In this document: one piece after another, positions 1 to 42,434 of the stretch
Layout of the letters: each line of letters opens with the position of its first letter
How positions within the stretch are numbered: position 1 is the stretch's first letter
Assembly (NCBI GenBank): GCA_031296325.1
Contig: JARLFY010000007.1
Span: 1-42,434 of the forward strand
Direction of reading: 5' to 3'
Source: Acidobacteriaceae bacterium
GTDB lineage: Bacteria; Acidobacteriota; Terriglobia; Terriglobales; Acidobacteriaceae
DNA length: 42,434 bases
Program-made: the position numbers and the translations under genes
The notes under the pieces: model-generated
Database searches by the model: none
Seen by the model: only the letters and a program-made list of their open reading frames with translations
Told to the model about the DNA's origin: nothing

Positions 1-45
1 GCTATGGAATGACAAGAAATTATGGTCTATAGCGATTTAGTAAAA
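1..45 (-). repeat. Family A repeat, right-end remnant
   Basis: The window opens inside a family A module. An ACGGAATGACAA-like tail is followed by the end motif GGTCTATAGCGATT, which recurs at other family A right ends (about 1325, 27955 and 31824). The body lies outside the window. No gene is seen between here and the acetyltransferase start at 172. Confidence 0.6.
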
Positions 46-171
46 AATCCAAACGCCGAATATTTTTTCTCTGGTCAGTGTACGAAGAAACCTCTACTCC
101 TATAAGCTCTTTCAGTGCCGCATTGCGAGCGGAAGACGCGCGCAGGAAAAAGCACAGGTAGGTCGAGGGCT

Positions 172-1197
172 ATGTCCAGCGTACCGGTTGCATCCGAGAT
201 TGAAGTTCTTGACCTGCGGCACTTCTCCGCACGCCAACTGCGCCCTCTACTGGAGCGCGAAGCGGAGGCGTGGCGCGATCGCCTGCTCTGGGACTACCGC
301 AGCTCGACCGAACTGCTGTTGCAGTATCTGGAGTCGCGCATTCTGAGCGGCTTTGTCGCGCTGGACCGGGGACGCATCTGCGGCTATACCTTCTGCGTCT
401 TCGAGGGCTACAAGGCGATCATTGGCGACGCCTTCGCCGTGGGTCACCGCAGCATGGACGATAGCGACGTGACGCAGATTCTGCTGATCCACATGCTGGA
501 GATGCTGCGAAACACTCCGGGAGTCGATCGTGTGGAATCGCAACTCCTGCTCTTCGACGCAGGCCGGTTTGCCCGGATCTTTGCCGAGCCTGTCTTCACC
601 GTGTATCCGCGGCTGTTTCTTGAGTGCAACCTGAGCGGATATAGAGCGGCTCTGGCGGCGCGATCGCGGTTGTCCGCGCAAGGTTCAGCGCAGCAGGCCG
701 ATTCGCGGGAGGCTCCGGCGGATCTGGAACTGCGCTCGTGGGAGGCTATGGACTACCAATCGGCAGGCGAGCTGGTCTATGCCTCCTACATCGGCCATAC
801 CGACGCGCAGATCAACGATCAATACTGCTCGCTGCATGGTTCGTTGCGATTTCTGCACAACATTGTGCGCTTTCCCGGCTGCGGCGTCTTCGAGGCGAGC
901 TTCTCCTGGACGTTGCGCGAGCGGCGCAGCGGCGCGCTGGTGGGAATGGTTCTGTGCTCGCGGGTGGGCGTGAAGGTCGCGCACATCACGCAGATCTGCG
1001 TCGCGCAGGACTATCGCGGACGAGGACTTGGTCGCCTGCTGCTACAGCGCTGTCTGGAGAGCCTGTTGCGGGCTGGATTCGAGACGGCAACGCTGACCGT
1101 GACCGAAGAAAACGAGCAGGCCTTGCGGCTTTACCAGCAGTTTGGATTTGTCCAACGACACCGCTTCGACGCAATGGTTCTGGATACGCGACGCTGA
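172..1197 (+). CDS. GNAT-family N-acetyltransferase
   Basis: A 341-residue protein with a C-terminal GNAT fold. The acetyl-CoA pyrophosphate-binding loop is RGRGLG at about residues 282-287, after a beta strand reading HITQICVAQDY, and the typical ALRLYQQFGF strand-helix lies near the end. The first 180 residues resemble a second, degenerate GNAT half, so this may be a tandem GNAT. The substrate cannot be told from sequence. ATG 172 is preferred over an in-frame GTG at 115 because the extra residues are basic and low in hydrophobicity, and a weak purine-rich stretch (AGGTCGAGGG) precedes 172. The gene stands alone; a family A repeat begins just after its stop codon. Confidence 0.8.
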   Translation: MSSVPVASEIEVLDLRHFSARQLRPLLEREAEAWRDRLLWDYRSSTELLLQYLESRILSGFVALDRGRICGYTFCVFEGYKAIIGDAFAVGHRSMDDSDVTQILLIHMLEMLRNTPGVDRVESQLLLFDAGRFARIFAEPVFTVYPRLFLECNLSGYRAALAARSRLSAQGSAQQADSREAPADLELRSWEAMDYQSAGELVYASYIGHTDAQINDQYCSLHGSLRFLHNIVRFPGCGVFEASFSWTLRERRSGALVGMVLCSRVGVKVAHITQICVAQDYRGRGLGRLLLQRCLESLLRAGFETATLTVTEENEQALRLYQQFGFVQRHRFDAMVLDTRR

Positions 1198-1202
1198 GGC
1201 TT

Positions 1203-1348
1203 TTTCAGCAATAGCGTAGACCGCCGTGGCGCAACGCTAAAAGCAGATCCCTCCGCTTCGCTGCGGGATGACAAACAAAGGCTACGGAATGACAAACAGA
1301 GGCGGCGGGATGACAAACAAATCGGGCTATAGCAATTCAGTAAAGCTG
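1203..1348 (-). repeat. Family A repeat module (GATCCC/GGGATG version)
   Basis: The module has a left end CAATAGCGTAGACC, a core AGCAGATCCCTCCGCTTCGC, two further iterations of the GGAATGACAAACA tail, and a right end GGGCTATAGCAATTC. The core folds as a hairpin with ATCCC pairing to GGGAT. It fills the space between the acetyltransferase and the convergent VanZ gene. No gene is seen in it. Confidence 0.75.
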
Positions 1349-1361
1349 TAGTGAAAAAGTT

Positions 1362-1913
1362 TTAAATGCCGGGAGCGTCAAACTCTTCGCTGGCGACGAG
1401 GGGCGACTGCGAACGCCTGCTCCAGCAGAGAAGCCAGACCAACAGGCAGAGCGCGCAGGCTCCTGCGGTGTCCAGCAGGACGTCGAGTGGGGAGCCGGTG
1501 CGGCTGGGAATGAAGGTCTGGTGAAACTCGTCGCAACTGGCGATGAAGGCGGTCGAGAGGATCGCAAAGAGGCAGGACCTGAGCCGCCAGAGGAGCAGCG
1601 AAGTCGGCTCGCTGCGCGCCAAAATGTGCAGCCAGGCACGTAGAAAGGTGAAGCCAACCGTGCCGTAGCCAACGAAGTGTCCGCTCTTGCGCAGATAGTG
1701 GTGGACGCTGTCCCAGGAGCTGTTCTGCATGTGTCCGAACAAGCGCTCCACAATAGGACGCAGAAGGCTGCTGGTGTTCGCCGAAGAGCAGAGGTTCGTC
1801 GATTCAAAGCCGATGACGGCGATGGCGAGAACCACCGGAGTCCACACGTTGAGCCACCAACGCAGGTTTGCATCGGGTTGCAGCGACGGTTTGTAGAAAA
1901 AGACAGGACGCAT
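1362..1913 (-). CDS. VanZ-like family membrane protein
   Basis: A 183-residue membrane protein with about four hydrophobic segments (near residues 20-37, 80-98, 105-126 and 145-165). The VanZ-family signature is visible: SGHFVGYGTVGF near residues 77-88, and DEFHQTFIPSRTGSPLD near 128-144 followed by a last hydrophobic helix. Family members include VanZ of teicoplanin-resistance clusters and many chromosomal homologues of unknown role, so no resistance function should be assumed. The start is an ATG at 1913. It lies downstream of guaB on the same strand, but repeats separate them and co-transcription is uncertain. Confidence 0.8.
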   Translation of the reverse strand: MRPVFFYKPSLQPDANLRWWLNVWTPVVLAIAVIGFESTNLCSSANTSSLLRPIVERLFGHMQNSSWDSVHHYLRKSGHFVGYGTVGFTFLRAWLHILARSEPTSLLLWRLRSCLFAILSTAFIASCDEFHQTFIPSRTGSPLDVLLDTAGACALCLLVWLLCWSRRSQSPLVASEEFDAPGI

Positions 1914-1948
1914 TGATATTCCCTGGACTGCGACTTGGCTGGGTATAG

Positions 1949-1984
1949 TTCAGGCTCTCAGTCATTACGAACTGAGAGCCTGAA
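1949..1984. other. Perfect 14-bp inverted repeat
   Basis: TTCAGGCTCTCAGT (1949-1962) is perfectly complementary to ACTGAGAGCCTGAA (1971-1984) across an 8-nt loop. It lies between guaB and the VanZ gene, both on the minus strand. No T-run follows on either strand, so it is not a clear intrinsic terminator. An mRNA stabiliser or an operator are alternatives. Confidence 0.6.
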
Positions 1985-1996
1985 TGGTTATCGGCT

Positions 1997-2118
1997 CGAG
2001 CATTTTGGTAATGGGGCAGACCGTCGTGGAGCGATCAAAAGCAGATTCCTTCGCTTCGCTACGGAATGACAAACAAAGGCTACGGAATGACAAACAAGTT
2101 GGTTTGTAGCAAATTCTC
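1997..2118 (-). repeat. Family A repeat module
   Basis: A full-length module: left end CGAGCATTTTGGTAATGG followed by CAGACC, core GCAGATTCCTTCGCTTCGC with ATTCC pairing to GGAAT, one extra GGAATGACAAACAA tail, and right end TTGGTTTGTAGCAAATTC. It occupies most of the spacer downstream of guaB. Confidence 0.75.
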
Positions 2119-2148
2119 CGACGGGGATAAATCCTGACGATTGCTTTG

Positions 2149-3675
2149 CTATTCTGCGTGGTAGTTGGGAGCCTCGCGGGTGATGATGACGTCGTGGACG
2201 TGGCTCTCGCGCAGGCCGGCGTTGGAGATACGGGTGAAGCGCGCGTTGACGTGCAGTTCGGGGATGGTCGCGCAGCCGAGGTATCCCATACCGGAACGCA
2301 GGCCGCCGACGAGCTGGTAGACCATGGCCTCAAGCGGTCCACGGTGAGGGACGCGGCCTTCGATGCCCTCGGGGACGAACTTCGCCAGACGATTGCCGCC
2401 GTTGGCATCGCGCGCGGTAACCGAGGTGCGCTCTGCGGCGGCTCCTTCGGTCATGTCTTCGGCGCTCTGGAAGTAACGCTCTCCGGAGCCCTGCGCCATG
2501 GCGCTCAGCGATCCCATGCCGCGATAGGCCTTGAAGCTGCGGCCCTGATAGAGGATGGTCTCGCCTGGGCTCTCGTCGACTCCCGCGAAGAGCGAGCCGA
2601 TCATGACCACGTTGGCGCCGGCTGCAATGGCCTTGGTCACATCGCCGGAGTACTTGATGCCTCCGTCGGCGATGATGGGGATGCCGTGCTTGCTGGCGGC
2701 TCGCGTGGCCTCGGTGATGGCGGTGATCTGCGGCATTCCCGCTCCGGTAACCATGCGCGTGGTGCAGATGGATCCGGGGCCGATGCCGACCTTGACGGCG
2801 TCCGCTCCGGCATCGATCAGGGCCATGGTGCCGTCGTAGGTGGCGACGTTTCCGGCCAGCAGGTCGGTGTTGGGGAAGTGCTTCTTGACTGCGGCGACGG
2901 CCTCCAGAACGCGCGAGGAGTGGCCGTGCGCGGAGTCGATGGCCAGCGCGTCAACGCGCATCTCGATCAGTGCGGCGGCGCGCTCCAGAAAGTCTCCGGT
3001 TGCTCCGATGGCTCCGGCGACGCGCAGACGACCCTTCTCGTCCTTCGATGCGTTGGGGTACTTCAACTTCTTCTGGATGTCCTTGACGGTAATCAGGCCC
3101 TTGAGTTCGTACTGGTCGTTGACGACGAGAAGCTTTTCCACGCGATGCTGGTGCAGGATCTCTTCGGCCTGTTCCAGCGTGGTTCCAACCGGAACGGTGA
3201 TGAGGTTTTCCTTGGTCATCACGTCGTCGATGGGAAGGTCGGTGCGGGAGACGAAGCGCAGATCGCGGTTGGTGAGAATGCCGACCAGACGGCCCTTGCG
3301 CGTGACCGGAACTCCGGAGATCTTGAAGCGGCGCATCAGTTCGAGCGCGTCGGAGATGGGCTGCTCGGGCGAGATGGTGATGGGGTCGACGATCATGCCG
3401 GATTCCGAGCGCTTGACCTTGTCGATCTCACCGGCCTGCTGCTCGATGGTGAGGTTGCGGTGGATGACTCCGATGCCGCCCTGCTGGGCCATGGCAATGG
3501 CCAAGCGAGACTCGGTGACCGTGTCCATGGCGGCCGAGATGAGCGGGGTGTTCAGCGTGATGTTGCGTGTGAGCTGGGTCTCCGTGCTGACCTGGTTGGG
3601 AACGATCTCGCTGTAGGCTGGGACGAGGAGAACATCGTCAAAGGTGAGGGCTTCCGGGATTGGGGAGGTGATCAT
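2149..3675 (-). CDS. guaB: Inosine-5'-monophosphate dehydrogenase
   Basis: Catalyses NAD-dependent oxidation of IMP to XMP, the committed step of GMP synthesis, in the cytosol. The 508-residue length is normal. The (beta/alpha)8 barrel begins [16 protein letters not shown]. It is interrupted by a CBS-domain pair at about residues 95-205. The catalytic loop [11 protein letters not shown] places the nucleophile at Cys304. The [10 protein letters not shown] segment, the mobile flap (YFQ...[11 protein letters not shown]) and the closing [13 protein letters not shown] are all present. The ATG at 3675 matches the family N-terminus; the frame stays open to 3816, but the extra residues look non-coding. 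It is transcribed away from rimP and probably monocistronic. Confidence 0.97.
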
Positions 3676-4030
3676 CGTTTCCGTTCTTGTGCGCATCAAG
3701 CGCAGAGGGATTCTAGCGTCCAGTGTAGTTAATTGATTGTAGGCTGACGGCGCGCTGGGGGCAAAGTCGGGAGCGGGTCTTCCTCGGCAAAGGCCCTCGT
3801 CAGTGCCTCTGTCCACGGCGAGAGGGAGGCCGGTTTTGGCTGCGAAAGCTGGTCCGGGTTGGGGCCGCGATTCTGCAACTTGCGTCCGGGGTGCGATCTT
3901 CGCAAAAAATTGGATTGAATTCCTTTGAGGATGGGCGTATCTTGAAAGAGCAAGCGAGTTTGTTCCTTCGTTTTATTCCGTCGTTTTGCACGCAGCCGTG
4001 ATCGCACCGGTAGAAATGGCGGAAGAGATG
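3676..4030. other. Divergent intergenic region, guaB / rimP
   Basis: This stretch separates the guaB start from the rimP leader and must hold both promoters. It includes an AT-richer patch near 3900-3930. No sigma70 hexamer pair with good spacing could be assigned by eye, and no family A, B or C repeat is present. No gene was recognised. Confidence 0.5.
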
Positions 4031-4052
4031 AGTGGGCGAGAGCCCACTTTTT
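4031..4052 (+). promoter_or_regulatory. Leader hairpin with U-tract upstream of rimP-nusA-infB
   Basis: AGTGGGC (4031-4037), a GAGA tetraloop and GCCCACT (4042-4048) form a perfect 7-bp hairpin followed by a five-T run, which is an intrinsic-terminator shape. It lies about 170 nt before the chosen rimP start, inside the expected 5' leader. Short GUGGGC-GCCCAC hairpins before rimP are, to my recollection, common in several phyla. Because NusA enhances hairpin-dependent termination, attenuation of its own operon is a reasonable inference, not a demonstrated fact. Confidence 0.6.
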
Positions 4053-4221
4053 GTTGCTCCAAAGACGGTTTCAACGGCGATTGGAACCATCCGATCCAAA
4101 GTATGCATCATACAAAAAACAGATGCAGACCGGATTTCCCCTCGGGGTAGAGCGGCAGGATGCAGAGCAACAAGTCAGACAGAACGGCAAGCGATTCAGA
4201 ACGACGAGAGAGTTCAGGCTT

Positions 4222-4800
4222 ATGGCGCTTCAGATGGACGAAATTCGGAGATTGGCGGAGCGGGTTGCGGCCTCGTATCATCTGGAGGTCGTGGATCTGG
4301 AGTTTGGCGGCGGAGGAAAATCTCGCGCGTTGCGAGTTTTTCTGGAGAAAGACGCCGCCGAACGCGCTCGACTGAAGGCTCGCGCGGAGGCCGGCGAGGC
4401 GGAAGATCTGCCCAAAGGCGTTCCCGTGGAACTGCTCTCTGGCGTGACGCACGAGGACTGCGCGGCGTTCGCTACAGACTTTGGCACGGTGCTGGATGTG
4501 GAAGATGTGGTTCCGGGAGCCGAGTACACGCTGGAGGTCTCTTCGCCCGGGCTGGAACGCAAGCTGACGCGCGCGGAGGACTTCGCGCGGTTTCAGGGAA
4601 GTCTGGTCAAGGTCAAGACGTTTACTCCGATCAACAGCATTCGCGAGTGGACGGGGCGGATGACGGGATTCGCGGACGGCGTTTTGAAGATCGACCTGGC
4701 GGCGGTCAAGCAGAAGGGCAAAGCCAAAAAAGCGGCGGTCGAGACGATTGAGATTGAGTTGAAGAATATTGAGAAGGCGAATTTAGTCGTTGAGATTTAG
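4222..4800 (+). CDS. rimP: Ribosome maturation factor RimP
   Basis: RimP assists 30S subunit maturation. The 192-residue protein has the two-domain family layout: an N-terminal alpha/beta domain (RRLAERVAASYHLEVVDLEF...RVFLEKD) and, after a charged insert, the C-terminal SH3-like domain introduced by the signature YTLEVSSPGLERKL. An insert of about 18 residues rich in Ala, Arg and Glu follows the first domain's FLEKD strand, making the protein somewhat longer than usual. ATG 4222 is chosen because the family homology begins there and a GAGAGAG stretch precedes it; in-frame starts further upstream add only unrelated residues. It is first in the rimP-nusA-infB operon. Confidence 0.93.
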   Translation: MALQMDEIRRLAERVAASYHLEVVDLEFGGGGKSRALRVFLEKDAAERARLKARAEAGEAEDLPKGVPVELLSGVTHEDCAAFATDFGTVLDVEDVVPGAEYTLEVSSPGLERKLTRAEDFARFQGSLVKVKTFTPINSIREWTGRMTGFADGVLKIDLAAVKQKGKAKKAAVETIEIELKNIEKANLVVEI

Positions 4801-4828
4801 GTTTAGCGAGAGTAAGAACAGAGGCAGA

Positions 4829-4950
4829 AGCAGATTCCTCCGCTTCGCTACGGAATGACAAGCAAGTAAGTGCGGAACGGCAAGCAATTCGCTACGGAAT
4901 GACAAAAAGTAGTTGCGAATTGGCAAGCAAGTAGTTGCGAAATGACACAA
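4829..4950 (-). repeat. Degenerate family A repeat array inside the rimP-nusA operon
   Basis: One recognisable core (AGCAGATTCCTCCGCTTCGC then TACGGAATGACAA) is followed by four or five decayed iterations of the GCTACGGAATGACAA tail. These alternate with GGCAAGCAAGTAGTTGCG-type units. The array fills nearly all of the spacer between rimP and nusA, so it is presumably transcribed with the operon. Confidence 0.7.
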
Positions 4951-4973
4951 GTTCTGAAGGATGAGTGAGAGCG

Positions 4974-6551
4974 ATGGCAAGTGTTCTATATCAATCAATC
5001 GAGACGTTGAGCCGGGACAAGGGAATTGATCCCGAGATCGTTGTAGGCGCGGTAGAGGATGCCATCGCGCTGGCTACGCGCAAGTATTACAAGACGCAGG
5101 AGAACGTGCGCGCCGAGATGGACAAGGAGACGGGCGAGATTCGCGCCTACGTCTACAAGACCGTCGTCGAAGGGCCGGAGCAGGTCGAGGACGAGATCAA
5201 TCAGTTGACGCTGGAGGCGGCTCGCGAGCTGGCCCCCGAGGTTGAGGTGGGCGGAGAGCTGCGCTTCTACAAGGACACGACGCCGCTGGGACGCATTGCT
5301 GCGCAGATGGCCAAGCAGGTCATCTTCCAGAAGGTGCGCGAGGCCGAGCGCGACACGGTTTATCTGGAGTACAACCACCGCGCGGGCGAGGTCATCAACG
5401 CGATTGTGAAGCGTCTGGAGCCGATGGACGTGATCTTCGACCTGGGCAAGGCCGAGGCTCGGATGCCCAAGCGCGAGCAGAGCCGGTTGGAGCAGTTTGC
5501 CGTGGGCGAGCGGGTGCGCGTGGTGTTGTTGCGCGTGGATCGCGCCGCCAAGGGGCCGCAGGTCATTGTGAGCCGGGCCGCGCCGGGGTTGGTGCAGAAC
5601 CTATTCCAGAGCGAGGTGCCGGAGATCTACGACGGGACGGTCTCGATCAAGGCAATTGCGCGCGAGGCGGGCGAGAGGACCAAGATCGCCGTGCAGAGCC
5701 GCGACAAGGACGTCGATCCGGTGGGCGCGTGCGTGGGCATGAAGGGGATGCGCGTACAGTCGATCATCCGCGAGCTGCGCGGAGAGAAGATCGACATTAT
5801 CGAGTATTCCGAGGAGATTACGACCTTCGCGGAGAAGGCTCTACAGCCGGCGAAGGTGAGCCGCGTCTCGATCACCGATCTTGCCGAGAAGCAGATCGAG
5901 GTGATCGTCGACGATACGCAGTTGTCGCTGGCGATTGGCAAGAAGGGGCAGAATGTGCGCCTCGCGGCCAAGCTGCTGGGCTGGAAGATCGACATCAAGA
6001 GCGAGGAAGAGAAGCGCCAGGAGGTCGAGCAGCAGATGCAGTCGATGGGCAACGGGCCGACGACTCCGATCGAGCAGATCACCGAGCTGGGCGAGACGAT
6101 TCAGGAGAAGCTGATTGCGGCGGGAATCACCACGGTCGAGGAGTTGGCGGACATGACTCCCGAACAGTTGGAAGAGATTCCGGGCATCGGCGAGAAGACG
6201 CTGGAGAAGATCTCAGTCGCGGTGCGGCACTACTTCGGCCAGTACGAAGAGGGCGAAGAGAAGCCGGCGGTTGCCGAGGTTGCGGGTCCTGAAGAGAGTT
6301 CGGGAGACAAGACTCCGGAAGAGATTCTGGCTGCGGATGCGGCGTCGGCTGGAGAGGTTGCGGAGGTTCGCAACCTGAAGGCGGAGACGATTGTTGACGC
6401 AGAGGAAGCCGGGTCGGAGAGCGATGCGTTCAGCGATGCAGACGCTCGCGTAGAGAAGATTGAGTTGGAGAACGACGCCGTGGACACCCTGGTGAACGAG
6501 AGCCAGGAGGTTTCGGACGAAGGCGTCGAGACGGAGCCCGATCGTGGCTAG
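4974..6551 (+). CDS. nusA: Transcription termination/antitermination protein NusA
   Basis: NusA binds RNA polymerase and nascent RNA and modulates pausing, intrinsic termination and antitermination. The 525-residue product shows the N-terminal RNAP-binding domain, an S1 domain (from about residue 130, including GERVRVVLLRVD), tandem KH domains (ending AIGKKGQNVRLAAKLLGW), and a helix-hairpin-helix region at about residues 366-415 (ELADMTPEQLEEIPGIGEKT). A Glu/Asp/Ala-rich acidic tail of about 100 residues ends the protein. ATG 4974 is preferred; GTG 4965 is an in-frame alternative closer to the AAGG at 4957-4960. It is the second gene of the operon. Confidence 0.96.
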   Translation: MASVLYQSIETLSRDKGIDPEIVVGAVEDAIALATRKYYKTQENVRAEMDKETGEIRAYVYKTVVEGPEQVEDEINQLTLEAARELAPEVEVGGELRFYKDTTPLGRIAAQMAKQVIFQKVREAERDTVYLEYNHRAGEVINAIVKRLEPMDVIFDLGKAEARMPKREQSRLEQFAVGERVRVVLLRVDRAAKGPQVIVSRAAPGLVQNLFQSEVPEIYDGTVSIKAIAREAGERTKIAVQSRDKDVDPVGACVGMKGMRVQSIIRELRGEKIDIIEYSEEITTFAEKALQPAKVSRVSITDLAEKQIEVIVDDTQLSLAIGKKGQNVRLAAKLLGWKIDIKSEEEKRQEVEQQMQSMGNGPTTPIEQITELGETIQEKLIAAGITTVEELADMTPEQLEEIPGIGEKTLEKISVAVRHYFGQYEEGEEKPAVAEVAGPEESSGDKTPEEILAADAASAGEVAEVRNLKAETIVDAEEAGSESDAFSDADARVEKIELENDAVDTLVNESQEVSDEGVETEPDRG

Positions 6552-6729
6552 CTTTACCGGCCACGCACACAAACCACTTGCCTGGGACGCATTCGGCGGT
6601 ATCGCCGATTGCGATTTCAGGGATAATAGAGTTAAACACGATTTCATCAACATTGAGCAGCAAACAGATTCCTACTTCGATGAGGCTGATATGAACAGCT
6701 AAGCGCGCAGGGGAAATGAAAAGGGACGG

Positions 6730-9700
6730 ATGAGCAAAGTTCGAATCAACGATCTTGCACGAGAGTTGGAAGTGAAGAGCCGATCCATTTTGGACGCTCT
6801 GACGGCGGTTGGCGTCACCGAGACGAAGACGCACTCCAGTTCGATTGAGGCCGACGAGGCCGCAAAGGTGCGCGATTACTTCAGCGGCCGGTATAGCAGC
6901 AGTTCGGCGACCAAGCCGCCAGTGGAGACAAAGCCTGTCTTCAATCTGGCTCACGTCTCCAAGCCCGGCGACGCACTGAAGGCGATTCTGGCGCGCAAGC
7001 AGGCCGAAGAAGAGGCTCGCCATGCGCCCAAGCGGCCAGCCGTGGTTGCTGCTCCTCCTGTGGTGGTGGCGGCAGCGCCCAGCGTGAGCGCTCCTGTGGT
7101 GGCGAAGCCTGCGGCGCATGTAAGCGCTCCCGTGGCAGCGGCTCCGGAAGCACCCGCTCCGCGACGGATCGTTCCTCAGCCAAGGCAGCACGCTCATATT
7201 ATTGTTCCCGCGACGCCTCCTCCGGCGATTGCCAGCAGACCTCCGGCGGGGCCTGTGATTGCGCGTCCGCCCGTGGCGGTGACTCCGGCTGTGGCCCATG
7301 CGGCGGCAGCTCATACGGCGGCGACCCATCCTGCGACGCCCCATGCAGCGACGACTCATGCTCCGGCTGCGGTAGTTGCTCCGGCTGCGGTGACTCCGGC
7401 TGCGACCCCGGCGGCTGTTTCTGAGGCGGCGGCGGCTCCTGCGGTGCAGGCTGCTCCGGCTGCGGTTACGGCGGAGTCTTCGACGGTTGAGATCTCGGCC
7501 TCGGCTGCTCCTGTTGCTGCTCCAGCGGCGGAGTCTACGAGTTTGGCAGCGACGGATTCCCTTCTGCCGGTCTCGGCTGCGGCTGCGGCTGCGGCTCCTG
7601 GGCCTCCGGTGCGGCGCGTGGTGATGCCGCAGACCGGGCCACGACCAATCTATACGGCGCCTCCGGGCGCGGCCAGCGGCATTCAGCGCGGACGCCCGAT
7701 CTTCGAGCGGCCACGGCCCGGTGCGCCAGGCGCTCCCGGATCGCGTCCCTCTTCGACGATGGCTCCGGGCGCACGACGTCCGATGCATCCGACGCGCACC
7801 TTCCCCACGGGGACAGGCGCTCCGGGACGTCCGGGCTTTACTCCGGGCGCGCGGCCAGCCTTTGGCGCACGTCCGGGCGGAGCTCCCGGCGTAGCTCCTG
7901 GGCCGGGGGAACATCCCGGCGGGATGCGGCCAGCGGCACGGCCCGGCCAGCGGCGCGGAGGACAGCGCTACGAGAAGACCAAGGAAGGCCCGATGAAGGG
8001 CTTCCAGCCGCCACCGCGTTACGGCGGGCAGCAGATCTCGCGCGAGCCTTTGCCGATCACCAAGACGATTACGGTGACCGAAGGCATCAGCGTGAAGGAT
8101 CTGGCGGAGAAGCTGGACGTTCGCGGCAAGGATCTGATCGCAACGCTGCTGATGAAGGGCGTCTTCGTCACGGTGAACCAGTCGCTGGACGGCGAGCTGG
8201 TCAAGGATGTGGCGCGGCAGTTTGGCGCGGACGCTACGGTGATCTCGGTCGAAGAGCAGCTCGAAAACGAGGCCATCGAAGGCTTCCTCGAAGATACGAC
8301 CGGCATGGTCGAGATCACGCGTTCGCCGGTGGTCACGGTCATGGGCCACGTCGATCACGGTAAGACCTCGCTGCTGGACGCGATTCGTTCGACCGATGTT
8401 GCGTCGGGCGAGGCAGGCGGAATCACCCAGCACATCGGCGCGTACAAGGTGAAGATTGCCAAGCCGGACTCGCCAGCCTTTGGCCGCGAGATCGTCTTTC
8501 TGGATACGCCGGGTCATGAAGCGTTTACCCGGATGCGCGCGCGTGGCGCCAAGATCACCGACATCGTCGTGGTGGTGGTTGCAGCCGACGACGGCGTGAT
8601 GCCGCAGACGCTCGAAGCCATCGACCACGCGAAGGCGGCCAATGTGCCGATCATCGTGGCGGTCAACAAGATCGACAAGCCGGGAGCGAATCCCGACCGA
8701 GTGAAGCAGCAGCTCGCCGATCGCGGTCTACAGCCTGAGGCATGGGGCGGATCGACCGTCTTCGTCGATGTATCGGCGAAGAAGCGGATGAACCTCGATC
8801 TGTTGTTGGAGATGGTCTGTCTGGTGGCCGATATGGGCAACCTGAAGGCGACTCCCGACCGGCCCGCCGTGGGTACGGTCATCGAGGCCAAGCTGGATCG
8901 TGGACGCGGCGCAGTGGCCAGCGTTCTGGTGCAGAACGGCACGCTGAAGACCGGCGACAGCTACATCGTCGGCAACACCTTCGGCAAGATTCGCGCCATG
9001 TTCGACGATCGCGGACGGCCAATCACCGAGGCTGGGCCATCGACTCCGGTGGAGATTCTCGGGCTCGAAGGCATGCCGGATGCGGGCGATACGTTCCTCG
9101 TCATGGCGGATCGCGACAAGGCCAAGGGCATTGCGCAGTACCGCAAGATGAAGGAACGCGAGGCCCAGTTGGCCAAGAGTTCGCGCGTCTCGCTGGAAGG
9201 CTTGGCGGAGCAGATCAAGCATGCCGGAATGAAGGATCTGAACCTGATCGTCAAGGGCGACGTGCAGGGATCGGTGGAGGTGATCGCCGAGGATCTGCAA
9301 CGCATGTCGACCGAGAAGGTTCGCGTACGCGTGCTGCACTCTGGCGTGGGCGCGATCACCGAATCCGACGTGCTGCTGGCGTCGGCGTCGAATGCCGTCA
9401 TCATCGGCTTCAACGTGCGGCCGGATCGCAAGTCGCAAGAGGTTGCCGAGCGCGAGAACGTGGAGATTCGTATCCACTCGATCATCTACGAGTTGCGCGA
9501 AGAGATCGAAAAGGCGATGTATGGCCTGCTCGAACCAGTCTTCAAGGAGAACTACGCGGGCAAGGCCGAGGTGATGAACGTCTTCAAGATCACCAAGGTT
9601 GGCCAGATTGCGGGTTGCCGCGTGACCGACGGACTCATCACTCGCACCGCACAGGTTCGCGTGTTGCGCGAGGGCAACGAGGTTTGGCGCGGCAAGATCG

Positions 9701-9951
9701 CCTCGCTCAAGCGCTTCAAGGACGATGTCTCCGAGGTGCGTCAGGGCGTGGAATGCGGTATCGATCTGGCAGGCTTCAAGGATATTCGCCAGGGCGATAT
9801 TATCGAGTCGTTCACCACAGAGAAGCTGGCTGACGAGCTGGGTCAGAACTCGATTCAGGCACGCAAGGAAGAGAAGGCCGAGAGGGAAGCAGCAGCAGCC
9901 GAAGCAGCAGCGGCAGCTGAGGCGGAGACTTCGACCGAGGCCAAGGCGTAG
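6730..9951 (+). CDS. infB: Translation initiation factor IF-2
   Basis: IF-2 is the GTPase that brings fMet-tRNA to the 30S subunit and promotes subunit joining. The 1073-residue protein begins with an IF2_N domain (residues 1-50). A very long Ala/Pro/Val then Gly/Arg/Pro-rich linker follows (about 70-420), then a second IF2_N module (about 440-490). The G domain carries GHVDHGKT at 539-546, DTPGHE near 594 and NKID near 646. Domains II-IV close the protein, ending in a short Ala/Glu tail. ATG 6730 is preceded by AAGGGACGG. The low-complexity linker explains the long antisense reading frames there. The gene ends at a strong terminator; rbfA, often next, is absent. Confidence 0.97.
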   Translation: MSKVRINDLARELEVKSRSILDALTAVGVTETKTHSSSIEADEAAKVRDYFSGRYSSSSATKPPVETKPVFNLAHVSKPGDALKAILARKQAEEEARHAPKRPAVVAAPPVVVAAAPSVSAPVVAKPAAHVSAPVAAAPEAPAPRRIVPQPRQHAHIIVPATPPPAIASRPPAGPVIARPPVAVTPAVAHAAAAHTAATHPATPHAATTHAPAAVVAPAAVTPAATPAAVSEAAAAPAVQAAPAAVTAESSTVEISASAAPVAAPAAESTSLAATDSLLPVSAAAAAAAPGPPVRRVVMPQTGPRPIYTAPPGAASGIQRGRPIFERPRPGAPGAPGSRPSSTMAPGARRPMHPTRTFPTGTGAPGRPGFTPGARPAFGARPGGAPGVAPGPGEHPGGMRPAARPGQRRGGQRYEKTKEGPMKGFQPPPRYGGQQISREPLPITKTITVTEGISVKDLAEKLDVRGKDLIATLLMKGVFVTVNQSLDGELVKDVARQFGADATVISVEEQLENEAIEGFLEDTTGMVEITRSPVVTVMGHVDHGKTSLLDAIRSTDVASGEAGGITQHIGAYKVKIAKPDSPAFGREIVFLDTPGHEAFTRMRARGAKITDIVVVVVAADDGVMPQTLEAIDHAKAANVPIIVAVNKIDKPGANPDRVKQQLADRGLQPEAWGGSTVFVDVSAKKRMNLDLLLEMVCLVADMGNLKATPDRPAVGTVIEAKLDRGRGAVASVLVQNGTLKTGDSYIVGNTFGKIRAMFDDRGRPITEAGPSTPVEILGLEGMPDAGDTFLVMADRDKAKGIAQYRKMKEREAQLAKSSRVSLEGLAEQIKHAGMKDLNLIVKGDVQGSVEVIAEDLQRMSTEKVRVRVLHSGVGAITESDVLLASASNAVIIGFNVRPDRKSQEVAERENVEIRIHSIIYELREEIEKAMYGLLEPVFKENYAGKAEVMNVFKITKVGQIAGCRVTDGLITRTAQVRVLREGNEVWRGKIASLKRFKDDVSEVRQGVECGIDLAGFKDIRQGDIIESFTTEKLADELGQNSIQARKEEKAEREAAAAEAAAAAEAETSTEAKA

Positions 9952-9977
9952 ACTCTTTCCGTACCCGATAGCGTTAG

Positions 9978-10014
9978 AAACACGCCGTTTCCCCAAAGGA
10001 GACGGCGTGTTTTT
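9978..10014 (+). terminator. Rho-independent terminator of rimP-nusA-infB
   Basis: AAACACGCCGT (9978-9988) pairs perfectly with ACGGCGTGTTT (10002-10012). The stem extends inward by TTCC/GGAG (one G-T pair) to a short loop of CCAAA, and a T-run ends at 10014. It lies 27 nt after the infB stop codon. Confidence 0.9.
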
Positions 10015-10077
10015 GCTTGCAGCTTTGGGGGCGATCCTGCCGAAAAGCGCTTGGCTGCTGTAGCATTCAAGGCATCT

Positions 10078-11214
10078 ATGAGCGAGACAGGGGCGTTACT
10101 CGAAACGGTGCGGGAGCAGTCGGCGTGGATGTTGGAGAGGCTGCGCCAGTTGGTTGCGGTGGAGTCGCCGAGCGACTGCAAGGCGGCGGTCGATGAGGCG
10201 GCGCGGCTGGTGGCCGAGCTTGCCGCGAGCCTTGGCGGAAGAGTCAGGATGCATCGGCAAAAGCTCTTCGGCGACGCTCTGGAGCTGCGCTTTGGGCCGG
10301 TGCGCAGCCGTCGCAAGCCGATCCTGCTGCTGGGGCATCTGGACACGGTGTGGCCGCTGGGAACGCTGCAAACGATGCCTTGGCGGGAGAGCGAGGGGCG
10401 CATCTTTGGCCCGGGCGTTCTGGACATGAAGGCGGGCGTCGTGATGGCCTTGGCGGCGATTCGCGCGCTGGGGCAGGTGGGCGTCCGCCGTCCCATCACG
10501 CTGCTTCTGACCGGCGACGAGGAGGTTGGCAGTCCGGCGTCGCGGGCGATCACCGAGCGGCTGGCGCTGGCCTCCGAGGCGGTGCTGGTGCTGGAGCCGG
10601 CGCAGAGCCTCGCCTGCAAGACTGCACGCAAGGGCGTTGGCGACTATCGGCTGCATGTGACGGGTGTGGCGGCGCACAGCGGAGTGGATTTTGCCAACGG
10701 CCACTCGGCGATTCTGGAGCTGGCGCGCCTGTTGCAGACGGTCGCTGGCTTCACCGAGCCGCCGCTGGGTCGCACCGTCAATCCGGGAGTGATCTCCGGC
10801 GGAACGCGGTCGAATGTGGTGGCGGAACACGCCTATGCCGAGGTCGATGTGCGCATCGCCCGGGCCAGCGACGCAGCGCGTGTGGAGAAGCTCTTCCGCA
10901 GTTTGTGCTGTACCGATCCTGAGTGCAGGCTGGAGGTTACGGGCGGGATCAACCGTCCACCGATGGAGCGCAAGCCGGGAACGGTGGCGCTGTACAAACA
11001 GGCGCGCAGGCTGGCCGCCGAGCTTGGCTTTCAGCTCGACGAGGCGGCGACCGGAGGCGGCTCGGACGGCAACTTTACCGCAGCGCGGGGAGTGCCAACG
11101 CTGGATGGTCTGGGCGCGGTGGGCGAAGGCGCTCACGCCGCGCATGAGTCGATTCTGGTCGAGCATCTGATTCCGCGCACGGCTCTTCTGGCAGCTCTCC
11201 TGACTGAGCTTTAG
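10078..11214 (+). CDS. M20-family metallopeptidase (carboxypeptidase G2-like)
   Basis: A 378-residue zinc hydrolase of the M20/ArgE/CPG2 family. Inferred ligands are His87 (LLGHLDTVWPLG), Asp116 (GVLDMKAGVVMAL), Glu149 (TGDEEVGSP, with Glu148 as general base), Glu173 (VLEPAQ) and His356 (GAHAAHES). A dimerisation domain lies at about 185-290. These match the carboxypeptidase G2 / glutamate carboxypeptidase subgroup, so an N-acyl amino acid or a gamma-glutamyl/folate-like substrate is possible; the exact substrate is unknown. No signal peptide is visible. ATG 10078 follows CAAGG by 6 nt. It is transcribed separately from infB, and its TAG stop lies in the terminal TTAG of a family B element. 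Confidence 0.88.
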   Translation: MSETGALLETVREQSAWMLERLRQLVAVESPSDCKAAVDEAARLVAELAASLGGRVRMHRQKLFGDALELRFGPVRSRRKPILLLGHLDTVWPLGTLQTMPWRESEGRIFGPGVLDMKAGVVMALAAIRALGQVGVRRPITLLLTGDEEVGSPASRAITERLALASEAVLVLEPAQSLACKTARKGVGDYRLHVTGVAAHSGVDFANGHSAILELARLLQTVAGFTEPPLGRTVNPGVISGGTRSNVVAEHAYAEVDVRIARASDAARVEKLFRSLCCTDPECRLEVTGGINRPPMERKPGTVALYKQARRLAAELGFQLDEAATGGGSDGNFTAARGVPTLDGLGAVGEGAHAAHESILVEHLIPRTALLAALLTEL

Positions 11215-11484
11215 GCTGTATCGACATATACGAATACAGCGTTTTGATCCCCAGCAGAGCTATAGGGCGGGCCTTCAGCCCTTGGTCGTTGTGCTGTACG
11301 TTGCCCTAGGCCTTCGGCCTAGGCTGGTATAGAACGGGCCTTTGGCCCTTGCCCGACAACGGCAACAGCAAAGGCAAAAGCAGATCCCCTTCAGGGATGA
11401 CAAACAAAAAACAAGCAACGGCAAATGCTGGAATATCAGTAGAAACACTCTTTTGCGGATACATTATATATTGATATGGGCTAG
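11211..11484 (+). mobile_element. Family B MITE-like element (copy 1)
   Basis: An element of 266 bp is flanked by TTAG (11211-11214) and CTAG (11481-11484). The left end reads GCTGTATCGACATATA; the right end, read inward, is the degenerate CCCATATCAATATATA. The interior carries the hairpin block shared with copies 2 and 3 (GGCCTTCAGCCC, CCTAGGCCTTCGGCCTAGG, GGGCCTTTGGCCC) and a short family A core, GATCCCCTTCAGGGATGAC. No protein is encoded. It fills the whole spacer between two convergent genes, and both of their stop codons overlap its flanking tetranucleotides. Confidence 0.75.
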
Positions 11485-12722
11485 TAACTGCCGGCGAAGA
11501 TGGCCTTCAGCTTGGCGCGCAGGCCCTGTTCCTCGTTGGCGCGGCGAACCTGTGTGCGGTGGGTGTAGAGCAGCATTCCGACGGCTGCGGCGAACTCCGG
11601 TTGCGCCAGCTCCGACGGCATGCGCGAGAGAGGCACCGGCGATCCCACCCGCGCAGGAACGCGCAGCAGGCTCTCGGCGTTGTCCAGCAGTCCGGCCAGC
11701 TTCGCTCCGCCACCGGTCAGCACGCAGCCCGCGCCCAGCGCCTCCAACACTCCGCCCTGGCGCAGATTATCGCGCAGCATGGTGAAGAGTTCTCTCGCAC
11801 GCGGTTCCAGGATCTCTGCCAGTAAGCGCTGACGCACCATCCGCGAAGGCTGGCTCTCTCCGCTCAGCGAGCCGGTGGTCAGCTTTGAGCCAATCTCGAT
11901 CTCGCTGACCTGCGGCACTGCGGTCACCACGCAGTTTCCGTAGATGCGCTTCAACTCCTCGGCCTCATCGACCGAGACGTGCAGGCCGACGGCGAGGTCG
12001 TTGGTAAAGTGGTCGCCGCCGATCGGCAGAACAGCAGTATGCGCGATCGAACCCTCGAAGTAGACGGCAAGCTCGGTCGTGCTGGCGCCAATGTCAGCCA
12101 GACAGACGCCCAGCTCGCGTTCGTCGGCCGTCAGCACCGACTCCGCCGAGGCGAGCCCCTCGTAGATCATGTCGCTCACCTCAAGCCCACCGCGATTGGC
12201 ACAGGTCACGACGCTCTGCGCCATTCCACTCGAACAGGTGGAGAGGTGCAGATTGACCTCCAGCTTGTTGCCCACCATGCCAATCGGGTCGTGAATTCCG
12301 GCCTGATCGTCGAGAATGAACTCCTGCGGCAACAGGTGCAGCACCTCGCGATCCGTCGGCAGAGCCACCGAGCGGGCGCGATCCACCGCGGCGCGCACCT
12401 CCTCGCGGGTAATCTCGCGCATCCGGCTGCCCATGGAGATTCCGCCGCGACTGTTGACCCCGCGCACATGCGTTCCGCCGATGCCGACCACGACATTCTC
12501 AATGTCTCCGCGCGCCATTCGCTCGGCGGTCAGCGCGGCTCGGTTGATCGCCTCGGCGGCCGGCCCAAGCTCCGCGATCAGCCCCTTGCGCATCCCCTGC
12601 GCCCGCTCGATGCCGTGGCCGCGATAGCGCAGAACGCCGTCCTGCAACTCCGCCACCAACACGCAGATCTTGCTGCTGCCCGCGTCCACCACGGTAATCA
12701 GATTATCTTGTCGAGGATTCAT
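11481..12722 (-). CDS. ftsA: Cell division protein FtsA
   Basis: FtsA is the actin-like ATPase that tethers FtsZ filaments to the membrane and recruits the divisome. The 413-residue protein starts with the phosphate-1 segment TVVDAGSSKICVLVAEL. It has the 1C domain region (GIGGTHVRGVNSRGGI), the phosphate-2 segment ADIGASTTELAVYFEG and the adenosine-binding stretch VLTGGGAKLAGL. A C-terminal amphipathic helix (LRAKLKAIFAGSY) matches the membrane-targeting sequence. Its start overlaps the ftsQ stop by 4 bp (ATGA), implying translational coupling. ftsZ, the usual next gene, is absent. The TAG stop lies in the CTAG flank of a family B element. Confidence 0.95.
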   Translation of the reverse strand: MNPRQDNLITVVDAGSSKICVLVAELQDGVLRYRGHGIERAQGMRKGLIAELGPAAEAINRAALTAERMARGDIENVVVGIGGTHVRGVNSRGGISMGSRMREITREEVRAAVDRARSVALPTDREVLHLLPQEFILDDQAGIHDPIGMVGNKLEVNLHLSTCSSGMAQSVVTCANRGGLEVSDMIYEGLASAESVLTADERELGVCLADIGASTTELAVYFEGSIAHTAVLPIGGDHFTNDLAVGLHVSVDEAEELKRIYGNCVVTAVPQVSEIEIGSKLTTGSLSGESQPSRMVRQRLLAEILEPRARELFTMLRDNLRQGGVLEALGAGCVLTGGGAKLAGLLDNAESLLRVPARVGSPVPLSRMPSELAQPEFAAAVGMLLYTHRTQVRRANEEQGLRAKLKAIFAGSY

Positions 12723-14269
12723 TGGACCCCCTGCGTCGCTGTGGCAACGGTCGGCTTGCCGGCGACCCTTGCAACTCCCAATCCAGCAGATCCCGTTGCC
12801 GCCGGATGCGCCGCAGCTACAGGAGCCTTGCCTGCGCGGGGAGTTCTGGAAGCGATCTTCGCAGCCGTGGCGACTTTCGCCTTGGCGCTGGCCGCAGAGG
12901 CTCGCTCTGCCTTGATCTTCTCAGCCCGCGTCATCTTCACCTTGGATGCGCTCTTTGCCTTGGCTGTTTCCGCCATCTTCTCTTTCGCCGCGCCTTTAGC
13001 TTTAGCTGTGTTCGGGACGGATGCAGGAGCAGGCTTTGCCGCTGGTTGCGTTGCTTCTGCGGGAGCGGGATTGTTCGCCGGCTGGCCCGCTGCTGCTGTC
13101 GAATCGCTGGACGGAGCCGTCGATCCGCCGGCTTGCATCTCCAGCACCACCTGCCGTTCGTAGCGCATGTCGACCGAGGCCAGCTTGGGATACTGCGTAC
13201 GCCACTCCGCCAAGTGCTGCTCGTACTGGTGGTAGCGATCCAGGAACTTGCCATCGCCAAAGTGGATAAGGATTCCCGCGTTGTGTACCGGCGAACCGCC
13301 CGCCGCATCGGAAGGCTCGGAGATGATCGCCTTCACGTCCTCTGGACTCGATACATCCACCTCGCTCAACTGGTGCGATACGTTCGCTCCTCCCACGTCC
13401 AGTGCAGCAATGAAGTCCAGATAGATCTTCATTCGCGCCGCCCGCGTCGAGAGCGGATCCTCCGCCGAGATTCCGGTCAACACCGGAAAGGAGTAGTTCG
13501 CCGCCGCGCTCGGAGTCGGCACACTGGCCGCACTCTGCGGATCGGAGCTGGATAGATCCGTCCCCGCAGGCTCCGAACCCGGCAGGTTCAGCAGAACGCC
13601 GTTCGCGTCCACCAGATCAATCTCCGTTCCCTGACGAACGTAGGCCACCGGAACTCGTTCCACAATCGACACTCGTATGCGATTGGGCAGCAACCGCATC
13701 ACGGTCGCATGCTCCACCCACGGCAGGCTCTCCAACTGAGCGCGCCGCTGGGCCAGATTGATGTTGAAGATATTGCGCTCGACGTCCTCGCCGAAGACGC
13801 TGAGCAACTGCGCGCGCGTCAGCCGACTGTTGCCCGCAATCTGGATTGCGTCTGAGCTGGGAACCACAAAATGATCGTCGTGCAACACATAGTTGCGCAC
13901 CGTAAGAGCCGCCGCAATGCCCGCTCCGGCCAGCAGAAGCACTCCACAGCCAGCCGCAATCCGGCCCCACAACGTCTTCGGCACCGCTCCGCCGCGCAGG
14001 CTCAGGCGCAGGCCTCCGCGCTTTGACGGTCGCGCAAACTCGCTCTCGAACGCGGCCTCGTCTTCGGAGTAATCCTCCGCATAGGGGGCGTCGCGTCGCA
14101 GGGGCATCTCGGTCACCATCGCTGTACGCCTTCTCCCATCGCTGCTGGACTCGGTGAAGACGTGAGCTTGCTCCGGCGCATCCAGCACCGATGCCTCACG
14201 CTTCGAAAATAGGTTGCCTGATCGCACGGCCCCGAGCTGAGGGTCGCGAGGAATCGCCACCTCCATCAT
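12719..14269 (-). CDS. ftsQ: Cell division protein FtsQ/DivIB with long basic C-terminal tail
   Basis: FtsQ is a bitopic inner-membrane protein linking early and late divisome components. The 516 residues comprise an acidic/basic cytoplasmic N-terminus (1-100), one membrane segment (about 105-123), a POTRA domain (about 140-207, with FNINLAQRRAQLESLPWVEHA and LPNRIRVSIVERVPVA), and the FtsQ beta domain (about 207-380). Residues about 381-516 form an unusual Ala/Lys/Pro-rich, strongly cationic tail predicted to lie in the periplasm. Most family members end near the beta domain. AGGAGG stands 17 nt upstream of the ATG at 14269, so the exact start (14269 or 14266) is uncertain. Confidence 0.92.
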   Translation of the reverse strand: MMEVAIPRDPQLGAVRSGNLFSKREASVLDAPEQAHVFTESSSDGRRRTAMVTEMPLRRDAPYAEDYSEDEAAFESEFARPSKRGGLRLSLRGGAVPKTLWGRIAAGCGVLLLAGAGIAAALTVRNYVLHDDHFVVPSSDAIQIAGNSRLTRAQLLSVFGEDVERNIFNINLAQRRAQLESLPWVEHATVMRLLPNRIRVSIVERVPVAYVRQGTEIDLVDANGVLLNLPGSEPAGTDLSSSDPQSAASVPTPSAAANYSFPVLTGISAEDPLSTRAARMKIYLDFIAALDVGGANVSHQLSEVDVSSPEDVKAIISEPSDAAGGSPVHNAGILIHFGDGKFLDRYHQYEQHLAEWRTQYPKLASVDMRYERQVVLEMQAGGSTAPSSDSTAAAGQPANNPAPAEATQPAAKPAPASVPNTAKAKGAAKEKMAETAKAKSASKVKMTRAEKIKAERASAASAKAKVATAAKIASRTPRAGKAPVAAAHPAATGSAGLGVARVAGKPTVATATQGVQ

Positions 14270-14383
14270 ATCCGCTGACTTCTCTGCCTCCTAGAGATTT
14301 AAAACACAGGCGTACCCACTCAGGAACTCACCCAAAAGCCTCAGCTTTCTGCGTAAGATCAAAGTCAGAGGGGCGTGAACTGC

Positions 14384-14662
14384 GTGAAGAAGATTCTGGG
14401 CAGGATCATTATTGGACTGGCCGTGGCGCTGATGCTGCTCTACGAGGGCGACTGGGCGCTCTGGCGACTGCACATGGCGCAGGGCCGAGGCATGGGAACC
14501 GTCACTGTAAACACCATCATCGTGATGCCGCTCAAGGACAATAAAGAGGAGTACGACGAGGGCGGGCTGGCCAACGTAGCCTGTAGCCGCTCGCTCTTTC
14601 CTCAGGCCGGCAGCGGAGCCTGCTGGTGGCTTGCTCGTCACCGCGACGACTTCCAGCGATAG
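14384..14662 (+). CDS. Small membrane protein of unknown function
   Basis: A protein of 92 residues. An N-terminal hydrophobic segment (ILGRIIIGLAVALMLLY) is followed by a short polar domain with conserved-looking WALWRLHM and two cysteines, ending WWLARHRDDFQR. GTG 14384 is chosen because GAGGGG at 14368-14373 sits 10 nt upstream; GTG 14375 is also in frame but too close to that site. I do not recognise the family. The gene is divergent from ftsQ and may share its promoter region. The balanced amino acid composition and a good ribosome-binding site support coding. Confidence 0.6.
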   Translation: MKKILGRIIIGLAVALMLLYEGDWALWRLHMAQGRGMGTVTVNTIIVMPLKDNKEEYDEGGLANVACSRSLFPQAGSGACWWLARHRDDFQR

Positions 14663-14676
14663 AGCGCGCATACGAT

Positions 14677-14722
14677 TTTGTCACTCTGTAGCGAAGCAGA
14701 GGAATCTGCTTTTGCTCTCCGC
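14677..14722 (+). repeat. Family A repeat, single core
   Basis: The core reads TTTGTCACTCTGTAGCGAAG then CAGAGGAATCTGCTTTTGCTC in the stop-free orientation on the plus strand. The end motifs are missing or decayed. It lies between the small membrane protein gene and tRNA-His. Confidence 0.7.
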
Positions 14723-14817
14723 GCCTACTGCTCCCGCAGGGGGAAGTACGCGATCCACATTTAAATACGTCTTGCGAGAAGATCTTCGGTATTACAGAGC
14801 CGCAAGACGGCCTGCAA

Positions 14818-14826
14818 TGCTATAAT
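14818..14826 (+). promoter_or_regulatory. Extended -10 promoter of tRNA-His
   Basis: TGCTATAAT is a perfect TGnTATAAT extended -10 element, 11 nt before the mature tRNA 5' end. This places the start of transcription near 14833. No good -35 hexamer is seen at 17-nt spacing, which fits extended -10 promoters. Confidence 0.7.
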
Positions 14827-14837
14827 TTTATTTATAC

Positions 14838-14913
14838 GGCGGCTATAGTTCAGTGGCAGAACGCCGCTCTGTGGCAGCGGATGTCGTGGGTTCGACCCCC
14901 ACTAGCCGCCCCA
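14838..14913 (+). tRNA. tRNA-His (anticodon GTG)
   Basis: A complete cloverleaf of 76 nt. The acceptor stem starts with the extra G-1 that marks tRNA-His (G14838) and pairs with C73. The D arm is GTTC/GAAC. The anticodon stem CCGCT/AGCGG encloses the loop CTGTGGC, giving anticodon GTG. The T arm is GTGGG-TTCGACC-CCCAC. The 3' CCA is encoded (14911-14913). It is the only RNA gene found in the window. Confidence 0.96.
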
Positions 14914-15109
14914 AACATCTCAAGATCGACTCTCATGGATGCAGTATGGATCTGAGCATCGAGCTAGCTTTGTAATTCTCTTCATTGATTCTATTGACCT
15001 TGCCACCCTTCTTCCAAATCTTACAATCGCTTGCGATGCTTCCTGTCGTGGTAACGGGTGAGTTGCCAGCTGCCAGATTTGCCTTGGCAAGCGACAGAAT
15101 GGGCGGGCT

Positions 15110-16249
15110 ATGATCGACTCCGATCAATCGAATAGTTCCGATCAGGCAGTTCCCGATCAAACCAAGGTCGCAGCGAGCTTGGTGGCAAACCCTCCTGCGG
15201 CCCGCGCAGAGACTCCTGCTCGACTCGATCCACCGGTTCGGTTTCAGACCAGTCCCTTCAAACCACGCCGCTTTCTTCGCAATGGCCACCTACAGACGAT
15301 TGCGGGGAACTTTCTCCCTCGCCCCAGCCATCTTCCCGCTCCGGTGCCGGAGCTGGTCGAGGTCTCTCCCGCCACTCACTCCCAGATTGCCAGCAACGTG
15401 CTCTGCGAGTGCCACTGGCATCCTATGGCGGTGCGGGCCAAGCGCCCGACGGTAATTCTGGTGCATGGGTTGGAGGGTTCGGCTGACTCACAATACATGG
15501 TCGGCAATGCCAACAAGCTGTGGCGTGCCGGGGCCAACGTCGTTCGCATGAACATGCGCAACTGCGGCGAGACCGAACGACTCTGTTCGACGCTCTACCA
15601 CTCTGGACTGTCCTGTGATGTAGAAGCGGTGATGCGCCACTTCCTCGCGCGCGAGCAGCTACAGAGCATCGCTCTGGTGGGCTACTCGATGGGAGGCAAC
15701 CTGGTTCTGAAGCTGGCCGGAGAACTCGGCGCAGACGCTCCTCCCGAGCTGCATTCGGTGGTTGCAATCTCTCCCGCAGCCGACTTGTCAGCCTGCGCCA
15801 CGGCCCTGCATCGTCCGGCAAATCGCATCTACGAGCTACGCTTCGTGCGCTCGTTGATCCGGCGCTTTCGCCTGAAGACGAGTCTGTTTCCTCGCGCCTT
15901 CGATTACAGGCGAGCCTTCGACATTCACTCCCTGCGCCAGTACGACGAGCGCATCACCGCGCTCTACTCGGGCTTCGCCTCTGCCGAGGACTACTACTAC
16001 CGAGCCGCCGCCGCCCGCGTGGTAGATCGCATTGCGGTGCCGACTCTGGTGCTGCACTCGCTCGACGATCCCTTCGTCCCCCTCATGCCGGAGACGCTGG
16101 CCGCACTCAAAGCGAACCCCTACATCTCGCTGCTGCAATCCGAGCACGGCGGTCACTGCGCCTTCCTCGCCAAGCCGGATCCCATCGGCGGAGACGACGG
16201 CTACTGGGCCGAGACGACCCTGCTCCGCTTCATCCTCGACCACGCCTGA
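15110..16249 (+). CDS. YheT-type alpha/beta hydrolase
   Basis: A 379-residue alpha/beta-hydrolase of the YheT/ABHD1-3 group. The family opening FLRNGHLQTIAGNFLP lies at about residues 55-70. The oxyanion region is VILVHGLEGSADS (115-127). The nucleophile elbow GYSMGGN places Ser193. The acid is Asp319 or Asp320 (SLDDPFVPL) and the base is His349 (EHGGHCAF). No signal peptide or membrane anchor is visible. Family members are carboxylesterases or lipases, but the physiological substrate is unclear. The gene is monocistronic and convergent with the PP2C gene. ATG 15110 follows a GGGCGGG stretch. Confidence 0.85.
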   Translation: MIDSDQSNSSDQAVPDQTKVAASLVANPPAARAETPARLDPPVRFQTSPFKPRRFLRNGHLQTIAGNFLPRPSHLPAPVPELVEVSPATHSQIASNVLCECHWHPMAVRAKRPTVILVHGLEGSADSQYMVGNANKLWRAGANVVRMNMRNCGETERLCSTLYHSGLSCDVEAVMRHFLAREQLQSIALVGYSMGGNLVLKLAGELGADAPPELHSVVAISPAADLSACATALHRPANRIYELRFVRSLIRRFRLKTSLFPRAFDYRRAFDIHSLRQYDERITALYSGFASAEDYYYRAAAARVVDRIAVPTLVLHSLDDPFVPLMPETLAALKANPYISLLQSEHGGHCAFLAKPDPIGGDDGYWAETTLLRFILDHA

Positions 16250-16302
16250 TCTGCGCCTACCCCACGAATAGAGCGCTTTCCCTCTTATCTGTAGATCGAA
16301 TT

Positions 16303-16332
16303 CCTTGTCATTCCGCAGCGCGCACGGCGGAG
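16303..16332 (+). repeat. Degenerate family A core
   Basis: CTTGTCATTCCGCAGCGCGC followed by GGCGGAGAGG matches the first half of the family A core and then decays. It lies in the spacer between two convergent genes. Confidence 0.5.
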
Positions 16333-16346
16333 AGGTCCTACTGGAT

Positions 16347-17315
16347 TTACTCCGGCGAGACGAGCAGGACGGTGATGTTATCCCGTCCGCCGTTGGCGTT
16401 GGCTGCGTCTACCAAAGCCTGACAGGCTCGGTTGAGCGCGGTCTGCCGATCTGAGCCGCAGGCGCCTGTGGAGCGAGCCAGAATCCCGACGATCTGCTCC
16501 TCGGCAAGTTCGCGGGAGAGTCCGTCGGAGGCGAGCAGGAAGATGTCTCCGGGCTGCGTGGCGTGGCTGGCAATCTCGACCTCAACGGTTGGCCGCGTAC
16601 CAACGGCGCGGGTGATGATGTTGCACATCGGCGAAGCGACGGCCTGAACCCGACTGAGCAGGCCGGCGCGCACCTGCTCCTCCACCAGCGAGTGATCTGC
16701 CGTAAGTTGGCGGAGAACGCCGTCTCGGTAAAGATAGCAGCGACTGTCGCCGACGTGGGCCAGCCACAGCGGAGGAGTGGGCGAACCGTGTTCACGCCGC
16801 AGCGCAGAATCCTCCCACAGCAGCGCGACCAGCGTCGTTCCCATGCCGTACAGGCTGGGCGACTTGCGGGAGTAGCGGTAGACGGCGTGGTTGGCGGCGC
16901 GCACGGCCTCGGCGAGACGCGCACGAGGAGTTATTTTTGTTGCAGGATGCGAGGCCCGGGCTGGAGGCGGGACAGCCTTGTGCGTCAAAGAAAACTCGGA
17001 CGGATGCGTTGCAGCGCTCGCTTCGGCGAGAGCGGAGGCGGCTGGGGGACAACAGCGATGGGCGATACAGTCCAGAAAGGCCTCGGTGGCGATCTGGCTG
17101 GCGACCTCTCCGGCAGCGGCTCCTCCCATGCCATCGCAGACGACAAAGGCTCCGCGTTCGGGAACGGCGGCGCAGGCGTCTTGATTGGTGTGGCGATGAC
17201 GTCCGCAATCGGTCAGCATGGCAAAGCGGAGAGCTACAGGCGCAACAGATCCTTCCGCCGCTGCGGGAGAGGAGAGTTGCGGCTTGAGAGGCTTCAAGGT
17301 TGCAGCGTCTGCCAT
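16347..17315 (-). CDS. PP2C-type protein serine/threonine phosphatase
   Basis: A 322-residue cytosolic metal-dependent phosphatase of the PPM/PP2C (Stp) family. All signature motifs are present: SDxGxxRxxNQD-type TDCGRHRHTNQDA near residue 35, VVCDGMGGAAAGE at about 58-70, HVGDSRCYLYR, LTADHSLVEEQVRAG, ITRAVGT, LLASDGLSREL and GRDNITVLLV. The metal-binding aspartates are therefore intact. An insert rich in Ala, Pro and Ser (about 90-135) is atypical. Bacterial Stp enzymes usually reverse Hanks-type Ser/Thr kinases; no kinase gene is in the window. The gene is divergent from the DNA methyltransferase gene (120 bp apart). Confidence 0.92.
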   Translation of the reverse strand: MADAATLKPLKPQLSSPAAAEGSVAPVALRFAMLTDCGRHRHTNQDACAAVPERGAFVVCDGMGGAAAGEVASQIATEAFLDCIAHRCCPPAASALAEASAATHPSEFSLTHKAVPPPARASHPATKITPRARLAEAVRAANHAVYRYSRKSPSLYGMGTTLVALLWEDSALRREHGSPTPPLWLAHVGDSRCYLYRDGVLRQLTADHSLVEEQVRAGLLSRVQAVASPMCNIITRAVGTRPTVEVEIASHATQPGDIFLLASDGLSRELAEEQIVGILARSTGACGSDRQTALNRACQALVDAANANGGRDNITVLLVSPE

Positions 17316-17435
17316 TTCAGAACACCAGTTCGGCGCAATACGGGGTTGAAGAAACGATACTCCTTACCGCGCCAGAGTCCAAAAGGTTTCTGCAAACCAG
17401 CAGAGGATTCAAGATACTCTGGAGGAACAACGAAA

Positions 17436-18335
17436 GTGGGGGATGGGTTGAATCGCATCTTGCAGGGAGACAATCTAAAGGCGCTGCGCAAAATGGAGAC
17501 TGGGTCGGCAGCTCTGATCTACATCGATCCGCCCTTCAACACCGGGCATCGGCAGTCGCGTCTGCGCATGAAGGCGGTGCGCGACGAGGCGGGAGATCGC
17601 GTCGGCTTTGGCGGGCGTCGCTACAAGACCCAGCTCGTCGCTCCGGCCAAGGGAACTCGTGGCAAGGCCGCAGGCTACGCCGACCAGTTCGACGACTTCC
17701 TGGGCTTTCTGCGTCCGCGACTGGTGGAGGCATATCGCGTTCTGGCTCCAACCGGCAGCCTCTTCTTCCACATCGACTATCGCGAGGCGCACTACTGCAA
17801 GGTGATGCTGGACGAGATCTTCGAGCAGAAGGACGAGGACGGCAACTCGCTGGGCCGCGCCTCTGGCCGCGAGTGCTTCCAGAACGAGATCATCTGGGCC
17901 TACGACTACGGTGCGCGTTCCACCAAGCGCTGGCCCGCCAAGCACGACAACATCCTCTGGTACACGCGCGATCCCAAGCGTTACACCTTCAATCTCGACG
18001 TCTGCGACCGCATCCCGTACATGGCTCCGGGGCTGGTCGGAGCAAAGAAGGCCGCGCGCGGCAAGACCCCGACCGATGTCTGGTGGCACACCATCGTCCC
18101 CACCAACGGCAAGGAGAAGACGGGCTACGCGACGCAGAAGCCGCTGGGAATCATGGAGAGAATCGTGCGCGTCCACTCCAACCCCGGCGATCTGGTGCTG
18201 GACTTCTTCGCCGGCAGCGGAACCACCGGCGAGGCGGCGGCCAAGAACGACCGCCAGTTCTGCCTGATCGATGAGAGCCGGGAGGCCATCGTCGTGATGG
18301 AAAAAAGATTGCAAATCAAGGCCAAGAGGGTATGA
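17436..18335 (+). CDS. Orphan beta-class DNA methyltransferase (N6-adenine or N4-cytosine)
   Basis: A 299-residue AdoMet-dependent amino-methyltransferase. The catalytic motif IV DPPF (residues 31-34, IYIDPPFNTGH) precedes the AdoMet-binding motif I FAGSGTT (258-264, VLDFFAGSGTTGEAA). That order defines the beta class (CcrM/Mod-like). Intermediate motifs include SLFFHIDYREAHYCK and TQKPLGIMERIV. GTG 17436 is chosen because GGAGG at 17421-17425 sits 10 nt upstream. The reading frame is open further upstream, but that part is antisense to the phosphatase gene. No restriction endonuclease lies nearby, so it may be a solitary regulatory methylase. The recognition sequence cannot be read from the protein. 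Confidence 0.9.
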   Translation: MGDGLNRILQGDNLKALRKMETGSAALIYIDPPFNTGHRQSRLRMKAVRDEAGDRVGFGGRRYKTQLVAPAKGTRGKAAGYADQFDDFLGFLRPRLVEAYRVLAPTGSLFFHIDYREAHYCKVMLDEIFEQKDEDGNSLGRASGRECFQNEIIWAYDYGARSTKRWPAKHDNILWYTRDPKRYTFNLDVCDRIPYMAPGLVGAKKAARGKTPTDVWWHTIVPTNGKEKTGYATQKPLGIMERIVRVHSNPGDLVLDFFAGSGTTGEAAAKNDRQFCLIDESREAIVVMEKRLQIKAKRV

Positions 18336-18366
18336 TTCCGCCATCGTCTATTTCGAGGAGAGAACG

Positions 18367-20037
18367 TTGGCAAGGGTCCCTTTTTTGCGCGTGTGGAAGT
18401 GTATCGTTCTGGTTGGATTCGCAGCAGGCAGTGGCGTAGCTTCAGCTCAGGCTCCAGCATCCGCTTCGGCGCAGTCCTCAGCTTCGGTCGCTGCGCCGGT
18501 CAAGCCAGCCGCGCCCGTGCGCAGAGTCTGCGGGGTGAACTCTTCCGCGCCAACTCCCGCAGAGACGGCTCTGAACAGGGGAGACTTCTCCGTCGCAGAG
18601 ACGCTCTTTCGCGCCGTGCTGGCCAAAGCTGTCAACGATGAGGCCGCGCAGGAGGGCCTGATCCGCGCCCTGATCGAGCAGGACAAGGTCGACGAAGCGG
18701 CAAAGAATGTGGAGGTCTGGACGGCGAAGGCTCCCGCCAGTTCGCTGGCCTTGACGGCTCTGGGCGAGGTTCGCTTTCGCCAGGGCAATCTGCGCGATGC
18801 CTACATCCAGTTTCAAAAGGCGTCGCAGGCCGATCCCTGCAATGCGCGCGCCTATCTGGGCATCGCTCATGTGAATGGACTGGCTGGCTTTCACGCTCGC
18901 AGCAAGCGGATGATCGAGCAGGCCTACGCCCTGCACCCCAGCGACGACGAGATCTATAGCTCCTGGATCTATACTCGGCCACGCGCCGAGCGGCTGGTCC
19001 TGTGGAACGAGTACGCCGCGCACAGCGCTCAGGTGAGCGAAGAGAATCGCGCCAAGATGAAGACGAATCTCGCCAAGGAGTCGCTCTACCACGCCTCGGA
19101 CTGCCGCATGGCGCCGACTTCACCGGTCGAGACCAAGGTGCCGATGGTGAAGGTGATGGATGGCCCGACTCGTTTTGTCGGCTGGGGACTGGATGTGAAG
19201 TTCAATGGCAAGGAGCGGCGGCTACAGATCGATACCGGAGCTGGCGGCATCACCATCTCGCGCGCTGCGGCCATGTTCCTCGGCATCCAGCGTCAGGACG
19301 CTACCAAGACCGGAGGCGTCGGCGACAAGGGAGACGTGAATACCTCAATCACCCACGTCGCCAGCGTAAAGATCGGCAACATTGAGTTCACCAACTGCGC
19401 GGTGGAGATTCTGGAGAAGTGGAGCTTGCTCGACTCCGACGGTCTGATTGGGGGCGATGTCTTCGACGCTTCGCAGTTGACGCTGGACTTTCCCAAGCAC
19501 GAGCTGCGCATCGCTCCGCTGCCTCTGCGCCCTGGCGAGACCAAACCCTCCCCCACCGACGACGCGGAGCCCGCGCCACACGATCCCTACGTCGCTCCAG
19601 AAATGGCCAAATGGCAGCCCATCTATCGCAGCGGACATGACCTGCTGATGCCCACCGGAATCGTCGAGACCAAGCGAATACAAGACCCCAGCGCATGGAA
19701 GGATAAGCTCTTCCTTCTGGATACGGGCTCTGAGTCCAATCTCATCTCGCCCGCCGCCGCCAGAGAAGTGACCAAGGTTTCGCGCGACGAGAGCATGGGC
19801 ATTCGCGGCATCTCCGGCGAGGTAGACAAGGTCTACGAGGCAGATAAGTTTACTCTGGCCTTCGCCGGTCTGCGTCTGGATTCGCCCAGCATGACCTCGA
19901 TCGACACAACCAAGTTATCGAATGGCGTGGGCGTGGAGGTCTCTGGCTTTATCGGCGCACCGGCGTTGACCCAGCTCGTCCTGCACATTAACTATCGCGA
20001 CAACCTGGTCTGGTGCGAGTACGCCGCGAAGAAGTAA
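18367..20037 (+). CDS. Exported TPR protein with two retropepsin-like aspartic protease motifs
   Basis: A 556-residue protein with an N-terminal hydrophobic signal segment (CIVLVGFAAGSGVASAQA, cleavage near residue 28). A TPR-like helical region follows (about 60-195), then two aspartic-protease half-domains. The first has the active-site-like DTGAG at Asp289 and the hydrophobic-Gly partner LIGGDVF near 360. The second has DTGSE at Asp452 and GFIGAPAL near 527. Two DTG motifs in one chain recall the bilobed pepsin layout. Function and substrate are unknown; the likely location is the periplasm or cell surface. The TTG at 18367 is preceded by GAGGAG at 6 nt. It begins 31 bp after the methyltransferase gene, possibly in the same transcript. 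Confidence 0.85.
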   Translation: MARVPFLRVWKCIVLVGFAAGSGVASAQAPASASAQSSASVAAPVKPAAPVRRVCGVNSSAPTPAETALNRGDFSVAETLFRAVLAKAVNDEAAQEGLIRALIEQDKVDEAAKNVEVWTAKAPASSLALTALGEVRFRQGNLRDAYIQFQKASQADPCNARAYLGIAHVNGLAGFHARSKRMIEQAYALHPSDDEIYSSWIYTRPRAERLVLWNEYAAHSAQVSEENRAKMKTNLAKESLYHASDCRMAPTSPVETKVPMVKVMDGPTRFVGWGLDVKFNGKERRLQIDTGAGGITISRAAAMFLGIQRQDATKTGGVGDKGDVNTSITHVASVKIGNIEFTNCAVEILEKWSLLDSDGLIGGDVFDASQLTLDFPKHELRIAPLPLRPGETKPSPTDDAEPAPHDPYVAPEMAKWQPIYRSGHDLLMPTGIVETKRIQDPSAWKDKLFLLDTGSESNLISPAAAREVTKVSRDESMGIRGISGEVDKVYEADKFTLAFAGLRLDSPSMTSIDTTKLSNGVGVEVSGFIGAPALTQLVLHINYRDNLVWCEYAAKK

Positions 20038-20047
20038 CGCCATTTCT

Positions 20048-20150
20048 GAATTACTATAGACCGCTTTGTTTGTCATTCCGCAGCGAAGCGGAGGAATCTG
20101 CTTTTCTTCATTCGACGACGGGATCCACCATTACGAGAACTGCTCTAACG
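20048..20150 (+). repeat. Family A repeat module, plus orientation
   Basis: The module reads from GAATTACTATAGACC, through the core TTTGTCATTCCGCAGCGAAG and GGAGGAATCTGCTTTT, to CCATTACGAGAACTGCTCTA. The last element is a mirror of the GAGCATTTT...TAATGG left end of minus-oriented copies. This copy shows the plus strand open in all three frames: FVIPQRSGGICF, LSFRSEAEESAF and CHSAAKRRNLL. Confidence 0.75.
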
Positions 20151-20235
20151 CCGCACATGGCGGCCAATCCATGCATAGGCCAAGCCTTCAGCTGCGAGTC
20201 AGTTCAAACGCGAGGGCCTCTGAGATTTGCTCGCT

Positions 20236-20670
20236 TTACACCATCTCTTTCAAAGGAGAGGGATGCGGCGCGGGCCGCTTGGGATCCACGCGATCCAGCG
20301 CCATGATGGCGTTGGCCAGAGCGATCGACGCACTCTGAAAAGGCTCGGGAGCGTTCAGAATCTGTTCGGCCCTCTCGTATTGCCCGGAGTTGATCAGCTC
20401 TGCGACGCACTGCATCTGGCCATGAAACGCCTGATGTAGTTCGAGCGCGGCGCTGTACTCCGCAGTGCCGCGCAGCGACAGGGTGCGATCGGAGAGCAGC
20501 CACTTGTGGATGGAACATTCCTCGGGCCTCTGGAGGGATTGGGTGGCGCGAGGACTGAGCGGCTCGCGGAGCCTGACCGCCAGCATAAGGGCGATCTTCC
20601 AGCGCACATGGCTGGCGATGGCGTCCTGCGCACACTCGATCGTCTTTGCAATATAAGTATCTGCAAGCAT
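20236..20670 (-). CDS. Stand-alone CZB (chemoreceptor zinc-binding) domain protein
   Basis: A 144-residue protein made almost entirely of a CZB four-helix domain. The inferred zinc ligands follow the known 3-His/1-Cys pattern: His21 (ASHVRWK), Cys52 (CSIHKWL), His79 and His83 (HQAFH). In known proteins CZB domains are fused to chemoreceptors or diguanylate cyclases (TlpD, DgcZ) and respond to zinc or oxidants. Here no output domain, signal peptide or membrane segment is present. The ATG at 20670 has GAGG 7 nt upstream. Neighbouring genes give no hint of a chemotaxis partner. Confidence 0.78.
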   Translation of the reverse strand: MLADTYIAKTIECAQDAIASHVRWKIALMLAVRLREPLSPRATQSLQRPEECSIHKWLLSDRTLSLRGTAEYSAALELHQAFHGQMQCVAELINSGQYERAEQILNAPEPFQSASIALANAIMALDRVDPKRPAPHPSPLKEMV

Positions 20671-20773
20671 CTCGCGACCTCATTGCTCTTATCGGATAAG
20701 TTGCAAAGAAAGTTGAGCCGAGAATCTGTGCACACTCTTGCAGAGCTTTTTGCTCACGACTTTTAGTGGCAGC

Positions 20774-20905
20774 TTAGAAATGGCTATAGACCAATTTGTC
20801 TGTCATTCCGCAGCCTCTTTGTTTGTCATTCCGTAGCAAAGCGAAGGAATCTGCTTCTGCTCGCTCTATGGCGGTCTACCCCATCAGCAAATATGCATTC
20901 AAGTA
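20774..20905 (+). repeat. Family A repeat module, plus orientation
   Basis: TTAG (20774-20777) is followed by AAATGGCTATAGACC, then two iterations of TTTGTCATTCCG. The second continues into a full core ending GGAATCTGCTTCTGC, and the module ends GGCGGTCTACCCCATCAGC. It forms the left half of the spacer between the CZB gene and the coiled-coil protein gene. Confidence 0.7.
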
Positions 20906-20992
20906 TTTTCAGCGATGGGGTAAAGTATTGCGCTGCGAGCAAAATACGGGGATTCTTCGCTCCGCTCAGAATGACAAATATCGTCCTGCATT
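20905..20992 (-). repeat. Family A repeat module, ATTCT/AGAAT version
   Basis: Head to head with the previous module: GATGGGGTAAAGTATTGCGC then GCGAGCAAAATACGGGGATT and CTTCGCTCCGCTCAGAATGA. The stem is ATTCT pairing with AGAAT, a compensated form of ATTCC/GGAAT. It shares this version with the copies at about 30060 and 31780. Together the two modules account for most of 20671-21026; no gene is seen there. Confidence 0.7.
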
Positions 20993-21026
20993 ACGGCAAC
21001 TGTGAAAATGCATTCCACTCAGAGTT

Positions 21027-21449
21027 CTAGCGATGCAGCAGCAGTACGGCGAGCAGGATCAGCATTCCTGCGACCAGCGCCGCCACAATCAGCAGAGACG
21101 CGAGCAGCTTCACGGCCGATGCCGCCGTCTTCTCCAGCTTGGCGGATCGCGCCTCCAGTTGGTTCAGGCGCGCCTCCACGCTCTCCACGCCCATGCGGGT
21201 ACGCGTCACCTCGACCGAGACCTGCGCCAGTTGCGTACTCTGCTCGCGAAGCTGGCGGTAGACGCCCGTATGCGCCTCAGCCACCTGACCGAGTTCAAGA
21301 CGTAGCCCCTCGGCCAGCTCGGCCATGGCGGCTGCCTGCTCCTCGTCGCGCGCCTTGTCCCCCGCGCTCTTGCTGCCCAGATACTTGTCGGCGACCGGAA
21401 GAAGGCGCGAGAGGTGAGGCAGAAGCTCGAAGAGAAGTTTAGGCCACAT
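21027..21449 (-). CDS. Membrane-anchored coiled-coil protein of unknown function
   Basis: A 140-residue protein with a short amphipathic start, MWPKLLFELLPHLSRLL. A charged, heptad-rich helical region spans about 30-110 (for example VEARLNQLEARSAKLEKTA). A single strong C-terminal membrane segment (about 113-138, LLASLLIVAALVAGMLILLA) gives a tail-anchored arrangement. No enzymatic motif is visible and the family is not recognised by name. It sits 70 bp downstream of the VKOR gene on the same strand. Confidence 0.7.
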   Translation of the reverse strand: MWPKLLFELLPHLSRLLPVADKYLGSKSAGDKARDEEQAAAMAELAEGLRLELGQVAEAHTGVYRQLREQSTQLAQVSVEVTRTRMGVESVEARLNQLEARSAKLEKTAASAVKLLASLLIVAALVAGMLILLAVLLLHR

Positions 21450-21519
21450 GAATTTAGTTTACTTGCCCCGCAGCCTCCTTGCACGAAGGCTGCGGAGGAC
21501 TTATGGTTTGCGCCGCATG

Positions 21520-22005
21520 TTAGTCAAGCTGCATTGTGGACGGCGGTTCGAGAGTCTCTTCCTCCCTGCGGTCGCTATACCAGCGTTGCAACAGGGTTCC
21601 GGCGCTGACCAGGAGAATGGCCGTCATGATCCCCTGCGACCAAAGACAGTAGATACACCACTTCTCGATAATGTAGGCCTCGATGAAGCTGAGGAACGCC
21701 GCGCAGCAGAAGCCGAACTGAGCCAGCTCGAAGACGATCCAGATGCGGCCCATCAGGGCAAAGATGCCGATGATGGCGTAGCCCGCAATGCCGATGGCCG
21801 CAACCGGAATGTGGATCGCTCCCGGCTTCTCGTCGAACGAGAGCGGCGGAAAGACCGAGTACTTGCCATGGTTGACGGTGCCGCAGTCGAACTTCTCCGT
21901 CACCGCGCAGGGAGGAAGCGCGGCAGGATCCATGAAGTGAATGTGCAGAGCCATTGAGCTCACCACGATGCCCGCCACTGCCAGTAGTGCAATCAGATAT
22001 TTCAT
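21520..22005 (-). CDS. Vitamin K epoxide reductase (VKOR) family thiol oxidoreductase
   Basis: A 161-residue polytopic inner-membrane protein with about four membrane segments. It has the VKOR active-site CxxC in KWCIYCLWSQ and the loop cysteine pair in PPCAVTEKFDCGTVNHGKYS; a Ser/Pro segment precedes the second helix. Bacterial VKORs reoxidise a DsbA-like partner and pass electrons to quinone, replacing DsbB. No DsbA-like thioredoxin domain is fused or adjacent, so the partner must lie elsewhere. ATG 22005 is chosen because the frame above it lacks membrane character and runs into repeat DNA. Confidence 0.88.
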   Translation of the reverse strand: MKYLIALLAVAGIVVSSMALHIHFMDPAALPPCAVTEKFDCGTVNHGKYSVFPPLSFDEKPGAIHIPVAAIGIAGYAIIGIFALMGRIWIVFELAQFGFCCAAFLSFIEAYIIEKWCIYCLWSQGIMTAILLVSAGTLLQRWYSDRREEETLEPPSTMQLD

Positions 22006-22074
22006 GCAGACTATCTTACTTCGAGAGGGATACAGTTGGGCCTCCCCGATGAAAAATCTTTTGCAATTCTTCAT

Positions 22075-22240
22075 GTTGGAGCAAACAAAGACGCAATGGC
22101 AAAGGCAAAAGGCAACAGCAGATCCCCTTCGGGGATGACAAACAAAGACGAGCAACGGCAAAGGCTCTGGTGTGATCTTTGTTCCTCCCACCCATCGCAA
22201 GAGACAAGGGCGCGATGGATGGGGCGCCCGGCCACTTGAT
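22075..22240. repeat. Short family A core plus family C hairpin
   Basis: GCAGATCCCCTTCGGGGATG then ACAAACAAA is a minimal family A hairpin (ATCCC/GGGAT). It is flanked by GGCAAAGGC-type low-complexity DNA. It is followed by a family C copy, CCCACCCATCGC ... GCGATGGATGGGGCGCCCGG. The same order of blocks occurs inside family B copies 2 and 4, but no family B ends were found here. Confidence 0.65.
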
Positions 22241-22267
22241 GAGCAGAAGCCACCTTATTATGCAAAA

Positions 22268-22299
22268 GAAAACGTCGCCCGGTTTCAGGCGACGTTTTC
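22268..22299 (-). terminator. Rho-independent terminator of the membrane pyrophosphatase gene
   Basis: GAAAACGTCGCC (22268-22279) and GGCGACGTTTTC (22288-22299) form a perfect 12-bp stem with an 8-nt loop. On the minus strand the stem ends in TTTTC and continues TTTTGC, giving a U-rich tail. It lies 34 bp past the stop codon of the pyrophosphatase gene. Confidence 0.88.
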
Positions 22300-22333
22300 T
22301 TCGATTTACAGAACAGAATTTACAAGACAGGAA

Positions 22334-24922
22334 TCAGTTGCTCTCCTGAGGTTCAATCCGCATTCCATAGAACGATCTGTGTACGAAGAACGCCGACACC
22401 ACGAAGAAGGCGACTGCCAGCACGTGGGTGAGCAGCGGGTTTTTCAAGCCGAGCGTCACGGCAAGTTCGACCGCAAGCAGGCCGAACAAGGTCGTGAACT
22501 TGATGATCGGGTTCATAGCCACCGAAGAGGTGTCTTTGAACGGATCGCCAACGGTGTCTCCGATCACGGTTGCATCGTGCAGAGCGGTTCCTTTCTGCTT
22601 CAGGTCGACCTCTACGATCTTCTTTGCGTTATCCCATGCTCCGCCGGCATTGGCCATGAAGATCGCCTGATACAGGCCGAAGATCGCAATCGAGAACAGA
22701 TAGCCGACAAACAAGAACGGCTCCATGAATGCGAACGCAAGAGTTCCGAAGAAGACGGCGAGAAAGATGTTGAACATTCCCTTCTGCGCGTACTTCGTGC
22801 AGATCTCCACCACCTTCTTGCTGTCGCTGACCGACGCCTTCTCCGCGCTCTCCAGGTTGATGTTCCTCTTGATGAACTCGACCGCGCGATAGGCTCCGGT
22901 AGAGACCGCCTGAATGGAGGCTCCGGTGAACCAGTAGATCATGGCTCCGCCGCAGATCAATCCGAGCATGAAGGGCGCATGCAGCAGAGAGAGTTTGTCC
23001 ACATCCGTAGTCAGTCCGTGGGTCAGGGCCATGATGATCGAGAAGGTCATCGTGGTTGCGCCGACGACGGCTGTGCCGATCAGCACCGGCTTTGCCGTAG
23101 CCTTGAACGTGTTGCCGGCTCCATCGTTGGCCTCCAGCAGGTGTTTTGCGCGCTCGAACCTCGCGTCGATGTTGAAGTCCTTCTTCAACTCCGCTTCGAT
23201 GTTGGGAACATTTTCGATCAACGACAGCTCGTAGACGGATTGCGCATTGTCGGTTACCGGCCCGTAGGAATCCACGGCGATCGTGACCGGCCCCATACCA
23301 AGGAAGCCGAACGCAACCAGGCCGAACGCGAAGACGGCAGGAGCAAGCATCTGATCCGCCATGGACGCACCCAAGCTGAAGTAATAGCCCAGCGTCATGA
23401 GCGCAACCATGCTAAGTCCCAGCCAGTAGGCCGAGAAGTTGCCAGCCACAAAGCCCGACAAGATTCCCAGAGAGGCTCCACCCTCCTGCGATGACTTCAC
23501 CACCTCTTTCACGTGGGTCGATTTGGTGGAAGTGAAGACCTTGACCAGTTCCGGGATGACGGCACCCGCCAGAGTTCCGCAGGAGATGATGGAAGCTAGC
23601 TTCCACCAGAGCGTTCCGTCGCCAAGCGTGGGAATCATCATGTGCGAGACGATGAAGGTCAGGATGATGGAGACGATGGACGTGATCCAAACCAGAGAGG
23701 TCAGGGGCGCCTCAAAGTCCATGTCTTCGGAGTCCGCGTACTTTGCGCGAGCGATTGCGCTATTGAGGAAGTACGCACCCGCACTGGAGAGCAGCATGGC
23801 CACGCGCATGACGAAGATCCAGACCAGCAGTTGCGCCTGCGTCGAGGGTTCCTTGACGGCCAGCAAAATGAAGGTGATGAGGGCTACGCCGGTGACGCCG
23901 TAGGTCTCAAAGCCGTCGGCGCTGGGCCCGACCGAGTCGCCCGCATTGTCGCCCGTGCAATCGGCGATGACGCCCGGATTGCGCGCATCGTCTTCCTTGA
24001 TCTTGAAAACGATCTTCATCAGGTCGGCGCCAATGTCGGCGATTTTGGTGAAGATGCCTCCGGCGATACGCAGGGCGGCGGCGCCCAGCGACTCGCCAAT
24101 GGCAAAGCCGATGAAGCAGGGACCCGCATAATCGCGCGGAATGAACAGCAGAATGAAGAGCATGATGAGCAGTTCGACCGAGATCAGCATCATGCCGACG
24201 CTCATGCCAGCCTTCAGAGGAATCTCGGAGATTGCATACGGTTTGCCGGGCAAACTTGCGAATGCCGTGCGTGAGTTCGCGAAGGTGTTGACACGAATGC
24301 CGAACCACGCCACGCCGTAGCTGCCCGCGATGCCGACCAGACTAAACAGCAAAATAATCGGCAGCGTAACCCCAATCGACTTTCCCGGAACCGGGGCTAG
24401 ATAGCCGAAGTACAGCGAGATAATGACCGCGATGAAAGCCCAGAGCAGGAGGATGAACTTGCCCTGCGTCACCAGATACGTCTTGCAGGTCTCATAGATC
24501 AGCTCGGAGATCTCCAGCATGGTGCGATGAACTGGAAGGTTCTTCAACTGCTTATAGATCGTCAGACCGAACAACAGGCCGCCGACGCAGAACAGTAAGC
24601 CGATCATCAGAAGGGCATGGCCGTTCATACCGAAAAAATGTACCGCTCTCAAATCCGGCAGGATCAGATTGGCTTCGCCGCCGCCGGAGTGTTCCGACTG
24701 CGCATGGGCGAAGCTGGGAGACGCCAGAAGCAGGAGGCCCGCCACGGCTTTGTACGGACGCTTCAGAAAGGCCTCGGCGCCTTCTTTGATTGCGACGGCG
24801 ATCTGCTGCATGCCCGGTGCGCCATGGTCGGCCCCGATGACCTCGCGCGTAAATCGCCATGCGACGAACAGCGATAGAACGCTTACGGCAAGAAAAAATA
24901 CTACCCAGTCGTTGACAGACAC
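22334..24922 (-). CDS. hppA: Membrane-bound proton/sodium-translocating pyrophosphatase
   Basis: Couples pyrophosphate hydrolysis to ion pumping across the inner membrane. The 862-residue protein holds the substrate motifs ADIGADLMKIVFKI...EDDARNPGVIAD...GDNAGD (about 295-329), TDNA (557-560), GGAWDNAKK (760-768) and GDTVGDPFKD (788-797), with about 16 membrane segments. Lys607 in GNTFKA occupies the site where Lys marks potassium-independent and Ala potassium-dependent enzymes, so a potassium-independent H+ pump is inferred. It is longer than most bacterial homologues. Residues 1-90 add a membrane helix, a soluble loop and a second hydrophobic stretch ending in the signal-like PSFAHAQ. A strong GGGGAGGG precedes the ATG at 24922. 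Confidence 0.94.
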   Translation of the reverse strand: MSVNDWVVFFLAVSVLSLFVAWRFTREVIGADHGAPGMQQIAVAIKEGAEAFLKRPYKAVAGLLLLASPSFAHAQSEHSGGGEANLILPDLRAVHFFGMNGHALLMIGLLFCVGGLLFGLTIYKQLKNLPVHRTMLEISELIYETCKTYLVTQGKFILLLWAFIAVIISLYFGYLAPVPGKSIGVTLPIILLFSLVGIAGSYGVAWFGIRVNTFANSRTAFASLPGKPYAISEIPLKAGMSVGMMLISVELLIMLFILLFIPRDYAGPCFIGFAIGESLGAAALRIAGGIFTKIADIGADLMKIVFKIKEDDARNPGVIADCTGDNAGDSVGPSADGFETYGVTGVALITFILLAVKEPSTQAQLLVWIFVMRVAMLLSSAGAYFLNSAIARAKYADSEDMDFEAPLTSLVWITSIVSIILTFIVSHMMIPTLGDGTLWWKLASIISCGTLAGAVIPELVKVFTSTKSTHVKEVVKSSQEGGASLGILSGFVAGNFSAYWLGLSMVALMTLGYYFSLGASMADQMLAPAVFAFGLVAFGFLGMGPVTIAVDSYGPVTDNAQSVYELSLIENVPNIEAELKKDFNIDARFERAKHLLEANDGAGNTFKATAKPVLIGTAVVGATTMTFSIIMALTHGLTTDVDKLSLLHAPFMLGLICGGAMIYWFTGASIQAVSTGAYRAVEFIKRNINLESAEKASVSDSKKVVEICTKYAQKGMFNIFLAVFFGTLAFAFMEPFLFVGYLFSIAIFGLYQAIFMANAGGAWDNAKKIVEVDLKQKGTALHDATVIGDTVGDPFKDTSSVAMNPIIKFTTLFGLLAVELAVTLGLKNPLLTHVLAVAFFVVSAFFVHRSFYGMRIEPQESN

Positions 24923-24967
24923 GGTGCCCTCCCCTTCGGTGGTGATTCTGTTTGGACTACTGCGGCC

Positions 24968-24993
24968 GACGCTTTGAGCGCACTCAAAGCGTC
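24968..24993. other. Perfect 11-bp hairpin upstream of hppA
   Basis: GACGCTTTGAG (24968-24978) and CTCAAAGCGTC (24983-24993) flank the loop CGCA, 46 nt upstream of the hppA start codon. No U-tract follows it in the hppA direction. It may be a 5'-UTR stem or an operator. The rest of 24994-25148 shows nothing I can assign. Confidence 0.5.
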
Positions 24994-25148
24994 CTGTTCT
25001 TTAGTGTGCGAATACTAGCAGTCCAATAGGTCATTTGGTGTGATATTCGACACATCCCGCACGATCGTCCGCTCCGGCTCAAAATCGGAGGCGCAAAGAT
25101 ATATCAGCAAGCTTCTTGCAACGGGCGGGGAGACGCGTCGCTCCGGCG

Positions 25149-25388
25149 TTAGCGGAACGGGATCACCTTTGCCATGCGCGGAGCCGGGGTAGCCATCGGC
25201 GTTACAGTGGGCTGAGCCTTGCGTGGCAGGGGCGCTGAAAGCTGCGGTTTATCCCTGTGAGAGCCGCCTCTGGAAGCCTCGCCCGAGTACGGAGCCTCGA
25301 AAGGCTGATAGAGTGTAGTTCGGGTGCGACGAAGAACCGAGGTCAACGTACCTAGGAGAGAGAGTACTGTATGTTTTTGCCTGGTCAT
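25149..25388 (-). CDS. Possible small protein, unknown function
   Basis: A 79-residue open frame, basic and Pro/Ser/Thr-rich, ending RMAKVIPFR. It has no membrane segment and no recognised domain. GGAG lies 10 nt before its ATG. It overlaps the first 18 bp of murC on the opposite strand, which argues against it. Conservation of the C-terminal KVIPFR in relatives would decide. Reported as doubtful. Confidence 0.25.
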   Translation of the reverse strand: MTRQKHTVLSLLGTLTSVLRRTRTTLYQPFEAPYSGEASRGGSHRDKPQLSAPLPRKAQPTVTPMATPAPRMAKVIPFR

Positions 25389-26810
25389 TTTCTGTTTGCT
25401 CCGTCACACCGTATCCACTTCATCGGCATTGGCGGGATTGGCATGAGTGGAATCGCGGAGATTTTGCTGACGATGGGCTACTCCGTCTCCGGCTCCGACC
25501 TGCGCCAATCCCCCGCGACCGACCGCCTCGCCAAGCTGGGCGCGACCGTCTACACCGGTCATGCGGCAGAGAATGTTTCGACGGCCGACGTCGTCGTCAC
25601 CAGCTCGGCCGTGCCCGCGAGTAACCCCGAGGTCGTCAACGCGCGCTCGCGCAAGATCCCCGTCATCCAGCGCGCCGAGATGCTGGCCGAGCTGATGCGG
25701 TTGAAGTACGGCATCGCCATCGCCGGAATGCATGGCAAGACGACCACCACCTCGATGATTGCGGCGGTGCTGAGCGCGGGCGGAGGCGAGGGAAATCTCG
25801 ATCCCACGGTCGTCGTCGGCGGACGCGTTGACGCGCTGGGCGGCTCGAACGCCCGCCTGGGCAGTTCGCAGTATCTGGTCGCCGAGGCGGATGAGAGCGA
25901 TCGCTCCTTCCTGAAGCTCTCGCCCGTGCTGGCCGTCGTCACCAACCTCGACCGCGAACACATGGACTGCTATCGCGATATGGCCGACGTGGAGAACGCC
26001 TTCGTCGAGTTCATGGATCGCGTTCCGTTCTACGGCGCGACCACCGCCTGCATCGACAATGCCCTGCTGCGCGGGGTTCTGGATCGCGTTCGCCGCCGCG
26101 TCTATACCTATGGCGAGTCGGAGGGCGCGGACTTCCGCCTGCGTCTGCTGGAGAAGCCAACCGGAGCGCATGCGGCGGGTCAGGATCTGGGCCACTGGCG
26201 CTTCGAGGTGATCTGCAAGGGAGAGACGCTGGGGCCGTTTACGCTGCACGTTCCCGGTCGGCACAACGTGTTGAACGCGACCGCAGCCATTGCGATTGGC
26301 GTGCAGCTCGGCATCTCGCCGGAGGGAATTGCCGCCGGTCTCGCCAGCTACCGCGGAGTCGATCGCCGCTTTCAGATCAAGGGCGTGGTTCGCGGCGTCA
26401 CGGTCGTCGACGACTACGGCCACCACCCGACGGAGATCATGGCCACGCTGCGCGCTGCGCGGGACGCGGGCTACAAACGGATTCACGTCCTCTTCCAGCC
26501 GCATCGCTACACGCGAACGCGCGACCTGGAGCCGGAGTTCGCCCGCGCCTTTGCCGACGCCGACACGCTGCAAGTCCTCGACATCTACGCCGCCAGCGAA
26601 CAGCCGATCCCCGGCGTTGACGCGCCCACACTGGTCGAAGCGATTCGCCGCACCGGAACGATTGCCAACGTCGCGTACGCCGACTCCATTGCCACGGGAG
26701 TCGCCGCGCTGGCCGAGGCCGCACACGAGGGCGACGTGATCCTGACCCTCGGCGCAGGAAGCGTCTCACAGGCCGGAGCACTGCTGCTGGAGGCGCTGGC
26801 GCGACCGTAG
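25371..26810 (+). CDS. murC: UDP-N-acetylmuramate--L-alanine ligase
   Basis: Adds L-alanine to UDP-N-acetylmuramate, the first Mur ligase step of peptidoglycan synthesis, in the cytosol. The 479 residues show the N-terminal Rossmann motif GIGGIGMSGIAE (19-30), the ATP P-loop GMHGKTTTT (119-127), the central-domain segments EADESDRSFL and TNLDREHMD, and the C-terminal HHPTEI and HRYTRTRDL motifs. AGGAGAG at 25354-25360 precedes ATG 25371 by 10 nt. It stands alone here, apart from ftsQA 11 kb away and on the other strand, and no murG, murB, ddl or ftsW adjoins it. It is convergent with the EamA gene, 14 bp apart. Confidence 0.96.
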   Translation: MFLPGHFLFAPSHRIHFIGIGGIGMSGIAEILLTMGYSVSGSDLRQSPATDRLAKLGATVYTGHAAENVSTADVVVTSSAVPASNPEVVNARSRKIPVIQRAEMLAELMRLKYGIAIAGMHGKTTTTSMIAAVLSAGGGEGNLDPTVVVGGRVDALGGSNARLGSSQYLVAEADESDRSFLKLSPVLAVVTNLDREHMDCYRDMADVENAFVEFMDRVPFYGATTACIDNALLRGVLDRVRRRVYTYGESEGADFRLRLLEKPTGAHAAGQDLGHWRFEVICKGETLGPFTLHVPGRHNVLNATAAIAIGVQLGISPEGIAAGLASYRGVDRRFQIKGVVRGVTVVDDYGHHPTEIMATLRAARDAGYKRIHVLFQPHRYTRTRDLEPEFARAFADADTLQVLDIYAASEQPIPGVDAPTLVEAIRRTGTIANVAYADSIATGVAALAEAAHEGDVILTLGAGSVSQAGALLLEALARP

Positions 26811-26824
26811 CAACTACGGCGGCG

Positions 26825-27775
26825 TTACTCCTCGATGGGAAATTCCAGCAGCGGGTCGGATGGGGTGGCGGCGGATGTTCTGCGCGAGAGAATCACTGTG
26901 GCGACCGAGGCGACGATCAGAGCCATTCCGGCCAGCTCTGCCGGAGCCAGCCGCTCGTGGAAGAGAGCCACGCCGATCAGCACCGCAACGATTGGGTTGA
27001 CGAAGGCGTAGGTGGAGACCTTGGTCACCGCAACATTCTGTAGCAGATAGATGTACGCGCTCAGTCCGACCACCGTTCCGAAGACGGCGAGGTAGACGAT
27101 GGCGAGCAGCTCGCTGGTCGTCCACTGCGCGGTGCGGAAGCAGCCTCCGGCGGTCGCCAGAATCAGGTTGACGACTCCCGCCGAGCCGATCTGCCACGCG
27201 GTCGCGACGAAGGTGTCGACCTGTAGATCGAAGCGCCGCATCAGCACCGAGCCGACGGCGAACGAGAGCGCCGCGCCGAAGAGCAGAAGGAAGCCGAAGA
27301 GGCTGCGCTGCTCCGACCCATGTGCGCGATGCAGCGTGGGCCACAGCAGAACCAGCATTCCCAGCGCGCCCAGCAGCGTACCCAGCCAACCGCGCAGGTT
27401 CATCCGCTCGCCGCCGGGAAGAGTCGTCTCCATCAGCGCGATCAGGATGGGAATCATGGCGATGACCAGCGAGGCGTACCCCGTTGCGACCTTGGTCTCG
27501 GCCCAGATCAGAAGCACGTTGTTGGCGGTCATGATGAGAACGCCGACCAGCGCCAGTCGCCAGGCCGCGCGAAAAGACACGCGCAGGCGGATGCCGCGCA
27601 TCAGGCAGATTCCACCGATCAGCAACGCCGAAAACAGGGTGCGAATCGCTCCCACCAGCGGCGGAGCAAGGTGTGCATTCGCAATGCGGATGACGCTGTA
27701 GGTCGATCCCCAGAAGAAGTACACGCAGGCAAAGGCAATAACGACGCGGCTTTTTTGCGATAACGAAGAGAACAT
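26825..27775 (-). CDS. EamA/DMT-superfamily transporter
   Basis: A 316-residue inner-membrane protein with about ten hydrophobic segments arranged as two EamA repeats. The first starts ACVYFFWGSTYSVIRIA and the second about midway, with LSAYIYLLQNVAVTKVSTYAFVNPIVAV, the characteristic repeat-2 end (proline in a membrane helix followed by ERL). Family members export amino acids or other metabolites; the substrate is not predictable. The short C-terminal tail is polar. A 6-bp hairpin (CCGTAG-CAA-CTACGG, 26805-26819) spans the junction with murC and may be a weak bidirectional terminator. Confidence 0.88.
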   Translation of the reverse strand: MFSSLSQKSRVVIAFACVYFFWGSTYSVIRIANAHLAPPLVGAIRTLFSALLIGGICLMRGIRLRVSFRAAWRLALVGVLIMTANNVLLIWAETKVATGYASLVIAMIPILIALMETTLPGGERMNLRGWLGTLLGALGMLVLLWPTLHRAHGSEQRSLFGFLLLFGAALSFAVGSVLMRRFDLQVDTFVATAWQIGSAGVVNLILATAGGCFRTAQWTTSELLAIVYLAVFGTVVGLSAYIYLLQNVAVTKVSTYAFVNPIVAVLIGVALFHERLAPAELAGMALIVASVATVILSRRTSAATPSDPLLEFPIEE

Positions 27776-27847
27776 CTCTTTCTATGTTATCCGCTCAACG
27801 CGCAGTGGTGGTTTTGCTCGTTGCCCGAGCCACCAATTCGCAGCACT

Positions 27848-28003
27848 CGAGCATTTTGAGTAATGGTTTAGACCGCCGAGCATCGAGCAAAAAAGCAGAT
27901 TCCTTCGCTGCGCTGCGGAATGACAAACAAAAGGCTGCGGAATGACAAATAAATTGGGCTACAGCAATTCCGTCTATAGCAATTCCAGCTACAGCAATTC
28001 CGA
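27848..28003 (-). repeat. Family A repeat module with triplicated right end
   Basis: Left end CTCGAGCATTTTGAGTAATG then TTTAGACC, core AGCAGATTCCTTCGCTGCGC, and one extra GGAATGACAAATAA tail. The right-end motif occurs three times in tandem as 15-nt units: CTACAGCAATTCCGT (27959), CTATAGCAATTCCAG (27974) and CTACAGCAATTCCGA (27989). It lies directly before the exported protein gene. Confidence 0.75.
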
Positions 28004-28029
28004 AGATGCGTCTAAACTCTGAAGTTGAG

Positions 28030-29103
28030 ATGGAAAGACGATTCGCACTCTTGATTTGTTTGCTGGCGCTTGCCACCGCGGGGACGAGCGGGGCGCAGCA
28101 GCGGCCCATGGCCGAGGCGCAGGCACAGCAGACCGGCGCGGCGCAGATGCCGCAGCATCGTTCGCGGCTGATCCTGAAGGACGGAACCTATCAGCTTGTG
28201 ATGAGCTACGAGGTGAAGGGCAACATTGTGCGCTACTACAGCGCCGAGCGCGATGCGACCGAAGAGATGCCTGCGGATCTGATTGACTGGGAGGCGACGC
28301 ACAAGTGGGAGCGGCAGTACGCAGCAGAGCCGAGCGCGGCGGCCAGCCAGCCGCAGCGTCCCGCGCCCGCGATCGATCCCGAGTTGCTGCGCGAGGAGGC
28401 CGATCGCGCGGCGTGGACTCCCGAGGTCGCCAAGGATCTGCGTCTGCCGGAGTTGGACAGCGTTCTTGCGCTCGACCGCTTCGAGGGCGCGCCGGAGCTG
28501 GTTCCGCTGGTGCAATCCGACGGCGAGTTGAACCATACCACCAGCCACAATGTTCTTAAGCTGGCGATCAATCCGCGCTCGGCCTCGCACCAGATCGAGC
28601 AGTTGAAGGGCGAGCAGGCTGCGGTGCAGTTGCACGTTGCAACTCCGGTGATCTACCTGCGTCTGGGCGACGACGCGGGCGTGATGCGTGGAGGGACTCC
28701 GCTGACCGTAGACACGCATGGCTCTGGAGCGGACTCTGGCGTAAAGCGGGATGCGAGCGGCGGCTCGCCCAACAGCGGCTATGTACTGGTACGCGCCGAC
28801 GTGCGCAGCGACGCGCGCGTTCTGGCCAGCTTCAACGTCGGAGCGCTGGGCGGAGGAGTGAAGCAGCAGCAGGATGTGATTGAGACCTTCTGCGAGTTAC
28901 TGCCCGGCGGCCACTGGATGAAGATTGCGCCGAAGCATCCGCTCGACCCTGGCGAATACGCGCTGATGGAGGTCGTCTCCAACAACGAGATCAACCTCGG
29001 CGTGTGGGACTTCGGAGTGCATTCGGACGCGCCGGAGAATGGCGACGCGATCAGGCCCGTGGCTCGCAAGCCGGTCACGCTGGAGCATCGCGTGCCGCAG
29101 TAA
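28030..29103 (+). CDS. Exported protein of unknown function
   Basis: A 357-residue protein with a signal peptide (MERRFALLICLLALATAGTSGA, cleavage before QQ). The segment LILKDGTYQLVMSYEVKGNIVRYYSAERD recalls short beta-rich domains common in Acidobacteriota exported proteins; I recognise the pattern but know no function. The C-terminal half (about 150-350) contains a beta-rich region with VIYLRLGDDAG and LDPGEYALMEV. ATG 28030 gives the best signal peptide; an in-frame ATG at 28006 would add eight polar residues. The secreted or periplasmic location is an inference from the signal peptide. No partner gene is nearby. Confidence 0.75.
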   Translation: MERRFALLICLLALATAGTSGAQQRPMAEAQAQQTGAAQMPQHRSRLILKDGTYQLVMSYEVKGNIVRYYSAERDATEEMPADLIDWEATHKWERQYAAEPSAAASQPQRPAPAIDPELLREEADRAAWTPEVAKDLRLPELDSVLALDRFEGAPELVPLVQSDGELNHTTSHNVLKLAINPRSASHQIEQLKGEQAAVQLHVATPVIYLRLGDDAGVMRGGTPLTVDTHGSGADSGVKRDASGGSPNSGYVLVRADVRSDARVLASFNVGALGGGVKQQQDVIETFCELLPGGHWMKIAPKHPLDPGEYALMEVVSNNEINLGVWDFGVHSDAPENGDAIRPVARKPVTLEHRVPQ

Positions 29104-29190
29104 TGGGATCAACAGAGCAGGTCATTCAGACAATGGCGTAGATCATCATTAACAGAGTTTTTCGAGTTACTGTAACCGGATTCTTTCTTG

Positions 29191-29526
29191 GCGCGTATCG
29201 ACATATAGCTCATTTGTGATTGCAGTTGTCCTTGCCTGTTTTTGTTTGTCATTCCGCAGCCGTTTGTGGTGCGAACTGTATTCCTCCCACCCATCTCTGA
29301 TGAAACCGCGATGGATGGGGCACCCGGCACCCGGCGTTTTGATCCGCAGCAGAGCTATAGCACTGGCCTTCAGTCCTTGGTCGTTGTGCTGTGCGTTGCC
29401 CCTAGGCCTTCGGCCTAGGCTGGTATAGGACGGGTCTTTGGCCCTTGCCAGACAAAGACAACAGCAAGAGCAGTCAAGAGAAGAAAGAGTAACGACTGTA
29501 GATCTTGCTCTATAGGTCGATACGGT
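29191..29526 (+). mobile_element. Family B MITE-like element (copy 2)
   Basis: An element of about 336 bp with left end GCGTATCGACATATA and right end CTATAGGTCGATACG. The interior holds, in order, a truncated family A core (TTTGTCATTCCGCAGCC), a family C hairpin (29285-29327) and the CCTAGGCCTTCGGCCTAGG hairpin block. The flanks (TTGG and CTGG) have lost or never had the CTAG seen at other copies. No gene is seen in 29104-29596. Confidence 0.7.
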
Positions 29527-29596
29527 CTGGCGCGAACGGAGGAATCCGCTTATGTCTTGCTCCACGACAACCGTTCATGATGGGAACTGCTCCCGG

Positions 29597-30925
29597 CTAG
29601 CGGGTTAGGATGGCTACGGTCTCGATGTGGGTGGTCTGGGGGAAGAGATCGAAGAGATGCAGCTCGGCCAGACGGTAACCGGAAGCGGTGAGCGCGGCGA
29701 GGTCGGCGGGGAGGCGCTCGGGCGAGCAGGAGACGTAGACCAGTCGCGGCGCATTGATGCGGGCCAGCAGAGCGCAGACCTCCGCGCCTGCACCGGTGCG
29801 TGGCGGATCGAGGACGACAAGGTCCGGGCGGTCGCGGTCGAGGACGGCGACGCGCAGGAAGTCCAGCGTGGTGGCTTTGACGGCATGGAGATTCTTGAGC
29901 TTGGTTGCGGCCAGCGCGGCGGCGGCGGGTTCGGCGATCTCGACTGCGGTGACCTGCGCGAAGCCGGTGGTGAGGGCGCGCGAGAAGAGGCCGACTCCGG
30001 CGTAGAGATCGAAGGCCAGCGAATTTTTAGCAAGGGTGTAATGCTTCGCTCCACGAACAAAATGCGGGGATTCTTCGCTCCGCTCAGAATGACAATTCAC
30101 TGCCCCGCCGCGGTCAGAATGAAGATTCTCAACTTGGCCGGTGCGGTCGTTGGCGACGAGCGAGAGAAGTTCGGGGATCAGAAAGCGGTTGGCCTGAAAG
30201 AACGCTCCGCGAGGAACCCAGTAATCGAACTCGGCGACGCGATAGGTCAGGCCGGGTTTGCCCCAGGCTGGGCCGGGACGGGGTAGCTCGTTGCGGCGGC
30301 TGCGCTCCTTGGAGAGGGTGGGAAGGATGGAGATTCCTGCCCCGCTAAGCTCGGGGAGCGTGCTGCGCAGGGTCTCGCAGAGCGCCGTGAAGTCGGCGGC
30401 GAGCTTCCTGGGGAGAACCTTTGCGGCGGTACGAATGTAGAGGGTGAACTGGAGACTGGACTCATCGGCGGCGGTGAAGAGTTCGAGCTGGTCTGGAAGT
30501 TGGTTGGGATTGCGCAGCCAGAGGAGCGGCTGTGCGTTGATCTGCGCGAGAAAGGCTTCGGTGGCTCGCCACAGGATCGGCGCGGCGATGGGGCACTCGC
30601 TGATGGGGAGAAAGGCTGGGGTGTCGTCGGGCGAGGGGACGGCACCGAGGTAGCCAGCGCGAAGCTGGCCATCGACCTCGGCCAGACTGAGGCGGATGCG
30701 ATTGCGGTAGGCCAGCGGCGCGGAGGGATGGAGTTGAAGTTCCGGCAGTTCGAGGTTGGCTGCTTCGAGCTGCGCGCGCAGACGAGCCTGTTTGAGACGG
30801 AGCTGCGTCGCGTAGCTCTGATCCTGAAGCTGGCAGCCGCCGCAAGTGCCGAAGTGTGCGCAGGCTGGAGTGGCGCGGTCTTGCGCCGGAGTCGCTTCTG
30901 CTGCGGGATAGGTTTGATTCGACAT
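29597..30925 (-). CDS. rlmD: 23S rRNA (uracil-5-)-methyltransferase, RlmD/TrmA family
   Basis: An AdoMet-dependent RNA m5U methyltransferase, 442 residues. Cys22, Cys28, Cys31 and Cys111 (CAHFGTCGGCQLQ and SECPIA) form the [4Fe-4S] cluster typical of RlmD/RumA. AdoMet motif I is DLYAGVGLF (306-314), motif IV is DPPRTG (373-378), the nucleophile is Cys400 (YVSCSPERL) and the base is Glu435 (HIETVAIL). The N-terminal TRAM domain of E. coli RlmD is missing. Residues about 266-300, just before motif I, are encoded by an in-frame family A repeat (see NCHSERSEESPHF). RlmC/RlmCD activity is possible. The start lies 3 nt after the stop of the upstream gene. Confidence 0.88.
   Translation of the reverse strand: MSNQTYPAAEATPAQDRATPACAHFGTCGGCQLQDQSYATQLRLKQARLRAQLEAANLELPELQLHPSAPLAYRNRIRLSLAEVDGQLRAGYLGAVPSPDDTPAFLPISECPIAAPILWRATEAFLAQINAQPLLWLRNPNQLPDQLELFTAADESSLQFTLYIRTAAKVLPRKLAADFTALCETLRSTLPELSGAGISILPTLSKERSRRNELPRPGPAWGKPGLTYRVAEFDYWVPRGAFFQANRFLIPELLSLVANDRTGQVENLHSDRGGAVNCHSERSEESPHFVRGAKHYTLAKNSLAFDLYAGVGLFSRALTTGFAQVTAVEIAEPAAAALAATKLKNLHAVKATTLDFLRVAVLDRDRPDLVVLDPPRTGAGAEVCALLARINAPRLVYVSCSPERLPADLAALTASGYRLAELHLFDLFPQTTHIETVAILTR
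30028..30130 (-). repeat. Family A repeat inserted in frame in rlmD
   Basis: The ATTCT/AGAAT version of the core (GGGGATTCTTCGCTCCGCTC then AGAATGAC), with the usual preceding GCGAACAAAATG-like segment, lies wholly inside rlmD. The coding strand carries it in the stop-free orientation, and the frame is kept on both sides. Confidence 0.85.
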
Positions 30926-30928
30926 GGT

Positions 30929-31705
30929 TTAGACCTGATCTTCGTGGGGCATGTAAAAGAGGCTGAGGCGCGGGAGCGAGTAGGCTTCCAGCAAACGTTT
31001 TTGCAGAAACTGCTGCTGCACCTGCTTGATCTGCACGGACTGCATCTTGCCGCGATAGGGAGCCAGTTCGCGGGCGGCTTGTTCTCGTAGAGATACAAGC
31101 TGATCTTCGGGCGCGGCGGTGAGAAGTGCGGCGAAAAGCTTCTCTTCGAGGACGGTGAGGGTGCGGTCGAGAGCTTCTAGGTTCAGGGGAGCAGGTTCGA
31201 GGTTCGAGGGAGAAGCAGATCCCTCCGCGTTGTTGCGGGATGACAACAAAGGGTACGTGGCGGCCAGTTCGCGGAGACGGGATGCGGCTTCGCTGGCGGC
31301 AGTATTGGCGGGTGAGGGCAAATCGGCGGCGGCGGCGAGCAGTGCGGCGTTGCGCTCCAGATAGCGGGCGATGCGATCCTCCTCGAATCCGGATTCGCGG
31401 GACTCGGCAGGCTGGCTGGGCGCGGAGCCAATGGCCGCGTCTCTGGATTGCTCGACGGCTTCGAGAACGGCCTGCGCGCACCAGGCGAGGCCGTTGACCT
31501 TGCGCGGGCGACGGGTTCCGCGCTGGGCCTGTGCGTCGTGTTTGTCGAAGGCCGCGTCGATGCCGCACAGGACGGCCTCAAGCGGAATGCCCGCCTCGCG
31601 CCATGTCTCGATCAGCGCCCAGTCGAGCGTGGAGAGCATGAGCAGAGAGCCGCGCCGCTGCTGGAAGCGCTCCTCGATCTCGGTAAAGTAATTGAAGTAA
31701 TTCAT
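30929..31705 (-). CDS. Conserved-looking cytosolic protein of unknown function
   Basis: A 258-residue protein that is Ala/Leu/Glu-rich and mostly helical, with no signal peptide or membrane segment. The N-terminus (MNYFNYFTEIEERFQQRRG then LLMLSTLDWALIETWREAG) and the C-terminus (KQVQQQFLQKRLLEAYSLPRL) look well structured; the middle is Ala/Ser-rich. I recall similar hypothetical proteins in Acidobacteriota but no function. Residues about 152-175 are encoded by an in-frame family A plus E repeat. The stop codon is 3 nt before rlmD, so the two are almost certainly cotranscribed and perhaps functionally linked. Confidence 0.75.
   Translation of the reverse strand: MNYFNYFTEIEERFQQRRGSLLMLSTLDWALIETWREAGIPLEAVLCGIDAAFDKHDAQAQRGTRRPRKVNGLAWCAQAVLEAVEQSRDAAIGSAPSQPAESRESGFEEDRIARYLERNAALLAAAADLPSPANTAASEAASRLRELAATYPLLSSRNNAEGSASPSNLEPAPLNLEALDRTLTVLEEKLFAALLTAAPEDQLVSLREQAARELAPYRGKMQSVQIKQVQQQFLQKRLLEAYSLPRLSLFYMPHEDQV
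31176..31252 (-). repeat. Family E plus family A repeat inserted in frame in the gene before rlmD
   Basis: GGTTCAGGGGAGCAGGTTCG followed by AGGTTCGAGGG (family E) runs directly into AAGCAGATCCCTCCGCGTTG then TTGCGGGATGACAACAAA (family A, ATCCC/GGGAT version). The inserted residues read LLSSRNNAEGSAS. The loop differs from the consensus (GTTGTT for TTCGCT), while the stem CCGC/GCGG is kept. Confidence 0.8.
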
Positions 31706-31734
31706 GAACCTGTTTCGCGGTGGGAATGGTAATG

Positions 31735-31852
31735 CTAGAGCATTTTGATAATGGTATAGACCATAGCAGCGCGAACAAAATGCGGGGATTCTTCGCTTCG
31801 CTCAGAATGACAATTCATTTCTTGGTCGATAGCGATTCCTAACACACTCTAG
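31735..31852 (-). repeat. CTAG-flanked family A module
   Basis: CTAG (31735-31738), left end AGCATTTTGATAATGGTATA followed by GACC, the ATTCT/AGAAT core, right end GGTCGATAGCGATTCC, and CTAG again (31849-31852). The inner 110 bp are therefore bounded by identical tetranucleotides. The coaX TAG stop codon is inside the right CTAG. It fills the coaX to unknown-gene spacer. Confidence 0.75.
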
Positions 31853-32721
31853 TCGCGGATCGATTTGGGCTGGCGCGGGCGGTCGTGTTGGTCGAAGTTG
31901 CGCTCGTAGATGAGGCGCAGTCCGGTGAGGGTCAGGCGGTCGTCGAACTGGCGGATGTACTTCGAACCCGTGGCGATGAGGCTGGCCAGCCCTCCGGTGG
32001 CGATGGTGCGCGTCTCGGGGCCAAGCTCGTCGATCATGCGCGAGAGGATGCCGTCCACCAGGCCGATGTAGCCGTAGTAGAGGCCGATTTGCAGGTTGTC
32101 CACGGTTCCCGTGCCGATGACCTTGGCGGGTTTGCGGATGTCGATGCGGGGCAGACGGGCGGCGCGGGTGAAGAGCGCGTCGGCGGAGATGCCCAGGCCG
32201 GGAGCGATGGCTCCGCCCAGAAACTCGCCCTTGGAGGAGACGACGTCGAAGGTTGTCGCCGTGCCGAAGTCCACCACAATGACCGGAGGATGCGGCGAAT
32301 CCGGCGGCGGGACGGAACCCTTGAAGTTGGCCGGATCTTTGAAGAACTCGTAGGCGGCGACGCAGTTGACGATGCGGTCGGCTCCAACCTCGGCAGGGTT
32401 GTCGGTGAGGATGGGAAGTCCAGTGCGAATGCCCGGCTCGACGAAGATGGGCTTGACGCCGCAGTAGAACTCGGCGGCACGGCGCAGGGTGGAATCCAGC
32501 GGAGGAACTACCGAGGAGATGATGATGCCGGTGACTTGCGCGATCTCCATCGAACGCAGAGCGAAGAGGTCGCGGAAGAGAATTCCCAGCTCGTCCATCG
32601 TCGGGTTGCGATGCGTGGTGATGCGCCAGTCCGCCAGCAGCTCCGCAGGAGCCTGCGGCGTGGCAAGGCGGTAGAGACCGAGGACCGTGTTGGTGTTGCC
32701 TACATCAATGGCTAGGAGCAT
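31849..32721 (-). CDS. coaX: Type III pantothenate kinase
   Basis: Catalyses ATP-dependent phosphorylation of pantothenate, the first step of coenzyme A synthesis. The 290-residue ASKHA-fold protein opens with the phosphate-binding AIDVGNTNTVLGLY (4-17). It has GADRIVN (113-119, containing the proposed catalytic Asp), VDFGTATTFDV (150-160) and ATGGLASLIA (241-250). Type III enzymes need a monovalent cation and resist feedback by CoA. The C-terminal 20 residues are basic and family-divergent. It is downstream of birA and nadC on the same strand. A family A/E repeat ends only a few nucleotides before its ATG, and no clear Shine-Dalgarno sequence is seen. Confidence 0.95.
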   Translation of the reverse strand: MLLAIDVGNTNTVLGLYRLATPQAPAELLADWRITTHRNPTMDELGILFRDLFALRSMEIAQVTGIIISSVVPPLDSTLRRAAEFYCGVKPIFVEPGIRTGLPILTDNPAEVGADRIVNCVAAYEFFKDPANFKGSVPPPDSPHPPVIVVDFGTATTFDVVSSKGEFLGGAIAPGLGISADALFTRAARLPRIDIRKPAKVIGTGTVDNLQIGLYYGYIGLVDGILSRMIDELGPETRTIATGGLASLIATGSKYIRQFDDRLTLTGLRLIYERNFDQHDRPRQPKSIRD

Positions 32722-32725
32722 GGTT

Positions 32726-32790
32726 TTCTTTGGTTCGAGGTTCGAGGTAAAGCAGATTCCTTCGCTGCACTACGGAATGACAAACTCAGT
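32726..32790 (-). repeat. Family E plus family A repeat between birA and coaX
   Basis: GGTTCGAGGTTCGAGGT (family E) is followed by AAAGCAGATTCCTTCGCTGC and ACTACGGAATGACAAAC (family A, ATTCC/GGAAT). The same E-then-A order occurs at 31176-31252 inside a gene. The repeat makes up essentially the entire 68-bp spacer. Confidence 0.75.
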
Positions 32791-33638
32791 CAGAGTTCAC
32801 GGAGGCCGCCGGAGAGAACGGTGTGGAGCTGGCCGTCATCTCCCTCGACGCGCAGGAAGCCCTGCGGATCGAGTCCAGCGGTAATGCCAGTATAGCCTCC
32901 GGGGTCGTCGTCGCGAGCCTCGACGCGGACTCGTTTGCCGCGGATCCAGGAGGAGTGGGCTTCGAGGTTCAGAGTTCGCGGTTCGCGGTTCGAGGTCAGG
33001 CGGCGAATCTCCTTGTCCAGCGCGATCAGAATCGCCGCAGCCAGCGGCTCGCGACGCAGTGGTTGCGATGGATCAGCCTGCTCGCGGCGCAGCGAGGTCG
33101 CAATCGAATCAATCTCAGGCGGAAAGGCGGTGTGGTTGACGTTGATGCCGATGCCGATGAGCGCGTAACGCAGGCTTGCGGGAGCGGTCTGCGTCGCTGG
33201 GTTTGAGGCTGTGTCGATGAGGATGCCGACGCACTTCCTTCCGTTGAGGAGCAGGTCATTGGGCCAGCGAATGTCGATTTGGTCGCGCACACGGAAGCCT
33301 GCAACCGACGCAATCGCCGACTGCACCGCAATGGCCACCTGCATCGAGAGGCTGAGCGCGCTCTGCATGGGGATCGACGGGGCAATGAGCGCGGTCAGAT
33401 AGAGACCTTCGCCGGGAGTGGAATGCCACACATGGCTGCCCCGTCCACGGCCAGCGGTCTGCTCGTCGGCGAACCAGACGCCGCGCCGCGCGCCAGCCTG
33501 TGCCGCAGCCAGCGCCAGATCGCTGGTCGAACTGGTGGTGGCGACGTGATGCAGTTCTCCCGCGAACTGCGTGGCGGCGATGGCCTGATCCACGGCGGGA
33601 AGATCGAAGGCGTGAAGATTCATGGCTTGGCTCGGCAT
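32790..33638 (-). CDS. birA: Biotin--[acetyl-CoA-carboxylase] ligase
   Basis: Activates biotin with ATP and attaches it to the biotin carboxyl carrier protein. The protein of about 282 residues has the ligase core: STSDLALAAA, the biotinyl-AMP loop GRGRGSHVWHS, YLTALIAP, RWPNDLLLNGRKCVGIL and GIGINVNH. A C-terminal SH3-like domain follows (GKRVRVEARDD...GYTGITAGLDPQG). The N-terminal winged helix of E. coli BirA is absent, so it is a group I enzyme without repressor function. The ATG at 33638 overlaps the nadC TGA by one base; a GTG at 33641 is also possible. An in-frame family E repeat lies between the catalytic and C-terminal domains. Confidence 0.92.
   Translation of the reverse strand: MPSQAMNLHAFDLPAVDQAIAATQFAGELHHVATTSSTSDLALAAAQAGARRGVWFADEQTAGRGRGSHVWHSTPGEGLYLTALIAPSIPMQSALSLSMQVAIAVQSAIASVAGFRVRDQIDIRWPNDLLLNGRKCVGILIDTASNPATQTAPASLRYALIGIGINVNHTAFPPEIDSIATSLRREQADPSQPLRREPLAAAILIALDKEIRRLTSNREPRTLNLEAHSSWIRGKRVRVEARDDDPGGYTGITAGLDPQGFLRVEGDDGQLHTVLSGGLREL
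32958..32998. repeat. Family E repeat in frame in birA
   Basis: GCTTCGAGGTTCAGAGTTCG continues as CGGTTCGCGGTTCGAGGT, an iterated TTCGAGG/TTCGCGG repeat. In birA it encodes NREPRTLNLEA at the junction between the central and C-terminal domains. Related tracts lie at 31176-31211 and 32728-32750. Confidence 0.65.
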
Positions 33639-34540
33639 CACAGGAGGTCGGCGGTGATCTTCATGCTGAGATCGACGGCGATGGCGGAGTGGGTGAGCGC
33701 GCCGACCGAGATGAAGTCCACTCCGGTCTTGGCGTAGCTGCGCAGGGTCTTCAGATTCATGTTGCCGGAGGCCTCGATGGTAGCCTTGGGCAGCTTGGCG
33801 CGCAGCAGCTTGACCGCCTTGGCGACCTCCTTCGGCGTCATGTTGTCCAGCAGGATGGACTCGGCCCCACCCGCGATGGCCTGATCCAGCTCGGTCTGGG
33901 TGCGAACTTCAACCTGCACAATCTGTCCGGGCTTGCGCTTGGCCAGCGCGGTGGCAAGAACGGTCGGCAGTCCTCCGCCGAGCGAGATGTGGTTGTTCTT
34001 GATGAGGATTCCGTCTTGCAGGTCGAGGCGATGATTCGTGCCCCCGCCGCAACTGACGGCGTATTTGTCCAGCGCGCGCAGGCCGGGAATCGTCTTGCGG
34101 GTGTCGAGAATCCTGGTCTTGACGCCGGAGGGAGACTTCACCGCGGCGGCGATCTTGACGTACTCGTTGGTGATGGTCGCAATGCCGCTCATGCGCTGCA
34201 TCAGGTTCAGAATGACTCGCTCGGTGGAGAGGATGGCGGCGGCGTTGCCACGGATCACCGCGATCGTCTGGCCTTTTTTGACGCGCACTCCGTCGAAGAT
34301 CTCTGGGTGGCTGACCACCTCGAAGCGGCGCGCAGGCTTGGCGGAGAGCTTGCCGTAGAGCGTGAGGAAGGCGGAGATGCAGCCCAGGCCGCTGACGATG
34401 CAGCTCTGCTTGGCGATGACCGTGGCGGTGGCGCGCAGGTTGGGGTCGATGGTCAGCGCGGTGGTGACATCGTGAGCGACCTTGTCCTCGACGAGGGCAG
34501 CCTCAAGCAGTGTGGTGATGCGGCGGGATTTCCAGTCCAT
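33638..34540 (-). CDS. nadC: Nicotinate-nucleotide pyrophosphorylase (carboxylating)
   Basis: Converts quinolinate and PRPP to nicotinate mononucleotide in de novo NAD synthesis. The 300-residue protein shows the N-terminal sandwich domain (LVEDKVAHDVTTAL) and the barrel motifs DTRKTIPGLRALDKYAV, CGGGTNHRLDLQDGILIKNNHI, ILLDNMTP and EASGNMNLKTLRSYAKTG. The quinolinate-binding Arg and Lys residues lie within these motifs. nadA and nadB are not in the window. Start ATG 34540. It is coupled to birA by a one-base overlap. A run of ten G lies 50 bp upstream. Confidence 0.95.
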   Translation of the reverse strand: MDWKSRRITTLLEAALVEDKVAHDVTTALTIDPNLRATATVIAKQSCIVSGLGCISAFLTLYGKLSAKPARRFEVVSHPEIFDGVRVKKGQTIAVIRGNAAAILSTERVILNLMQRMSGIATITNEYVKIAAAVKSPSGVKTRILDTRKTIPGLRALDKYAVSCGGGTNHRLDLQDGILIKNNHISLGGGLPTVLATALAKRKPGQIVQVEVRTQTELDQAIAGGAESILLDNMTPKEVAKAVKLLRAKLPKATIEASGNMNLKTLRSYAKTGVDFISVGALTHSAIAVDLSMKITADLL

Positions 34541-34589
34541 GATTCATCGTAAACCAGCGTGGGGAATCTGGCTTCCATGCCTTCGCTTC

Positions 34590-34599
34590 GGGGGGGGGG
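34590..34599 (+). other. G10 homopolymer upstream of nadC
   Basis: Ten consecutive G on the plus strand (C on the nadC sense strand), 50-59 bp before the nadC start codon and so possibly inside its promoter or leader. Such tracts are prone to slippage. The rest of 34541-34721 shows no gene. Confidence 0.6.
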
Positions 34600-34721
34600 A
34601 CCTCCGGGCTGGAATGGACGCAGAATTCAGGGTGAAGGGATGGGCCATCGGAAAGGCAAGCGTTTACATGTGCCGAAGAGTCTGCAACGGAGGCACATTA
34701 GCAACGTGTAACACCGGAGCA

Positions 34722-34754
34722 ACGGAAGGGCACGCCTGAAGGCGTTCCCTCCGT
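34722..34754. other. Palindromic hairpin downstream of valS
   Basis: ACGCCT (34732-34737) and AGGCGT (34740-34745) form an inner stem, extended outward by ACGGAAGGG/CCCTCCGT with one bulged A and one C-T mismatch. No T-run follows on either strand. It lies 40-70 bp past the valS stop codon and may end or stabilise that mRNA, or be another REP-like unit. Confidence 0.5.
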
Positions 34755-34794
34755 GATTATCCCTCCGGATCCTTCCGGATGGGTTTCTTCCGCT

Positions 34795-37700
34795 CTAGTT
34801 GTTCTCCGGCAGGGCTTCGAGGGCGGCTTTGGTCTTGTCGTGGAGGGTGCGGGTCTCGGCGGCTTGCTTGCGTAGACCTTCGACGATGTGTGCCGGAGCC
34901 TTGGCCATAAAGGCCTCGTTGCTCAGTTGGCGTTCGGCGGCGACGAGTCCCTTTTCGTACTTGGCGAGGTCTTTGGTCAGGCGCTCGCGCTCGGCGGGAA
35001 TGTCGATCTGGCGCTCGTAGACGACGGCTACGTCGAAGGTCGCCGTGCCGCGCGCGTTGTTGCCGGTGAGGGCGACGTCGGAGACCTTGATGTCGCTGAC
35101 GCGGGCGAGTTTGGCCAGAATGTCCTGATTCCACTGGATGGCATTCAGCGTCTGCTCGTCGCCGTGAATGAGGATCGGCGCAGACTCCTTGTCGGGAACT
35201 CCCAGTTCCTTGCGCAGGCCGCGCAGGATGGTGATGAGCTCTTGCAGGGTCTGCATCTCGGTGAGAGCGGCCTGGTCGCAGACGTAGTCCTCGGGCTGCG
35301 GGTAGCGGGTAAGAGCGATGGACTTGGCCGGAGGCAGGCCAGCATAGAGCGCGTGCCAGATCTCCTCGGTGAGGAAGGGCATGAAGGGCGAGAGCAGGCG
35401 CAGGGCCGACTCGAAGACCGCGATGAAGGTGGTGAGAGCGGAGGTGGTCTGTGCGACGGACTCCTCGGCGTCCTCGCAGGTGGGGAAGGGCAGATCGTTG
35501 GTCGGCTCGAAGTTGAGGCGGAGCTTGACGATTTCGAGATACCAGTCGCAGAGATCGCCCCAGAAGAACTGATAGATCGCGCTGGCTGCCTCGTCGAAGC
35601 GGTAGTCGTCGAGGGCGCGATGAACTTCGGCGGAGACGGCGTTGAGGCGAGAGAGAATCCAGCGGGATTCGAGGGCGTCGGTGGTCGATCCCACCCATCG
35701 CGGTGAAACTGCGATGGATGGGGCACCCGAATCTGTAGCCGGATTCATGATGGACTCATGTGTTGGCAGGATGACTTCGATGCCAGCCTCTTTGGCGCGC
35801 TCCACGTTCATGAAGAGAAAGCGGGCGGCGTTCCAGATCTTGTTGGCGAAGGCGCGATTGCCCTCGGTACGAGCCTCGCTGAAGGCGATGTCGGTGCCGG
35901 GGGAGGCCATGCTGGCGAGCGTGAAGCGCACTGCATCCGTGCCGAAGCGCTCGATGATCTCGATCGGGTCGATGACGTTGCCCTTGGTCTTCGACATCTT
36001 CTGGCGATCGGCGTCGCGGACCAGAGCGTGAATGTAGACCTCGCGGAAGGGGACGGCTTCGGCAAGGGTGCGCGGCGAACCGTCGGCCATCGGAACGTCC
36101 AGCATGAAGTGGGTTCCCAGCATAATCATGCGCGCAACCCAGAAGAAGAGAATGTCGAAGCCAGTGACTAGGACCGAGGTCGGGTAGAAGGCCGCGAGGT
36201 CTGGGGTGAGTGTAGAAGCAGATCCCTCCGCTTCGCTGCGGGATGACAACAAAGTAGCGTTGGTAGCTCCGGGCCAGCCGAAGACGGTGAAGGGGAGCAG
36301 GCCGGAGGAGAACCAGGTGTCCAGAACGTCGGTCTCCTGCGTGATGTTGGCCGAGCCGCAGGTGGAGCAGGCGGTGGGCGTCTCGCGGGAGACGGTGAGG
36401 GCGCGGCAGTCGGCGCAGTGCCACGCGGGAATGCGATGGCCCCACCAGAGTTGGCGAGAGATGCACCAGTCATGGATGTTGTTCATCCACTCGAAGTAGG
36501 TCTTGGAGTACATCTCCGGGGTGAACTTGATGTGGCCCTCGCGCACGGCGGCCACGGCCTTCGCAGCGATGGAGTCTCCGCCGGCGGCGGGAGCCTTGTT
36601 GACGGCGAGGAACCACTGCATCGACAGGCGCGGCTCGATGACGGCTCCCGAGCGCTGCGAGAGGGCGACGGCGTGGTTGTGATCCTTGATGTCGACCAGC
36701 AGACCGGCGGCCTGTAGGTCGGCGACGATCTTCTCGCGCGCGGCAAAGCGATCCAGCCCGTGGTACGGCGAGCCGGGCAGGTCGATATGGGCCGAGGTGT
36801 CGAGGATCGTGATCGAGGCAAGCCCGTGACGCTGGCCGATGGCGAAGTCGTTGGGGTCATGCGCAGGCGTGACCTTGACCGCTCCGGTGCCGAACTCGGG
36901 CTGCGCCCAGTCGTCGGCGAGGACGGGAATCTCGCGATTGGCAGAGCCAGAGACGCCGCTCAGGGGCAGCGCGATCAACTTGCCGATCATGGCGGTGTAG
37001 CGCGGATCGGTCGGGTTGACGGCTACGGCAGTATCGCCCAGCATCGTCTCCGGGCGCGTGGTGGCGACGACGATCTCGCCGCTTCCGTCCGCGAAGGGGT
37101 AACTAATGTGATACAGCTTGCCGAGGCGTTCCTCGTGGACGACTTCCAGATCGGAGACGGCGGTCTGCTGGATGGGATCCCAATTAACGATGTAGCTGCC
37201 GCGATAGATGAGGCCCTGTTCATACAGACGAACGAAGGACTCCTTGACCGCTACGTTGAGGTGGTCGTCCATGGTGAAGTACTCGCGCGACCAATCGACG
37301 CTGGCCCCGAGCCGACGCATCTGGTCGGTGATCGCCGAGCCGTACTGGCGCTTCCACTCCCAGACGCGGTCGGTAAATGCGTCGCGGCCCAACTGCTTGC
37401 GCGAGGAACCTTCGCTGGCAAGCTGGCGCTCGACCATCATCTGCGTGGCGATGCCGGCGTGATCGGTGCCGGGAACCCAGAGCGATCTCTGCCCGCGCAT
37501 GCGGTGCCAGCGGGTGAGAATGTCCATCTCCGTCTGGTTGAGCATGTGGCCCATGTGCAGACGCCCGGTGACGTTGGGCGGAGGCAGCAGTTGGGTGAAG
37601 GCGGCGGAGCGGTTCTCCCCCGTGTCTTGCGGCGCGGCAGCGCCTGACTCTGCGGCGGGGCTGGGAACTGCGAAGAGCTTTTCTGCGACCCAATACTCGG

Positions 37701-37806
37701 CCCAGCGGCGCTCGATGATCGAGGGATCATAGGCCTTGGGAAGGTTGCTGGCAGAGGACTCGGCGGGCGACTGGGCGGGCGATTTGGAGTTTTTTTCGTG
37801 GCTCAT
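34795..37806 (-). CDS. valS: Valyl-tRNA synthetase
   Basis: A class I aminoacyl-tRNA synthetase of 1003 residues that charges tRNA-Val and edits threonine. HIGH motif: PPPNVTGRLHMGHML (HMGH at 84-87). KMSKS motif: DRQKMSKTKGNVIDP. The CP1 editing domain includes ARPETMLGDTA-like TTRPETMLGDTAVAVN, and a zinc-ribbon-like CADC...CSTCG precedes ETDVLDTWFSSGLLPF. The anticodon-binding domain (SRWILSRLN...DEAASAIYQFFWGDLCDWYLE) and a C-terminal coiled coil complete it. Two stretches are foreign to the family: residues about 517-531, from an in-frame family A repeat, and about 693-707, from a family C repeat. It probably heads the nadC-birA-coaX gene group. Confidence 0.96.
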   Translation of the reverse strand: MSHEKNSKSPAQSPAESSASNLPKAYDPSIIERRWAEYWVAEKLFAVPSPAAESGAAAPQDTGENRSAAFTQLLPPPNVTGRLHMGHMLNQTEMDILTRWHRMRGQRSLWVPGTDHAGIATQMMVERQLASEGSSRKQLGRDAFTDRVWEWKRQYGSAITDQMRRLGASVDWSREYFTMDDHLNVAVKESFVRLYEQGLIYRGSYIVNWDPIQQTAVSDLEVVHEERLGKLYHISYPFADGSGEIVVATTRPETMLGDTAVAVNPTDPRYTAMIGKLIALPLSGVSGSANREIPVLADDWAQPEFGTGAVKVTPAHDPNDFAIGQRHGLASITILDTSAHIDLPGSPYHGLDRFAAREKIVADLQAAGLLVDIKDHNHAVALSQRSGAVIEPRLSMQWFLAVNKAPAAGGDSIAAKAVAAVREGHIKFTPEMYSKTYFEWMNNIHDWCISRQLWWGHRIPAWHCADCRALTVSRETPTACSTCGSANITQETDVLDTWFSSGLLPFTVFGWPGATNATLLSSRSEAEGSASTLTPDLAAFYPTSVLVTGFDILFFWVARMIMLGTHFMLDVPMADGSPRTLAEAVPFREVYIHALVRDADRQKMSKTKGNVIDPIEIIERFGTDAVRFTLASMASPGTDIAFSEARTEGNRAFANKIWNAARFLFMNVERAKEAGIEVILPTHESIMNPATDSGAPSIAVSPRWVGSTTDALESRWILSRLNAVSAEVHRALDDYRFDEAASAIYQFFWGDLCDWYLEIVKLRLNFEPTNDLPFPTCEDAEESVAQTTSALTTFIAVFESALRLLSPFMPFLTEEIWHALYAGLPPAKSIALTRYPQPEDYVCDQAALTEMQTLQELITILRGLRKELGVPDKESAPILIHGDEQTLNAIQWNQDILAKLARVSDIKVSDVALTGNNARGTATFDVAVVYERQIDIPAERERLTKDLAKYEKGLVAAERQLSNEAFMAKAPAHIVEGLRKQAAETRTLHDKTKAALEALPENN
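35688..35730. repeat. Family C hairpin inserted in frame in valS
   Basis: CCCACCCATCGCGGTGAAAC followed by TGCGATGGATGGGGCACCCG, with a stem CCATCGC/GCGATGG. Other copies lie at 22187-22237, 29285-29327 and 42290-42334. In valS it encodes GAPSIAVSPRWVGS just before the anticodon-binding domain. Confidence 0.85.
36212..36256 (-). repeat. Family A repeat inserted in frame in valS
   Basis: GAAGCAGATCCCTCCGCTTC followed by GCTGCGGGATGACAACAAAG, the ATCCC/GGGAT version. It encodes LLSSRSEAEGSAS between GWPGAT and DLAAFYPTSVLVTG, which are normally almost adjacent in valyl-tRNA synthetases. Confidence 0.88.
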
Positions 37807-37992
37807 GGCTAAGATTCAAGGGTAGCACTGGAGCGCAGGGCTGGACAGGCTCGCAGGCGGCTGAGCAAGGGAATTATTTATGGCTCGCCGGACAGCGGTA
37901 TTGGGCTATTGCGTTCGTCCTTCGCAGATTCCTGCGGTCTGCGCGGCAAGAACGGCTCGGGACGTTGCCGGGTGCGATATTCTGGAAGCTCT

Positions 37993-38709
37993 ATGTTTGT
38001 GACCTTCAAGATGGTGCTGACGTACGTCGTTCTGGGAACTCTGGCCGGAGTGCTGGGGATTCCCTACTCGTTTGTGGTGGGCAATGTGGATCGGCTGTAC
38101 CGCGTCGTCATGTGGATTCTGCGCACGGGTCTGCGCGCCGGAGGGATCCGCGTAGAGGTGAGCGGGCAGGAGAATGTTCCCGCCGGAGTGAGCTGCATCT
38201 ACCTGTCGAACCACGTCTCGAACCTCGACCCTCCAGTGATTTTTCCCGCGTTGCCGGGGCGCAGCGCGGCAGTGCTGAAGAAAGAGCTGATGCGCATCCC
38301 CTTTCTGGGAACCGCCATGCGCATGGGCGGGTTTATTCCCGTGGAGCGGGGACGCAGCCGAACTGCCGCTCAGTCCAGCGTGGCCGCAGCGGTAAAGGCG
38401 CTGCAATCCGGGCTGCACATCCTGATCTTTGCCGAGGGAACGCGATCCAAGGATGGACGGCTGGCCCCGTTCAAGCGCGGAACCTTCTACATGGCGATGG
38501 AGACGGGAGCGCCGATCGTGCCGGTGGTCATTACCGGAACCGAAAAGATGATGCGCAAGCACAGTGCCGCCGTAACGCCGGGCCTGGCCAGAATCACTAT
38601 GCTTCCGGCGATCTACCCGGCGAACTACGCCACGCGCGAGGAGTTGATGCAGGCCGTGCGCCAGGAGATGATCGCCGCGTTGCCCGAGGAGATGAGGCCG
38701 CTGGAGTAG
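37993..38709 (+). CDS. plsC: 1-acyl-sn-glycerol-3-phosphate acyltransferase
   Basis: Acylates lysophosphatidate to phosphatidate at the inner membrane. The 238-residue protein has an N-terminal membrane helix (MVLTYVVLGTLAGVLGIPYSF). The LPLAT motifs are the catalytic NHVSNLD (H-x4-D), the substrate-binding FIPVERGR, FAEGTRS and the proline motif APIVPVVI. ATG 37993 is preceded by GGAAG at 4 nt; the frame is open back to 37909, but that part lacks hydrophobic character. The gene is divergent from valS. Other LPLAT substrates cannot be excluded, though the motif set is standard for PlsC. Confidence 0.92.
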   Translation: MFVTFKMVLTYVVLGTLAGVLGIPYSFVVGNVDRLYRVVMWILRTGLRAGGIRVEVSGQENVPAGVSCIYLSNHVSNLDPPVIFPALPGRSAAVLKKELMRIPFLGTAMRMGGFIPVERGRSRTAAQSSVAAAVKALQSGLHILIFAEGTRSKDGRLAPFKRGTFYMAMETGAPIVPVVITGTEKMMRKHSAAVTPGLARITMLPAIYPANYATREELMQAVRQEMIAALPEEMRPLE

Positions 38710-38802
38710 AGATTTTTGAGCGTTTTTGAATTGCTATAGATCAAGGATGAGCGAGTTGGCCGGGTTCCCTTGCGACCGTCGCAACAAGCCAGCGGCAAAG
38801 TC

Positions 38803-38979
38803 TCAGTGTTTGATGAGCCACATCAACCAGCTCGCGGCAATCGTTCCGCCGACGAAGAGGACAAAGCAGAGCGCGCCAAACTGCGCCATCTTCTTTGGCT
38901 CCGAGCGTTGCGTGATTCCGAAGACGATTGAGGTAAACAGAGAGAACAGCACGACTGCGCTGAAGTGCGAGATCGTCAT
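38803..38979 (-). CDS. Small two-helix membrane protein
   Basis: A 58-residue protein with two membrane segments (about 6-22, FSAVVLFSLFTSIVFGI, and 35-56, GALCFVLFVGGTIAASWLMWL) joined by a basic loop QRSEPKKMAQ. Its ATG overlaps the TGA stop of the upstream gene by 4 bp, which supports translational coupling and a shared function. I do not recognise the family. A stray family A end motif (GAATTGCTATAGATC, 38728-38742) lies just beyond the stop codon. Confidence 0.7.
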   Translation of the reverse strand: MTISHFSAVVLFSLFTSIVFGITQRSEPKKMAQFGALCFVLFVGGTIAASWLMWLIKH

Positions 38980-39383
38980 GAGCGCTTCCTTCCGATGGCC
39001 AGCGAGTGCGCATCGACCGCCGCGATAATGTTCAGCAATCCGCCCACTACAATGAACTTGGTTCCATAGTCGGCCACGGCCACCAGCACCGGATCCTGTC
39101 CCCAGCCCAGAAGCCGCGCCAGCCCATACAACAGCCCCGCGCCAAGGTCGCCAGCCGATCCCAGCATATCCAACGGCTCGCCAAAATTCATCTGGTAGAC
39201 CTTGCCCTTGAGAGCGATGCCGATGGCGAACATCCCTGCAATCGAGAGCGCTAACAGCCCTGCGCGCCACCACTTGCGCAGCAGCAGGTGGCCTGCTCCA
39301 GGAACCAGCCAGCCAGCCAGCAACACCAGCACTGGCGAGACTCCGCCAACCGTCTTCTCCTCAACCGCCTTGCCACCAGCCAC
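38976..39383 (-). CDS. Small polytopic membrane protein (TM2-like)
   Basis: About 135 residues with three or four hydrophobic segments: VLVLLAGWLVPGAGHLLL, AGLLALSIAGMFAIGIAL, AGLLYGLARLLG and FIVVGGLLNIIAAVDAHSLA. The first segment, with its W-x-x-PGAGH pattern followed by a basic RKWWRAG, resembles TM2-type or similar small uncharacterised membrane proteins of Acidobacteriota. The function is unknown. GTG 39383 is chosen because AGGGG lies about 6 nt upstream; a TTG at 39419 is in frame without a ribosome-binding site. It is the first gene of a two-gene unit with the 58-residue protein. Confidence 0.7.
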   Translation of the reverse strand: MAGGKAVEEKTVGGVSPVLVLLAGWLVPGAGHLLLRKWWRAGLLALSIAGMFAIGIALKGKVYQMNFGEPLDMLGSAGDLGAGLLYGLARLLGWGQDPVLVAVADYGTKFIVVGGLLNIIAAVDAHSLAIGRKRS

Positions 39384-39539
39384 CGCGTACCCCTGTGCCT
39401 TCGTCGTCCTGCACCCCAATCATATCAGCCGCCAGCCAAACCGCCCGGACTCAAATCTCCGCCAGCCCCGCGCAGGCAGGTTCTCCGCGAACGATCTTTA
39501 GTAACTTGTGAAATATTTTGCAATTAATTTGTAGATTGT

Positions 39540-39566
39540 TTGCCTTTTGTAGATCTACACTATAAA
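39540..39566 (+). promoter_or_regulatory. Candidate promoter of the PEP-CTERM gene
   Basis: In the only clearly AT-rich stretch here (39500-39600), TTGCCT (39540) and TATAAA (39561) are 15 bp apart, a little short for sigma70. If used, the transcript would carry the family A module at 39627-39730 in its 5' leader. Judged by eye only. Confidence 0.3.
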
Positions 39567-39626
39567 CGCAAGCTAATAAATAGTCTGCATGAAAGAATGT
39601 AAGACGCTTTTCCAGATTTTGTTATT

Positions 39627-39730
39627 GGAGCATTTTCGGTAATCGTACAGACCGTCGTGGAGCGAGTCCTCAGCAGATTCCTCCGCTCGCGCTACGGAAG
39701 GACAAAGAGTCCGGTTTACTGTAATTTGAA
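39627..39730 (-). repeat. Family A repeat module upstream of the PEP-CTERM gene
   Basis: Left end TTGGAGCATTTTCGGTAATC then GTACAGACCGTCGTGGAGCG, core CAGCAGATTCCTCCGCTCGC then TACGGAAGGACAA, right end GGTTTACTGTAATTTG. The core has drifted (GGAAG for GGAAT). The rest of 39384-39779 holds the candidate promoter and no gene. Confidence 0.7.
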
Positions 39731-39779
39731 ATCGCTCCAGCGCTTCTTCTGATTCTTCGTTCTCAGACATGAGGTTCCA

Positions 39780-40382
39780 TTGAATTCCACACGGCCCCGC
39801 AATTTCGTCAAGAACATCATTTTGGTTGGGTTACTGGCAGTCTCTAGCAGCATTGCCCATGCCACATCGATTACCTACAACCTCATCGGAGTGACCACTT
39901 CGGCTGGAACCGTAACCGGAACCGTCGCCATTGACTCTACTACCGACCTGATCACGGCCGCGAACATCACCTTTAACGATGCGGCTGTTGGCAACCCCGT
40001 TTTTTCGCAGATCACCGTTGCGAACGCCTATAACGGGTTGAGTCAGGAATACATCTCCGGCGCGAGCAACAGCGCGCTCAACTGGGGGGGGCAGATCGCC
40101 CTGTATTTCAATACGGCGAGCATCGGCACTGGAGATCTGAACCTTTGCCTCTATGTCGGTTCGTGTGGAACGGAGAGCAATCAGGCTTCGTTTGTGCAGG
40201 TTTACGCCAACAGCGGCCTGGGCGGTCCCTTCGACATCACCTCTGGATCGCTCGATCCAGTATCGACCGGGACGTCACAGTCTTCCCCCTCTGCAGCTCC
40301 GGAACCTTCAACGTTGTTTCTGCTCGGCACCGGAATCCTTGCCGTCGCGGTACTGACACGACGCAAATTCTTCAAGCCCTGA
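39780..40382 (+). CDS. PEP-CTERM sorting-signal surface protein
   Basis: A 200-residue exported protein with an N-terminal signal peptide (IILVGLLAVSSSIAHA, cleavage near residue 28). A Thr/Ser/Asn-rich beta-strand body follows. The C-terminal PEP-CTERM signal reads APEPSTLFLLGTGILAVAVLTRRKF: PEP motif, membrane helix, basic tail. Such proteins are processed by an exosortase (EpsH), which must be encoded elsewhere, and are linked to exopolysaccharide or surface structures. Two cysteines lie in LCLYVGSCG. TTG 39780 has GAGG 5 nt upstream. A G8 tract (40084-40091) lies in the frame. It is convergent with the first beta-barrel gene. Confidence 0.88.
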   Translation: MNSTRPRNFVKNIILVGLLAVSSSIAHATSITYNLIGVTTSAGTVTGTVAIDSTTDLITAANITFNDAAVGNPVFSQITVANAYNGLSQEYISGASNSALNWGGQIALYFNTASIGTGDLNLCLYVGSCGTESNQASFVQVYANSGLGGPFDITSGSLDPVSTGTSQSSPSAAPEPSTLFLLGTGILAVAVLTRRKFFKP

Positions 40383-40388
40383 ACAAAT

Positions 40389-40404
40389 AAGCCACGTCTG
40401 GCTT
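40389..40404. terminator. Short hairpin between convergent genes
   Basis: AAGCCA-CGTC-TGGCTT is a perfect 6-bp stem in the 23-bp space between the PEP-CTERM and beta-barrel stop codons. In the minus direction it is followed by ATTTGTTC, a weak U-rich tail. It is probably a terminator for the beta-barrel gene, but short. Confidence 0.4.
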
Positions 40405-40405
40405 G

Positions 40406-40939
40406 CTACCTGAGCCTGTTGGCGAAGCGGTAGGCGACGCCAAAAGTGACCAATTGTGGGGTTAGGGCGCTGGGTGGGAAGCCGGACCATCGCTGGTACT
40501 CGTATTCGCCGCGAACGCGCAGGTGGAGTCCGAGCATGTAGTCTGCTCCCAGGCCTCCCGCGAAGAGGTTGTAGCCAAGATTGGTGAGACCCTGCGGATA
40601 GTTGAAGTCGCCTCGCCCAATCATCGCCTTGGCGTAGGGAGCGACGGGGCCGTAGTTGCGATGATAGCGTCCGCCGATTGCGTAGGTTCGCTGGTAGGAC
40701 TGGTCGCCGTTTGGACTGTTGACCTGATGAAACTCCGCCTCAATGCCAAGGGCTGGCCTGAAGTCAAAGTCCGCGTAGGCGGCGACGCCCTGAAAGCTTT
40801 GCTGGCCGTAGTCGGGCTTGGCGGCGGTATAGCCGATGCCGATTTGAAGGTCTCCGACGCGCGAAGCGGTCGCGATAGCCTGAGCATGAAGAAGGGTTGC
40901 TCCGCCGAGCAGAAACGCGAACGCCAGTCTTCCGATCAC
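40406..40939 (-). CDS. Outer-membrane beta-barrel protein (opacity-like), paralogue 1
   Basis: A 177-residue protein with a signal peptide (IGRLAFAFLLGGATLLHAQA). An eight-stranded-barrel pattern of alternating hydrophobic residues follows: GDLQIGIGYTAAKPDYG, AAYADFDFRPALGIEAEFH, TYAIGGRYH, PYAKAMIGRGDF, LRVRGEYEYQRW, and a closing QLVTFGVAYRF ending near the C-terminus with aromatic residues, as outer-membrane proteins do. GTG 40939 is chosen because GGAG lies 7 nt upstream; the frame is open to 41044. It resembles the next gene in its ends and layout, implying tandem duplication. The function is unknown. Confidence 0.82.
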   Translation of the reverse strand: MIGRLAFAFLLGGATLLHAQAIATASRVGDLQIGIGYTAAKPDYGQQSFQGVAAYADFDFRPALGIEAEFHQVNSPNGDQSYQRTYAIGGRYHRNYGPVAPYAKAMIGRGDFNYPQGLTNLGYNLFAGGLGADYMLGLHLRVRGEYEYQRWSGFPPSALTPQLVTFGVAYRFANRLR

Positions 40940-41130
40940 GCGAGAACTCCGATTGCGAGGACAGGTTAGAGCAACTTCAACGAAGCCGTAATTCGTTGCG
41001 CCGCTAAACAATATAGAGCCATTCTTCCCCTTTAGTTCGATCAAGGGACAGAATGACTATATATCTCTACAGGAACAATTAGCGAGAAACTCTAAAGCCT
41101 TGCCCTTTCTATACAGATACAGCGAACTTC

Positions 41131-41706
41131 CTAGTGGAAGCGATAGGCCGCTCCAAAAGTGACCACAACTGGGGATATTCCAGTGGCGTAAGAGGGCCAA
41201 TGCTGGCTCTCCAGGTCGAAGGCGCGGATGACGATATTTGGCGAGTATTGAATGTCGATGCCTACGCCGTAGGCATAGGCGACGCTGGTTCCACTCGGAA
41301 CGCCATTATTGTCCTGCTGTTCCTGAATATAAAGGTCGCCGAGTCCCACCAGAGCCTTGCCATAGAACGTGAATCGTCCACGGGAGGCCATGACTTTTGG
41401 TCCAACGAAGGTGGAGAGTTCAGCGCGATCTTTGGAGGTAAGAAGTGCGAGGCAGTGAAATTCGGCCTCGGCACCCAGATGGCGGTTCAAGTCGTAGTCG
41501 GCGTATCCGGTAAACCCAGCAATGTAATCGTCCGGAATAAATGGATCACTGATGGGCGTAGCCGAGAAATCTGTCGCGGCTACGCTGAATCCCCCCCCAA
41601 CCTGTAGATTTCCGAGCGAATAGGGGGCAATAGCTTGAGCGCTTCCGAACTTTGCCACGGAGAGCAGGCAAGTGAGCATAGCTATTACCACGAAATTCTT
41701 CCGCAT
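41131..41706 (-). CDS. Outer-membrane beta-barrel protein (opacity-like), paralogue 2
   Basis: A 191-residue protein with a signal peptide (NFVVIAMLTCLLSVAKFGSAQA). Barrel strands include LGNLQVGGGFSVAATDF, AGFTGYADYDLNRHLGAEAEFH, FTFYGKALVGLGDLYI and the closing VVVTFGAAYRFH. The GNLQVGGG and VTFGAAYRF segments match paralogue 1. ATG 41706 is preferred: AGGAGA lies 8 nt upstream and the signal peptide starts there. An in-frame ATG at 41760 would add 18 polar residues and use a ribosome-binding site buried in a hairpin. A G8 tract (41591-41598) encodes the GGG of LQVGGGF. Confidence 0.82.
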   Translation of the reverse strand: MRKNFVVIAMLTCLLSVAKFGSAQAIAPYSLGNLQVGGGFSVAATDFSATPISDPFIPDDYIAGFTGYADYDLNRHLGAEAEFHCLALLTSKDRAELSTFVGPKVMASRGRFTFYGKALVGLGDLYIQEQQDNNGVPSGTSVAYAYGVGIDIQYSPNIVIRAFDLESQHWPSYATGISPVVVTFGAAYRFH

Positions 41707-41772
41707 CGTAAGTTCTCCTGAAGAAAGAAAGTTCTGCAAAATTTCTGAGTGTTTTCTCATCCTACCGTACTC

Positions 41773-41809
41773 CCCCTCCTCCAGAAAATTTATTTCTGGA
41801 GGAGGGGGT
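41773..41809 (-). promoter_or_regulatory. Perfect 16-bp hairpin in the leader of beta-barrel paralogue 2
   Basis: CCCCCTCCTCCAGAAA (41773-41788) and TTTCTGGAGGAGGGGG (41794-41809) form a perfect stem with a 5-nt loop. In the mRNA the stem's 3' arm reads GGAGGAGGGGG and ends about 12 nt before the ATG at 41760 (67 nt before ATG 41706). A strong Shine-Dalgarno-like run is therefore paired. No U-tract follows, so it is not a terminator. Confidence 0.7.
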
Positions 41810-41885
41810 CGTGTGCAGGCTACGAATAGATACGGGAATTCCTCGTTTTACTCAGAAGAAACGCTATTTCTCAGTCTCCGTGTCA

Positions 41886-42151
41886 CTAGGGCGTATCGAC
41901 CTATACACAATTTGTAAACACTTGAAATATAAAGAACTGCCGCTGAACGAAGCAGGGGCAGCACTCTGCACCTACAGAGTCGAAGGATCTGCGGTTGTCT
42001 TTGTCTGGCAAGGGCCAACGGCCCGTCCCATACCAGCCCAGACCGAAGGTCTGGGTAGACGCCCAGCGAATGGACCAAGGGCTGAAGGCCCGCGCTATAG
42101 CTCTCCGAGGATCGAAACGCTTCAACCGTGCTATATGTCGATACAGCCTAG
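41886..42151 (-). mobile_element. Family B MITE-like element (copy 3)
   Basis: A 258-bp element (41890-42147) between CTAG (41886-41889) and CTAG (42148-42151). The left end is GGCGTATCGACCTATA and the right end TATATGTCGATACAGC. The interior holds the GGGCC/CCTAGGCC-type hairpin block in the orientation opposite to copies 1 and 2, with GACCGAAGGTC and GGGCTGAAGGCCC palindromes. Open frames across it follow from its repeats and do not look coding. Confidence 0.8.
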
Positions 42152-42398
42152 GCGGTATCGACATATAGCTCTTTTGTGATTGCAGTTGTCCTTGCCTGTT
42201 TTTGTTTGTCATTCCTCCGCTGCGCTGCGGAATGGCAAACAAAAGAGAGGCAGCAGCGACAGCAGCGGTTTGTGGTGCGAACTGTATTTTCCCCACCCAT
42301 CGCCGATGAAACCGCGATGGATGTGGCACCCGGCATAGTCCCACTTCACACCTAAAAACCGCGTCGCAAAGCAAAGTGTATATGTCGATACGCCCTAG
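42148..42398 (+). mobile_element. Family B MITE-like element (copy 4)
   Basis: A 243-bp element (42152-42394) sharing its left CTAG with copy 3 and flanked on the right by CTAG (42395-42398). The left end is GCGGTATCGACATATA and the right end TATATGTCGATACGCC. The interior holds a family A core (42205-42245) and a family C hairpin (42290-42334). No gene is seen from 41810 to the end of the window. Confidence 0.8.
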
Positions 42399-42434
42399 TT
42401 CCAATCGATCTGGATTGTCCCCGCTTAGAACTGA

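Follow-up and report, generated by a model that had tools for sequence, protein, structure and literature searches.

Rickettsia provides the best-known instances of selfish repeats that have turned into protein sequence, and additional REP examples have been published for several other bacteria. Rickettsia palindromic elements (RPEs) are 100-150 bp long, occur in many copies and lie in frame in housekeeping genes, at exposed positions (PMC3767692, PMC3733652, PMC10969869). RPE-4, RPE-6 and RPE-7 share the motif ATGAC (PMC3767692), RPE-4 and RPE-6 are CGTC-type REPs (PMC3733652), and a 2024 review treats the RPE mode as conceivable outside Rickettsia and records ERIC copies inside genes (PMC10969869). 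CGTC-tagged REPs, according to Di Nocera et al. 2013 (PMC3733652), have a terminal CGTC that is often TGTC, an 8-9 bp stem starting AT/AT, a 4-5 nt loop, with other loops allowed in some species, and a CCA-like tail. The same paper reports members inside genes of free-living bacteria (Opitutus, Thauera, Stenotrophomonas and others), lists these repeats for five phyla, Acidobacteria not among them, and reports that Acidobacteria have tyrosine transposases whose long terminal inverted repeats (TIRs) are unrelated to REPs. Bacterial MITEs measure 70-300 bp, with inverted ends of 15-30 bp and no coding capacity (PMC3733652).

The window, which is the whole 42,434-nucleotide stretch of Acidobacteriaceae DNA analysed here (GCA_031296325.1, contig JARLFY010000007.1), contains a repeat termed family A, scattered through the genome of this soil bacterium, that shares features with each of these systems. 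Set beside RPEs by their published description, it is likewise an element (about 116 bp) present in many copies and in frame in unrelated housekeeping genes, and its core ends in the ATGAC of RPE-4, RPE-6 and RPE-7; it differs in belonging to another phylum, in its inverted ends TAGAGCATTT and in its probable TA target. By analogy, the mode of life of family A is like that of the RPEs. Its [C/T]GTC tag, AT..AT stem start, members inside genes and lack of linkage to Y1 transposase genes recall the CGTC-tagged REPs, whereas its 3-nt GNA loop, two unpaired bases on each stem side, CCC tail and embedding of the core in a longer TIR element set it apart. Its size range, inverted ends and absence of its own coding capacity match bacterial MITEs (ERIC, RUP, NEMIS, Nezha), but its inverted ends are shorter than the 15-30 bp given for that class, and the REP core within one backbone can be of either type, A or B. 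Family A, like the REP/REPIN sequences associated with RAYT, is a short, palindrome-like repeat in many copies; unlike them, it has no GTAG tag, occurs rarely beside the Y1 genes of relatives and comes from a genome in which no RAYT was found.

The parallel to Rickettsia drawn in the preliminary description holds, but it extends to the in-gene REPs published for other bacteria, so that the phenomenon itself is already known. A search of open-licence literature found no paper containing GTCATTCTGAGCG or HSERSEES, and no report of in-gene repeats in Acidobacteriota in that literature, including the available portions of PMC3733652, PMC10969869, PMC6006769 and PMC3767692. What looks new is the family itself, together with its TIR/TA anatomy and the phylum that hosts it.

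The RlmD-family gene and its insert

An open reading frame on the minus strand (29597-30925) encodes a 442-residue (uracil-5-)methyltransferase of the RlmD/RumA family. RlmD/RumA is its best NCBIfam model, but the score of 150.7 bits is below the cutoff of 183.55 and the product is therefore labelled RlmD-family only. PF05958 matches residues 305-441, and the alignment profile of the protein matches the SP_1029 methyltransferase (5xj1) and RumA (1uwv). The catalytic Cys and Glu, motif I and DPPR are all kept, as the preliminary description had stated, with C400 and E435 among the invariant alignment columns. The proteins of the window and of five relatives (L039-L043) begin just before the Cys motif and seemingly have no counterpart of the N-terminal TRAM domain found in L012 and L013, among others.

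Alignment to homologues delimits, immediately ahead of AdoMet motif I, a net inserted segment of 114 nt (30020-30133, minus strand) that adds 38 codons in frame, residues 265-302 (VENLHSDRGGAVNCHSERSEESPHFVRGAKHYTLAKNS), and includes the peptide NCHSERSEESPHF. The insertion of a repeat at this position had been proposed earlier and is borne out by the open frame across the segment and by its match to the element profile (E 8.5e-24), although the gain is slightly more than the 35 or so residues first estimated. In an orthologue comparison set beforehand as a check, the insert peptide was absent from all homologues fetched (0/34; 29 from the 187 family genomes with a match, plus five named records). 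A pattern that reads 33 of these homologues puts FFQxN 26-31 residues from motif I in 32 and 49 residues away in the remaining one, L017, against 64 in the window protein; L028, which that pattern does not read, likewise has no insert. The five closest homologues (records named Granulicella sp. and Acidobacteria bacterium), 66-77% identical, run from RTG directly to LA(F/W)DLYAG bar at most five residues, reading RTGQLAFDLYAG or similar. An ancestral domain was rejected as the origin of the segment.

Repeat-like inserts occur in this gene elsewhere in the family. At the identical site, the distantly related L017 (genome G009) has some 23 residues from a different repeat-like insert (PERSRRDAR, DNA CCTGAGCGAAGTCGAAGGGACGC). 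At other places in the gene, ahead of YWLP or FWVP, L042 and L043 contain family-A-like DNA (GTCATTCTG...AAGAATCCCCGCATT) whose reading frame differs from that in the window; L043 also has two copies of the palindrome GGTGCCCCACGTCTGG. In the catalytic domain of L042 there is also a 20-residue tandem duplication (ALAARFTQVIAVEIAEPAAS twice).

An AlphaFold2 model built with 56 homologues (mean pLDDT 86.9, pTM 0.86) places the insert in a predicted disordered loop, with pLDDT below 50 at residues 262-293, between a helix (250-259) and the strand (303-307) that carries motif I. Pairwise dN/dS of the gene against L039-L041 is 0.17-0.33 in both halves, a value that spans the whole period since the split from these relatives and not only the time after insertion. 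Selection on the flanks of the insert is purifying. Together with the kept catalytic residues and the modelled loop, this supports the earlier suggestion of a gene that is probably functional with an added loop, and the enzyme most likely still works despite the insert.

Anatomy and copies of family A

The RlmD insert is one whole, worn copy of an element of about 116 bp in which a CGTC-like REP core lies between terminal inverted repeats. The profile used was built with nhmmer from 26 full-length intergenic copies, which included both intergenic family A copies of the window and left out the RlmD copy. It matches the complete worn element with its flanking dinucleotides at 30017-30132 on the minus strand (hmm 3-112 of 116, 78.5 bits), and the exact core GATTCTTCGCTNCGCTCAGAATGAC occupies 30069-30093 on the plus strand and encodes HSERSEES on the minus strand. 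The two intergenic copies, themselves profile-building copies, are full-length elements on the minus strand at 20899-21015 (93.0 bits) and, with both TIR ends, at 31736-31851 (96.7 bits), and over 75 nt they share 79% and 81% identity with the RlmD copy. The exact 25-base cores in the window start at 20951, 30069 and 31787, so the intergenic repeats previously noted near 20950 and 31785 are confirmed. Besides the RlmD copy, five near-full-length profile matches with E below 1e-6 lie in the window, consisting of these two building copies and three elements with the core of a second family, B; one of the latter, at 20035-20147 on the plus strand (hmm 5-116, E 2.5e-10), has the TIR backbone of family A around the family B core GTCATTCCGCAGCGAAGCGGAGGAATCTGC.

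The 25-base core, with at most three mismatches, has 161 matches in the 2.6 Mb genome and none for the reversed control, which excludes chance as the source, and 52 of 62 genus genomes match a 73-base query. Alignment of 89 exact copies shows conservation extending past the core to inverted ends TAGAGCATTT and AAATGCTCTA about 116 bp apart, the modal element length being 116 bp. Both TIR ends (at most 3 mismatches of 10) are present in 34/88 copies versus 1/88 for the reversed motif, and the single ends in 46 and 60 of 88 copies versus 9 and 13. The RlmD, PgeF, glycerate kinase and L199 copies have ends exactly 116 bp apart at this threshold.

The core reads TGTC-ATTCT-GA-GC-GNA-GC-GA-AGAAT-CCC, with 5 + 2 pairs around a two-base internal loop, a 3-nt GNA loop and a CCC tail. 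Among the 89 copies GTC is preceded by T in every case (89/89), and the loop base N is A in 20, C in 24, G in 23 and T in 22. The sequence GCGNAGC is known as an exceptionally stable mini-hairpin in DNA. The 30-nt core folds no better than its shuffles (z -0.08 to -0.52); for whole copies, z is -1.11 in RlmD, -2.51 and -0.58 in the intergenic window copies and -6.07 in L187, a copy picked for its intact ends and the only one of the four to fold strongly as a palindrome. Of the REP-like hairpin given in the preliminary description, the REP core thus stands as part of a TIR-bounded element of about 116 bp, but the hairpin is weak in the RlmD copy.

Repeats inside other genes

The RlmD insert does not stand alone. 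It is one of nine in-frame genic copies among the 89 exact cores, and a second family has entered ValS and MnmG. The copies placed were the 89 exact cores among the 161 core matches, located in the window and 74 further stretches (352 kb), and gene models came from a home-made codon score, so that copies in broken genes were counted as intergenic. Ten of the 89 cores overlap gene models. Nine are internal and in frame, with coding signal on both sides, in genes for MnmG, an EamA family protein, glycerate 2-kinase (DUF4147), a protein of no family (L199), Tgt, MurD, an M1 aminopeptidase, PgeF and the RlmD-family enzyme; three of the nine reading frames (L188, L199 and L216) run off the fetched DNA. 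The tenth lies at the N-terminus of a GH28 enzyme. Both TIR ends are visible in only 4/10 genic copies, the rest being cores with other flanks. With the same model, 82% of the DNA lying over 500 bp from any copy is coding, and against this background the 10/89 genic cores (binomial 4e-48) show that genes are strongly avoided.

Several of these sites are shorter in relatives. The MurD site measures 33 residues in 8/8 aligned relatives, which have no insert, versus 68 in this genome; the comparison covered ten genomes, of which G237 and G226 were kept out of the alignment as split or partial. MurD of G237 may have an insert of its own, as its match spans the site with fewer missing residues than the others. 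PgeF has 40-60 residues in seven aligned relatives versus 90 here, the eighth (L296) being unaligned. At the Tgt site, with nine aligned rows, five are short (L254, L255 and L257-L259), L256 is nearly so, and L251 and L252 have other segments; in L253 (G237), CNSGRSEEPREF occupies the same place as the insert of this genome, and the Tgt insertion may therefore be shared and worn. The CHSERSEESPHF site of MnmG is a short loop in 7 of 10 rows (nine genomes) and the other three have different segments. MnmG of this genome (L162, 1218-3494) contains three repeat-derived stretches in three loops, in the order B, A, B, the two family B stretches having 2 and 4 mismatches of 30. Near residue 150 of MnmG, L271 and L278 carry cores that differ from family A at a single position and are read in the LRSAQND frame; L279 has another REP-like peptide there. 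The MnmG loops that host repeats here hold other repeat-like segments in relatives.

Family B is present in 51 copies (at most 5 mismatches of 30) in the fetched DNA; five are inside gene models, three of them with clear coding signal on both sides. In the window, a family B core lies in frame (36211-36270, minus strand) within the valyl-tRNA synthetase gene (34798-37815, minus strand), where the insert ATLLSSRSEAEGSAS separates GWP from the TPDLAAFYPT stretch; the segment is absent from 1gax, the one solved ValS compared. The reading frame next to the RlmD-family gene (30929-31705, minus strand), which has no Pfam match, holds a likely family B remnant, LLSSRNNAEGSAS, in frame on the minus strand at 31211-31249.

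The lineage has repeats in MnmG, Tgt, MurD, ValS, RlmD and PgeF, and the closest relatives with a name are assigned to Granulicella, for which species have been described. Since sister species offer an empty site and certain loops have been hit repeatedly, target choice, protein tolerance and the missing transposase become directly testable outside obligate pathogens. Annotators should be aware that unusual loops in enzymes of Acidobacteriota, CHSERSEESPHF for instance, are repeats.

Target site, mobility and alternative origins

We put the probability at roughly 85% that a non-autonomous MITE-like element inserted at TA in the RlmD gene and added a tolerated disordered loop. The element would comprise about 112 bp between TA dinucleotides, with inverted ends and the CGTC-like REP core in the middle, and would have been moved by a transposase acting in trans. 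Insertion would have taken place at the TA of a TTA (Leu) codon, in the loop that joins helix 250-259 to the motif I strand; duplication of TA would bring the net gain to 114 nt, or 38 whole codons, and as the element is stop-free in the frame read (the L187 copy, in the RlmD phase, has no stop across 38 codons), the enzyme would have gained a hydrophilic, disordered loop (CHSERSEESPHF..). Selection would have purged gene-breaking insertions and retained those in loops, and the RlmD insert itself is probably neutral baggage. An autonomous partner of family A, if present in the genus, would carry the ends GAGCATTT.

Three of five close relatives (L039, L040 and L043) have a TTA codon exactly at the insertion point, the other two having none; the empty site of the three reads CAG/CAA-TTA-GCT/GCG, and the window reads CAA-GTT-[GAG...]-CTG-GCC. 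These TTA codons fit a TA insertion with TA duplication (112 bp giving a net +114 nt), which is not thereby proven. The dinucleotides flanking the RlmD copy are TT on the left and TG on the right in the coding sense, versus TA/TA in the element model, and because these flanks are worn the target duplication is one that we infer. The PgeF copy has TA on the left and TC on the right. Also weighing against the insertion model, net length is divisible by three in 13/30 full-length copies, which hardly exceeds one third.

It is possible, though doubtful, that the element is further adapted to genic life by its TA target, exact gain of 38 codons and stop-free hydrophilic frame behind NTA. The HSERSEES frame is used by 7/9 internal copies versus 43/115 open frames (binomial 0.017, a small sample in which the 9 are included in the 115). 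The 30 full-length intergenic copies give 28 readings that are open from end to end, and 16 of these have the HSERSEES-frame label. If true, a gene-adapted element can spread as extended loops within acidobacteriaceal housekeeping genes and so supply new protein loops, as the three repeat-derived inserts in MnmG of this genome would illustrate.

The closest competitor to MITE-like insertion is a REP/REPIN of the RAYT type, in which a tyrosine transposase of the genus mobilises the repeat and what look like TIRs are old flanking DNA. Y1_Tnp genes are present in 51/62 genus genomes, core-like repeats lie near a Y1 gene in 5/28 loci by profile, and conservation among the copies is highest in the core, though these were chosen by exact core. 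Nevertheless, profile searches of this genome (G000, assembly 88.8% complete) found no RAYT (Y1_Tnp, PF01797) despite the 161 core matches, and no IS630-type transposase (DDE_3, PF13358). The family A core, at up to four mismatches, occurs in just 2/20 Y1 loci of relatives (1.4-5.6 kb), and those Y1 genes have different inverted repeats at their flanks, for example GGGTGCCCCATTCATG. In PMC3733652, CGTC repeats are also found unlinked to transposase genes, with a few coincidental exceptions. We regard mobilisation by a RAYT as unlikely.

Less likely still, the RlmD segment could be a selected, functional loop, for example one altering rRNA or partner binding; it adjoins motif I and stayed open though its ends are worn, but the same peptide occurs in unrelated proteins, the segment is modelled as disordered and homologues manage without it. 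A pseudogene, or a misjoin in a metagenome bin of 94 contigs and 88.8% completeness where repeats can cause such errors, is the least credible origin, and both were rejected: the frame is open with catalytic residues kept and dN/dS of 0.17-0.33, both flanks belong to the same gene, and similar inserts occur in separate assemblies (RlmD of L042 and L043, MnmG of L271 and L278).

A further repeat, CGCGATGGATGGGGCACCCG, is found in the window at 29301-29330, 35704, 42307 and 22205. It resembles the GGGTGCCCCATTCATG inverted repeats beside the Y1 genes of relatives and may therefore represent a RAYT-linked family here.
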